DNA of 46,172 nt, taken from positions 1-46,172 of the forward strand of contig JAQTNW010000025.1 of assembly GCA_028713655.1 (NCBI GenBank). Direction: 5' to 3'. Below the pieces are notes generated by a model. That model saw only the letters and a program-made list of their open reading frames with translations, searched no databases and was not told the origin of the DNA. Of the stretch, positions 1-46,172 are shown one piece after another. Source of the stretch: Candidatus Methylacidiphilales bacterium (GTDB lineage Bacteria > Verrucomicrobiota > Verrucomicrobiia > Methylacidiphilales > JAAUTS01). Position 1 is the stretch's first letter, and each line of letters begins with the position of its first letter. The translations under genes and the position numbers were made by a program.

Positions 1-346
1 TCAGCAGACTCTTCAACACATCATATTCTTCCTGTGTTTTCCTGTACTTCAGATGCATCAGAAGAAATGCCAAATCACCTGGTTTCTCATCGTGTTTAAT
101 AATATCTTTTAACAACACTTCGCCCTGACCATACAACATCATCCGTGCCACGGGGCTATCCTTAGGAAGGCCATGCTCTTTGATTTGATTGTAGTGCGCT
201 ACCAACTCCGGGTTCCGTGATAACGTGTTAGAAAATTCCTTTTTAACGGCCCAGGGCCCATAATAGAGACTACCTACGACAAACAAGAGTGGCAGCGCCA
301 GGCAGGCTGCAAATGCCGTCAGCCCTTTTAATATTATCCTTTTCAG
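1..346 (-). CDS. Membrane-anchored protein of unknown function, 3' end beyond the window
   Basis: An open frame of about 115 codons runs off the left edge of the window without a stop. Its N-terminal part is a clear transmembrane segment (a run rich in Leu, Ala, Phe and Val, roughly residues 8-29, ending GSLYYGPWAV), followed by a charged soluble region. I do not recognise the family. The start is odd: between the in-frame stop at 401-403 and the membrane segment there is no ATG, GTG or TTG. The best candidate is a CTG at 344-346, with AAGG 5 bases upstream. A non-canonical start, or a 5' end lost by deletion or frameshift, are both possible. It follows an antitoxin gene and a 16-codon ORF on the same strand. 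Confidence 0.5.
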   Translation of the reverse strand, partial: MKRIILKGLTAFAACLALPLLFVVGSLYYGPWAVKKEFSNTLSRNPELVAHYNQIKEHGLPKDSPVARMMLYGQGEVLLKDIIKHDEKPGDLAFLLMHLKYRKTQEEYDVLKSLL

Positions 347-353
347 ATAAGCC

Positions 354-404
354 TTAGTTTTTGGACACGAGCTTGAGTAAATCGCCGACGGACAAGACTT
401 TCAT
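354..404 (-). pseudogene. 16-codon ORF overlapping the antitoxin stop; possible toxin remnant
   Basis: An ATG overlaps the stop codon of the upstream antitoxin gene (ATGA), the arrangement normally used to couple antitoxin and toxin translation. The frame opens MKVL, as many PIN-type toxins do, then stops after 16 codons (MKVLSVGDLLKLVSKN). No further PIN-like sequence follows in any frame. I read this as what is left of a partner toxin after an internal deletion. It could equally be a chance ORF. Confidence 0.3.
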
Positions 405-646
405 CGCAGGTGTTTTTCAGCAAGGGCACGCCACCGGGCATCTTCCCAGTGCTCTTCCAAGGGCAATGCCGCTCCGACCATGTCGGCAGTTTCCGGATCA
501 ATGGCGCGGATTTCTTCCAACCGGATGGCTTCAGGTTCCGCCTCAATCTTTTCGCGAAACCACGCGGACAGACTCTTGCCATTGCGAGCCGCCAGGTTCC
601 TGGCTTGATTGGCAATTTCTTGTGAAACCGAAAGCGTCAGGTTCAT
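401..646 (-). CDS. Ribbon-helix-helix antitoxin-like protein (DUF6364-like)
   Basis: An 81-residue protein starting MNLTLSVSQEIANQA. The short beta strand, then two helices ending near KSLSAWFREKIEAE, is the ribbon-helix-helix pattern of DNA-binding antitoxins whose usual partner is a PIN-domain RNase. The C-terminal half is acidic (EEIRAIDPETAD, EEHWEDARW), as expected for toxin-binding tails. The ATG at 646 is chosen because the RHH strand begins there; an upstream in-frame start at 712 would add 22 residues unlike the family. No intact toxin gene follows, only a 16-codon ORF overlapping its stop, so it may be an orphan. The function is inferred from fold-level resemblance only. Confidence 0.6.
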   Translation of the reverse strand: MNLTLSVSQEIANQARNLAARNGKSLSAWFREKIEAEPEAIRLEEIRAIDPETADMVGAALPLEEHWEDARWRALAEKHLR

Positions 647-711
647 AAGTGAAGCATGCCTGATTTCGGGTATTTTATCAATCAGCCCGTCATTGGTTTG
701 CACCACGTACA

Positions 712-752
712 CTGCTTTCTCTCAGCGTCCTCTGTGCCTCTGCGTTGAATGG
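712..752. repeat. Degenerate intergenic repeat (CRCAGAGGCACAGAG family)
   Basis: Read on the minus strand this gives CGCAGAGGCACAGAGGACG followed by a purine-rich stretch. The same kind of degenerate wording recurs in at least nine other intergenic gaps of this window, in both orientations. Short and imperfect, with no coding potential. Confidence 0.5.
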
Positions 753-759
753 GGCTGTT

Positions 760-2193
760 TCAGCTTACTTCCCGAGGCTCGTCTTCGTAGCGGGTGTATT
801 CGCCGAGGAAGCGAAGCTGGATTTTATCGGTCGGACCGTTGCGCTGTTTCGCAATGTTAAGCGTGGCCTTGTAGCCGCTCCGCGAGGATTCGTCCGAATC
901 CTTGTCGAAAACGCGGCTGAGCAGCATGACCACGTCGGCGTCCTGCTCAATGGACCCGGATTCGCGGAGGTGATGAAGCGCCGGCTCCTGGTTGCCTTCC
1001 TCCGGCTTACGGTTGAGCTGCGCGAGCACGATGATGGGAATGGCGAGTTCCTTGGCCAGGGCCTTGATGCCTCTTGAAATTTCAGCCACCTCAACCTGCC
1101 GGTTGTCGCGCGCCTTCTCGCTGGTGGAGGTCAGGAGCTGCAGGTAGTCGATGATGAGAACCTGGATGCCGAACATTTTTTTCATGCGCCGCGCCTTGGC
1201 GCGCAATTGATTGATGCTCAGCATGCTGGATTCATCCACATACAGCGGCATCGTGGCCACCTGCTCGGCCATGATGGTGATGCCTTCCAGATCCTGATGG
1301 CTCATTTTGCCGTCACGAATGCTTTGCAATTTGACGTTTGCGCAGGAGGCCAGCATGCGGAGCATGAGCTGCTCCGCTGTCATTTCCAGGCTGAAGAAAC
1401 CGACGGGATAACCGGGTTCCACAAAACGGTCCAGCTTTTCGTCGTAACGCTTCGAGATGAAATTTTTCGCCATGGAAAGGGCCAGTGCGGTTTTCCCGAC
1501 GCCCGGGCGCGCGGCGATGACGACCATTTCGCCGGCCTTGAATCCGGTCGTGAGTTTGTCAAGTTCGTTGAACCCGGTGGCCATGCCATCGTAGCGCCCC
1601 TTCATCTTCATCGTGCGCTCGATGATCTCGATGGTCTTTAAAACAAGCTCCTTCGGCTTGACAGTGGAATTGGTGACGCCGCGGTCGGCAATCTCAAAAA
1701 TGATCTTTTCGGCCTCGTCAAGCACCTCGTCCACCTCGTGCTGCCTGTCCTGCGAATCATAGACGATCTTGGCGCAAGCCTGTTGCAGGTGGCGCAGGAT
1801 GCTTTTTTGGCGGACGGTCTGAATGTGGCTGGGCGCCGTGAGCACGGAAACGACGCCGGCGGAAAGTTCCCCTAACAATGCCGGGCCACCCACCGTATCG
1901 CCCAGCTTCCGGTCATCGAGATATTGCAGCAGCGTGACAGGGTCGATGGCCATGCCCCTGCTGCGCATGTCGGTCAGGGCCTTGAACAGCTCCTGGTGGG
2001 CGGGCTGGAAAAAATCATTGAATGTCAGGCCCGAACTTTCCGCCAAATCAATAATCTGGTCCGGGTCCGACAACATCGCGCCAAGCACGGAACGTTCCGC
2101 CTCGGGACTGTGGATGGCGGGAAGGCCTTCGATGGAAAAGGAGACATTTTTATGTCCTTTCGAAAGCAGGGTGCGGCTGGGGTCGGCGATCAT
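760..2193 (-). CDS. dnaB: Replicative DNA helicase DnaB
   Basis: A 477-residue hexameric 5'-3' helicase that unwinds DNA ahead of the replisome and recruits primase. Residues about 25-130 form the DnaB N-terminal helical domain (EAERSVLGAML), residues 130-200 the linker, and 200-470 the RecA-like ATPase. Walker A is AARPGVGKT at 227-235, Walker B is LIIDYLQLL at 346-354, and the SLEM and AQLNR motifs are present. Length is normal for the family. The helicase core has a short insertion after Walker A (about 250-262, DEKLDRFVEPGYP). No intein is seen. It stands alone, with a 271-base gap upstream and no neighbouring rplI or ssb, which often accompany dnaB. Confidence 0.97.
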   Translation of the reverse strand: MIADPSRTLLSKGHKNVSFSIEGLPAIHSPEAERSVLGAMLSDPDQIIDLAESSGLTFNDFFQPAHQELFKALTDMRSRGMAIDPVTLLQYLDDRKLGDTVGGPALLGELSAGVVSVLTAPSHIQTVRQKSILRHLQQACAKIVYDSQDRQHEVDEVLDEAEKIIFEIADRGVTNSTVKPKELVLKTIEIIERTMKMKGRYDGMATGFNELDKLTTGFKAGEMVVIAARPGVGKTALALSMAKNFISKRYDEKLDRFVEPGYPVGFFSLEMTAEQLMLRMLASCANVKLQSIRDGKMSHQDLEGITIMAEQVATMPLYVDESSMLSINQLRAKARRMKKMFGIQVLIIDYLQLLTSTSEKARDNRQVEVAEISRGIKALAKELAIPIIVLAQLNRKPEEGNQEPALHHLRESGSIEQDADVVMLLSRVFDKDSDESSRSGYKATLNIAKQRNGPTDKIQLRFLGEYTRYEDEPREVS

Positions 2194-2464
2194 GAAGGGG
2201 TTGTACTAATTCATAGCAGCCGGGTGGAAAGAGTACAGTTGAAGTGGCTGTGAAATGCCGGTGAACAGATTGCGCATAAGCTCGCCTACCCCTTGTGAAT
2301 AAGTCTCCAGTAACTCTCTCACCCGACCTCGAACGCCGTAAATACCAGTGATGAATGTTACAAAATAAAGAAGACGGCTTTGGGAATAACTCAGCCTCTC
2401 TGGGCTTGTGGGATGCCGGGAACTTCAGCCCTCATGTCTCACTCCTCGTGGGACATGCGCACGA
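2194..2464. other. Intergenic gap upstream of dnaB, no recognised feature
   Basis: This 271-base gap holds the dnaB upstream region and the downstream side of hicB. I looked for a hicA partner gene (about 60 codons, double-stranded-RNA-binding fold) on both strands and found none. No clear promoter or terminator is visible. Confidence 0.5.
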
Positions 2465-2707
2465 TTATACCTGAGTACGTACAAAGGCTTTCATCGTCGC
2501 GCACTCGGCTTTTGCTTGTGTTCCAATAAACTCTGCTTCGAGATGAGGATCACCATCTTCAAGGAGCATCGAAACGACCTCCTCTAAATTTGTTTTTAAT
2601 TCATCAAGAGTTTCGCCTTGGGAGTGCGCACCAGGCATGCCGGGAATATATCCCACGTACAACTTGGTATCGGGACAACGCTCAATTACGGCCGTATACC
2701 TTCTCAT
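2465..2707 (-). CDS. HicB-family antitoxin-like protein, apparently without HicA
   Basis: An 80-residue protein beginning MRRYTAVIERCPDTKLYVGY, then GMPGAHSQGETLDEL and a helix LKTNLEEVVSMLLEDG. This is the partly degraded RNase H fold of HicB, where the pattern PG...S.G.T..EA marks the family. In HicAB loci HicA cleaves mRNA and HicB neutralises it and represses the operon. No hicA-like ORF lies on either side, so this is a solitary HicB. It lacks the C-terminal DNA-binding domain of longer HicB proteins. Solitary copies are common in environmental bacteria. Confidence 0.72.
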   Translation of the reverse strand: MRRYTAVIERCPDTKLYVGYIPGMPGAHSQGETLDELKTNLEEVVSMLLEDGDPHLEAEFIGTQAKAECATMKAFVRTQV

Positions 2708-2761
2708 GAAATTAGTCTAGCCATTTGATGTGGAATGGTCAATGCAGCAGAGAACAATAAA

Positions 2762-3406
2762 TCAGGCCAAAGCTGAAATCGCCGCGTCGTAAACCTTCGG
2801 CGCTTCCTGAAACCCGGTAACGGTCGCGTTCAGGTCGCGCAGGAGCCCGTTCTGCAATCCGTAAATCCAGCCATGCACCGCCAGCTCCTGGCCGCGTTCC
2901 CACGCGTCGCGCGCAATTGAGGTGTGGCAAACGTTCAGCACTTGCTCGATAACATTCAATTCGCAAAGCCGATCGGATGCCCCGGAACCATCACCCGCGG
3001 CCGCCAGGCATTTCTCATGTTTCTGCCGCACGTCTTGAAGATGCCGCAGCCAGTTATCGCTCAGGCCCAACCGCTCACGCCGAAGCGCTGCCTGCACGCC
3101 GCTGCAGCCATAGTGCCCGCAAACGATGATGTGTCGGATCTTCAGGATATCCACGGCAAATTGCATGACCGAGAGGCAGTTGAGGTCGGTGTGTACAACC
3201 AGATTGGCAATGTTCCGGTGTACGAACAATTCCCCGGGCGGCAATCCGACAATTTCGTTGGCGGGCACCCGGCTGTCAGAGCAGCCGATCCAAAGATAAC
3301 CGGGCAACTGTTGCCTGGAAAGTTTGAGAAAGAAATCCGGGTCTTCCTGGCGGATATGTCCGGCCCAGGCCTTGTTATTCTCGAAAAGATGTTTGAGGGT
3401 TCTCAT
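2762..3406 (-). CDS. can: Beta-class carbonic anhydrase
   Basis: A 214-residue zinc enzyme interconverting CO2 and bicarbonate in the cytoplasm. It aligns along its whole length with E. coli Can from memory of that sequence (LWIGCSDSRVP, PGELFVHRNIANLV, DLNCLSVMQFAVD, CGHYGCSGVQAA, ELAVHGWIYG). Counting from the GTG at 3412, zinc ligands are Cys44, His100 and Cys103, and the Asp46-Arg48 dyad is intact. Two starts are possible: GTG at 3412 or ATG at 3406. I prefer the ATG; neither has a good Shine-Dalgarno sequence. It likely supplies bicarbonate for carboxylations, including purine synthesis elsewhere in the window. Monocistronic. Confidence 0.95.
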   Translation of the reverse strand: MRTLKHLFENNKAWAGHIRQEDPDFFLKLSRQQLPGYLWIGCSDSRVPANEIVGLPPGELFVHRNIANLVVHTDLNCLSVMQFAVDILKIRHIIVCGHYGCSGVQAALRRERLGLSDNWLRHLQDVRQKHEKCLAAAGDGSGASDRLCELNVIEQVLNVCHTSIARDAWERGQELAVHGWIYGLQNGLLRDLNATVTGFQEAPKVYDAAISALA

Positions 3407-3500
3407 GGGCACAGAAATACTTGTACGAATGCGACATCATGGCCGCATGTGAAAGGGATCGCGAGCGAAAATTGAGCATGGGGAGGCAAAAACGTCATGG

Positions 3501-4355
3501 CTAGGAAACGAAGCGAAATCTCCAAACCAATGCCAGAAAACCAAGGCCAAGCCCAAGCAGTCCAAGTGATGACGGCTCGGGTACGCCGGTGATGCTGTCG
3601 ATCTGCGACGCATAGGCGTTGAGCTGCACCATGTAGGAATTCTGGTTTGTATCCACCGCTTCATTAATGCCCGACAACATCCATGACGAAGATGCGGAAT
3701 TATAAATGAAATCCCCTCCGCCCGAATCGCCGGTAACCAACACGTAATCATTTGTAACACTGGCAAGTCCGGCCGTGATCGTGCCGTACTCGGTCGCAAA
3801 ATCAGTACTGGAATAGGTCGAACTGCCGACTGTGACCTCAATCGGCAGGTTTACGTCTGTGACCGTGTTCAAACCCCAGGTTTCACCCTGCCCGCCGCCA
3901 TATCCGATCATGGCCACCATGCTCCCCGATTGTGTTGCTGAAAAGGCAGTGGGGGCGGAGCCCGCGATTGTCAGGGAAGGCAGACTTGGCGCTGAGGAGA
4001 GTTCGAACAACGTCAGGTCCGCAATCGTACTGTCCGGGTTTACAATTCCGTGCGTGGAACCCGCCAGCACCGAATAGGATGTTCCACCCAGCACAAAAGT
4101 TCCAGAGCCCACATGCCCCGCCGTGAGAACCCAATTATTCCCCAAATAAACGCCGCTGGCCCCATTAACGGTTCCCACATAATCCCAGCCCGTCACTCCG
4201 CCCGAACCCCAACCTGTGTTCCAATTCGCAATGTCGGTGCTCGTGGGAGGGCTTATATTAAAGGAAATCGTGCCGCTCACGTCTTTCTCAATAGCCCTAG
4301 CTTGGGCCAGGGAGAGAACCATGAACAAAACGAAATAAAACGACAAAGGTTTCAT
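3501..4355 (-). CDS. Secreted trypsin-like serine protease with PEP-CTERM sorting tail
   Basis: The 284-residue protein starts with a signal peptide (MKPLSFYFVLFMVLSLAQARA). The trypsin-fold triad is visible: His81 in WVLTAGHVG, Asp113 in IADLTLFEL, and Ser211 in VTGDSGGGDF. The tail VPEPSSLGLLGLGLGFLAL plus a basic RFRF end is a PEP-CTERM signal, which exosortase cleaves and which targets proteins to the cell surface or exopolysaccharide matrix. The ATG at 4355 is chosen because the signal peptide begins there; an upstream extension to 4493 has no signal features. The exosortase is not in this window. A secreted substrate is unknown. The region between signal and catalytic core is Gly/Ser/Asn-rich, as in surface proteins. 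Confidence 0.88.
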   Translation of the reverse strand: MKPLSFYFVLFMVLSLAQARAIEKDVSGTISFNISPPTSTDIANWNTGWGSGGVTGWDYVGTVNGASGVYLGNNWVLTAGHVGSGTFVLGGTSYSVLAGSTHGIVNPDSTIADLTLFELSSAPSLPSLTIAGSAPTAFSATQSGSMVAMIGYGGGQGETWGLNTVTDVNLPIEVTVGSSTYSSTDFATEYGTITAGLASVTNDYVLVTGDSGGGDFIYNSASSSWMLSGINEAVDTNQNSYMVQLNAYASQIDSITGVPEPSSLGLLGLGLGFLALVWRFRFVS

Positions 4356-4447
4356 ATCCACACCAGGGTCATGACATCCTCCGATATGTGGGTATGATAG
4401 ACGAAATAGACACAAAAGGCAATCCCGGAACGAGGGCGTAACAGACG

Positions 4448-4795
4448 CTATCCCGATGGCACCAGAACAAATTTGATGCCTATGGATTCGCAAAACTCCT
4501 TGAACTTCTTCATCTCCGCCAGGGAGCCGAGAAGAGGCTCATTCCCAATGCGACAACATCCCGGACTCCAGGTAACGGTCGAGCCCTTCGGCAAATCCTT
4601 CAAGTAGTTCTTCAATCCATCCAGGTTCTTGTAGGCGACAGCGCCATTGATGACAAACACATATTGGTTGGGCTGTCCCGCATCGGCGACCCATGCCAGC
4701 GTCATTGTCAGATTCTCAGGCTTTCGCTTTGCATCCTGCGCGGACGCAGGCAACAACGTTCCGCAAAGAATAAGGACGACAAGCAATCGCTTCAT
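4448..4795 (-). CDS. Small secreted protein of unknown function
   Basis: A 115-residue protein with a typical signal peptide (MKRLLVVLILCGTLLPASAQ), probably cleaved after SAQ. The mature part of about 95 residues has alternating strands and helices (LAWVADAGQPNQYVFVINGA, then LKNYLKDLPKGSTVTWSPGC) and adjacent cysteines in PGCCRIG. It ends with a helix and strand IGIKFVLVPSG. I do not recognise a family. An ATG three codons upstream at 4804 is an equally possible start. It lies 92 bases upstream of the PEP-CTERM protease on the same strand and may be co-transcribed with it. Confidence 0.7.
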   Translation of the reverse strand: MKRLLVVLILCGTLLPASAQDAKRKPENLTMTLAWVADAGQPNQYVFVINGAVAYKNLDGLKNYLKDLPKGSTVTWSPGCCRIGNEPLLGSLAEMKKFKEFCESIGIKFVLVPSG

Positions 4796-4845
4796 TTCGA
4801 TCATCGTATCAAGCCAGACACTGGAGGAAAGGCGAATTAATCATT

Positions 4846-4978
4846 CACCGCAGAGGCGCCGAGAACGCCCAGGTTGAAAGTTTTTCTTTGCGGCTTGGTG
4901 GCTTGGCGCGAAACCTTGTGCTGGGTTTTATCCGCTTTTATCCGTGTCCATCCGTGGTTCAAAATGTATTTTTTACTC
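4846..4978. repeat. Degenerate intergenic repeat block
   Basis: Contains ACCGCAGAGGCGCCGAGAAC, then TTTGCGGCTTGGTGGCTTGG and TTATCCGTGTCCATCCGTGG. These phrases recur in degenerate form in other gaps of the window (for example 13319-13374 and 23905-24075). There is no coding signal. The 60-codon ORF that can be drawn through it has no protein-like composition. Confidence 0.55.
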
Positions 4979-5052
4979 TTGGCGGATACGTAAAAATCAA
5001 ACCTCAATCGTGGCGCCAATCGGAACCAGATGCAGCTTCTTCCCGGCTTTTG

Positions 5053-5802
5053 CTAATTTGTTTGCTTCCGAATCAAGGCCGAAAATTCCCTGAATTCAGC
5101 TTCCGCCAGATCCGACACGGCCAGATAATTCATCCCGGACCTGGACCACTCTTCGATTTGATAGCCCCGCAACGAACGAAACGCGGCGGGCACATTGCCG
5201 CCCGGCCAGACAAAAAGATTGATGAAATGTTTGCGGCGCTGATACACCAGCGCAGCCACCGATTGGTGATCCAACACGTCCTGCCGCCCGCCCAGCAGCG
5301 GAAAACCGGACTCCGCCAGATCCACGACGATGGGCGAAAAATCCAGGCGCCCCGCGAACCAGGGCTTGACCGTATGCTGGTCGGTGGATGCGACGTCCAT
5401 CAAATGGCCTGCCTGCAGCGATCTAATGTGATTGGAAACCGCTTCCTCGGCCAGTTTCCCACTCCTATTACTGCCGCCAACAAAAAATGCCGATGCGGAT
5501 GCCACCACAAGCATCAAAAACGCAACGGCCCAGGGCCGGATCAAAGACGGGCCCTTCCACCACGGAACTTTATTTCCGGCCTCCTCGCGCAACAACGCCT
5601 GGATGCGGGTCTTGAGCGCGCCCGGCGCGCTGTGCCGCGGCAATTTTTCCTGAAACGACTGCGCCAGCGCGCGTTGCGACTCAACAATCCCGGCACAGGC
5701 GGGGCAGGCGCGGAGATGTTCCTCGACTTCCATGCTGCGCAGCACATCCAGCTCACCGTCCACAAAGGCGTCCAGTACGCGCCTGACTTGATCACATTCC
5801 AC
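5053..5802 (-). CDS. Anti-sigma factor with N-terminal zinc finger and one membrane span
   Basis: A 249-residue partner of the ECF sigma factor encoded just upstream. Residues 1-40 form a zf-HC2 anti-sigma zinc finger: Cys3, then HLRACPAC with His29, Cys33 and Cys36. A single transmembrane helix lies around residues 90-108 (AVAFLMLVVASASAFFVGG), and the rest is a probable periplasmic sensor domain ending IRKQTN. The start overlaps the sigma gene by 11 bases, so the two are translationally coupled. By family precedent it holds the sigma factor inactive at the membrane until a signal arrives, either through the zinc site (redox) or the outer domain. The signal is unknown. In another frame right after the stop the sequence reads like a protein C-terminus, which may be chance. 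Confidence 0.9.
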   Translation of the reverse strand: MECDQVRRVLDAFVDGELDVLRSMEVEEHLRACPACAGIVESQRALAQSFQEKLPRHSAPGALKTRIQALLREEAGNKVPWWKGPSLIRPWAVAFLMLVVASASAFFVGGSNRSGKLAEEAVSNHIRSLQAGHLMDVASTDQHTVKPWFAGRLDFSPIVVDLAESGFPLLGGRQDVLDHQSVAALVYQRRKHFINLFVWPGGNVPAAFRSLRGYQIEEWSRSGMNYLAVSDLAEAEFREFSALIRKQTN

Positions 5803-6322
5803 GGGAAGCCTCCTTTTTCGAGAGTTCCATTAGTTCCAAGTGCAGCTTTCTTCGCGCTCGGGCGAGCCGGGACATCACGGTCCCGATGGGAATCCCAACG
5901 GTGGCCGAGATGTCCTTGTAGGCCATGCCTTCGAGTTCGTGCAGGACGATCACTTCGCGAAACTCCAGCGGCAGTTGTTCCAAGCCGTGCTCGAGCCATT
6001 CCCTGCGGATTTGTTGCAGTTCAAGATGTCCATTGTTAAGAGGCTCATCAACCACTCCGTGAAACGCCTCATCAAACGGCTCACCAAGCTCGGATTTTTG
6101 GTGTTTTTTAAGAAGGCTGAGGCAGACATTGCGCACAATCGTGAGCAGCCATGCTTTCCCATTGTCGCCGCGAAAGGCTCCGAACGCGCGATAGGCGCGC
6201 AAGGTCGCTTCCTGTACGGAATCTTCCGCATCCTGTTCGTTGCGCAACATCCAGCGCGCCAGATTATACGCGGCGTCCATATGCGGCAAAATAAGGTGTT
6301 CAAATTCAGACAGTTGATCCAC
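5792..6322 (-). CDS. ECF-family RNA polymerase sigma factor
   Basis: A 176-residue sigma-70-like factor. Region 2 is seen in the stretch DAAYNLARWMLRNEQDAEDS and the following Q-E-A-T-L-R-A-Y core-binding part; region 4 ends with the helix-turn-helix MAYKDISATVGIPIGTVMSR. I choose GTG at 6322 because GGAGG lies 4 bases upstream, and because a probable autoregulatory promoter lies at 6355-6383. The longer frame opening at a TTG (6385) would begin upstream of that promoter. The gene overlaps its membrane anti-sigma factor by 11 bases. The divergent Tat-phosphoesterase operon carries a near-copy of the same promoter, so it is the likely regulon member. Confidence 0.92.
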   Translation of the reverse strand: MDQLSEFEHLILPHMDAAYNLARWMLRNEQDAEDSVQEATLRAYRAFGAFRGDNGKAWLLTIVRNVCLSLLKKHQKSELGEPFDEAFHGVVDEPLNNGHLELQQIRREWLEHGLEQLPLEFREVIVLHELEGMAYKDISATVGIPIGTVMSRLARARRKLHLELMELSKKEASRGM

Positions 6323-6354
6323 GACGCCTCCACGAGTCGTCCTTTCTTTAAACC

Positions 6355-6383
6355 TAAACTCCCCAGGCTCCAAGTTTATTCCC
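6355..6383 (-). promoter_or_regulatory. Probable ECF promoter of the sigma/anti-sigma operon
   Basis: On the minus strand GGGAATAAAC (-35 type, 6374-6383) is followed after 11 bases by GGAGTTTA (-10 type, 6355-6362). This matches the divergent promoter at 6414-6442 at nearly every position outside a few spacer bases. The GGAAT -35 class is typical of ECF sigma factors. It sits about 30 bases before the GTG start of the sigma gene. Confidence 0.7.
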
Positions 6384-6413
6384 AAACCGCGCGAAATATT
6401 TATTTCCGTCCCC

Positions 6414-6442
6414 GGGAATAAACCAGGGTCCTCCGGAGTTTA
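6414..6442 (+). promoter_or_regulatory. Probable ECF promoter of the Tat-phosphoesterase operon
   Basis: GGGAATAAAC at 6414-6423 and GGAGTTTA at 6435-6442, separated by 11 bases, mirror the sequence facing the sigma gene. The two -35 elements form a perfect inverted repeat, TTTATTCCC (6375-6383) and GGGAATAAA (6414-6422). The expected start of transcription leaves a leader of about 55 bases with AAAGGA before the ATG at 6504. Confidence 0.7.
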
Positions 6443-6503
6443 AACCTATGAAAGCCAACAAAGGCATGAAATTTCAATCAACCCCCAACAAAGGATAAAC
6501 CAG

Positions 6504-7457
6504 ATGAACGACACTATCACGGAAGATCACAACCATGACGGCATCGACCGGCGCGGTTTTTTAAAATGCATGGCATGGGCCGGCACGGGCGTCGTTTGCG
6601 CCATGAAAGGCGGCATACTCAGCTCGACCGTTCTGGGCGAAACCCCGGACGGCGCTGCGGCGGCGGGCGCGGACTTCACGTTTGTCCAGATCAGCGACAG
6701 CCATATCGGATTCAACAAACCGGCCAACAAAGACGTGGCCGCCACCTGCCGCGAGGCAATCCGGCGCATTAATGCGTTGCCGCAGGCCCCGGATTTTATT
6801 TTGCATACGGGTGACCTGAGCCATTTGTCCGAGGCGGCCGAGTTCGATACCCTGGATCAAATTTTGCAGGAATGCAAAACCAAGCAGGTGTTTTATGTTC
6901 CGGGCGAGCATGACATCCTGAGCGATAATGGGGCGCAATACTTGCAACGCTTCGGGAAGGGAACCCACGGAACCGGCTGGTACAGCTTCGAGCAGAAAGG
7001 CGTTCATTTTGTCGGTCTGGTGAATGTCGCCACCATCCGCGAAGGCGGTCTGGGTGTTTTGGGCCAGGAGCAACTGGACTGGTTGAAAAACGACCTCGCC
7101 CCCTTGTCCACCAGCACTCCCATCGTTGTCTTTGCCCACATACCGTTGTGGACGGTTTATCCGCAATGGGGCTGGGGCACGGATGACGGCGCTCAAGCCT
7201 TGTCGTATTTGAAACGGTTTGGATCTGTCACCGTACTCAACGGCCACATCCATCAAACCCTGCAGAAAGTCGAAGGAAACATCACGTTTCACACCGCCTG
7301 CTCCACAGCCTTCCCGCAACCCGCGCCCGGCACCGCTCCCAAACCCGGCCCGATGACGGTGCCCGGAGAAAAATTACGCGGCACCCTCGGCATGACAAAA
7401 GTGTCGTATGTCGAAAAAAATCATGCGCTGGCCATCGTCGATTCCAATCTGGCCTGA
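6504..7457 (+). CDS. Tat-exported metallophosphoesterase (calcineurin-like)
   Basis: A 317-residue protein with a twin-arginine signal (DRRGFLK at 15-21 followed by a hydrophobic stretch), so it is folded before export to the periplasm. The calcineurin-type metal motifs appear in order: SDSH (Asp65, His67), TGDLSH (Asp104), GEHD (residues 134-137), FAHIPLW (His212) and NGHIH (His248, His250). The usual Asn of GNHD is Glu here, a change in a metal-bridging position. The substrate is unknown; such enzymes cleave phosphomonoesters or diesters, often nucleotides. It heads an operon with a DUF2231 membrane protein (6-base gap) and a cytochrome c, under a probable ECF promoter, hinting at a redox or cell-envelope stress role. 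Confidence 0.88.
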   Translation: MNDTITEDHNHDGIDRRGFLKCMAWAGTGVVCAMKGGILSSTVLGETPDGAAAAGADFTFVQISDSHIGFNKPANKDVAATCREAIRRINALPQAPDFILHTGDLSHLSEAAEFDTLDQILQECKTKQVFYVPGEHDILSDNGAQYLQRFGKGTHGTGWYSFEQKGVHFVGLVNVATIREGGLGVLGQEQLDWLKNDLAPLSTSTPIVVFAHIPLWTVYPQWGWGTDDGAQALSYLKRFGSVTVLNGHIHQTLQKVEGNITFHTACSTAFPQPAPGTAPKPGPMTVPGEKLRGTLGMTKVSYVEKNHALAIVDSNLA

Positions 7458-7463
7458 CATCCC

Positions 7464-7892
7464 ATGACAACAGACCCCAACCTCTGGGCGAAACTGCACG
7501 GCGCCAGCACGCACTTTCCCGTCGCGCTGGCGCTGTCATCCGTGTTGTTTGACAGCCTGGCAATGGCGATCTCAAACCCCGAACGCCGGATGGGATTGCG
7601 CGCGGCCGGATTTTACGCGCTGATCCTCGGTGTCCTGGGCGCTTTTCCGGCTGTCATTTCCGGATTGGTCATGACCCGCTGGGATTCCCTGGGAAGCGGC
7701 CCCCTGCTTTGGCACCACTGCTTTGTCTGGCCTGCCTTTGGACTGATGGTTGGGCTGGCCGTGTGGCGGGCGCTGGCGCGCAACCAGGCTTCTTCCCGCG
7801 TATTTGCCATTTATCTCGCCTTGATGATACTCACGGCGGGATTGGTGGCGGCTGCAGGCTATTGGGGCGGCGAACTTTTATTGAACGGATGA
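7464..7892 (+). CDS. DUF2231-like integral membrane protein
   Basis: A 142-residue protein with four predicted transmembrane helices (around residues 18-37, 47-70, 84-102 and 113-138). Conserved polar residues sit in the membrane: LHGASTHFPVALAL near the N-terminus with His12 and His17, and LLWHHCFVWPAF with His84 and His85. This fits the DUF2231 family, whose histidines have been suggested to bind haem or metal. It lies 6 bases after the phosphoesterase gene and overlaps the cytochrome c gene by 4 bases, which supports a joint electron-transfer function. No biochemical role is established. Confidence 0.8.
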   Translation: MTTDPNLWAKLHGASTHFPVALALSSVLFDSLAMAISNPERRMGLRAAGFYALILGVLGAFPAVISGLVMTRWDSLGSGPLLWHHCFVWPAFGLMVGLAVWRALARNQASSRVFAIYLALMILTAGLVAAAGYWGGELLLNG

Positions 7893-8293
7893 CCGTCATG
7901 TCCGCTTTCGTGGAAAAAAATGCCGCGGGGCTGGGCGTCTTGTCGGGGGTGCTGGCCCTCGGCGCCGCTCTGGGTTTGGCGGAAATCATGAAAAGTCAGA
8001 CGCCAATCGGCCCGTTACCCGCTTCATCGGGGCCGGCTGCGACATTGACTGCCGCAGACAAGCAGGCCCTGGCAGCGCTCGGACGCGGCTACTTCATCCA
8101 AAGCTGCGCGCATTGCCATGGCGACGATGCCCGCGGCGATGAGGGGCCGAATTTGCACGGCTTGAAAATAAGCAACGCCCGGATCGAGCATAGGATCCGG
8201 AACGGGAGCAAGGGCAGGATGCCCTCCTTCGCCAAAAAATACGGGCCTGCCGGGATCGCGGCACTGCGCGAGTATTTGCGAACCTTGAATTAA
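7889..8293 (+). CDS. Membrane-anchored class I cytochrome c
   Basis: A 134-residue protein with an uncleaved N-terminal hydrophobic segment (residues about 12-34) that likely anchors it to the periplasmic face. The haem motif is CAHCH (Cys73, Cys76, His77) and the distal ligand is probably Met111 in GRMPSFAKKYG, the usual cytochrome c pattern. The ATG overlaps the previous stop (ATGA), showing coupling; the ORF open upstream to 7709 is a shadow of the DUF2231 gene. It probably passes electrons to or from the DUF2231 membrane protein. Confidence 0.9.
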   Translation: MTVMSAFVEKNAAGLGVLSGVLALGAALGLAEIMKSQTPIGPLPASSGPAATLTAADKQALAALGRGYFIQSCAHCHGDDARGDEGPNLHGLKISNARIEHRIRNGSKGRMPSFAKKYGPAGIAALREYLRTLN

Positions 8294-8355
8294 CCCGCAA
8301 GATATTCAGCCACAAAGCCGAACGCCGGGCGCGCTCGCACTCCCTTCCCGCTTAA

Positions 8356-8380
8356 AACTTTAAACTTAAGACTTGAAACT
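8356..8380 (+). repeat. AT-rich 25-base dispersed repeat, copy 1
   Basis: The sequence AACTTTAAACTTAAGACTTG (plus five bases) matches the reverse complement of 12369-12393 at 23 of 25 positions and that of 25661-25685 at about 20 of 25. All three copies lie between genes. Function unknown. Confidence 0.6.
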
Positions 8381-8395
8381 TCGAGAACATTCCCC

Positions 8396-8423
8396 TTGAC
8401 GTATATACCTAATTGAGTATGCA
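8396..8423 (+). promoter_or_regulatory. Promoter and possible ArsR operator of the ars operon
   Basis: TTGACG (8396-8401) and TATGCA (8418-8423) are separated by 16 bases and form a plausible housekeeping promoter. The spacer contains ATAC, 8 bases, GTAT, a weak dyad that could be the ArsR site. The ATG at 8430 is only 6 bases beyond the -10 element, so the transcript would be nearly leaderless; AGGA is 1 base from the ATG and too close to act as a normal ribosome binding site. Confidence 0.5.
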
Positions 8424-8429
8424 TAGGAC

Positions 8430-8822
8430 ATGAACCTCGTCCGGGTGTACCAATGTTTTTGCGATCAAACCCGCCTGCGCATCCTGCACCTGCTCCTGCG
8501 CTCGCCCCTTTGCGTCTGCCATTTCCAAAGCGTCCTGCGCGAACCGCAGGTGAAAATCTCCAAGCACCTGGCCTACCTCCGCGAGCACGGACTGGTCGAA
8601 GCCCGGCGCCATGAAAACTGGATGATCTACCAGTTGCCCTCCCATCGAACCGTCGAACTGGACGCCAACCTGAAATGCCTGCAGGACTGCGTTCAAACCG
8701 AACCCTCCTTCAAAAGGGACAAGGCCAGGCTGGACAAACTGATGGATTCCAAGGACGTAACCACCCTCTTGGCCGAAGGCTGCTGTCCCAGCGCCAGCCC
8801 GCTCAGAAAGAAGAGCAAATGA
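8430..8822 (+). CDS. arsR: ArsR-family arsenic-responsive repressor
   Basis: A 130-residue winged-helix repressor that leaves its operator when As(III) or Sb(III) binds. The DNA-binding helices include REPQVKISKHLAYLREHGLV and the wing EARRHENWMIYQLP. Metalloid ligands are probably Cys28 and Cys30 in PLCVCHF, at the classic ELCVCDL position, and perhaps the CC pair at 118-119 near the C-terminus. It is first in an arsR-arsC-acr3 operon and overlaps arsC. It likely controls the operon from the promoter immediately upstream. Confidence 0.93.
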   Translation: MNLVRVYQCFCDQTRLRILHLLLRSPLCVCHFQSVLREPQVKISKHLAYLREHGLVEARRHENWMIYQLPSHRTVELDANLKCLQDCVQTEPSFKRDKARLDKLMDSKDVTTLLAEGCCPSASPLRKKSK

Positions 8823-9319
8823 TGAAGACTCACAAACCATTCAAAATCCTGTTCCTTTGCACGGGCAACACGGCCCGCAGCATTCTGGCCGAATACCTGA
8901 TGAAACGCATCGGCCGCGACCGCTTCGAATCCTACAGCGCGGGCGCCAGCCCCAAAGGCCATGTGCATCCCATGTCCTTACGGGTGTTGAAGGAAATTTA
9001 TAAAATCGACACGACGGGAGCCCGCAGCAAGTCGTGGGACGAATTCAAAGAGGCCGGCATCGTCTTTGATTTTGTCATTACGGTTTGCGACAACGCCCGC
9101 GAATCCTGCCCGATCTGGCCCGGCCAGCCGATAGTGGCGCATTGGGGTTCCCCGGACCCGGCGGCATTCGAGGGCAGCGAAAAGGAACAATATGAACTTT
9201 TCCGCAAGGTCGCCCTGCAAATCCAACGCCGCATCGAGCTGTTTACCAGCCTGCCCCTTGAAAAGCTGGACCGGTTGCGACTGGCCGAAATGACGCGCGA
9301 GATCGGGGAAAAAGAATGA
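8819..9319 (+). CDS. arsC: Arsenate reductase, thioredoxin-coupled low-molecular-weight phosphatase type
   Basis: A 166-residue enzyme reducing arsenate to arsenite for export. The CX5R phosphate loop is CTGNTAR (Cys14-Arg20) and the two resolving cysteines are Cys90 and Cys97 in VCDNARESCPIWPG, the triple-cysteine arrangement of the thioredoxin-dependent ArsC class. HWGSPDPA supplies the general acid Asp. Two starts are close together: ATG at 8819 overlapping the arsR stop, or ATG at 8822. I keep the first, as ATGA overlaps are used throughout this operon. Confidence 0.95.
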   Translation: MMKTHKPFKILFLCTGNTARSILAEYLMKRIGRDRFESYSAGASPKGHVHPMSLRVLKEIYKIDTTGARSKSWDEFKEAGIVFDFVITVCDNARESCPIWPGQPIVAHWGSPDPAAFEGSEKEQYELFRKVALQIQRRIELFTSLPLEKLDRLRLAEMTREIGEKE

Positions 9320-10374
9320 GCGAGAAAAAGCGGCTGCCATTTTTTGAGCGGTATTTGTCGCTCTGGGTATTCCTCTGCATGATCGCCGGGGTGGTCCTGG
9401 GCGCGCTGTTGCCGGAGGCAACGACCACTCTCAGCAATCTGGAATTTGTGCGGGGCTCGCACGTCAACGCGCCCATCGCCGTGCTGATCTGGCTGATGAT
9501 CTATCCGATGATGTTGAAAGTCGATTTCGGCGCGCTCGGCGGCGTGGCCCGCAAACCCAAGGGCCTGATGGTGACCCTCATTGTCAACTGGCTGGTGAAA
9601 CCGTTCAGCATGGCCTTTCTCGCCTGGCTGTTCATGCAGCACCTGTTCAAAGGCTGGATCGACGCCGAAACAGGCAAAAGCTACACGGCTGGGTTGATTA
9701 TATTAGCAGCAGCGCCTTGCACGGCCATGGTGTTCGTCTGGTCTTATCTCACCGATGGCGATCCCGTCTATACCCTGGTGCAGGTGGCGGTAAACGACTT
9801 GATCATGCTCGTGGCCTTTGCGCCCATCGTCATGTTTCTGTGCGGCGTCGCAAATGTAATCGTGCCATCGAAGGTGCTCATCACCTCGGTGGTGGTGTTT
9901 ATTGTCATCCCTTTGGCAGCCGGTTGGTTGACTCGCGTGTTGCTGATCCGGACGCACGGGCCCGAATGGTTTGAGAAACAATTCCTGCCCAAATTCCATC
10001 CCCTGGCGATCACGGCCCTTCTGCTGACCCTGGTTTTGATCTTTGCGTTCCAGTCTGAAAATCTGAGAACGAAGTGGCTGGCCGTTGCGCTGATTGCCGT
10101 CCCGATCATCATCCAGGTTTATTTCAACAGCAGCCTGGCCTATCTGGCCATGCGCTGGTTCAAGGTGGAACACAACGTGGCGGCACCGGGCGCATTGATA
10201 GGCGCCAGTAACTTTTTCGAACTGGCGGTGGCGGTGGCCATCACGCTTTTCGGCCCCAGCTCGGGCGCCGCGCTGGCTACGGTCGTGGGCGTGCTGGTGG
10301 AAGTGCCGGTGATGCTCTCCGTCTGCCATGTCTGCAACCGGACAAGGCATTGGTTTCCGGCAGCACGGGTTTAG
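9316..10374 (+). CDS. acr3: Arsenite efflux transporter of the ACR3 family
   Basis: A 352-residue inner-membrane protein with ten predicted helices that exports As(OH)3 produced by ArsC. Diagnostic features are the cysteine in the fourth helix (AAAPCTAMVFVWS, Cys135) and the glutamate in VLVEVPVML near residue 330, both conserved and needed for transport in ACR3. NDLIMLVAFAP and NFFELAVAVAI are also family signatures. The start overlaps the arsC stop by 4 bases. Often called arsB in annotations, but the sequence is ACR3, not the unrelated ArsB. Confidence 0.95.
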   Translation: MSEKKRLPFFERYLSLWVFLCMIAGVVLGALLPEATTTLSNLEFVRGSHVNAPIAVLIWLMIYPMMLKVDFGALGGVARKPKGLMVTLIVNWLVKPFSMAFLAWLFMQHLFKGWIDAETGKSYTAGLIILAAAPCTAMVFVWSYLTDGDPVYTLVQVAVNDLIMLVAFAPIVMFLCGVANVIVPSKVLITSVVVFIVIPLAAGWLTRVLLIRTHGPEWFEKQFLPKFHPLAITALLLTLVLIFAFQSENLRTKWLAVALIAVPIIIQVYFNSSLAYLAMRWFKVEHNVAAPGALIGASNFFELAVAVAITLFGPSSGAALATVVGVLVEVPVMLSVCHVCNRTRHWFPAARV

Positions 10375-10433
10375 ATACAGAAAAGTTTAACACAGAGGGC
10401 ATAAGACGCCAAGGCGCGGAGTATATGAACGAT

Positions 10434-10482
10434 ACTCTTACTCTTAATCCTAATCTTACTCTATCTCTATCTCAAACTCTTG
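10434..10482 (+). repeat. Inverted repeat arm, left (pair with 12672-12713)
   Basis: TCTTACTCTTAATCCT, then TCTTACTC and ATCTCAAACTCTTG, appear here and, in reverse complement and same order, at 12672-12713. The match is about 38 bases, with a 6-7 base difference in the middle. The two arms bracket the accessory block with DUF3828, PH-domain and prepilin-like genes. Confidence 0.65.
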
Positions 10483-10641
10483 GAAGCTAACACAAGGTCT
10501 CGCGCCAATCACGTCCGCCACCGGAGAGATTCGACCGGAGTGCGAGCAAAACACGCGAAATTGGAAGCACTGTTTTCTCACAGAGCCACAAAGAACACGG
10601 AGGAAAAACCTGGACCTTGTTGAAATTCAAAATGTTAGTTA

Positions 10642-10716
10642 AAACGGCAACGCCGTTTCGTCTTTGAGCCCAGGGTTGCCACGCCGAAGCGTAGCGAAGG
10701 CGGGAGCTACCCTGGG
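10642..10716. repeat. REP-like element of two hairpins
   Basis: Stem 1 is AAACGGC-aac-GCCGTTT (10642-10658). Stem 2 is CCCAGGGT (10669-10676) pairing with ACCCTGGG (10709-10716) around a 32-base loop that is itself GC-rich. No poly-T follows, so it is not a standard terminator. Confidence 0.6.
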
Positions 10717-10862
10717 TAAAATCAAAAAATCATCCCGAACCCTGAAAGCGGTTCCGGCAACCTCTTGCGCAGAGTCGCCGAGTACACAGAAGAACTCAAA
10801 TTTTGACAGGATGAACCCCGAAATACTTCGGGGCAGGCAGGATTTACAGGATGGGCGCAATA

Positions 10863-11342
10863 TTACTTCCCGCTCAAGAATCCGATCAAATGCCTGCCGC
10901 CCGCATACTTGATGTCGGAAATTTTCCAACCCCCTTTTGTGAGAACAAGAAGAAAGGTGATTTCGGTTTTATGGCCCATGTTTTCAAACGAAGCAATCAC
11001 TTCTGCGGAGTCTTTCTCGGACTTGGATTTTCGAAGCGAAAACTTTTTGATGTCCATGTCTTGCGCGTCGTACAGGGGATCGCCGTCGAGAGCGCCCACT
11101 TCGCCTTTTGACGTCACCGCGTCCTTCCAGATAAGTTGAGCCAGGGGTTCCGCAAAATACCTGTTCACCACTTCATGATCCTTGGTTTGGGAAAATGGGC
11201 TGTGGTTGTTGGCATCCAGTTTATAAAGATCGGAAACCACACTTTCGGGTGACGATGGGGCGCTCGATCCCGGCATTTCAGCCATCAATTGCCGGCCGGC
11301 CAATGTTATAACAATCAGTGGCAGTATAAGGTTAAGTTTCAT
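10863..11342 (-). CDS. Secreted DUF3828-like protein
   Basis: A 159-residue protein with a signal peptide (MKLNLILPLIVITLAGRQLMA). The mature part resembles DUF3828 / NTF2-like proteins: a helix SPESVVSDLYKLDA, then VVNRYFAEPLAQLIWKD, DPLYDAQDM and a closing sheet ITFLLVLTKGGWKISDIKY. The function of the family is not known; such folds often bind small ligands or act as immunity-type proteins. It sits alone in the accessory block, and base composition is lower in GC than its neighbours. Confidence 0.7.
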   Translation of the reverse strand: MKLNLILPLIVITLAGRQLMAEMPGSSAPSSPESVVSDLYKLDANNHSPFSQTKDHEVVNRYFAEPLAQLIWKDAVTSKGEVGALDGDPLYDAQDMDIKKFSLRKSKSEKDSAEVIASFENMGHKTEITFLLVLTKGGWKISDIKYAGGRHLIGFLSGK

Positions 11343-11359
11343 GGTTTTGTGCCAGCGTG

Positions 11360-11406
11360 CAAGCTCATCTGTGGCGACCGTCGCCCGCCCATAACTACAG
11401 TGCTTG
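11360..11406. repeat. Imperfect palindrome resembling an attC site (copy A)
   Basis: Nested arms CAAGC (11360-11364)/GCTTG (11402-11406), CTGT (11369-11372)/ACAG (11397-11400) and GGCGA (11373-11377)/TCGCC (11381-11385) make one long imperfect hairpin, unpaired mainly on one side. The wording GCAAGCTCA and TGCTTG resembles integron attC arms, but a proper RYYYAAC box is missing. It could also simply be a transcript-end hairpin of the minus-strand gene that stops at 11408. Confidence 0.3.
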
Positions 11407-11407
11407 A

Positions 11408-11974
11408 TTAGATTGTTGTTCCTGTTTTCTTCTGTGTCTGCCTAATTAAATCATAGGTTTCTTTGGCACGTTCAATCATTTCAAAAGCTGGAGCGATATA
11501 CTGAGTAGAACCAGGCCACCCAGCAGGAAGCCGTTGCGAAAATGGAGCCTGTGGCCCAAAAGTAATCGTGCCGCTACCATCTTGGCGCTCAGCCAACGAT
11601 ATCTCGTTCAATCCAGACAATTGCAGGGACTTTGTTTGTCGAGAGAATAGCCCGCTGACGATAATGACCCGATCCGTGGTAACACCATAAAAAGTACGAG
11701 TACGAATCTTTGCATCCACAATGAATCGTCCGAAAACGATATATAACCCAACCAGAACGAAGGGAACTCCCCAAAGCTTGAAGAAGAATGGCGCACCTGT
11801 ACTAAAAACACTGGACTCCCAAAAAATTGCAAATCCACACCAAAGCAAACTGAACGGGATCATAAAACCATCGGATGAACGTAGTCGAAAGCCTTGGCCT
11901 GGCTGTCCTGTCCACAAGATCTTCTCGCTCTGGCTCAACTCGCGCGCTATTTCTGAATTTGCTGTATTGTACAT
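11408..11974 (-). CDS. Membrane protein with bacterial PH domain
   Basis: A 188-residue protein from the ATG at 11974 (a GTG at 11989 would add five residues; neither has a Shine-Dalgarno). It begins with a cytosolic segment SEKILWTGQPGQGF, has two membrane helices (about 37-54 and 64-81), then a PH-like domain: TRTFYGVTTDRVIIVSGLFS, the LSGLNEISL strand, and SGTITFGPQAPF. The W-x-G-x-P motif near the start is typical of bPH_2 / DUF304-like proteins. Function unknown, perhaps membrane stress sensing. It is flanked by attC-like palindromes. A second, more compact bPH protein lies at 12805-13188. Confidence 0.72.
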   Translation of the reverse strand: MYNTANSEIARELSQSEKILWTGQPGQGFRLRSSDGFMIPFSLLWCGFAIFWESSVFSTGAPFFFKLWGVPFVLVGLYIVFGRFIVDAKIRTRTFYGVTTDRVIIVSGLFSRQTKSLQLSGLNEISLAERQDGSGTITFGPQAPFSQRLPAGWPGSTQYIAPAFEMIERAKETYDLIRQTQKKTGTTI

Positions 11975-11987
11975 AAATTGCTTTGTC

Positions 11988-12091
11988 ACTTAACGCCAAG
12001 CTCACCCACGGTTCTCCGGGAGCGGCGGCTCAGCATGCGCGCAAGTAGATGCCGAGACGCTGCAGGCTTTTGAGTAGATGCCTTGTTCGGT
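11988..12091 (+). repeat. attC-like recombination site (copy B)
   Basis: A 104-base imperfect palindrome. The left end ACTTAAC (11988-11994) fits the RYYYAAC box and is followed by CAAG-CTCA (11997-12004). The right end has TGAG (12071-12074), CTTG (12082-12085) and GTTCGGT (12085-12091), close to GTTRRRY with one mismatch. Arms pair with extra unpaired bases on one side, as in integron cassette attC sites. The length is in the normal range. No integrase gene is in the window. Confidence 0.4.
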
Positions 12092-12127
12092 TTTTTCATC
12101 TCTTCCGAGGTTTTGTGTATATGGAAA

Positions 12128-12316
12128 CTAGCCAAAAAATAAGCAAAAATCCGGATATATATAGCATCTAAGCCAAAGTGGCATTCCCAACTTCTCCATG
12201 CCGGTGTCTAGCCGTGAACTCAGTCCAGCGGCAACGCCAATACGAAGTAGCCATATACAAATAAGGCTTGTAATGGCAAAAGACATGGCGACCTCGACTA
12301 ATGTGGCGCCTCTCAT
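12128..12316 (-). pseudogene. Prepilin-like N-terminal fragment
   Basis: A 62-codon ORF starting MRGATLVEVAMSFAITSL. The residues RG|ATLVE with Glu at +5 and the hydrophobic helix after it match a type IV prepilin/pseudopilin signal cut by a prepilin peptidase. After about 45 residues the sequence turns into CYIYPDFCLFFG and stops, unlike a pilin body. A normal pseudopilin is over 100 residues, so this is probably a truncated or frameshifted gene. No pilus assembly genes are nearby. Confidence 0.4.
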
Positions 12317-12368
12317 ATTTATACCAAACAAGGGGTTCATCGAACAAATCCTGTGTATCTTAAAAAGA

Positions 12369-12393
12369 GTTTTAAGTCTTATGTTTAAAGTTC
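12369..12393 (-). repeat. AT-rich 25-base dispersed repeat, copy 2
   Basis: The reverse complement begins AACTTTAAACATAAGACTTA and differs from 8356-8380 at two positions only. Confidence 0.6.
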
Positions 12394-12464
12394 AAAGCTT
12401 TTTTTTGCGTATTTCGTGGTCGGCTTTTAACGCCGTGGATTCGCGTACGATCCTGCGTTAGTGC

Positions 12465-12547
12465 GCCCTTTCAGGGCTTGAGGCGTGGTGTACGTTGATG
12501 TACCTGGGGCTATGCCCCAGGCTGGTATAAATCCGCACCTTCAGTGC
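12465..12547. repeat. REP-like element of three consecutive hairpins
   Basis: GCCCT-ttc-AGGGC (12465-12477), CCTGGGGC-tat-GCCCCAGG (12503-12521) and GCAC-cttca-GTGC (12535-12547) follow at similar spacing. Serial short palindromes of this type are typical of repetitive extragenic palindromes that REP-associated transposases can mobilise. No such transposase is present here. Confidence 0.6.
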
Positions 12548-12671
12548 TTTTGACCTCCATAGTTTTCAGCGACCGGGGTCAGGGTCTTTGACTATCAACC
12601 CGTAGCGTCCCGCGTGGTCACGTTCCGCGAAGCGCGGTCACAGGACTTGCCGCGAGAACTTGTTCAACTTT

Positions 12672-12713
12672 CAAGAGTTTGAGATGGAGTAAGAGAAGGA
12701 TTAAGAGTAAGAT
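12672..12713 (-). repeat. Inverted repeat arm, right (pair with 10434-10482)
   Basis: Reverse complement of the left arm: it reads CAAGAGTTTGAGAT, then GGATTAAGAGTAAGA on the plus strand. The pair encloses about 2.2 kb. Confidence 0.65.
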
Positions 12714-12804
12714 TTTCTTCCGTGTTTAGGCTGATATCAAGCCGCCTCCCGCAGTTTTAACTCGTCCTATCTTCTTCAATCAGGCATCATGACCGGCAGA
12801 AAAT

Positions 12805-13188
12805 ATGAACGCTGAAGAAACCGTCTGGTCCGGGCATCCATCACACTGGCACTATTTTTGGGCATGGTTCTGGGGTCTCGTCCTGGCCGTTGTACTGGTC
12901 GGCCTTTTCATTATCGCCTGGATCTACCTGGACAGATCCAGGCGCACCTACATCGTAACAACCCGGAAGGTGATTCTGGAGTGGGGCTTGTTTGCCAAGA
13001 GCTCAAACGAAGTGCGTATTGCGGATATCAGAAGCATCAACGTCATAAAACACGGTTTATTGGGATTGTTGGGCGTTGGCGATATTGAGTTTTCCTCCGC
13101 CGCAACCGACAAGGCCGAAATCGTCTTCGCATCGATTTCAGGGGCCACGGAAGTCCGGGATCTGGTCAGAAAATATCAGGACGCGTGA
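12805..13188 (+). CDS. Small membrane protein with bacterial PH domain
   Basis: A 127-residue protein. It opens MNAEETVWSGHPSHW, has one long transmembrane stretch (about 18-43, WAWFWGLVLAVVLVGLFIIA), then a bPH_2 domain (RRTYIVTTRKVILEWGLFAK, EVRIADIRSINVIKHG, LLGVGDIEFSSAATDKAEIV). The order of motifs matches the PH domain of bacterial membrane proteins such as YdbT/YvcR-like families. Monocistronic. No function is known. It is similar in design to 11408-11974 but too different for a recent duplicate. Confidence 0.82.
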   Translation: MNAEETVWSGHPSHWHYFWAWFWGLVLAVVLVGLFIIAWIYLDRSRRTYIVTTRKVILEWGLFAKSSNEVRIADIRSINVIKHGLLGLLGVGDIEFSSAATDKAEIVFASISGATEVRDLVRKYQDA

Positions 13189-13221
13189 TTAGAGGCGGCG
13201 ACTAAATGCAGAATCGAAGAA

Positions 13222-13262
13222 CCTTCCGGCAGGATGCCGGAAGGAGCAGGCGGGACGCCTGC
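13222..13262. repeat. Two tandem GC-rich hairpins (REP-like)
   Basis: CCTTCCGGCA-gga-TGCCGGAAGG (13222-13244) is directly followed by GCAGGCG-gga-CGCCTGC (13246-13262). Both have the loop GGA. A very similar two-hairpin arrangement lies at 39690-39742. No T-run follows, though it could still slow transcription between the PH gene and the convergent icd. Confidence 0.65.
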
Positions 13263-13318
13263 GCTCCCGTTCAACACCAAAACAAATCCGCCTACTGCTC
13301 AATTTTTGCGTATTTTGT

Positions 13319-13374
13319 TCGCACACGGACGAATCCATCCTCTGCGTTCTCTGCGACTCTGCGGTGAATCCTGC
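13319..13374. repeat. Degenerate intergenic repeat (CRCAGAG family)
   Basis: CCTCTGCGTTCTCTGCGACT and TCTGCGGTGAATCC recall the wording of 4846-4978 in the opposite orientation. No coding content. Confidence 0.5.
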
Positions 13375-13383
13375 TTCGCTGAC

Positions 13384-14622
13384 TTACATCCGCTGGATGA
13401 TGGTATCGCCGAACTTGGAGCACTTGACTTCGCTTGAGCCGGGGATCAGCCGCGCGAGATCATAGGTCACCACCTTGTCATCGATGGATTTTTCAAGTCC
13501 CTTGATGATCAGATCGGCGGCTTCGTTCCAACCCAGATAGCGCAGCATCATTTCACCCGAAAGAATGACCGAGCCCGGGTTGACCTTGTCCAGGCCCGCA
13601 TATTTGGGGGCGGTGCCGTGCGTGGCTTCGAAAACCGCGTGGCCGGTGATGTAATTGATGTTTCCGCCGGGAGCGATGCCGATGCCGCCGACTTGCGCGG
13701 CCAGCGCATCAGAAATATAATCGCCGTTCAGATTCAAGGTGGCGATCACTTCATATTCCGAGGGCCGTGTGAGAATTTGCTGGAGGAACGCGTCGGCGAT
13801 CACATCCTTCACTATCAAGCCGTTGGGCAGCTTGCACCACGGCCCGCCGTCGATCTCCACGCCGCCGAATTCCTTCTTGGCCAGTTCATAGCCCCAGTCG
13901 CGGAAGCCCCCCTCGGTGAACTTCATGATGTTGCCCTTGTGCACCAGCGTGAGACTCTTGCGCTTATGGGCGATGGCATATTGAATGGCGGAACGCACCA
14001 GCCGCTCCGTGCCTTCCTGCGAAACCGGTTTGATGCCGATGCCGGAACTTTCCGGGAAACGCACTTTCTTATAACGGTCCGGAAATTTTTCCTTGATGAA
14101 AGCGAGAATCGCCTTGGTTTCGTCCGTGCCGGCTTTGAATTCGATGCCGGCATAGATGTCCTCGGTGTTTTCACGGAAAATCACCATGTTGACATGTTCC
14201 GGGTGCTTGACCGGGCTTTCGATGCCGTTGAAGTAACGGACCGGGCGCAGACAGACGTAGAGATCGAGTTCCTGACGCAGGGCGACGTTGAGGGAGCGGA
14301 TGCCGCCGCCAACCGGCGTGGTCAGCGGGCCTTTGATGCCGACCAGATATTTGCGGAAGGCATCGAGCGTCTCCGCAGGCAGCCAGTTGCCGGTTTTCTT
14401 AAACGCTTTTTCACCCGCCAAAACTTCCAGCCATTCGAGTTTGCGTTTGCCGCCGTACGCTTTTTCGACAGCCGCATCAAAGACGCGGACCGAAGCGGCC
14501 CAGATGTCGGGACCGGTGCCATCGCCTTCAATGAAGGGAATGACGGGGTGATCCGGGACGGTCAGTTTGCCGTTCTGAATCTGGATGGCATTAGCTGCGG
14601 ACGGGGTTTTGCTTGAAGACAT
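13384..14622 (-). CDS. icd: NADP-dependent isocitrate dehydrogenase
   Basis: A 412-residue TCA-cycle enzyme converting isocitrate to 2-oxoglutarate and CO2 with NADP+. It follows E. coli Icd closely: [20 protein letters not shown] carries the regulatory/substrate Ser, [31 protein letters not shown] with the catalytic Lys, [27 protein letters not shown], and HGTAPKYAG for the cofactor. The ending FGDTIIQRM is also like E. coli. The serine at the E. coli phosphorylation site is kept, but no AceK kinase gene is seen here. It is divergent from the DUF971 operon. Confidence 0.97.
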
Positions 14623-14762
14623 AATAAATGAACGTAGAGGCCGGAGCTTGCGGATATCAAGCTGAATTTAAGATATCGATCAATTCCCCCGCCGGGTGAA
14701 GCTGCCCAACCTTGTGGATGGGGGCTCTTGCATGTCCCCCGCCATTCGGGTTAACTCATGGG

Positions 14763-15074
14763 ATGACAGCCCAACCGCGCGACATTCAGATCATCGGTTG
14801 CGAATTGGCCATTCGCTGGTCGGACGGTCACGAGTCGTTTTTCCCCCTGGATAAACTCCGCCGCGCTTGTCCCTGTGCCGCCTGCTCCGGAGAGCCGGAT
14901 GTCACCGGAAAGGTTTTCAAACCATCCGTCCAATACAACGAAAAGAGTTTTGATGTCACCGCCCTGGATTTTGTGGGCGGCTACGCCATCCAACCCCGTT
15001 GGGCCGACGGCCACAGCACGGGCCTTTATTCCTGGAGTTACCTGTTGAACCTCGAAAAGCAGCTTGCAACCTGA
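14763..15074 (+). CDS. DUF971 domain protein (GBBH-like N-terminal domain)
   Basis: A 103-residue protein with the DUF971 signature: LAIRWSDGHESFFPLDKLRRACPC, then AACSGEP and the Trp-rich end FVGGYAIQPRWADGHSTGLY. The family is related to the N-terminal domain of gamma-butyrobetaine hydroxylase and has conserved cysteines (RACPCAAC) that may bind metal. The ATG at 14763 is chosen because the domain begins there. It is first of three genes with 6-base and -4-base gaps, next to a dihydropteroate-synthase-like gene and an SDR gene. DUF971 proteins are often near Fe-S or cofactor genes, but no fixed role is known. Confidence 0.85.
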   Translation: MTAQPRDIQIIGCELAIRWSDGHESFFPLDKLRRACPCAACSGEPDVTGKVFKPSVQYNEKSFDVTALDFVGGYAIQPRWADGHSTGLYSWSYLLNLEKQLAT

Positions 15075-15080
15075 ACCGCC

Positions 15081-15968
15081 ATGCTGGATTTGGATTATCT
15101 GCATCGTCTCCGGGAACAATACGCCGACGCCCTCCACGCTCCGGTGGCCGGGTTCCAACTGCGCGGCAAATCCTTTCCCAACTCCGGCGTCCCCAACCTC
15201 ATGGGCGTTGTCAATCTTTCCCCCGATTCCTGGTATCGGGAAAGCGTTTGCCTTTCCACCGCACAGGCCATCCGCCGCGGACAACGCCTGGCCGCCGAAG
15301 GAGCCGACATCATTGACATCGGCGCCGAGTCCACGATTCTGAATGCAAAGACCGTCGATGAATCCGCGCAAACAAACGCCCTGCTGCCCGTCATTCAAGA
15401 GCTCAGCGAGGCCGGCATTCTTGTGTCGGCGGAAACCTATCACCCGGCCGTGGCGGAGGCCTGCCTGAAGGCGGGCGCGGCCGTATTGAATCTGACTGGT
15501 ATTGAAGCTTCCAAAGACATCTATCGGCAGGTTGCGGATTACGATGCCGGAGTCATTATTTGTTATATGCAGGGAAAGAATGTCCGCAACGTGGGTGATT
15601 TTCAACTGGCAGAGGATCATACCCGAGCCCTGCTGGACTATTTTTCCAGACAGATTGAACTGGCAGTGAAATCGGGCGTGAAACGGATTTGGATCGATCC
15701 CGGCCTTGGGTTCTATTACAAAAACCTGCAGGACAGCGCCACGCGGGTGCGCTACCAGATGCAAACATTCCTCAACACGTTCCGGCTGCGCAAGCTGGGC
15801 TGGCCCACCTGCCACGCCTTGCCGCATGCGTTTGAATATTTTGAGGACGAAGTGCGCAGCGCCGAGGCGTTCTTCGCCGTCCTGGCTGTGCTCGGCAAAA
15901 CCAATTTGCTGCGCACGCATGAGATCGGCAAAGTGGCCGGGGTCGTCCGCACCCTGGATGTCCTATGA
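15081..15968 (+). CDS. Divergent dihydropteroate-synthase-like pterin-binding protein
   Basis: A 295-residue TIM-barrel protein. Several DHPS positions are kept: MGVVNLSPDSW (Asn45), GADIIDIGAEST (Asp79), LNLTG (Asn137), IWIDPGLGF (Asp206) and LRTHEIGK near the end. Others are changed: GGESTRP becomes GAESTILN, VDTY-type becomes SAETYHP (Asp to Glu), the Asp after the LN of the INDV motif is Leu, and the SRK lysine/arginine loop is not recognisable. Canonical DHPS joins a pterin pyrophosphate to 4-aminobenzoate; this one keeps a pterin-like pocket but has lost the ESTRP loop that helps position the second substrate. It may act on another pterin or another acceptor. It overlaps the SDR gene by 4 bases. 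Confidence 0.8.
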   Translation: MLDLDYLHRLREQYADALHAPVAGFQLRGKSFPNSGVPNLMGVVNLSPDSWYRESVCLSTAQAIRRGQRLAAEGADIIDIGAESTILNAKTVDESAQTNALLPVIQELSEAGILVSAETYHPAVAEACLKAGAAVLNLTGIEASKDIYRQVADYDAGVIICYMQGKNVRNVGDFQLAEDHTRALLDYFSRQIELAVKSGVKRIWIDPGLGFYYKNLQDSATRVRYQMQTFLNTFRLRKLGWPTCHALPHAFEYFEDEVRSAEAFFAVLAVLGKTNLLRTHEIGKVAGVVRTLDVL

Positions 15969-16684
15969 AACCGGTGGCGCTTATTACGGGGGCCGGACGG
16001 GGCCTGGGAAGCGGTCTGGCCAAACGCCTGGCGCAAAGCGGATTTGCCGTGGCCCTGCATTATTTCAGCAGTGAAAAAACAGCCATCAGGCTCGCTGAAG
16101 CAATCCGTGCTGCCGGGAGCGAAACCTCGACATTTCAAGCCGACCTCACCCGGGAAAGCGAAGCCATCCGCCTGATAGACGAAGTCGCCGGGCGCTTTGG
16201 CCGGATCGACGTCCTTATCAACAACTCCGGGGTCTATCATGCGAAGTCCCTGCAGGAACTGACTGAAAAGGAATGGTTCGAAGGCATACACAGCACGGCC
16301 ACGGCGGCCTTTTTTACGACCCGCGCAGCGTTGCCTTATCTGAGGAAGTCCGGGAACGGACGGGTCATTAACATCGGCGATTCCAGTTGCGACAGGGCCG
16401 GAGCCCGGGATTTGTCGATGGGTTATCATATCGGCAAAACCGGCGTCTATATGCTGACCCGCACTTTCGCTCGGGAAGAAGCGCGGCATCAAGTCACCGT
16501 GAACATGGTTTCACCCGGTTACCTGGAAAACAGCCAGAAGTTGCCCAATCTTTCCACCATACCCGCAGGCCGCCCCGGCACCTTTGACGACATCTGGAAT
16601 GCGGTGGAATTTCTCCTCAAATCCGAAAACGGCTATCTGACCGGCAGCAATCTCATCCTCAGCGGCGGCTGGAACCTTCGCTGA
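15965..16684 (+). CDS. Short-chain dehydrogenase, pteridine-reductase-like
   Basis: A 239-residue classical SDR. The NAD(P)-binding TGAGRGLG lies at 8-15, NNSGVYH at 86-92, active Ser around 140-141 (IGDSS), and Tyr154/Lys158 in GYHIGKTGVY. The ending LILSGGWNLR is the usual SDR tail. The TGAGRGLGSGLAKRLAQSGF start and the ALHYFSS strand resemble FolM/pteridine reductases, which make tetrahydropterins. The gene overlaps the DHPS-like gene (ATGA), which favours a shared pterin pathway. A fatty-acid-type 3-oxoacyl reductase is the alternative. Confidence 0.82.
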   Translation: MKPVALITGAGRGLGSGLAKRLAQSGFAVALHYFSSEKTAIRLAEAIRAAGSETSTFQADLTRESEAIRLIDEVAGRFGRIDVLINNSGVYHAKSLQELTEKEWFEGIHSTATAAFFTTRAALPYLRKSGNGRVINIGDSSCDRAGARDLSMGYHIGKTGVYMLTRTFAREEARHQVTVNMVSPGYLENSQKLPNLSTIPAGRPGTFDDIWNAVEFLLKSENGYLTGSNLILSGGWNLR

Positions 16685-16719
16685 TTCCAAACGCATATCC
16701 CCGCACTTAAATCCCGGAT

Positions 16720-17511
16720 TCAGGGAGATTTTTCGTACTCTATCGCGGCAGAGTTATCCACTCTGTAAACAACCTTGGATATTCGAGCACCCCTGCGATA
16801 GGCGTCCACGGATTGCAGGAGAATGGTTTCAGGCGCGGAATGCGTGGTCAGGCCAGGGGTCAGAATCCACTTGGGCTCCTTCGTCTCCGGTTTGTAGAGC
16901 AGCGTGGAATTGGTGAGCGCACCGGAGCTTAGAAGTATATCCAGATTGTCCGGATAAACACCGCCATGACCATTGGCATAAGAAGACAAAACAATTCCGA
17001 CTTGCCGTATCTCCGTCATGGCCCGCACTTGCCTGGCGCTCTCCATGGCGCCATTGACCGCGGGAATCGCCAAACCCACCAGGATAGCGGTCATAAACAT
17101 GGAGCAACCCCCGAGGCATATTCCTGCAATCGCCATGCCTTTGCCTTGCAATGCGTGATTTTTATTTATTTTGTTCAGGGCCAAAATTCCAAAAATGACA
17201 GCAGGAATGCCTGACAAAAGCCCGAGACAAAAACTGGTGCATCCGAGTATAAGCGACGCGGTGGCAAGTCCGCTGGTTTTCCCGGAGGAAGTTTCAGGAG
17301 ACCGCTGCGATGAGGAGGCCGGCATCTGTGACGGTTGCGGCGGCACGGGCGGCGTGAACAAGTCCGCGTATCGTTTCCACTCTTGAGATCCAGCTTGCGC
17401 AACCAGGGAGTCATTCTGCAAAATTCCGCTGGCATGCAATTTTTTGAGTTCTTCCAGATTTACAGGTCCCTGCACCTGCTGTTGCGCATCCAGATAATAG
17501 TAGGAGTTCAT
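16720..17511 (-). CDS. GYF-domain / DUF4190 / pseudopilin-like membrane protein
   Basis: A 263-residue protein of three parts. Residues 1-52 are a GYF_2-like domain (YYYLDAQQQVQGPVNLEELK, SQEWKRYADLF). A Pro/Ser-rich linker follows. Residues 80-150 have two or three membrane helices of DUF4190 type (ATASLILGCTSFCLGLLSGI, GKGMAIAGICLGGCSMF). The final part looks like a pseudopilin body without a prepilin cleavage site (NGAMESARQVRAMTEIRQVG, then SYANGHGGVYPDNLDILLSS). Such fusions are seen in Verrucomicrobiota. The role is unknown. It lies alone between the pterin operon and purH. Confidence 0.75.
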   Translation of the reverse strand: MNSYYYLDAQQQVQGPVNLEELKKLHASGILQNDSLVAQAGSQEWKRYADLFTPPVPPQPSQMPASSSQRSPETSSGKTSGLATASLILGCTSFCLGLLSGIPAVIFGILALNKINKNHALQGKGMAIAGICLGGCSMFMTAILVGLAIPAVNGAMESARQVRAMTEIRQVGIVLSSYANGHGGVYPDNLDILLSSGALTNSTLLYKPETKEPKWILTPGLTTHSAPETILLQSVDAYRRGARISKVVYRVDNSAAIEYEKSP

Positions 17512-17556
17512 AAACCCTAACTAACAATTAAATGGAATTATACAAGCGGGAAGATG

Positions 17557-19089
17557 TCAATGCCTGAAATGCCGGCGGCCGGTGAAGATCATCGCCATGC
17601 CGGCCTTGTCCGCCGCTTCCATGACTTCCTTATCCCGCACGCTGCCGCCCGGTTGGATGGCCGCGGTCGCCCCCGCTCCCGCTGCGGCAACAATCCCGTC
17701 CGCAAACGGGAAAAATGCGTCCGACGCAATGGCACTGCCCTTGAGCGAAAGCCCCGCCTCTCCGGCCTTCCAGACGGCGATCTTCGAGGAATCCACGCGC
17801 GACATCTGCCCCGCGCCGATGCCTAACGTTTTACTGGAATCCGCATAGACGATGGCATTGGACTTGACGTGCCGCACCACCTTCCAGCCAAAACGCAGCG
17901 CCTTCATTTCCTCCGTTGTAGGTTGCCGCTTCGTGGCCACTTTCCATGTTGATTCGTCATCGGGCAAGGTGTCACTGTCCTGCACCAGCAGCCCGCCGGG
18001 AACGGAACGGTAGTCGTAAATGTGCCCCGCGCCATGCGGCAGTTTGTTTTCCATAAGCCGCAGGTTTTTCTTTTTCATCAACAGCTCGCGCGCGTCCGGC
18101 GCAAAGTCGGGGGCAATGATGACCTCGCTGAAAATTTCCGAGATCGCCTCCGCCACGGCCATATCCAATGTGCGATTCATGACAATAATGCCGCCGTAAG
18201 GCGCCTGTTTGTCCGTCGCGTAGGCGTGATCCCAGGCTTCGCGCAACGATTTCCCGGTACCGACTCCGCAGGGATTGGTGTGTTTGAGGATCGCCAGGGT
18301 CAGATCGTCAAATTCGTTGATAAGGCCGGCCGCCGCCGAGATGTCGATGATGTTGTTATAAGAAAGCTCCTTGCCGTGGAGTTGGCGGAAGAAATCGTGG
18401 AAGTGCCCGTAAAGTCCGGCCTTTTGATGGGGATTTTCGCCGTAACGCAACGGCTGCCCCAGTCGCCGGAGCAACCCCGAGGTTTCCAGCAAGCCCGAAT
18501 GCTCCGGCTCGGTCCTGCGGGTCAGATAGGTCGCGATCAGATGATCATAGTAGGCGGTATGCCGGAACACCTTGGCGGCCAGCTTTTCGCGCGTCTCGGG
18601 CAATGTATTGCCGTTCTTTGCAATCTCTTCCTGCACACTGGCGTAGTCGGCCGGGTCCACGACAACCGTCACACTGCGATAGTTCTTCGACGCGCTGCGC
18701 AGCATGCTCGGACCGCCGATGTCGATGTTCTCAATCAACTCCTCGTGCTTCACCCCGCTCTTGGCCAGGGTTTGCTCGAAGGGGTACAGATTGACGATGA
18801 CAAGATCGATAGGCTCGATGCCGTGCGCCTGCGCCTGTTTGACATGCTCCGGATTGTCGCGCAAGTGCAACAGTCCGCCATGCACCTTGGGATGCAGGGT
18901 CTTGACCCGGCCATCCATCATTTCCGGGAACCCGGTGAAATCGGATATTTCCCGGGCCGCAATGCCATTTTGCTGCAGCAGCTTTGCCGTCCCGCCCGTG
19001 GAGAGGATTTGGATGTTTTTCGAGGCCAGGAATTTTGCAAATTCCAGCAAGCCGGTTTTGTCGGAGACCGAGATGAGGGCGTTTTTCAT
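17557..19089 (-). CDS. purH: Bifunctional AICAR transformylase / IMP cyclohydrolase
   Basis: A 510-residue enzyme for the last two steps of IMP synthesis. The N-terminal MGS-like cyclohydrolase domain is seen in KNALISVSDKTGLLEFAKFL, STGGTAKLL, ISDFTGFPEMMDGRVKTLHP and HGGLL. The C-terminal transformylase has RYGENPHQKA, ILKHTNPCGVGTG with the catalytic Lys-His, and DAFFPFADGIV; the end is AMIFTGRRHFRH. Length is typical. It follows purM by 77 bases in the same orientation, so they probably form an operon. Confidence 0.97.
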   Translation of the reverse strand: MKNALISVSDKTGLLEFAKFLASKNIQILSTGGTAKLLQQNGIAAREISDFTGFPEMMDGRVKTLHPKVHGGLLHLRDNPEHVKQAQAHGIEPIDLVIVNLYPFEQTLAKSGVKHEELIENIDIGGPSMLRSASKNYRSVTVVVDPADYASVQEEIAKNGNTLPETREKLAAKVFRHTAYYDHLIATYLTRRTEPEHSGLLETSGLLRRLGQPLRYGENPHQKAGLYGHFHDFFRQLHGKELSYNNIIDISAAAGLINEFDDLTLAILKHTNPCGVGTGKSLREAWDHAYATDKQAPYGGIIVMNRTLDMAVAEAISEIFSEVIIAPDFAPDARELLMKKKNLRLMENKLPHGAGHIYDYRSVPGGLLVQDSDTLPDDESTWKVATKRQPTTEEMKALRFGWKVVRHVKSNAIVYADSSKTLGIGAGQMSRVDSSKIAVWKAGEAGLSLKGSAIASDAFFPFADGIVAAAGAGATAAIQPGGSVRDKEVMEAADKAGMAMIFTGRRHFRH

Positions 19090-19166
19090 GAAATCAATTT
19101 TTACAGGAAGGGCGCCAAGTTGGTTCGTTGCGATTCTTCGCGGTCTTCCTGTTTAATTTTTCTTTG

Positions 19167-20198
19167 TTAAAATTTCAACCTGACTTTGCCTTTGCCGGGC
19201 ACAATTTCGCCGATGACGTAGGCCTCGGCTTTGCTGGTGATTTGGGACGCGTCCTTCGCTGAGACAATGGCCACCATGCCGATGCCCATGTTGAAAACCT
19301 GATACAGCTCCTCGCGATCCACTTCACCCTTTTCCTGTAAAAGTCCGAAAAGCGGGGATTGCGGCCAGGTACCGACCCGGATTGCCGCATCGACATTCCT
19401 GGGCAAAATCCGGGGAATGTTATCGATGAAGCCGCCGCCTGTAATGTGGGACAGGCCTTTGAATGTCACCGATTTTTCCAGTTTTTTCAACAGGGGCTGG
19501 TAATTGACGTGCGGCGCCAGCAGGGTTTGGCCCAGCGTGCGCTTGGTTCCCGGAACAAGATCCCCGACCGTCAACTGCAGCTTCCCAAACAAGATTTCGC
19601 GCGCCAGCGAAAACCCGTTGGTGTGCAGGCCCGACGAAGGAAAACCGACGAGCACATCGCCTGACTTGATGGTGGAACCATCTATCGCTTTTTTGCGTTC
19701 GACCACGCCCACGATCGTGCCGACGAGATCGTAGTCTTCGCCATGATACACACCGGGCATCTGCGCGGTTTCGCCGCCGATCAGCGCGCAGCCGGCTTCC
19801 TTGCACGCCTTGGCCAGGCCGGCGAGGACTTCGTTAAAAACCTTGGGGTCAAGTTTTCCTGTCCCGATGTAATCGAGAAAAAACAGCGGCTCGGCCCCCA
19901 CCACCGCGATGTCGTTGACGCAATGGTTGACCAAGTCGATGCCGATTGTGTCATGTCGGCCCAGCATGGCGGCCACCTTCAGTTTGGTGCCGACGCCATC
20001 AATGCTGCTGACCAGCACCGGGTCTTTGAAGCCATTGAATCCGGCGCGGAACAAGCCGCCGAAGCCGCCGATTTTGCTGAGCACCTCGGGTCGATGGGTG
20101 GAGGCAATCCGGGCGCCGATGCCGGATTTGACTTTGTTCCCGAGGTCGATGTCCACGCCCGCGGCGGCGTAGGCTTTTTTGGATTTGGCTTGGCTCAT
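19167..20198 (-). CDS. purM: Phosphoribosylformylglycinamidine cyclo-ligase (AIR synthetase)
   Basis: A 343-residue ATP-dependent enzyme making 5-aminoimidazole ribonucleotide from FGAM. Motifs are DGVGTKLKVA, VNHCVNDIAVVGAEPLFFLD, YIGTGKLDP, LIGGETAQMPGVY, GLHTNGFSLAR and LSHITGGGFIDNIPRILP. The start is ATG at 20198 (MSQAKSKKAYAAAGVDIDLG), with the AIRS core beginning within 20 residues. It is followed by purH in the same purine pathway; the intervening enzymes are not in this window. Confidence 0.97.
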   Translation of the reverse strand: MSQAKSKKAYAAAGVDIDLGNKVKSGIGARIASTHRPEVLSKIGGFGGLFRAGFNGFKDPVLVSSIDGVGTKLKVAAMLGRHDTIGIDLVNHCVNDIAVVGAEPLFFLDYIGTGKLDPKVFNEVLAGLAKACKEAGCALIGGETAQMPGVYHGEDYDLVGTIVGVVERKKAIDGSTIKSGDVLVGFPSSGLHTNGFSLAREILFGKLQLTVGDLVPGTKRTLGQTLLAPHVNYQPLLKKLEKSVTFKGLSHITGGGFIDNIPRILPRNVDAAIRVGTWPQSPLFGLLQEKGEVDREELYQVFNMGIGMVAIVSAKDASQITSKAEAYVIGEIVPGKGKVRLKF

Positions 20199-20569
20199 GG
20201 AGGCAACGATTTAACAGCGAAGGGCACAAGAGAGGCAAAGAAAATCGTTGAAATCTGGCAAGAAACAGGAATAGCCGGGAATGGACAATGTGTATCTTAT
20301 CCCACAGGCATAGCTGCATGGCACCTTGCGGGGGGGGGCAAAAGGGAAACGACGCTTAAGTCACCAAACCGATCCCTTATTTTTTACAGAATTGTGATAA
20401 AAATGCCATTCCTGCGTTAAATACACAGCCTTGAATTCTCATGAATAAAAACCTGAGGTTTCATGCTTAAGCCAAGTTTTGCCGCCAATCATCCATTCCC
20501 TCCGCTTTATTATCGACCTGACTCACGCATGTCCAACGAGTCCCAAACCATGGGACACGGCACACCGCC
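20199..20569. other. Intergenic region between purM and the DUF4258 gene
   Basis: 371 bases with no gene. It has CAGCGAAGGGCACAAGAGAG (CRCAGAG-type repeat near 20215), a run of nine G at 20320-20328, a small dyad AAACC-tga-GGTTT near 20450, and GTCCC-aaaccat-GGGAC at 20540-20556, 14 bases before the DUF4258 ATG, which could be an operator for that pair. No clear promoter was assigned. Confidence 0.55.
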
Positions 20570-20830
20570 ATGAACTATGAACTTTCAAAACATGTTCAAA
20601 AGGAAATGGAACGCCGTGGCATTCCAATGGCCACCCTGCAATCCGTTTTGGCCTCACCCAATCAAAAAGTACCTGAATACGGAAGCATAATGTGCTATCA
20701 ATCCAAAGTGGACATTAACCAGAAGCCGTATTTGTTGCGGGTGATGGTGAATGAAACCGTGGCCCCGCCCAAAGTAGTGACAGTTTATCGAACAAGCAAA
20801 ATCGGCAAGTACTGGAACACAGCAATATGA
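20570..20830 (+). CDS. DUF4258-family protein (RelE/BrnT-like toxin candidate)
   Basis: An 86-residue protein: YELSKHVQKEMERRGIPMAT, then a DNQK-like loop, and VTVYRTSKIGKYW at the end. This is the DUF4258 pattern, a small fold distantly related to RelE-like mRNA-cleaving toxins. The gene overlaps the next by 4 bases (ATGA), and DUF4258 with DUF2283 is a frequent pairing suspected to be a toxin-antitoxin or stress module. Toxicity is not established. A dyad of GTCCC/GGGAC just upstream could bind a repressor. Confidence 0.75.
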   Translation: MNYELSKHVQKEMERRGIPMATLQSVLASPNQKVPEYGSIMCYQSKVDINQKPYLLRVMVNETVAPPKVVTVYRTSKIGKYWNTAI

Positions 20831-21024
20831 AAGTGACCTACGATCCTGAAGTGGATGTTTTGCGCATCCTTTTTCGTGATGCGCCAATAGAAGAGAGTAA
20901 CGAGGACAAGCCAGGTGTGATCCTCGACTATGATAAGGAAGGCAACATTATCGGAATCGAAGTCCTCAATGCTTCACAGAGGATTGAAAATCCACGCAAG
21001 GTGGATTACGCTGTGACGGCATAA
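20827..21024 (+). CDS. DUF2283-family protein
   Basis: A 65-residue protein: MKVTYDPEVDVLRILFRDAP, then an acidic bend EESNEDKPGVILDYDKEGNI and IGIEVLNASQRIENP. This matches the DUF2283 family, in which the VDxLYI-like strand and the ILDYDxxGxIVGIEIL core are typical. It overlaps the DUF4258 gene. By position it would be the antitoxin of the pair, although it has no obvious DNA-binding domain. Function is unproven. Confidence 0.8.
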   Translation: MKVTYDPEVDVLRILFRDAPIEESNEDKPGVILDYDKEGNIIGIEVLNASQRIENPRKVDYAVTA

Positions 21025-21095
21025 CGTCGTCACGCAAGTAAAATGCTGTTGGTAAGGGGCTCATTTTTTGAAATCCGTTCTTGTGATATCTTCAT

Positions 21096-22235
21096 TTAAC
21101 TCTCCGGCGATTCCAACTGCAGTTTCGACTCTCCATCCCGTAGTTTGAGGATGGTTTTGTCAAAACGGTCCAGGTCGCGGCCGGCCTTTGTGTAGTCGTC
21201 CTGGGCCTGCTGGAGGCGCTGGCCGATCTTGCCGAAATCCTCCCTAAAATTCTGGAAATGGCGGTCCATGTCCTGGATGCCTTTGATCAGGGCCTTGGCG
21301 TTTTCCTGCATTTCATAGCCCCGGAACGCCAGGGCCACGGCATACAACGTTGCGGCCAGGGTGTTGGGCGAAACCACGCTGATTTTCACCTTCCGGCAAT
21401 GTTCGATCAACTCGGGCTGCTTCAAAATTTCGTAATACAGGCTTTCGCTGGGTACAAAAAGGAAGGCCTGGTCGGCAGTGCCGAGATCCGGCCGCACATA
21501 TTTTTTTGAAATGTCCGAGGCCATGGCCTTGAGCACGGCGCCCAGTTCCTTCCGCGCAATTTCCTGCGCGGCCTCGTCGCGCGCATCGTTGAGCAACGCG
21601 GCAATGCGGTCCTTTGGGAACTTGGCGTCGATGCAAAGCCGCAAGTCCTTGATGTGGATGGAAGCGTCGGGTTGCAGTCCCTCGGCAATGCGCGGCTGCC
21701 ACTCGTAGGAGCCCTGCGGCAGAATGTCCTGGAGCAGTTTTTCCAGCGCCGTCTCTCCAAAGTTCCCCTGCAACTTGGGCGAGGCCAGGATGTGGTTCAG
21801 TTCGCTGACCTGCTGGCTGACCCTGAGCATTTGGTCGGCGCTCGATTTCATGTCGCCCAGGCTTTTCGACATATCCTTGAACGCGGAAAAGTTCTGCTCC
21901 AGGTTTTCCTGCAGGCGGCGTTCGACGTTCGCACGGATTTCCTGCAACCGCTCGCCGGTCTGGACCTGGAGCGACTCAAAACGCTTTTCCATTAGAATCG
22001 ACTGATTTGTCAGGGAGTCGCCAATGCTCTTGCGCAGCAGCTCGGCGTTGGCGGTGTTGAAGTCGCGGAAGTCGGTTTTTTGGTCGCCCAGGCTTTTTTG
22101 GAGAAGTTCGCGGAGTTCCGAGACCTGGCGGCCCTGGTTTTCCCGCAGGCCGGGGCCGAGTCGGAACTGCAGGATCAACAGGGCAATCAGCCCGGCCAGG
22201 ACCAAAACGAGAAGAGTAATCGCCGCGAATTCCAT
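21096..22235 (-). CDS. rmuC: RmuC-family DNA recombination protein
   Basis: A 379-residue protein with an N-terminal membrane helix (AITLLVLVLAGLIALLILQF), a long coiled coil (about residues 30-150), and the RmuC nuclease-like domain (LQGNFGETALEKLLQDILPQ, IDAKFPKD, KKYVRPDLGTADQAFLFVPS, VVSPNTLAATLYAVAL). The GNFGE, DAKFP and FVPSE motifs recall PD-(D/E)XK-type folds. Family members limit inversions between short repeats in E. coli. A helix-rich tail follows the domain. It is divergent from the transglutaminase gene. Confidence 0.95.
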   Translation of the reverse strand: MEFAAITLLVLVLAGLIALLILQFRLGPGLRENQGRQVSELRELLQKSLGDQKTDFRDFNTANAELLRKSIGDSLTNQSILMEKRFESLQVQTGERLQEIRANVERRLQENLEQNFSAFKDMSKSLGDMKSSADQMLRVSQQVSELNHILASPKLQGNFGETALEKLLQDILPQGSYEWQPRIAEGLQPDASIHIKDLRLCIDAKFPKDRIAALLNDARDEAAQEIARKELGAVLKAMASDISKKYVRPDLGTADQAFLFVPSESLYYEILKQPELIEHCRKVKISVVSPNTLAATLYAVALAFRGYEMQENAKALIKGIQDMDRHFQNFREDFGKIGQRLQQAQDDYTKAGRDLDRFDKTILKLRDGESKLQLESPES

Positions 22236-22348
22236 ACATCAATCCTAGCCTGCTTATCTCACACGCGTCATGAGAATTCTCTCCTTTGATTTTTTGCTCG
22301 TACTGAAGCCATCCGGCCTCCAGAATTGCAGGTTCACGGAATCCCGCC

Positions 22349-23215
22349 ATGTATTTGCTGAAAATTTCCCACTGCACAGTTTACGAATACTCCACTCCGG
22401 TCCAGCTTTTGACCCACAAGCTGTATGTCCGGCCTCGCGGCGGCCACGATATCCGCATTCAATCCTCACTGTTGGAAATTGCCCCTGCCGGACGGATCCG
22501 GTGGCAGCGCGATATCTACAGCAATAGCATGGCACTGGTGGATTTTCCGGAAAAGACAAGCCGGCTTTCCATTCTCAGCGAAGCGGTGGTGGAACATTAT
22601 GAAACTGCCCCGCTGGATTTCCGGGTGGCGGACGAGGCGGCGATTTTTCCGTTTGCCTTTGATCCATCGGAACGGATCGATTTGATCCCGTATGAGATTC
22701 CCTGTTTTCCAAGCGACACAAGATTAATGCAGGAATGGGTGCAACAGTTTTGGAAGCAGGGCACCTTTCAGGAAACGTACGCATTGCTGGACCGGATGAA
22801 CAAAAAGATCGTTTCGGATTTTCGCTATCAAATGCGGGAGGAACCGGGCGTGCAAAGCCCGGCCGAAACCATCCAAAAGCGGTCGGGTTCCTGCCGCGAT
22901 TTTTCCACGCTCTTCATCGAGGCCTGCCGTTATCTCGGGCTGCCGGCGCGTTTTGTCAGCGGATATCTTCACTGTCCCGCACAGGTGCCTGGCTATGGCT
23001 CAACGCATGCGTGGTCGGAGGTCTATCTGCCGGGAGCGGGCTGGAAGGGGTTTGATTCCACCAGCGGCCAGGTGGTCGGGCAGGACCACATCGCCACCGC
23101 TGTCAGCCGCCGGCCGGAGGACATTCCTCCTGTTTCCGGAACGTTTTTGGGGCCGCAGAATGTGGCCTCCAATATGTCAGTCAAAGTTGATGTGGTGAGA
23201 TTGGGAGAAAATTGA
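22349..23215 (+). CDS. Transglutaminase-like cysteine protease family protein
   Basis: A 288-residue protein. An N-terminal beta domain (MYLLKISHCTVYEYSTPVQL, RPRGGHDIRIQSSLLEIAP) is followed by a transglutaminase core with Cys182 in RSGSCRDFS, His220 in GSTHAWSEVY and Asp236 in GWKGFDSTSG, the full papain-like triad. This combination is the COG1305 type found with peptide-bond or isopeptide activity. It has no signal peptide. Its stop overlaps the ATG of adk (TGATG), so both are likely in one transcript. The substrate is unknown. Confidence 0.9.
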   Translation: MYLLKISHCTVYEYSTPVQLLTHKLYVRPRGGHDIRIQSSLLEIAPAGRIRWQRDIYSNSMALVDFPEKTSRLSILSEAVVEHYETAPLDFRVADEAAIFPFAFDPSERIDLIPYEIPCFPSDTRLMQEWVQQFWKQGTFQETYALLDRMNKKIVSDFRYQMREEPGVQSPAETIQKRSGSCRDFSTLFIEACRYLGLPARFVSGYLHCPAQVPGYGSTHAWSEVYLPGAGWKGFDSTSGQVVGQDHIATAVSRRPEDIPPVSGTFLGPQNVASNMSVKVDVVRLGEN

Positions 23216-23904
23216 TGAAACCAAATTTGTTGTTGATCGGCGGCCCGGGCGCCGGCAAGGGAACACAATCGGAACGGCTCAGCCAATGGCTGGGCGTGCC
23301 GCATCTATCCACGGGCGAAATCTTCCGTCAGCAGATAGCCCTGGGCACCGCGCTGGGAAAAGAGGCCGCCATCTACATCGACCGGGGGCGGTTGGTGCCT
23401 GACAACCTCGCGGATCTGGTGGCCGAGGAACGTTTGGCGCTCCCCGACGCGCAGGACGGTTATGTCCTGGATGGCTATCCGCGCTCGCTGCCGCAGGCGC
23501 TGGAGCTGGCGCGCGCCCTGAAACAACGCGGCCACAAGCTGGACGCGGCGATTTATCTCGATGTGCCGGATGAAGACATCATGACGCGCCTGTCGGGCCG
23601 CCTGACCTGCCGCTCCTGCGGGAAAACCTGCCATGCCCTTTTTTATCCACCCAGGCAGGCCGGAATTTGCGACGCCTGCGGCGGGGAGCTCTACCAACGT
23701 AATGACGATAATCCCGCCTCAATCAGCGCCCGCCTTAGGATCTTTCATGGAATCACGGGTCCCATGCTGGACTATTACCGGGGAAAAGGGCTGTTGATTT
23801 CAGTGGATGCCACCACCGGCATGGAAAAGGTCTCGGAACAGATCCGATTCTGCGTCCAGGGCTTGATGCAGCCTGTATCGGCAGTTCCAGTCCAACCGGT
23901 ATAA
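23215..23904 (+). CDS. adk: Adenylate kinase with zinc-binding lid
   Basis: A 229-residue enzyme catalysing ATP + AMP = 2 ADP. P-loop is GGPGAGKGTQ near the N-terminus; STGEIFRQQIALGTALGKEA, YVLDGYPRSLPQA (AMP-site Arg) and a lid with CRSCGKTCHALFYP and CDACGGELYQR, giving four cysteines for Zn; ARLRIFHGITGPML is the C-terminal core. ATG at 23215 is chosen over TTG at 23212 because it overlaps the preceding stop. The C-terminal tail (QGLMQPVSAVPVQPV) is slightly longer than usual. A standalone adk next to a transglutaminase is unusual, as it commonly sits with secY. Confidence 0.95.
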   Translation: MKPNLLLIGGPGAGKGTQSERLSQWLGVPHLSTGEIFRQQIALGTALGKEAAIYIDRGRLVPDNLADLVAEERLALPDAQDGYVLDGYPRSLPQALELARALKQRGHKLDAAIYLDVPDEDIMTRLSGRLTCRSCGKTCHALFYPPRQAGICDACGGELYQRNDDNPASISARLRIFHGITGPMLDYYRGKGLLISVDATTGMEKVSEQIRFCVQGLMQPVSAVPVQPV

Positions 23905-24121
23905 AAGGAGTCAGAGAACACATTTCCATCCGCAGATCGTTCAGATTGGCGCAGATGAAAAGCCAGAGATTTAAAACCGGAATAGGTTTCGCCGCGAAAA
24001 ACGCAAAATATTCTGAATTCTGCATTTTTATTCTCTGAGTTTCCGGCGCCTCTGTGCGTGGTGGTGCGTGGCAATTCAATCGATCCGTTACATCTTGCCG
24101 CAAGCCCGCTTCCATGATAAG
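23905..24121. repeat. Degenerate repeat spacer downstream of adk
   Basis: 217 bases of repeat-like text: ATTTCCATCCGCAGATCG, CGCGAAAAACGCAAAATATTC and CGCCTCTGTGCGTGGTGGTG. These relate to the wording of 4846-4978 and other gaps. An open frame from 24068 joins the next gene but the extra residues lack protein-like character. Confidence 0.5.
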
Positions 24122-25615
24122 ATGGAACATGCCGTGAACACGCTTCTCGTCTATCCGGAGTTCCCCGACACCTTTTGGAGTTTCAAACATGCCCTGAAGT
24201 TCATCGGTAAACGGGCCGCCCTCCCCCCGCTGGGATTGCTCACCCTGGCGGCCATGCTGCCGCAGGCTTGGAAAAAACGCCTGGTGGATGCCAATGTACA
24301 GAGACTCCGGGACAGAGACCTGGCTTGGGCCGATCTTGTGTGTATCAGTGCGATGATCGCACAGCGGGAATCAGCCCAAGCGATCATCGCACGCTGCCGC
24401 GCCGCAGGTAAAAAAATCATCGCCGGCGGGCCCTTGTTCACCAGTGACCATGCGGCGTTTTCCGGCGTGGATCATTTCGTCCTCAATGAAGCGGAGGAAA
24501 CCCTGCCGGAATTTTTAAGCAATTTCGAACGAGGCTGCGCCCGTCGAGTCTATGCCACCGACAAATTTGCCGATATGCGCCAAACCCCGGTTCCACTCTG
24601 GGAATTGGCGGACATGCGCCGTTATGGCTCAATGAACATCCAGTATTCGCGCGGCTGCCCGTTCGACTGCGAATTTTGCGACGTGACGGCAAAGTTCGGC
24701 CATCGGCCCCGCACCAAGCCGCCTGCACAAATCCTTGCGGAACTCGACAGCCTTTACGCTGCGGGCTGGCGCGGGTCCGTGTTTTTCGTGGATGACAACT
24801 TGATCGGCAACAAGCATGCATTGAAGGCCGAGCTTTTGCCCGCGCTGATTGCTTGGCAACACAAACGGCGCCACGGCCTTCCCTTCTACACCGAAGCCTC
24901 AATCAATCTTGCGGATGACGAGGAATTGATGCGATTGATGGCGGAAGCCGGATTCGACACGGTGTTCGTTGGCATCGAAACACCCGACTCCGCCAGCTTG
25001 AAGGAATGCAACAAGCGCCAGAACCAGGGGCGCGATCTCGTTGAGAGCGTGAAACGCATCCAGCGGGCGGGCTTGCAGGTCCAGGGCGGATTCATCGTGG
25101 GGTTCGATAGCGATCTGCCGAGCATTTTCCAACGCCAGGTGGCGTTCATTCAACAAAGCGGCATTGTAACCGCAATGGTCGGCCTCCTCAACGCCCTGCC
25201 CGGCACCAAGTTGTACGCGCGCATGCAGCGGGAGGACAGGCTGGTCTCCAAAACGACCGGCAACAACGCGGACGGCACGCTCAACTTCATTTCACGCATG
25301 CCGGTGCAACAGTTGGTGGAAGGCTATAAAAATATTCTGCGCGGCATCTACGCCCCGCGCCCCTACTATCAACGCATCCGCACCTTACTGAAAGAGTACC
25401 GCCGACCCAGGATTTCGGTTTCGTTTAGTTGGCGGCATTTGCTTGCTCTCGCCTACTCAAGCCTGAGGTTGGGCGTCATTGGCCGCGAACGGTTCCAATA
25501 CTGGCGCCTTCTCACCTGGACCCTGTTTCACCGGCCCGCGCAAATGCAATTGGCCGTGACGCTCGCCATTTATGGACACCATTTCCGGAAATGCTGCGCC
25601 GCCATCGGCGTGTAA
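24122..25615 (+). CDS. B12-binding-type radical SAM protein (DUF4070-like tail)
   Basis: A 497-residue protein in two main parts. Residues 6-150 look like a cobalamin-binding Rossmann domain (NTLLVYPEFPDTFWSFKHAL, VCISAMIAQRES, IIAGGPLFTS) but the usual DxHxxG cobalt-ligand motif is not visible, only DANVQRL at that place. Residues 170-400 are the radical SAM core with CxxxCxxC at Cys179, Cys183 and Cys186 (RGCPFDCEFCD), IETP and a glycine-rich GGFIVGFDSD. The C-terminal 100 residues fit DUF4070. Related enzymes methylate hopanoids (HpnP) or act on other lipids or cofactors. Substrate unknown. The ATG at 24122 is preferred over the longer frame from 24068, which reads into the repeat. Confidence 0.85.
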   Translation: MEHAVNTLLVYPEFPDTFWSFKHALKFIGKRAALPPLGLLTLAAMLPQAWKKRLVDANVQRLRDRDLAWADLVCISAMIAQRESAQAIIARCRAAGKKIIAGGPLFTSDHAAFSGVDHFVLNEAEETLPEFLSNFERGCARRVYATDKFADMRQTPVPLWELADMRRYGSMNIQYSRGCPFDCEFCDVTAKFGHRPRTKPPAQILAELDSLYAAGWRGSVFFVDDNLIGNKHALKAELLPALIAWQHKRRHGLPFYTEASINLADDEELMRLMAEAGFDTVFVGIETPDSASLKECNKRQNQGRDLVESVKRIQRAGLQVQGGFIVGFDSDLPSIFQRQVAFIQQSGIVTAMVGLLNALPGTKLYARMQREDRLVSKTTGNNADGTLNFISRMPVQQLVEGYKNILRGIYAPRPYYQRIRTLLKEYRRPRISVSFSWRHLLALAYSSLRLGVIGRERFQYWRLLTWTLFHRPAQMQLAVTLAIYGHHFRKCCAAIGV

Positions 25616-25660
25616 TCGTTGTGTTTTAAGCTCGCACCCGGCGAATCCGTCCGGTGGCAG

Positions 25661-25685
25661 ATTTTTAAGTCTTAAGTTTTAAGCC
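25661..25685 (-). repeat. AT-rich 25-base dispersed repeat, copy 3
   Basis: The reverse complement begins GGCTTAAAACTTAAGACTTA. About 20 of 25 positions match copy 1 at 8356-8380. Confidence 0.5.
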
Positions 25686-25786
25686 TCTTTTTGAATTTGT
25701 ATTCTACTCATCCTGAACGACTTAACGATTCCTCATTAGATAGACCGAATCAAATTCCAACTTCGGGCGTTAAATACCATGAAACT

Positions 25787-26125
25787 ATGAAAATCAAATC
25801 CCTTAAACCTCTTGTCACCGCGTCCGCGTGTTTGCTCGGGCTTTTTGTCCTGCAACCCGCCCAGGCGCACGATCATATCGGATTCAGCATCCAAATCGGC
25901 GGCCCACCGCCGCCCTGTCCCGTCATTGTCGAACGGCGGTGGGAAGGCCCTTCGCCCGATGCCGTTTGGGTGGAACCCCACTACGAATGGCTCAATGGCA
26001 GATGGGTCTGGTTTCGCGGCTATTACATGTACCCACCCCGGCGTGATTGCGAATGGGTTCCCGCGCATTATGAGTATTACCACCATTCCCACTTTTGGGT
26101 TGAGGGACACTGGAGAGATCGCTGA
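25787..26125 (+). CDS. Secreted YXWxxGxW-repeat-like small protein
   Basis: A 112-residue exported protein with a signal peptide ending LQPAQAHD, cut probably after AQA. The mature part is rich in Trp, Tyr, His and Pro: PDAVWVEPHYEWLNGRWVWF and WVPAHYEYYHHSHFWVEGHW. These are Y-x-W-x-x-G-x-W-like repeats found in many small envelope proteins (the YXWGXW family), thought to bind or coat surfaces. GPPPPCPV contains one cysteine. Start chosen for the signal peptide; an upstream frame to 25691 has no signal. Function unknown. Confidence 0.8.
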   Translation: MKIKSLKPLVTASACLLGLFVLQPAQAHDHIGFSIQIGGPPPPCPVIVERRWEGPSPDAVWVEPHYEWLNGRWVWFRGYYMYPPRRDCEWVPAHYEYYHHSHFWVEGHWRDR

Positions 26126-26267
26126 GAGCAACCAGGGCTTTGTAGTCGCGCAATATCATGCTTGATCCGTTAAGTGATATCCCAAAAGGACCGCTCCATT
26201 CGGTTTGACAGCCCGCAAGGCTGGCCTTTTTATTGTAAGCGAAGCCGGGTTATGGCAGGTTAAAATC

Positions 26268-26513
26268 ATGAAAGGGTTTATTAATGAGGCTGCTACCCGG
26301 GCCGTAACCGATGGGGATATACTGGAATGCGCCTTGGAGCAGATGCACAAATACAAGCCCGAGCCCACTTTCTCAAAGACCGTAGTTGGGAGTCTGTCAC
26401 CAACGTCAACCGGGCAATTTGTGAGAGAGGCAGGGCAGCAGCAGGCCCGAACCCTCAAAGCGATACGGCGGGCCTTACGACAAAGGGGGAAGCGTTGTGC
26501 TCCAAAAATCTGA
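26268..26513 (+). CDS. Possible small protein of unknown function
   Basis: An 81-codon ORF starting MKGFINEAATRAVTDGDILE, moderately basic at the end (RRALRQRGKRCAPKI). It overlaps the TTG start of the protease fusion gene by 19 bases. A weak AGG lies upstream of the ATG. The composition is plausible for a small protein, but I recognise no family and it could be chance. The longer frame to 26205 is less likely. Confidence 0.3.
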   Translation: MKGFINEAATRAVTDGDILECALEQMHKYKPEPTFSKTVVGSLSPTSTGQFVREAGQQQARTLKAIRRALRQRGKRCAPKI

Positions 26514-28294
26514 CGGTTGCCGCCAAGCAGGAACGCAAGTTTAGCTTACTGCTTCTCAGTCTGTGGTTTTGGACTGCCATATTTTCCGCCCATGCCAATG
26601 TAAAGGAACCCGACGCAGGAGATATTGGAAGCGCATTAGCCTACGCCAAGGATTCGGACTTTTTAACAGTCGAATACGTGGCAGTTAACAGCCCTACGGC
26701 TAAAGCTGGAATCAAAAAAGGTGATTGCGTTACGGCTATTAACGACATCTCGACACGAGGGATGTCTCTCAAGGAGGCCAGACATTCTATTGATGGGAAC
26801 ATCGGCGGAATGGTGAAGTTGACAGTTCGCCACGGTGCATCGAGAGATGAACAGGTTCCCATTGTACGACAATCCTTTCCCGATACCTATTTGCAAGCAG
26901 CAACGGAAGGCGATCCAAGAGCAGAATTCAGTCTGGGGCTCTTCTACCAATTCAGTCCAACTACGACACGCGACCTTCCCAAGGCAGTGGAATGGTATCG
27001 TAAAGCGGCAGATCAAGGCTACGACTGGGCTCAGACCAACCTTGCATACATGTACAAGCATGGTTTGGGTGCCCCGAAAGACCTCGAAGCCTCAGCAGCC
27101 TGGTATCTCAAGGCCGCAAAGCAGGAAGATGCCGTGGCTGAAACAAATCTGGCCTTGCTCTACTACCGCGGCGAAGGCGTCCACCAGAGTGATAAGGATG
27201 CATTCGACTGGTTTTATAGCGCCGCCCTACAGGGGGACTCAACGGCTGAGTACTATCTGGGCCTTCTTTACCGGGATGGTCGTAGCGTGGCTAAAAATGA
27301 TCGGGAAGCTTTCATTTGGTACTACCGATCTGCGCAGCAGGATAATTTCAGCGCAGAATGGTGCCTGGCTTATATGTATGAAAAGGGGCGGGGCGTGACG
27401 CGAAATATTGAGGAAGCGCTAAAATGGTATCATAAGGCACAGATCGGCTTTCCTCAAGATAAACAGCTCAAGAAGGATGTAATCCGTATAAGCTTGAAAG
27501 CCTTTTTAGGAACACGCGATTTCACCACTCTGGATCTTTCGCTCATCATGTCGGTTTTCCAGCGAGAGATCTTGTGTGCCTTATTTTTATTGGTGGCAGT
27601 TTACATCGTTGGCGGCATCGTCCTATTCTATTTCAGTCTCAGGGTGTCTGACGCCGAACTGAAGCTCCCTCTGGCAATTGGGTGGGTTGTGTTTTATCTG
27701 GAAAGCCAAGGGGTCGCTTTATTTGCCGTCTTTATTCATGGGAAATTGCTCACTGCCGACACCCTGATTGCCGCGATGGCTATTTTCAGCGCTTTGCCTG
27801 TAATTGCCTCTTCTTGCGTACTCAATCGACGCCACATTTGGAAGGCATCACAGACTCCTTGGAAAACTCTTCTGCTTTATGGCACAGGTTCATGTTTAGC
27901 AGCCCTTATCATTGCTCTTGGATATGACAAAATCTATACTTTGATCACTCATTCGTCACTACCATCCCAGGCCACACTAGCCCTTTTCCTCAAGGCGAAA
28001 CAGGTATCCGCCTGGCTGACCTATGCCAGTATCGCATTGGCCCTACCCGTTGCCGAAGAGGTTATCTTCCGCGGCTATCTCTTCGATGTCTTGAGAAAAC
28101 ATTTCTCGGGGAACATCGTTGTGCTTATCACCGCACTCGCTTTTTCCTTGGTGCATTTTCAATGGCTCTATTTCGTGCCCCTGTTCGGATTCGGCTTGGT
28201 ACTGGGTTGGGTAAAACTGAAAACAAACTCCCTGCGCCTTCCAGTATTTCTACACGCAATCAACAACGCGCTTGTTCTGGCATTCGCCGGTTGA
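26495..28294 (+). CDS. PDZ / Sel1-repeat / CPBP intramembrane protease fusion
   Basis: A 599-residue protein with a TTG start at 26495, chosen because AGGGGGAA lies just upstream and a signal-like segment follows (SLLLLSLWFWTAIFSAHA). Residues about 45-110 are a PDZ-like domain (VEYVAVNSPTAKAGIKKGDC, INDISTRGMSLKEA). About 130-315 holds five Sel1 repeats, each with A-x-x-x-L-G/A and A-x-W-Y (for example AVEWYRKAADQGYDWAQTNL). After that come six or more transmembrane helices. The CPBP/Abi domain has EEVIFRG (Glu521-Glu522), FSLVHFQW (His554) and FLHAINNA (His587), the three catalytic motifs. Such proteases cut membrane substrates. The PDZ plus Sel1 front end would be periplasmic and probably selects or senses substrates. 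Confidence 0.82.
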   Translation: MCSKNLTVAAKQERKFSLLLLSLWFWTAIFSAHANVKEPDAGDIGSALAYAKDSDFLTVEYVAVNSPTAKAGIKKGDCVTAINDISTRGMSLKEARHSIDGNIGGMVKLTVRHGASRDEQVPIVRQSFPDTYLQAATEGDPRAEFSLGLFYQFSPTTTRDLPKAVEWYRKAADQGYDWAQTNLAYMYKHGLGAPKDLEASAAWYLKAAKQEDAVAETNLALLYYRGEGVHQSDKDAFDWFYSAALQGDSTAEYYLGLLYRDGRSVAKNDREAFIWYYRSAQQDNFSAEWCLAYMYEKGRGVTRNIEEALKWYHKAQIGFPQDKQLKKDVIRISLKAFLGTRDFTTLDLSLIMSVFQREILCALFLLVAVYIVGGIVLFYFSLRVSDAELKLPLAIGWVVFYLESQGVALFAVFIHGKLLTADTLIAAMAIFSALPVIASSCVLNRRHIWKASQTPWKTLLLYGTGSCLAALIIALGYDKIYTLITHSSLPSQATLALFLKAKQVSAWLTYASIALALPVAEEVIFRGYLFDVLRKHFSGNIVVLITALAFSLVHFQWLYFVPLFGFGLVLGWVKLKTNSLRLPVFLHAINNALVLAFAG

Positions 28295-28354
28295 GCACGC
28301 CTCTTGATTGTTTGCGGTGTCTCTACATTCTTGTAGTATAGTGCAATAATAGCC

Positions 28355-28388
28355 TTGATTATGATAAATATTGCTGTATAAAGCAATT
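28355..28388 (+). promoter_or_regulatory. hipBA promoter with overlapping inverted-repeat operator
   Basis: TTGATT (28355-28360) and TATAAA (28377-28382) are spaced by 16 bases. A perfect dyad ATTGCT (28370-28375) and AGCAAT (28382-28387) with a 6-base spacer covers the -10 region and reaches the start codon, a good place for HipB to repress its own operon. The -10 lies 6 bases before the ATG, so the message would be leaderless; no Shine-Dalgarno is seen. Confidence 0.6.
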
Positions 28389-28643
28389 ATGCAAACCACC
28401 CAGGAGCTTGGGGATTTAGTGGCCCGCCGACGGCACGAGCTCAAATTAAAGCAAAAGGACGTTGCGAATCGAGCCGGACTGACTCCCGGTCTGCTCTCCC
28501 GTTTGGAGCGCGGTCATCTGCCTGAGTTTGGCGTCCGCAAGTTGATGGCTCTTCTTGCTGTGTTAGGCCTGGAACTCCAGGCAACTGAAAGTGGAACGGC
28601 AGGCAATCTGGACGAGCTGCGCAAGGAGCATGGCGGAATATGA
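28389..28643 (+). CDS. hipB: HipB-like helix-turn-helix antitoxin/repressor
   Basis: An 84-residue Xre-family protein: LGDLVARRRHELKLKQKDVA, NRAGLTPGLLSRLERG, then FGVRKLMALLAVLGLELQA. It should bind the ATTGCT/AGCAAT dyad that overlaps its promoter and neutralise HipA. The ATG at 28389 comes directly after the operator. It overlaps hipA by 4 bases (ATGA), so the two are coupled. Confidence 0.88.
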   Translation: MQTTQELGDLVARRRHELKLKQKDVANRAGLTPGLLSRLERGHLPEFGVRKLMALLAVLGLELQATESGTAGNLDELRKEHGGI

Positions 28644-29968
28644 AACTTGCGGTCCATGTTCTGGGGCGGGAAGTTGGCATTTTGGAACCGGTTGGCCGTT
28701 TCAAGAGTGTTTTTACCTATCACGCCAATGCCAATCCCGATGACTTCCTCTCGCTGACCATGCCCGTGCGGACGGAGTCGTATCGTTGGGATGCGCCTCT
28801 GCATCCAATCTTTCAGATGAACCTGCCGGAAGGTTATCTGCTGCAAGTCCTGCAGGAAAAGTTTGGTCCCCAGATTGGCGCGGATCCCACGGCGCTTCTT
28901 TCGGTGATTGGACGCCATATGATAGGGCGATTGCAGGTGGCTGCGCCGGGAGCCAAACTGGATGAACCTCCACAAGCGTTGGAAGTGGCCGACTTGCTGC
29001 AGGGCGACAATTCGGAGCGAGCTTTCGCGGAGTTGGTCCGACAACATGCCACAAGCGGTGTATCCGGAGTGATTCCAAAATTCCTCGAAGGCCAGGATGA
29101 ACCTTTCGGGATTGATGCTTTTAACAAGACCACGCTCTTTACGGGCCGGTATATTATTAAGGGCTCCTCCCGGAATCTGCCTTTTGCAGCTCTGAACGAA
29201 CACCTCTGCATGCAAGTCGCGGCGAAGATTTTGCCTGCAACGAAAACACAAATCTCCGAAGACGGGAAAGCATTGGTGGTACATCGGTTCGATATCGATG
29301 ACCTGGGTCATCCGAAGTATGGCATGGAGGATTTTTGTGTTCTACTCGGTCTGCCTTCATCGGCCAAATACGGCACCGCATGGGAAAGGATTGCGAAGGC
29401 CATACGCGACCACGTTCCGGGCGTCGGCCGGATCGACGCCTTTCGATATCTCGCGTTGACCTTGTTTTTGACGTATGCGTTACGCAATGCAGACTGCCAC
29501 GCCAAGAATATCGCGTTGCTATACACCACCCGGGCCGATGTCCGGATGTCCCCGGTTTATGACATGCTCACCACAGTTGTTTATCCCGGCCATCAGGATT
29601 CCCCTCCCGGCATTTCTTTCTTGGGGAAGAAGACCTGGAAGCCGGGCAGGAATTTAAAAAACTTTATCACCGCGCAGTTTGGCGTTCCCCTGCGTGAGCA
29701 AAATCAAATGGTGGAGGCGGTGAGCGACGCGGTTTCCGACACGGTTCCACTGGTTCGTCAAGCCATCGAGAAGCACCCTGAATTCCGAAACCTCGGCAAA
29801 CACATGCTGCTGGCTTGGGAAGAGGGTGTTACAGGCCTGCGGGACAAGCGCCTTTATTCCCTGGGAGCATGGAAATCAACAGAACCGCTCAAAGGAATTT
29901 CCGACCCACCCAAGCTAAAAAATCCAAAAAAGGTTATCGGTCGTTCGGAAGGTTTGGGACAGCGGTAA
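28640..29968 (+). CDS. hipA: HipA-family serine/threonine kinase toxin
   Basis: A 442-residue HipA protein. The N-terminal subdomain (MKLAVHVLGREVGILEPVGR) is followed by a Ser-rich phosphate loop SGVSGVIPKF (139-148), the ATP lysine in RYIIKGSS, HRFDID, NADCHAKN (283-290, catalytic Asp285 and metal-binding Asn290), and SPVYDMLTT (Asp308, the DFG-like Asp). Such kinases phosphorylate a translation factor such as GltX and induce growth arrest. The family motif GNxDxHxKN has Arg in place of the first Gly (RNADCHAKN). It forms an operon with hipB. Confidence 0.92.
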   Translation: MKLAVHVLGREVGILEPVGRFKSVFTYHANANPDDFLSLTMPVRTESYRWDAPLHPIFQMNLPEGYLLQVLQEKFGPQIGADPTALLSVIGRHMIGRLQVAAPGAKLDEPPQALEVADLLQGDNSERAFAELVRQHATSGVSGVIPKFLEGQDEPFGIDAFNKTTLFTGRYIIKGSSRNLPFAALNEHLCMQVAAKILPATKTQISEDGKALVVHRFDIDDLGHPKYGMEDFCVLLGLPSSAKYGTAWERIAKAIRDHVPGVGRIDAFRYLALTLFLTYALRNADCHAKNIALLYTTRADVRMSPVYDMLTTVVYPGHQDSPPGISFLGKKTWKPGRNLKNFITAQFGVPLREQNQMVEAVSDAVSDTVPLVRQAIEKHPEFRNLGKHMLLAWEEGVTGLRDKRLYSLGAWKSTEPLKGISDPPKLKNPKKVIGRSEGLGQR

Positions 29969-30017
29969 GCCCTGGACTGTGGATTTATCACTGCTTTCAA
30001 GGTTGCGCCACTTAGTC

Positions 30018-30047
30018 TTGCCATCCTTTTTAAGTACGGTGTAATAC
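30018..30047 (+). promoter_or_regulatory. Probable promoter of tRNA-Ala
   Basis: TTGCCA (30018-30023) and TAATAC (30042-30047) with an 18-base spacer. Transcription would start about 20 bases before the tRNA. The match is fair, not perfect. Confidence 0.45.
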
Positions 30048-30072
30048 ACTCCTGATTATTTAAAGTGATTTT

Positions 30073-30145
30073 GGGGGTATAGCTCAGTTGGTAGAGCGTC
30101 TCGTTCGCAATGAGAAGGTCAGGGGTTCGAATCCCCTTACCTCCA
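30073..30145 (+). tRNA. tRNA-Ala, anticodon CGC
   Basis: A 73-nucleotide cloverleaf. The acceptor stem GGGGGTA pairs with TACCTCC and includes the G3-U70 wobble that identifies alanine tRNA. D stem GCTC/GAGC, anticodon stem TCTCG/TGAGA, loop TTCGCAA with anticodon CGC at 30106-30108, variable loop AGGTC, T stem AGGGG/CCCCT with TTCGAAT loop. The CCA end is not encoded (A is followed by TGA) and must be added by the nucleotidyltransferase. It reads GCG codons. Confidence 0.95.
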
Positions 30146-30176
30146 TGAATCCTGAAAATCCCGGGCCTTTTTTAAA

Positions 30177-31223
30177 TCACAAACTGTCCAAAATCGCCGT
30201 CACCGAGGCGCGCGCTCCGCAGATAACCGTGTCCGACGCGCCGTAGTAAATCGTGATTTGATCCCCATCGACAAGATGGCCGTTCGTGAAAACAACATTG
30301 CCGACAAAGCCCTTCTGCTCATATTCCGCGACGGGTTGCATGAACGGCTCTCGGCTGCGCGCAAGCACCCGCGACGGATCGTCCAAATCCAGGAGCAGCG
30401 CCGCAAGACAGTAGCGATGGACGGCAGTCGCGCCGTGATAAATTTCAAGCCAGCCTTTCGGCGTCTTGATTGGCGCGGCGCCCGCGCCGATGCGCGCGCT
30501 GTCCCATTCGCCGGGGCGCGTCATGGCAATACAGCGGTGGTCGCCCCAATGCAGCATGTCAGGCGAGCGGCTGACCCAGATGAAGTTCCCGCCGGGACCG
30601 CCTCCGCTCGGGCGATGCAGCGCATGGTAGAAACCCTTGATCTTCTCCGGGAAAAGCGCGCAATCCTTGTTATTCGGCGGGAAGATCACTCCATGCTTCG
30701 TAAAGTTCCGCCAATCCTTCGTCGAACTCATCCCAACGCAGATGCCAAATTCCGATACCGCCGTGTAGGTGAGCCAGTACGTCCCCTCGATAAACTCCAC
30801 ACGGCAATCCTCAATACCGAATGATTCATGGCTGCCCATGCCCGGCAAGGTGGGCCGCTCATCGACAGCAAAGTGTACCCCGTCGTCACTCCATGCCAGC
30901 CGCAGATGCGAGAGCGTGGTGAGATAACTGCGGTCCTTGTATTCGAACACGCGCGGATCGGCGGCTTTGAAATCCGGATCGTCCTTGCGAATCCGTAAAA
31001 TTCGGATGCCACCCTCGCTTTCCGGATCCAGCAACGGCGTGCTCACCCAACCCTCCTCCTGTTTCGGGCGTTCGGCGACACGCAGCAGCAGACCAGTGCG
31101 GCCCTTGAAACGGAAGGCGCCGGGATTCAGCAGACATTCCACGACCATGTCCTCGCGGGAGGGCCGCACATCAACCGGGCTGAGAATCGGGTTTTCAGGA
31201 AAGCGTTCGACCAGTTCTTTCAT
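30177..31223 (-). CDS. Glycoside hydrolase family 130 (mannoside phosphorylase-like)
   Basis: A 348-residue five-bladed propeller enzyme. RFPENPILSPVDVRPSR at the start, then SHESFGIEDCRVEF with probable catalytic Asp139, NKDCALFPEKIKGFYHALHR and WDSARIGAGAAPIKTPKGWL, then EIYHGA and ILARSREPFMQP. GH130 enzymes reversibly phosphorolyse beta-mannosides, or hydrolyse them in some groups. The PxxxxNxDCALFPEK region suggests phosphorylase type. Cytoplasmic, no signal peptide. Together with GH92 and GH36 nearby it fits use of mannose- and galactose-containing glycans, with mannose-1-phosphate as product. Confidence 0.88.
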   Translation of the reverse strand: MKELVERFPENPILSPVDVRPSREDMVVECLLNPGAFRFKGRTGLLLRVAERPKQEEGWVSTPLLDPESEGGIRILRIRKDDPDFKAADPRVFEYKDRSYLTTLSHLRLAWSDDGVHFAVDERPTLPGMGSHESFGIEDCRVEFIEGTYWLTYTAVSEFGICVGMSSTKDWRNFTKHGVIFPPNNKDCALFPEKIKGFYHALHRPSGGGPGGNFIWVSRSPDMLHWGDHRCIAMTRPGEWDSARIGAGAAPIKTPKGWLEIYHGATAVHRYCLAALLLDLDDPSRVLARSREPFMQPVAEYEQKGFVGNVVFTNGHLVDGDQITIYYGASDTVICGARASVTAILDSL

Positions 31224-31400
31224 GGAAGGAATTCGGTTGTGTTTGTAGATTCAGAAAACCTTGCAAGCGGCGAGTGCCGTGTCAAGGCGACAGACCCAAG
31301 GTATCCGCCTCTCATCCTGTCAAAACGTAAAACTTCATTCTATGCCCACCGGCTTGATTCCAGGCTCGCGTACTGCAAGGCAGTGGGTTAAACTATTTCC

Positions 31401-33104
31401 ATGCTGGTTGATCCCATCAAATCAGCGGTTGAAACCTGGGCACAGGTCCCGCGCTACCGCGAGATTTTCAGCGTTCTGTACAAATACGGCTTTGCCGATT
31501 TTTTGCAGTTGGTCCACCTGCGTGCGCTTTCCGACCTCCTGAACCGCCGCCTGAGCAAGGCCGACCTGGCGCTGCAACACAAGCCGGCCCCCGTGCGCCT
31601 GCGCATGGCCCTGGAAGAACTGGGCCCCACCTTTGTCAAACTGGGGCAAATCCTCAGTTCCCGCCGCGATTTTATCGATGAGGAATTCCACAATGAACTC
31701 CACAAATTGCAGGAGCACGTCGCCCCTTTCCCGGGCGAGCAAGCCAAGGCCATTCTTGAGGCGGAATTGAAACAGGAACCCTCGAAGCTGTTTAAAAAAT
31801 TCCAAACCCGGCCCATTGCCTCCGCCTCGGTCTCCCAGGTACACCGTGCAACGCTGCACACGGGGGAACTGGTCGCGGTTAAAATCCAGCGGCCGGACAT
31901 CCTGAAAACCATCGAAATGGACCTGGCCATCCTGATGGAGATCGCCCGCTTTCTGGACAAGCATGTGGAAGTGATCGCTGTATTGAATCCCACGGGCATT
32001 GTGCGCGATTTTTCAAAGACCATGCTGCGCGAACTGGATTTTTTGAATGAGGCCTCCAACATGCGGCGCTTTCAAAAGCAATTCAGCGACAAGGAATCCA
32101 TCCGGGTGCCGCGCGTTTATGATGAATTCACCACATCGCGCGTGCTGGTCATGGAATACCTGGAAGGGCTCCACATCGACCAGCCGGAAGCGCTTGTCGA
32201 TGCCGGTGTGGATCCGGTGGCGCTTTCCGAAACGATTTCGGGGCTCATATTCGAGCAGGTCCTGGAGCTTGGCTTTTTCCATGCGGACCCGCATCCGGGC
32301 AACATGGCGGTCATGAAGGACGGAGTGGTGGCCCTGTACGACTACGGCATGATGGGCCAGCTCACACCGGCCTTTCGGGAGGACATCGCCGACCTGTTGA
32401 TGGGTTTGACCGAGCGGGATGCCCGCATGATCATGTATGCCATCATCGGGATGTCGGAAGAAAGCTTTGTGGAAGATCCCATCCGGATGGAAGCGGACAT
32501 TGAGGCGTTCAACGAGAATCATTTAAACAAGCCGCTGAAGGAAATCCAGGTCGGCTATGTGCTGAACCGGCTGCTGGATTTGCTGATGACCCATAAATTG
32601 CGCATGAAGCCCGCGTTTTATCTGGGCATCAAGGCACTCTCACAAATCGAGGCCATCGGCCTGGTCCTGAATCCCGACCTGAATTTCATCGAGTTGGGCC
32701 GTCCCCACGCGACGCGCTTGCTGATGGAGAAGCTGGACTTGCCGCGCCTCTGGAAAGGAGCCGGAAAAATTGTCCTCGAAACCATGCGCCTGCTTGAACA
32801 TCTGCCGGGCGACCTGAAGGAGGTTTATTTCCGCATGCGCAGCGGGCGTTTCAGCCTGCCGGTGGAGCATAAAATCAATCCGGAAGGGTTTGAACCTCTT
32901 CGCAAGACGCTGGATCAAATTGCAAACCGCATGGCCGACGCGATTCTCAGCGCAGCGGTGCTGATTTGTTCCAGCGTGATTATTCTGTCGATGATCCCGC
33001 CGCTGATTCACGGGATCCCGCTGCTGGGAATCATCGGCCTGGGAGTGGGCGCGTTCATGACCCTGCGCCTGTTCCTGGCCATCTGGCGCCACGGCGGGTT
33101 TTAG
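31401..33104 (+). CDS. UbiB/AarF/ABC1-family atypical kinase
   Basis: A 567-residue protein of the family needed for ubiquinone metabolism or lipid-linked functions. The KxGQ motif is KLGQ (80-83); the alanine-rich loop is partly changed (IASASVSQVH); ATP Lys161 in VAVKIQRP; HADPHPGN at 294-301 with catalytic Asp; DYGMMG with Asp314. Two C-terminal membrane helices (about 510-560) anchor it. No ubi/menaquinone genes neighbour it, so it is probably not pathway-specific here. The start is ATG at 31401. Confidence 0.92.
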   Translation: MLVDPIKSAVETWAQVPRYREIFSVLYKYGFADFLQLVHLRALSDLLNRRLSKADLALQHKPAPVRLRMALEELGPTFVKLGQILSSRRDFIDEEFHNELHKLQEHVAPFPGEQAKAILEAELKQEPSKLFKKFQTRPIASASVSQVHRATLHTGELVAVKIQRPDILKTIEMDLAILMEIARFLDKHVEVIAVLNPTGIVRDFSKTMLRELDFLNEASNMRRFQKQFSDKESIRVPRVYDEFTTSRVLVMEYLEGLHIDQPEALVDAGVDPVALSETISGLIFEQVLELGFFHADPHPGNMAVMKDGVVALYDYGMMGQLTPAFREDIADLLMGLTERDARMIMYAIIGMSEESFVEDPIRMEADIEAFNENHLNKPLKEIQVGYVLNRLLDLLMTHKLRMKPAFYLGIKALSQIEAIGLVLNPDLNFIELGRPHATRLLMEKLDLPRLWKGAGKIVLETMRLLEHLPGDLKEVYFRMRSGRFSLPVEHKINPEGFEPLRKTLDQIANRMADAILSAAVLICSSVIILSMIPPLIHGIPLLGIIGLGVGAFMTLRLFLAIWRHGGF

Positions 33105-33111
33105 CCACGCA

Positions 33112-33414
33112 CTAAATTTTGCTCATCCCTTTTCGTGCCAGTCGGGCGCCTTCATGAATGGCGTCTGTCATGCGATCGCTGGCAAGATCGACAAAGGAAA
33201 GGGCTTTCTTTTTCAGAACTTTCCGGCCCTCTTCTGTTTCTTCCTCGCTTTTGAGGATTGCCTTTTTCAGCAGGGAAGCGGCCCTGTCGATCAACACCAG
33301 CGCCGGCTTGGAAATCGGCTCGTCGTGCTGGGTCCGCTTTTTTGCCCTTTTTACCTTGGGTTTGGAGATTTTTTTACGGGTACTTTTACGGCGGGTTGAA
33401 TGTGTCTTCTTCAT
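33112..33414 (-). CDS. Lysine-rich small protein of unknown function
   Basis: A 100-residue protein. The first 34 residues are very basic (MKKTHSTRRKSTRKKISKPK, KRAKKR), like a histone H1-type tail, then a helical part ALVLIDRAASLLKKAILKSE and SFVDLASDRMTDAIHEGARL. DNA or RNA binding is likely from charge only. ATG at 33414 is chosen over an earlier one at 33432. It converges on the UbiB gene, 8 bases from its end. Confidence 0.65.
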   Translation of the reverse strand: MKKTHSTRRKSTRKKISKPKVKRAKKRTQHDEPISKPALVLIDRAASLLKKAILKSEEETEEGRKVLKKKALSFVDLASDRMTDAIHEGARLARKGMSKI

Positions 33415-33496
33415 GGCAAAGCAATAACACAAAATCCGCCATTTTGCCAGAACAAGTACGCACTCAGGTGGGGGCTACCCGCGCCGGATGCCCTTT

Positions 33497-34285
33497 TCAA
33501 ACAGCAGCGGCGGAAGTACGCAGGGCTTTATCACAATCGTTGAAAGCCTTTTCCAACGCTTCAAGCGGGTTGCCGGAGGGGATAAACTCATGCGAGATAA
33601 ACCCGGTGTAGCCAGTCGCTGCTATCGCCTTGTAAATGGCGGGATAAAACAGCTCTTGTGTACTGTCAGGTTGTCCCCTGCCCGGATTTCCAGCCGTATG
33701 GTAATGCGCAAAGAAGGCATGGTTGGCCTGGATGCTGCGGATGATGTCGCCCTCCATGATCTGCATGTGATAGATGTCGTAGAGCAACTTGAACGCAGGC
33801 GACGCGACGCGCCGACAAAGCTCCACACCCCATGCCGTGTGGTCGCATTGATAATCCTTGTGATCGACTTTGCTGTTGAGCAGCTCCATAGCCAGCGTTA
33901 CTCCGGCGTCGGCCGCGGCTGGAGCAACTTTCGCGATTGTTTCTGCACACTGCTCAAGCCCCGCCTCGTCACTTAGTCCGGCCCGGTTTCCGGAAAAACA
34001 GATCAGAATGGGAATTTTCCATTGGCCCGCTTTGGCGATATTGGCCCGAAGCTCCTTCTCGATCCGGCCGGCGTCTTCCCGCCGGTTTAGGCCCTGTTCA
34101 ATGGTCCCGTGCCCATTTATGGCTGAAACCGACAACCCATGTCGCTTCACTGCCGGCCAAAGGGTTTCGTCGATAAGATCGATCCCTTGATAGCCGATTT
34201 TGGCCGCGCCTGACAGCAATGCATCCGGCTCGATACCGCGATTTTGAAAACACCACCAGGACAGGGATTGGGAAATCTTGCTCAT
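33497..34285 (-). CDS. Sugar phosphate isomerase/epimerase-like TIM barrel (hydroxypyruvate isomerase-like)
   Basis: A 262-residue AP-endonuclease-2-fold protein. [46 protein letters not shown], and the metal ligands in [11 protein letters not shown] (Glu), LLYDIYHMQ (Asp and His), and [11 protein letters not shown] (Glu) match hydroxypyruvate isomerase and tagatose/psicose epimerase relatives. The substrate is unclear; a ketose-to-aldose conversion is likely. It lies on the same strand as the GH36 and GH92 genes and may process a sugar they release. The ATG at 34285 is used because the barrel starts there. Confidence 0.8.
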
Positions 34286-34456
34286 TTCGCAGCTGCTTTT
34301 GATGTCCAATCGAACAAAATACCCATTGTCGAGGCGCGGTCCCGATTGACTGTAGTGTGCCCAACATGGGCAGGCCGCGTATCTAATGACATCCGGTGTC
34401 AAAGATTGACGTCACCGGCTGCCCGGTATCGTCCATCAAACCCAATGGGTGATTTA

Positions 34457-36682
34457 TCATTTTATGCGTTCCAGAAGCAACGTCCGGCTGCGAATCGCAC
34501 CGCCATGTCCTCCCGATGCCGTATCGCCGGGCAGGCCCAGTGTCATCAATTGATAACCGCTGTAACGGCCAAGTTCGGTCCCTTTTTCATCGATGACCGC
34601 ATAAACTGACGCGGCATCCAACGCCCGGAGGCGCGCAGGTGTCCGAAACCGTCCCTGCGCAAGATTGATGACGGCAATCGAATAGACGGCCCGGCTGGCA
34701 TCTGGAAGCACAATTTCCCAAATCGACACGCCGCCCTCCAGTCCAAGACTCAGGCGGTAAAGGTCGCCCTCTTGCACAACCGGCCGGATCTTTTTATAAA
34801 ACTCAATTTTACGTTTGTAGGCATCCAGTTCCTCCGCGGAAAGACGGTTGAGGGCAGATCCGATTCCCAACGCTCCGCGCATGGCGACATCAAACCTCAG
34901 GTCGAGCGACGCAATGCGTTTGGTCAGCGGGTTTTCTTCATTGGTGACCCAGCACTCCATGGCGCGCGGTGGATAGGCAAGGCTGAAACCATCTTCGATG
35001 ATCACACGATCATGCGCGTCGCTGTTATCGCTGGCCCAGACCTGGTCGGCGCGGCCAAACATCCCGATGTCCACGCGTCCACCGCCTGCCGAACAGCTTT
35101 GGATACTGAGTTTGGGATGCGCGCCGCGCAGTCGGTCGAAGAGGGAGTAAACGGCCGCGACGTGCTTTTGCCAGATGGCTTTGCCAACGACGGAACCCGG
35201 CTCGCTGGCGTAACGATTCATGTCCCACTTGAAAAAATCAACGTCATGGTCCCGAACCAGTGCGTCAAGGACGCCAAACATGTGCTCCACCACCTCGGAC
35301 CTGCCAAAATCAAGGATAAGCTGGTGGCGGCCCTCCGTGCGTGGGCGTCCTGGAAAATGCAGGATCCAGTCGGGATGGGCGCGGTAAAGATCCGAGTCCG
35401 GATTAACCATCTCGGGTTCGACCCATAGTCCGAACTTCATGCCCAGGCGTCTGATCTCCTGGGTCAAAGGTTTCAAACCGCCCGGAAAAATTTCCTCGCT
35501 CACCACCCAGTCGCCAAGACCTGCGCGGTCGTTTCTGCGGCTGCCGAACCAACCGTCGTCGATGCAGAAAAGCTCAACTCCGATGGAAGCCGCGAGTCGC
35601 ACCAACTCCATTTGTTTTTCGAGATTGATGTCGAAATATGTGGCATCCCAACTGTTGTAGAGGACGGGCCGCAGTGCGGCACTGTCCGGCAACACATATT
35701 CGCGGATAAACCGGTGCAGTCGGCGGCTCGCGCCTCCCCGGCCATCACCGGCACAACCGTGGACCATCGCGGGCGTACGGTGCTTTCCGCCTGGAGCCAG
35801 CGAAATTGAAAAGTCGGACAATTCATAGCCACCATGCACCCGCACCGTGTTGCTCGGAAGCACCTCAAATCGCAAGCACCAATTTCCGCTGTAGGCAAGC
35901 GCACCAAACCAGACATCACCGGCGGACTCCGTCACGCCACCGCGCTCGTTCAAAAGGAAAAAGGGATTGCCGGCGTGTCCGGTGTTGAGCCCTTGCTGGT
36001 CGATGAGCAGTTTTCCCTGTTCGAGATTCTGCCGCACCGCGGTGAATTCACGGTTCCAGCAGCCCGTGGGCCGCGTCACTTCATACTCACCGTTGGGCAG
36101 GTTCAGCGTTCCAAACGCCAGGGATTCGATGGCAACTTCCATGGATGTGGCGTTCTCCAATTCAATCCAGCGCTCAATGATATCGTGCTCGGGTGTGATG
36201 CGGTAAAACAAGGTGGCCCGGAAATCGTACGCAATGTCTTTAAGCTTTACGCAAAGGGTTTCCCGCGGCTGGGTTTTCCGTGTCGGAACTCCGTGGACAG
36301 GCGCCAGGCCGGGGTTTTCATCCGTCCGAATTTCATGCGACACATAACGCAACCGCACATCGCGCACAGGCAGATTCGGAGACTCATGGGTTGCGGGCTT
36401 GGCGGCGGGCTGCGGGAAAGATGCTTTCAGGGCCACGTCGTGATAGCTGATATCGCCAAACGTGGGCAGCTCGTAGCGGCGCACCTGGGAATCCAATCCG
36501 TAACTGGTTTCCGCATAATCGTCAAGTCGGCCCAGTACCGGCTCCACATTCTCATTTTCAGGGAGGGAACCCGAACCCGTGTGGACAATCTGGCCGTTAT
36601 CCAGGATGCGAAAGGCATAATAAGAAGCGCGCATTTGGATCTGAAACAGGCGCTGTTCGGCGTCAAAGCGAATGGTGTTCAT
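34457..36682 (-). CDS. Glycoside hydrolase family 36 alpha-galactosidase
   Basis: A 741-residue enzyme removing alpha-linked galactose from galactomannans or raffinose-type sugars. N-terminal beta-supersandwich (1-330) with the RYVSHEIRTDENPGL stretch; barrel with VLYNSWDATYFDI, FCIDDGWFGSR, MKFGLWVEPEMVN, and nucleophile Asp487 in FFKWDMNR; acid/base Asp552 in VWASDNSDAHDR; C-terminal beta-domain. GH36 motifs WDMNR and SDNSD are intact. No signal peptide, so probably cytoplasmic. ATG at 36682 was chosen; a longer frame starts at TTG 36709. Located between the TIM-barrel protein and GH92. Confidence 0.93.
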   Translation of the reverse strand: MNTIRFDAEQRLFQIQMRASYYAFRILDNGQIVHTGSGSLPENENVEPVLGRLDDYAETSYGLDSQVRRYELPTFGDISYHDVALKASFPQPAAKPATHESPNLPVRDVRLRYVSHEIRTDENPGLAPVHGVPTRKTQPRETLCVKLKDIAYDFRATLFYRITPEHDIIERWIELENATSMEVAIESLAFGTLNLPNGEYEVTRPTGCWNREFTAVRQNLEQGKLLIDQQGLNTGHAGNPFFLLNERGGVTESAGDVWFGALAYSGNWCLRFEVLPSNTVRVHGGYELSDFSISLAPGGKHRTPAMVHGCAGDGRGGASRRLHRFIREYVLPDSAALRPVLYNSWDATYFDINLEKQMELVRLAASIGVELFCIDDGWFGSRRNDRAGLGDWVVSEEIFPGGLKPLTQEIRRLGMKFGLWVEPEMVNPDSDLYRAHPDWILHFPGRPRTEGRHQLILDFGRSEVVEHMFGVLDALVRDHDVDFFKWDMNRYASEPGSVVGKAIWQKHVAAVYSLFDRLRGAHPKLSIQSCSAGGGRVDIGMFGRADQVWASDNSDAHDRVIIEDGFSLAYPPRAMECWVTNEENPLTKRIASLDLRFDVAMRGALGIGSALNRLSAEELDAYKRKIEFYKKIRPVVQEGDLYRLSLGLEGGVSIWEIVLPDASRAVYSIAVINLAQGRFRTPARLRALDAASVYAVIDEKGTELGRYSGYQLMTLGLPGDTASGGHGGAIRSRTLLLERIK

Positions 36683-36848
36683 AAGGCGTAAATTGAAAAT
36701 CGTGCCCAAGAAATGGGTTTATTCAATATGATATTTTTTACAGGCACGGGTGTTGGTGCGAGCAATGCCATCACATCCATCGTGTAAGCCATTCAGGCCG
36801 GGCCTTAATGCCGCTTTTTTCCGGTCCTCTTTACAGCCATCAACCCAT

Positions 36849-39149
36849 TCAATGTGACATGGAAGGTGGTACAGCATCCGGCGCACTGCCCCACGACTTG
36901 TTTGGCCGTGGACCCATTTCAAAGACGAGAGAACCGCCGGGAATCAGGTCACTGTGGTTGAACCACGGCTTATCAAGCGGTGCTTTGTTCAGCTTGGCGG
37001 ATTGAATATATTTATTCACCGGCGAAACATTCCTGGCAGTAATCGTAAACACCGCACCATCGTCACGTGTGATTTTCACTTCTTCAAAAGACGGACTTCC
37101 GATCACATAGGTCGGTGAGCCGGGGCACACGGGATAAAAGCCCATGGCACTTAGGACATAATACGAGGACATTGCCCCATAGTCTTCGTCTCCAGGTATG
37201 CCTTCCGGACCGTCGTTAAACCAAAGACGCAGAGTTTCCCTGATTCTGCGCTGGGTTTTCCAAGGCTGGCCCGCGTAACAATACAAATACGGAATATGGA
37301 ACGCCGGCTCGTTGCCTTGAGCATACTGGCCTATCAGGCCGGTCATGTCCGGGAAATTATACAAGAAGTGGTGTTTGGCCATGTTGTTGCCGTACTGTTC
37401 AACATAAAGCGCATCGAGGCGTGCAATAAACTTGTCACGGCCACCCATCAGGTTGATAAGCCCGGCGAAGTCATGCTGAACGTGGAAGGTATAGGTCCAG
37501 GAATTGCTCTCTGTGAAATAGTCCCTGCCTCCCGGACCACTGCTCCATAGAGGATCGAAATCGGGTGCCCAATTTCCGTCCGCTGTCTTGGGCGCCATAA
37601 AGCCAATACGGCTGTCAAAAACATTTTTGTAATTGTACGCCCGCTTCATGAAGTATTCGTAATCGTCCTGTTTGTTCAGTGCCCTGGCCATCTGCGCGCA
37701 ACACCAATCGTCGTAGGCGGCCTCCAGAGTGACCGAAACCGCCTGGCGGGATTCAAAGGGGTGTACACTCTTTTCCGTCTCTCTTTCACCACGCATCCAG
37801 ACGGTTTGCATTTTCGGTCCTGATGGATCCAGGATAAATTCATTTGTTTCCCTTTTCGGTTTGCCAAGGGCCGGAAAGAAGCCTTTCTCGCGATATATCG
37901 AGTCGAGCTTCGTGGCCGGGCCGTTGCGATATGGCAAAAGCGTGGCCTCCATGGCGTTCTTCCTCATGCCTTCGTAGGCCTTTTCCACATCAAAATTGCG
38001 GTAACCCTTAAAGAAGGTGTCGGCGATAAGTGCATCCGCATGGTATCCGATCATTGCCCTATGTTCGCTTGTAATATCCGGAACCGAGGGCATCCAACCG
38101 CTCTGTTCATACATCCGCACATACGACTGAACCATATCTTCCTGACGATGCGGCTCGAGCAGAAGCTGCAACGGGTGCGCGGTGCGATAAGTGTCCCACA
38201 GTGAGTCAATGGTATAATAGGGATGGTTACCAGCCTCATGTACCTTTTCGTCAAAGCCGACATACTGGCCGTTTTCGGTGAAGTTAACCATGCACAGCTT
38301 GGAGTGATACAGCGCGGTATAAAAAATAGTGCGCTCCCTTTCAGTACCGCCTTTGATGACGATCTGGGTGAGCGCCTTATTCCAGACATCCCGCGCCCTG
38401 TTCCGCGCTGTCGCAAAGTCCCAGTCGGGCATTTCGCTTTTGAGATTGATGCGGGCTTGCTCCGCGCTGAGGCGGGAAATGCCTATCCGCACTCCGGCCC
38501 ATTCCCCGCCACTTGTTGTTAGTGTCATGGCTGCGGCCGTTTTGCCCGAAATCACGATGCTGCTGTCCATTGCTGCAATGGGCGCGGAACACTCCGCCAC
38601 CCAGTACAGATGGTTGGGACCTTCACCCTGCAGGGAAGCCGGGCCTGTTCTATTGAAACCTTTGCTGCCTTTCCCTTCCCACCAAAGCAGGTGTGCGGGC
38701 TGCTTTTCGGGAAAATGGAAGCGATAGAAAACGGCGTGATCGCTGACCGTATATTCCACCTGAATATCATACTTTTCCAGAAGGACGGAATAAAAATAGG
38801 GTGTCGCTGTCTCAAGGTCATGGTCAAAATCTGAGGCAATGTTTTCCAGGACGGTATCCACGGCGCCGGTTGTGGGCATAAACACTGCGGCGCCGGCGGG
38901 AAAACCGAATATTTTATCCGACAGGTAGCGGTCCACAACCTTCGGCCTCGTCCGCGGAACAATGCTCATCATGCCGTGAGGCATCTGAACATCGGGCCCT
39001 ATCGCCTGAAGGAGCCGGGCAACGCCACCAATGTTAGTGTTGACATAGTCCACCGCGTCCTTGTCCTTGCCTTCGCTTGTCAGGGCATGGGCCATCAAAA
39101 ACAGCAGCAGGGGAAGCACGCGCATTTTAGAAAGGGGTTCAGGCGTCAT
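36849..39149 (-). CDS. Glycoside hydrolase family 92 exo-alpha-mannosidase, secreted
   Basis: A 766-residue Ca-dependent mannosidase with a signal segment (VLPLLLFLMAHALTSEG). N-terminal beta domain (VDYVNTNIGGV, GPDVQMPHGMMSIVPRTRPK), then the (alpha/alpha) barrel with WDTYRTAHPLQLLLEP, SVPDITSEHRAMIGYHADAL, GNEPAFHIPYLYCYAG and GDEDYGAMSSYYVLSAMGFY-type motif, in which GNDDxG is changed to GDEDYG. The ATG at 39149 overlaps the cupin stop (ATGA), so translation is coupled; a second ATG at 39125 is possible. Probably periplasmic, releasing mannose from N-glycan-like or mannan chains. Confidence 0.92.
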   Translation of the reverse strand: MTPEPLSKMRVLPLLLFLMAHALTSEGKDKDAVDYVNTNIGGVARLLQAIGPDVQMPHGMMSIVPRTRPKVVDRYLSDKIFGFPAGAAVFMPTTGAVDTVLENIASDFDHDLETATPYFYSVLLEKYDIQVEYTVSDHAVFYRFHFPEKQPAHLLWWEGKGSKGFNRTGPASLQGEGPNHLYWVAECSAPIAAMDSSIVISGKTAAAMTLTTSGGEWAGVRIGISRLSAEQARINLKSEMPDWDFATARNRARDVWNKALTQIVIKGGTERERTIFYTALYHSKLCMVNFTENGQYVGFDEKVHEAGNHPYYTIDSLWDTYRTAHPLQLLLEPHRQEDMVQSYVRMYEQSGWMPSVPDITSEHRAMIGYHADALIADTFFKGYRNFDVEKAYEGMRKNAMEATLLPYRNGPATKLDSIYREKGFFPALGKPKRETNEFILDPSGPKMQTVWMRGERETEKSVHPFESRQAVSVTLEAAYDDWCCAQMARALNKQDDYEYFMKRAYNYKNVFDSRIGFMAPKTADGNWAPDFDPLWSSGPGGRDYFTESNSWTYTFHVQHDFAGLINLMGGRDKFIARLDALYVEQYGNNMAKHHFLYNFPDMTGLIGQYAQGNEPAFHIPYLYCYAGQPWKTQRRIRETLRLWFNDGPEGIPGDEDYGAMSSYYVLSAMGFYPVCPGSPTYVIGSPSFEEVKITRDDGAVFTITARNVSPVNKYIQSAKLNKAPLDKPWFNHSDLIPGGSLVFEMGPRPNKSWGSAPDAVPPSMSH

Positions 39150-39583
39150 TTCTTGATGGATTTCCTGACGGTCAGGCTGCTTCCAACCGATCCGGCATAG
39201 AAGACAAGCAACTTGACAGGTGTTTTTCCGGTATTCCGCCCGTTGTGCAGCGTGTTGACAACTTCCGCCAGCGCCTCGCCTGCCTTCAAGTGCTTCACGC
39301 GGCCGTCTTTCAGGGTGACGTCGAGTTCCCCTTCCATGATACAGCCGAAGCATGGAACAGGATGCAGATGCCAGCCGGTCTCGCCGCCCGGGGCGATCTC
39401 GATCATCACGCCGGTGATTTCGGCCTGGCCTTTTGGATACACGATGGGCTGCCCGTCCCAACTCGTGGTGGTTTTCAACAGAGGCGTAATTTTGGCTGCC
39501 GGGCTGTCCTGGGCCGGGGCTTCAACCTGCAAAAAAGAGAGGAACAGCAAACTCAATAAGAGAAATGTGGGTTTTATGGGCAT
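39146..39583 (-). CDS. Secreted cupin-domain protein
   Basis: A 145-residue protein with a signal peptide (FLLLSLLFLSFLQVEAPAQ). The cupin motifs are GGETGWHLHPVPCFGCIMEG (metal ligands His and Glu) and a second part GEALAEVVNTLHNGRNTGKT with His. Single-domain cupins can be isomerases, dioxygenases or binding proteins. The gene overlaps GH92 by 4 bases, so it may modify or bind sugars in the same process. Function not assigned. Confidence 0.78.
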   Translation of the reverse strand: MPIKPTFLLLSLLFLSFLQVEAPAQDSPAAKITPLLKTTTSWDGQPIVYPKGQAEITGVMIEIAPGGETGWHLHPVPCFGCIMEGELDVTLKDGRVKHLKAGEALAEVVNTLHNGRNTGKTPVKLLVFYAGSVGSSLTVRKSIKK

Positions 39584-39689
39584 GGCTTACGTTTATACGA
39601 ACCGTTCAACTTGTATAGATTCAAAAATCAGGCCAATTGCATTTAAAATTCCACTTCTGCGAGTTGCTGAATAGCCTCAACGCCTGAAG

Positions 39690-39742
39690 CAAGGGGCGAG
39701 ACGCCCCTTGAACCCGCAGCCGGGACGGCCCGCGCTACTGAA
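39690..39742. repeat. Two GC-rich hairpins (REP-like)
   Basis: CAAGGGGCG-aga-CGCCCCTTG (39690-39710) is followed by CAGCCGGGACGGCCCGCGCT. The design, a perfect stem with a three-base loop followed by a GGGACG...GCGCT palindrome, matches 13222-13262. No T-run. Confidence 0.6.
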
Positions 39743-39800
39743 GCAACATGTCGTGCATTCGCACTTACTTGCGCTTGCAGGGCCTGTGAATGTTTGCAGT

Positions 39801-40760
39801 ATGACGCTTACAGTGAGCGATCCCAGAGTTTCTGCGGCAAGGCTGTCCATTTTTTCCAATACAGCCCTGACCGGCGCTAAGATTCTTGCGGGAATCCTTA
39901 CCGGTTCCGTTTCCATCCTGGCCGAGGCCATACACTCCGGGCTTGATCTGGCTGCGGCCGTCGTTGCCTACTGTGCCATCCGGATTGCCACCAAGCCCCG
40001 TGATGAAGACCACCACTATGGCCATGGGAAATTCGAGAATCTTTCCGGAGTCATTGAGGCGTTGCTGATCTTCGTCGCCGCTGTCTGGATCATCTGGGAA
40101 TCGCTTCACAAACTCATGCATCCCGCAGTACTGGCGCATGCCAGGATCGGCATCATGGTCATGGCGGTTTCCGCCGGAGTGAATATCCTGGTCAGCCGCA
40201 GGTTGTTCCGAGTGGCGCGCGAATACGACTCCGAAGCATTGCGCGCCGACGCCTGGCACTTAAAAACCGATGTGTACACCTCCCTGGGTGTGTTTGGCGC
40301 TCTCGTGCTCGCCTGGTTGGGCGGAAAATTATTTCCCTCGGCAAATCTTCAATGGCTGGATCCGGTTTGCGCCATCGGTGTCGCCCTGCTGATTCTCAAG
40401 ACCTCATATGACCTGACACTCTCGGCAGGCAGGGACCTTTTGGATGTCAGCTTAACCGCTAATGAACTCGAAAAAATTCATGCCTATTTGGATGGCCTCA
40501 TACGAGATCGTGCCACGCGGTTCCAGGCGGGGCATGAGCCGGTGCTTGGCTATCACAAACTGCGCACCCGCAAATCGGGCCCCAACCGTTTCATTGACCT
40601 GCATCTGGAGCTGTGGCCCGGCATCACCCTGGCAAGGGCCAAGGATACCTGCGAAAAAGTGGAGTCGGGCATCCTGGCTTTGTTTCCCAACGCCTCAGTC
40701 ACCATCCATCCCGAACCGGCCAAGCGCAAATACGCTCCAAAATCATCCGGACGCTGCTAA
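39801..40760 (+). CDS. Cation diffusion facilitator family transporter
   Basis: A 319-residue CDF protein with six predicted helices and a cytoplasmic C-terminal domain. SGLDLAAAVVAY in helix 2 and AWHLKTDVYTS in helix 5 carry the metal-site Asp and His residues (HxxxD). The His-rich loop DEDHHYGHGKFE is typical of zinc transporters. It exports Zn(II), Fe(II) or similar metal using the proton gradient. ATG at 39801 is chosen because the domain begins there (MTLTVSDPRVSAARL). Isolated gene; the metal cannot be told from sequence. Confidence 0.9.
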   Translation: MTLTVSDPRVSAARLSIFSNTALTGAKILAGILTGSVSILAEAIHSGLDLAAAVVAYCAIRIATKPRDEDHHYGHGKFENLSGVIEALLIFVAAVWIIWESLHKLMHPAVLAHARIGIMVMAVSAGVNILVSRRLFRVAREYDSEALRADAWHLKTDVYTSLGVFGALVLAWLGGKLFPSANLQWLDPVCAIGVALLILKTSYDLTLSAGRDLLDVSLTANELEKIHAYLDGLIRDRATRFQAGHEPVLGYHKLRTRKSGPNRFIDLHLELWPGITLARAKDTCEKVESGILALFPNASVTIHPEPAKRKYAPKSSGRC

Positions 40761-40950
40761 CCTCAATGCCTTCAACTAATTGGGGAATAAGTTCCTTTGT
40801 GCTAATTGGTTGCAACCCTCAATCCGAGCACGGCGATATCGCCGCAAAAGAGCGCAAAGAACTCAAAACTGCCGAAACTTCCCTGTACTTTGCGTTTTTT
40901 GTGTTCTTTTGTGGCCAAACGGTTGCTTGAATTGGTTGAAGGTATTGGGG
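40761..40950. repeat. Repeat-like intergenic spacer with a 14-base palindrome
   Basis: Contains a perfect palindrome CGGCGATATCGCCG (40831-40844) and CRCAGAG-type wording (CGCAAAAGAGCGCAAAGAAC, TTTGTGTTCTTTTGTGGCC). GGGGAATAAGTTCC at 40791 resembles the start of an ECF -35 but no matching -10 follows. Confidence 0.5.
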
Positions 40951-41322
40951 CTAAACAGATGCTTTTTTCGGCTGTTCCTGCCAGACGGCCAGCTCATTGC
41001 CGTTGGGATCGATGAAGTGCGCGCGCTTGCCACCGGGGAAGGCAAATTTGGGGACGGACAAACGTCCGCCAAATTTGATAATCCGGTCCATGGCGGTGTC
41101 GATGTCTTCAACGCAAATCACGAGCAGCGGGCCCCCTTCGGACACGCGGCGTTCCGCTGACAGGCCGCCAGTCAGGCGCCCGTCGTTGAAACAGCAATAT
41201 TGTTTGCCATAGGGTTCGAGCTTCCACCCAAAAACCGTACTGTAAAAAACCTTTGCGGATTCGATGTCGGGTGCGGGAATCTCGATGGCGTCAAACTGAT
41301 TGAAGGGGAGGGTCGGCGTCAT
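40951..41322 (-). CDS. VOC-family (glyoxalase/dioxygenase-like) protein
   Basis: A 123-residue single VOC domain: FNQFDAIEIPAPDIESAKVF, FYSTVFGWKLEPYG, GGLSAERR, VEDIDTAMDRIIKFGGRLSV and FIDPNGNELAVWQE. The glyoxalase-like pattern has Glu in IEIPA and Glu in NELAVWQ as possible metal ligands. Small members bind metals or ligands and are usually uncharacterised. The ATG at 41322 is chosen over 41379 because the domain begins there. Same strand as dus. Confidence 0.82.
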   Translation of the reverse strand: MTPTLPFNQFDAIEIPAPDIESAKVFYSTVFGWKLEPYGKQYCCFNDGRLTGGLSAERRVSEGGPLLVICVEDIDTAMDRIIKFGGRLSVPKFAFPGGKRAHFIDPNGNELAVWQEQPKKASV

Positions 41323-41462
41323 GTGTAGATAGTACCCTCCATCCTCAAATATGGCAAGCTGGACAAGCTGGAACAGCACTAACGCAAAGCGGCTTCAGAT
41401 GCGGAACATCAGGTCGCCGCTTTTACTTATCCGAAGCCGCATATGCCCGCCAGGCTTGAAAT

Positions 41463-42500
41463 TTAGAGATAGCAGTCTGTTCGGGGATTCCCGGCATTTG
41501 CCAGCGCCTTTTCCGGCGTTTCCGGATTAAACAGGGCGTCTCCGCACAAAAACTGATCGCATATCTTGAAAAAATCCATTTCGCTGGCGGCGCGGCGGAT
41601 CTGGTGTAGGAACTGGTCTTCCGGATCGATTTTTTGCGCGATGAAGTTCATGAATTTTTTCATCCGGGCGACCTGGAGCGTTTCGGAAAAACCCTCGGGC
41701 CGTGTTCCGCGATAAAGTATCTCCACGTATTCCCGGACATCCGACAATGTCGGGCGGGTTTTAATTTCACCGGCATGGGATTCCCGGATTTGGTTGAAGA
41801 TCCAGGGGTTGCGGATGGCTCCGCGGCCGATCATCAGGCCCTGCGCCCCGGTTTGTTCAACAACCGCCCGCGCATTGCCGGCGCTCAGAATATTGCCGTT
41901 GGCAAAGACCGGGCATTTCATTTTTTGCACCGCCTGTGCGATCCGGTCGTAATGCACATTCACCCGGTACATTTCCTTCACCGTCCTGCCATGCACGGTC
42001 AAGGCATCGATGGGGTGTTGGGCGTAAAGATCCAGAAGAGCGTCAAATTCTTCCGGTGAATCAAAACCGATCCGGGTTTTTAATGTAAAATTCACATGGA
42101 TGGCAGGGCGGAGGGCGGCAATGACCTTGTCGAGATGAGCAAGGTTGCGGAGCATTCCTCCGCCCGAGGATTTCCTGCAAACGATGGGGGCGGGGCAGCC
42201 GATGTTCAGATCCAGTGCGGCGATGTTTTCCTTTTGCAGGAGGGCTGCGGTACGGACCAGGTGTTCGATGTCCTGCCCTATCATTTGCGCTATCACGGGC
42301 CGGCCGGAGGGATTGTTGCGGATGGCGTCCAGAATCCAGGATTCGGGGGTTGAAGCGGAGTGAACCCGGAAATATTCCGTGAAATACACATCAGGGCCGC
42401 CATAGCGGTGCAGCACGCGCCAGAACGACAGATCGGTCACATCCTGCATCGGGGCCAGGAGCAGGAGCGGGCGTCCCTGTGGAATGAGTGGAGCGATCAC
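41463..42500 (-). CDS. dus: tRNA-dihydrouridine synthase
   Basis: A 345-residue flavoprotein reducing uridines in tRNA D-loops. Motifs are PLLLLAPMQDVTDLSFWRVL, PVIAQMIG, LDLNIGCPAP (active Cys in GCP), KSSGGGML, VHGRTV, PVFANGNI, and GLMIGRGAIRNPWIF. GTG at 42500 is chosen because the first strand begins shortly after; the frame extends to a TTG at 42599 which would overlap maf. The Arg/His residues that bind FMN phosphate are kept. Downstream of maf on the same strand. Confidence 0.93.
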   Translation of the reverse strand: MIAPLIPQGRPLLLLAPMQDVTDLSFWRVLHRYGGPDVYFTEYFRVHSASTPESWILDAIRNNPSGRPVIAQMIGQDIEHLVRTAALLQKENIAALDLNIGCPAPIVCRKSSGGGMLRNLAHLDKVIAALRPAIHVNFTLKTRIGFDSPEEFDALLDLYAQHPIDALTVHGRTVKEMYRVNVHYDRIAQAVQKMKCPVFANGNILSAGNARAVVEQTGAQGLMIGRGAIRNPWIFNQIRESHAGEIKTRPTLSDVREYVEILYRGTRPEGFSETLQVARMKKFMNFIAQKIDPEDQFLHQIRRAASEMDFFKICDQFLCGDALFNPETPEKALANAGNPRTDCYL

Positions 42501-42567
42501 AAAACCAGAATAACAAAATTGACGGTGGAAACGAAGGTTTGTTTGGTTGCCGAGCGGGCGTTTGGGT

Positions 42568-43140
42568 TCAGGCCCGTTCCGCCCACCAGACAGAGACAAT
42601 TTCCATCGGCAGGCCGATCACGTTGGTTTTTGAGCCCTCAATGCGTTCGATCAAATCGCTGCCATGTTCCTGGATGCCGTAGGCCCCCGCCTTGTCCATG
42701 ACATTCACCTTCTCCATGTACCCATGAATGATGTTTTCATCCAGGGAGCGAAACGTGACACGGGTTCTGGCCACATGCTCGCGGATGGTGCACTGCGCGG
42801 GATCTCTCCAGGCGACTGCGGTAAGCACTTCGTGCGTCCTGGCACTCAACCATTTCAGCATGGCAACCGCATCACCGGCATCCAGGGGTTTTCCCAGCAG
42901 ACGACCCTCGCAATAGACGAGGGTATCGGCGGCGAGAATGATGTCCTGCGGGTGGGAATGCGCGACGCTTTCCGCCTTGCGACGGGCATTGGAGCGTACA
43001 ATTTCAACCGGGGTCAACTCGGGGTGCGTTGAAAAATCCCATTCGTCCGCATCCGGCGCCTGCACACGAAAGGAAATCCCGGCTTCTTCTAGGAGTTCCT
43101 GGCGCCGTGGCGACTGCGAGGCAAGTATCAGGCACGACAT
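42568..43140 (-). CDS. maf: Maf-family nucleotide pyrophosphatase
   Basis: A 190-residue house-cleaning enzyme removing dTTP/UTP-like or modified nucleotides. The signature starts LILASQSPRRQELLEEAGIS, with IVRSNARRKAES, ILAADTLVYCEGRLLGKPLD and the end ILGxxMEIV-type GLPMEIVSVWW. ATG at 43140 is used as the motif begins after it. It lies 51 bases after prc and 67 before dus on the same strand. Confidence 0.93.
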   Translation of the reverse strand: MSCLILASQSPRRQELLEEAGISFRVQAPDADEWDFSTHPELTPVEIVRSNARRKAESVAHSHPQDIILAADTLVYCEGRLLGKPLDAGDAVAMLKWLSARTHEVLTAVAWRDPAQCTIREHVARTRVTFRSLDENIIHGYMEKVNVMDKAGAYGIQEHGSDLIERIEGSKTNVIGLPMEIVSVWWAERA

Positions 43141-43191
43141 GGGGATGGAAGGTTGCGGGAATTCAACCGGTACAGGCGCATAGACCACTAG

Positions 43192-45510
43192 TTACGATTT
43201 CGGTTTGGTGTCACCCAAGGCCGTCATGGTGCCTTTTTTATCCAATAACTTAAGCCAGTCGCCAAAAATCCTGAGGCTTTCGCGGAGATGCAAGTCAGCC
43301 GCATAGGATTCCGAGGTTGTCAGTTTTGGAATATCCGTACCTTCATCGTCACCTGACGTGTCCGGGGCAGGCTTGGGCTTGGGTTTTTCCTGGGAAGCGA
43401 GTTGCTCCACCAGGCCCTTTTTATTGTCGAAGGAAATGGACAGGATGTCAGGTAGTTTGGCGGACATGGCTTTGAGAATTTTTTCGCGTTCGTCCTTCCG
43501 TTGTTTGTCCTCGGCGGCTTCGGTCTCACGCTGGGTGATGTTCAGCGAAACCCGGCGGTCTTCCATGTGCTTGCGGAGGCGCGCGATGTCATCCAGCAAC
43601 AGCTTGAAATCGCCGTCTTTGGCAATCCGCTGCTGGGAATCGGCGTTGAGTTGGGGAATAAAGCCGGTCGGATTGTCGATGTCCAGTTTTGTGAAAGGCG
43701 CCGGTTCAATTTCATCCCAGGGCAGGGAATGTGGGAGGTTCGATTCCCCAAGTTCCAGATAATCGTTGGGCGAGGGCAGGATGATATCCGGAATAACGCC
43801 ACGCTGCTGTGTGGAATGTCCGTTGGGAAGATAAAATTTCTGGATGGTGATCTTCATGGCCCCGGCAACGGGGGTGATTCCATTGATCGGGGGAATAAAG
43901 TGGTTCAACTCGGCCACGGTTTGCACCGTGCCTTTGCCATGGGTGCTCTTGTCGCCAACGATCAAGGCGCGCCCGTAATTTTGAAGCGCCCCGGCCGCAA
44001 TTTCCGAGGCCGAAGCGCTCAATTTGTTTGTGAGCACCATGAGCGGCCCGTCATAGGCCATGTTGGAATCGAAATTCTGGAGCACTTGTTTCTTTCCCTG
44101 GGAATCCTTCACCTGCACCACGGGGCCCTTGCCGATAAACAGCCCCACCAGCCGCACGGCTTCACTCAGGAGCCCGCCCCCGTTGTTGCGAAGATCCAGA
44201 ACAAGGCCGTCGATATTTTTTTCCTTCAGCTTTTTGATGAGCAGGGCCACGTCGTCCGTTGTGCTGCTGCCGCCACTGGGATCCTCTCCAGCGTAATCCC
44301 CGATGTTTCCGTAAAAGGAAGGAAGCTCGATCACGCCTATCTTGTATTCCTGGCCGTCAGGCCCGATCTGGCTGATCACCTTGGCTTTGGCTTTTTGCGA
44401 CGCAATCTTGACCTGGTCGCGGACAAGGCGGACCTCTTCCCGCACGGCGGAATGGTCCGAGCCACCGGGGATGACCTTGAGCCGGACAACGGTACCTTTA
44501 TCCCCGCGGATCAGATGCACCGCATTGCGCAGCTTCATATCGACGATATCGATATATTCCTTGTCACCCTGCGCGACCCCGACAATCTTGTCGTTGGGGG
44601 TCAGCCGCTTGTCAAGGTCGGCCGGGCCGCCAGGGATGATTTCCTTGATGATGCAATATCCGTCCTCCGACGACAGGACGGCGCCGATGCCGACCAGTTG
44701 GAGCTTCATGCTGATGTCGAAGTCTTCCTCCTCCTTCGGTCCGAGGTAAACGCTGTGCGGATCATAAAGGGTTGTCAGGGCAGAAAGGTAGGTCGTGACA
44801 ATGTCTTCGTGGTCGGTTTCGTTCAGGTTTTTCTGAAGCACGCCGTAGCGCTTTTGAAGGTGCTGGATGGAGTCCTGCGGTTTTCTTTTTTCAGCCAAGC
44901 GATCCTGCAGAATCTCGTATTTGAGCCGGCGCTCCCAGAGGGCGTCTTCCTCCGCGGCTGTCTGCGGCCAGTCCGCTTTAGAACGGTCGGGCTCATAGTA
45001 ATCCTGGGTTGTAAAATCAAACGGTTGGCTGAGCCGTTTGTTGACCCAGGCCAGGCGGCTGTTCACATGCTGTTGGAAGACTTTGAAAATCGCAAACGCC
45101 GGTGAGAGCTGGCCGCTGCGAATTTCCGAGCCTGCATCCGGCGCGTATTTAGCCTCGAAATCGTCCTGTTCCCCTTTCAGGAAAAAGAGGCGGTTGTAAT
45201 CCAGGGCTTTCATGTAAGCCTTGATCCACTCCGCGCTGACCACGGCATCAATGGGATGGCGCGCGAAATGTTGTTCCTGCAAAAACCGGGAAACAAGCGC
45301 GGCCGCCCGGCCGAACACCTCGTCCTGATATTCGGCTGCCTTGTCCACGGCAGGGGTTTGACCGGAAGTGTTGGTGGCGGGAGATTGGCCTTGCCCCTGC
45401 TGCGGGGCTGGCGGCGATTGTTGCCCGGGGCGGGCGCCAAAGCCATAAGCCACCGGCGTCAACAGTGCAAAGCACAAAAAGAAACCCAATAATCTGCTTT
45501 TTTGTCCCAT
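43192..45510 (-). CDS. prc: Carboxy-terminal processing protease Tsp/Prc
   Basis: A 772-residue periplasmic protease that degrades tagged or misfolded envelope proteins. Signal segment (LLGFFLCFALLTPVAYGFG), N-terminal helical domain (residues 50-230), a PDZ domain (IGAVLSSEDGYCIIKEIIPG, GPADLDKRLTPNDKIVG), then S41 protease with LVLDLRNNGGGLLSEAV, NKLSASASEIAAGA (catalytic Ser) and HGKGTVQ (catalytic Lys). A C-terminal DUF3340-type domain ends in a Pro/Lys-rich stretch (QEKPKPKPAPDTSGDDEG). Length matches E. coli Prc (682) with extra tails. ATG at 45510 chosen; 45528 is possible. Confidence 0.95.
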   Translation of the reverse strand: MGQKSRLLGFFLCFALLTPVAYGFGARPGQQSPPAPQQGQGQSPATNTSGQTPAVDKAAEYQDEVFGRAAALVSRFLQEQHFARHPIDAVVSAEWIKAYMKALDYNRLFFLKGEQDDFEAKYAPDAGSEIRSGQLSPAFAIFKVFQQHVNSRLAWVNKRLSQPFDFTTQDYYEPDRSKADWPQTAAEEDALWERRLKYEILQDRLAEKRKPQDSIQHLQKRYGVLQKNLNETDHEDIVTTYLSALTTLYDPHSVYLGPKEEEDFDISMKLQLVGIGAVLSSEDGYCIIKEIIPGGPADLDKRLTPNDKIVGVAQGDKEYIDIVDMKLRNAVHLIRGDKGTVVRLKVIPGGSDHSAVREEVRLVRDQVKIASQKAKAKVISQIGPDGQEYKIGVIELPSFYGNIGDYAGEDPSGGSSTTDDVALLIKKLKEKNIDGLVLDLRNNGGGLLSEAVRLVGLFIGKGPVVQVKDSQGKKQVLQNFDSNMAYDGPLMVLTNKLSASASEIAAGALQNYGRALIVGDKSTHGKGTVQTVAELNHFIPPINGITPVAGAMKITIQKFYLPNGHSTQQRGVIPDIILPSPNDYLELGESNLPHSLPWDEIEPAPFTKLDIDNPTGFIPQLNADSQQRIAKDGDFKLLLDDIARLRKHMEDRRVSLNITQRETEAAEDKQRKDEREKILKAMSAKLPDILSISFDNKKGLVEQLASQEKPKPKPAPDTSGDDEGTDIPKLTTSESYAADLHLRESLRIFGDWLKLLDKKGTMTALGDTKPKS

Positions 45511-45634
45511 AGTCAGAATAGGAAACATACACTATATTTCAGAAGCTGTCATTCGGGAATCGCGAGGTTTTTCGATAATCTGGTTTACAGAAGCCCAAAA
45601 AGCCGCGAAACCCGTCTAAATGGAAGTGTTCCCT

Positions 45635-46117
45635 ATGGAATGGCTGGTTTGGACCATAACAATAGTGCTCATGCTCTGTGGAGTGGCGGGAACGTTCCTG
45701 CCCGTGCTGCCCGGGCTCGGTTTGATCTGGCTGGCGGCGCTTTTTCACAAGCTGATGCTGCCGCAAGTGTTGTCCTGGTGGATCGTGGGCCTGCTGTTTC
45801 TGGGTGTGATTGCCGGGTTCTTGGTGGATTGGATGAGCGGATTGTTGGCGGCAAGGTGGCTGGGTTCCACGCGTTACGGATTGATCGGCGCGTTTTTGGG
45901 CGGTCTGATAGGCTTGTTTTTCGGCCTGCCGGGATTACTGGTTGGGCCGTTGATTGGCGCCCTGCTCGGAGAGCTGATCTTTTCCAGACGCGGGCTCAAG
46001 GCTTCCACAAAGGTTGCCGCGGGGGTGGGGATCGGGATTGTTGCCGCCAGCCTGATCCGGCTCGGGATTGCGGTTTTAATGGTGCTGGCGTTTGTGCTGA
46101 ATGTGCTGCTGAGATAA
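45635..46117 (+). CDS. DUF456 integral membrane protein
   Basis: A 160-residue protein with about five membrane helices, including TITIVLMLCGVAGTFLPVLP, GLGLIWLAALFHKL, GLIGAFLGGLIGLFFGLPGL. The G-x-x-x-P-x-L-P-G motif near residue 25 and the GxxxG patterns match the DUF456 family. Start ATG at 45635 is favoured by GGAAG 8 bases upstream over the earlier ATG at 45620. No function known. Divergent from prc with a 109-base gap. Confidence 0.85.
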   Translation: MEWLVWTITIVLMLCGVAGTFLPVLPGLGLIWLAALFHKLMLPQVLSWWIVGLLFLGVIAGFLVDWMSGLLAARWLGSTRYGLIGAFLGGLIGLFFGLPGLLVGPLIGALLGELIFSRRGLKASTKVAAGVGIGIVAASLIRLGIAVLMVLAFVLNVLLR

Positions 46118-46126
46118 ATAAATTCA

Positions 46127-46165
46127 ATTGAACCACGAAGACACCAAGGCACGAAGAGACACATT
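46127..46165 (+). repeat. Degenerate intergenic repeat at window end
   Basis: ACCACGAAGACACCAAGGCAC and CGAAGAGACAC are the CRCAGAG/CACGAAG-type wording seen in about ten gaps of the window. Confidence 0.5.
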
Positions 46166-46172
46166 TTTAGAA

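Follow-up and report, generated by a model that had tools for sequence, protein, structure and literature searches.

The closest described counterparts of the locus reported here belong to the ECF26 sigma factors, with a cross-species promoter consensus of -35 GGAATA and -10 GT (PMC6180224). In S. meliloti, the rpoE4 and sorT promoters were mapped by 5'RACE (PMC3511301, PMC6180224), and RpoE4 responds to sulfite-generating compounds and drives a sulfite oxidase, a cytochrome c and a pseudoazurin (PMC3511301). The two S. meliloti promoter sequences read GGAATA-N17-GTCT (rpoE4) and GGAATT-N16-GTCT (sorT). We analyzed the window, a 46,172-nucleotide stretch of DNA from a Candidatus Methylacidiphilales bacterium, in which the intergenic region 6323-6503 separates an ECF sigma gene from a divergent operon for a phosphoesterase-like protein, a DUF2231 protein and a cytochrome c (6504-8293). 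The initial annotation had read two mirror-image ECF promoters into this region and proposed that the sigma factor controls both itself and the divergent operon. In the literature accessible to us (most subscription papers lie outside it), we found no paper on this module or on the enzyme family that its GEHD motif defines.

The gene calls of the initial annotation are borne out by Pfam. The sigma gene (5792-6322, minus strand) encodes a protein of 176 amino acids matching Sigma70_r2 and Sigma70_r4_2, which has regions 2 and 4 only, scores above the cut-off of TIGR02937, as is characteristic of ECF (group 4) factors, and sits in a clade of phosphoesterase-linked sigmas. Its proposed GTG start at 6322 fits the surrounding sequence, with a Shine-Dalgarno-like GGAGG 4 nt upstream (6327-6331, minus strand), and the in-frame TTG at 6385 that would give a longer open frame would precede the predicted transcription start. 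A gene absent from the initial annotation (5053-5802, minus strand) overlaps the end of the sigma gene by 11 bases and, from its Pfam zf-HC2 match and its conserved motifs, encodes a membrane anti-sigma factor with an N-terminal zinc finger (HxxxCxxC), a transmembrane segment and a periplasmic domain that carries a conserved DQHTVKPWF.G.LDF motif. This protein is likely a membrane ZAS-type anti-sigma and a putative sensor; its scores against named anti-sigma models were all below the cut-offs. Such a membrane anti-sigma in the same operon, a further group 4 trait, is linked to the sigma gene in nearly all sigma-bearing relatives. Elsewhere on the minus strand, 3501-4355 encodes a trypsin-like serine protease with a PEP-CTERM sorting signal.

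The motif that had been described before both divergent genes is there exactly and at the positions given for it. On the minus strand, 6355-6383 reads GGGAATAAACTTGGAGCCTGGGGAGTTTA, and on the plus strand, 6414-6442 reads GGGAATAAACCAGGGTCCTCCGGAGTTTA; both are exact matches to GGGAATAAAC-N11-GGAGTTTA, identical in both blocks and in spacing, where window shuffles give a chance expectation of 0.00. A scan of the full 3.29 Mb genome, which the initial annotation had suggested, returned two exact matches, both of them back to back in 6323-6503, and allowing up to three mismatches added three sites. The intergenic region yielded no promoter of the sigma-70-like type, and over the rest of the scanned stretch promoter-like sites are about as frequent as expected by chance. 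The perfect inverted repeat that had been noted is present but longer than the 9 bases claimed, its arms GTTTATTCCC and GGGAATAAAC having 10 bases each with 30 bases between them. The conserved core is narrower than the full motif, namely GGGAATA-N17-GT, and the -10 element is therefore placed at GTTTA, 6438-6442 on the plus strand and 6359-6355 on the minus strand. The predicted promoter of the phosphoesterase-DUF2231-cytochrome operon (6414-6442, plus strand) thus combines a -35 GGGAATAAAC at 6414-6423 with this -10 and a predicted transcription start at ∼6449, and that of the sigma/anti-sigma operon (6355-6383, minus strand) has its -35 GGGAATAAAC at 6383-6374 and a predicted start at ∼6347.

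Promoter conservation, gene content and linkage can be read directly from the loci of relatives. From 47 loci with a divergent sigma gene, we obtained 39 non-redundant intergenic regions from Verrucomicrobiota, Acidobacteriota, Armatimonadota and Burkholderiales. GGAATA-N16/17-GT points toward the enzyme gene in 35 of the 39, toward the sigma gene in 37 and is found on both strands in 34, compared with 0 in the reversed control and an average of 0.36 single hits in total in shuffles. The gap between GGAATA and GT is always 16 or 17, being 17 in 62 of 68 sites, and in 21 of 34 loci the two sites share the base after GT, against 12.3 expected (P = 0.0015, with kinship ignored). In contrast, the two -35 elements lie anywhere from 3 to 306 bp apart, so that the inverted repeat as such appears incidental. 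Because the gap is fixed, the base after GT co-varies and the arm distance is free, we read the pair as two independent promoters of one specificity with no operator palindrome. The perfect 10-base arms are what an operator for a dimeric regulator would look like, but with this spread in arm spacing and fixed gap, and with the element in many loci on one strand only and oriented toward the gene, such an operator is very improbable, and we rejected it on the arm spacing.

The initial annotation had also pointed to spacer bases shared by the two sites (GG and CCT). These are present, and the spacers agree at 5 of 11 positions, but the agreement is not significant (P = 0.11) and was dropped as evidence. 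It would have favored a coincidental likeness or an origin of the pair by recent local duplication of a single promoter; we regard this explanation as having a negligible probability and as refuted by the comparative data, since the pair recurs in distant taxa with different spacers. The comparative evidence instead indicates that 6355-6383 and 6414-6442 are ECF promoters, and phylogenetic footprinting strongly supports the proposed control by the ECF factor of its own expression and of the divergent operon.

Within its own genome, the predicted regulon seems confined to these two operons. Pattern matching with the relatives-based pattern GGGAATAAA-N15-GTNT added a single strict site (C47), which precedes the gene of a PEP-CTERM protein by ∼185 bp and compares with a chance expectation of ∼0.4, and the closest of the sites with up to three mismatches (C58) falls within an open frame. 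A wider regulon was rejected on these grounds.

Loci in which enzyme and sigma gene are separated serve as natural controls. In Bacteroidota, where the enzyme has no adjacent sigma gene, the element occurs in 0 of the 16 loci of the set, and a search of five of these genomes gave best ECF matches of no more than 26-35% identity. The Bacteroidota loci (L084, L098, L119 and others) have YceI and a two-haem cytochrome beside the GEHD enzyme, without sigma or promoter, and many have a conserved pair of further genes downstream. Several Acidobacteriota carry the enzyme with the element and no local sigma gene, and here an orthologous sigma is encoded elsewhere in the genome; these detached sigmas have the same type of anti-sigma and usually a GGAATAAA..GT promoter of their own. 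The element was absent on the sense strand of 11 more distant ECFs that were checked. On a Janthinobacterium plasmid (L133, 2230-4549), a sigma of the same clade is divergent from a cytochrome c-cupredoxin pair, with promoter-like elements at both and no phosphoesterase at the locus. At another locus (L047 of G066, 5225-5918), both GGGAATA promoters are kept although the divergent sigma is only 25.6% identical to that of the window, so this promoter type appears to be read by more than one sigma clade; a different kind of ECF may have taken over the same promoters. Two detached sigmas face divergent promoter-like elements before possible further targets, a TatA gene with an NADH-dehydrogenase-like gene in L148 and DoxX in L154.

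The divergent genes form an apparent operon on the plus strand. The first (6504-7457) encodes a Tat-type (DRRGFLK) protein of 317 amino acids with the calcineurin-like metallophosphoesterase fold, scoring above the PF00149 cut-off; the DUF2231 gene (7464-7892), for a predicted membrane protein, starts 6 nt after it, and the cytochrome c gene (7889-8293; Pfam Cytochrome_CBB3, with an N-terminal hydrophobic segment and one CXXCH) overlaps it start to stop. An arsenic-resistance-like operon with an ArsR-family regulator, an ArsC-like low-molecular-weight phosphatase and an SBF/ACR3-like transporter (8430-10374, plus strand) follows directly and is no regular neighbour in relatives.

The changed GNHD motif of the enzyme had been described as a feature of this locus. 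The change is there, with GEHD replacing the motif whose Asn is a metal ligand, but it is not local: all of the close and mid-distance relatives that we compared, to identities as low as 35%, have Glu-135 of VPGEHD and keep the six other of the seven metal-ligand positions, while among the distant homologues in related genomes GNHD is nearly universal. GEHD is, on this comparison, a family-defining trait, accompanied by conserved WGWGT and STAFPQPAPG segments. Nor is the module peculiar to this genome. A scan of bacterial genomes gave at least 564 coding relatives, of which the best 80 were read, and the loci read span seven phyla. These best 80 are biased toward GEHD because one of the two scan patterns contained it; the relatives search and the plasmid search, which are free of this bias, agree on GEHD. 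Homologues with 70-72% identity are patchy across related genomes, and enzymes with 35-63% identity lie on plasmids of Gemmatirosa, Caballeronia, Burkholderia, Streptomyces, Mycobacteroides, Cupriavidus and Methylocystis.

A constant companion of the enzyme is an electron carrier. A co-directional gene for a CXXCH-motif protein or a cupredoxin (the latter detected by tblastn) lies within 1.5 kb at 90 of 92 GEHD loci, compared with 1 of 22 distant-homologue controls. The carrier is a cytochrome c in many Verrucomicrobiota, a cupredoxin in Acidobacteriota, Burkholderiales and Actinomycetota, and the two-haem cytochrome with YceI in Bacteroidota; carriers of unrelated folds thus recur next to the enzyme in at least four phyla. 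Because one carrier is repeatedly replaced by another, a functional need for an electron carrier is suggested, and from this association and the repeated replacement we therefore propose a redox role for the GEHD enzyme, which we infer from its genomic partners only. The initial suggestion of a redox or envelope stress module gains strength from the same association.

What the enzyme does with such a partner can be read in more than one way. It is quite possible, if somewhat short of an even chance, that under the same regulation it is an ordinary secreted phosphoesterase, such as a GpdQ/Rv0805-like phosphodiesterase or a lipid headgroup hydrolase, with the cytochrome and the DUF2231 protein serving respiration under the same stress and not interacting with it. 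The best Foldseek hits of the enzyme model (mean pLDDT 68.6, a moderate confidence) are GpdQ and Rv0805, sequence comparison also places it nearest these phosphodiesterases, and six of its seven metal-ligand positions are unchanged; the family-wide fixation of GEHD and the recurrence of unrelated carriers argue against this reading. A bolder proposal, which we consider rather unlikely and put forward tentatively, is that the GEHD family is a redox enzyme on the metallophosphoesterase fold, switched on by a cognate ECF sigma in several phyla. Here, replacing Asn with Glu would convert the two-metal site of a hydrolase into a redox-active center richer in carboxylates, for example a di-iron one, with a dedicated cytochrome c or cupredoxin as its partner in electron exchange. 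Flavodiiron proteins have taken a comparable step on the metallo-β-lactamase fold.

Taken as a whole, the locus probably encodes an autoregulated ECF/ZAS pair that controls a Tat-exported GEHD enzyme together with a periplasmic electron carrier. At rest, the co-transcribed membrane ZAS-type anti-sigma (5053-5802) would hold the sigma factor (5792-6322), and an envelope signal, probably sensed by the periplasmic domain of the anti-sigma, would free it. The freed sigma would then read the back-to-back GGGAATA-N17-GT promoters of its own operon and of 6504-8293, the former giving positive feedback plus more anti-sigma and the latter the exported enzyme, the DUF2231 membrane protein and a cytochrome c that is either anchored in the membrane or periplasmic. 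These three most likely would cooperate in a redox or detoxification reaction in the periplasm, with the cytochrome as the electron carrier. In this scheme the regulation is well supported by the comparative sequence data; sigma binding, the role of the anti-sigma and the existence of a signal are proposed by analogy with ECF biology, and the redox function, the nature of the signal and the substrate are presumptive.

The promoters are of a known type, and the novelty lies more in the conserved module and in the GEHD enzyme family. The module defines an ECF regulon that recurs in groups as far apart as Verrucomicrobiota, Acidobacteriota and Burkholderiales, whose promoter is predicted and whose list of targets is short, and it points to a widespread, apparently undescribed cell-envelope redox response. 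The enzyme family also appears to be undescribed, being annotated just as metallophosphoesterase, and has a periplasmic electron carrier as its constant partner. Redox activity of the enzyme would mean a new chemistry for a hydrolase fold; hydrolase activity would leave the connection of phosphoester turnover with electron transfer in the periplasm to be explained.

Compared with the S. meliloti ECF26 systems (RpoE1/RpoE4, EcfR), the window shares the GGAATA/GT promoter with a gap of 16 or 17, a predicted autoregulation and an adjacent membrane anti-sigma gene, and the periplasmic enzyme, cytochrome c and cupredoxin targets of sorT-sorU-azu2 resemble those of the GEHD loci. In contrast, the window sigma falls in a separate clade, splitting from RpoE3, RpoE4 and RpoE6 (97/89) in a tree with few references, several long branches and RpoE1 left out. 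Filing it under ECF26 by sequence is unsupported by the trees; a formal ECF classification could place it differently because the reference set is small and the branches are long. The anti-sigma also differs from the EcfR kind in its ZAS zinc motif and its own conserved periplasmic motif: the partners of RpoE4 and RpoE6 have neither significant full-length similarity to it nor the KPWF motif, and its similarity to the RpoE3 partner is weak (24%). Moreover, the target is a metallophosphoesterase-fold protein and not a sulfite oxidase, and the layout is divergent where that of S. meliloti is serial. The system thus seems to work like ECF26 without being filed as ECF26. In S. meliloti itself, another ECF sigma/anti-sigma pair has a gene for a GNHD-type metallophosphoesterase immediately upstream of it (L178, 1880-4322).

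The likeness raises the question of a sulfite or thiosulfate response like that of RpoE4, in which the sigma factor would sense reactive sulfur and the enzyme would act on a sulfur compound, as does SoxB on the same fold, passing electrons to the cytochrome c or cupredoxin. Beyond the promoter architecture and the kinds of partner, the window cytochrome c matches SorU weakly, SoxB is among the weak fold hits of the enzyme model and a molybdopterin oxidoreductase lies near the enzyme gene in Mycobacteroides. We nevertheless consider it improbable, given that sigma and anti-sigma lie outside the ECF26 references and that sulfur genes do not recur as neighbours in the loci read.

Two further groups of known systems resemble parts of the proposed ECF/ZAS module. 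With ECF/ZAS pairs (RsrA, ChrR, RseA-like), it has in common a sigma and a zinc-finger anti-sigma in one operon with a predicted self-promoter, but its targets and its promoter are different. With the class III phosphodiesterases GpdQ and Rv0805, its enzyme shares the calcineurin-like fold and all but one metal-ligand position, whereas the GEHD family has Glu for the Asn of GNHD, Tat export, the conserved WGWGT and STAFPQPAPG segments and the constant company of electron carriers.
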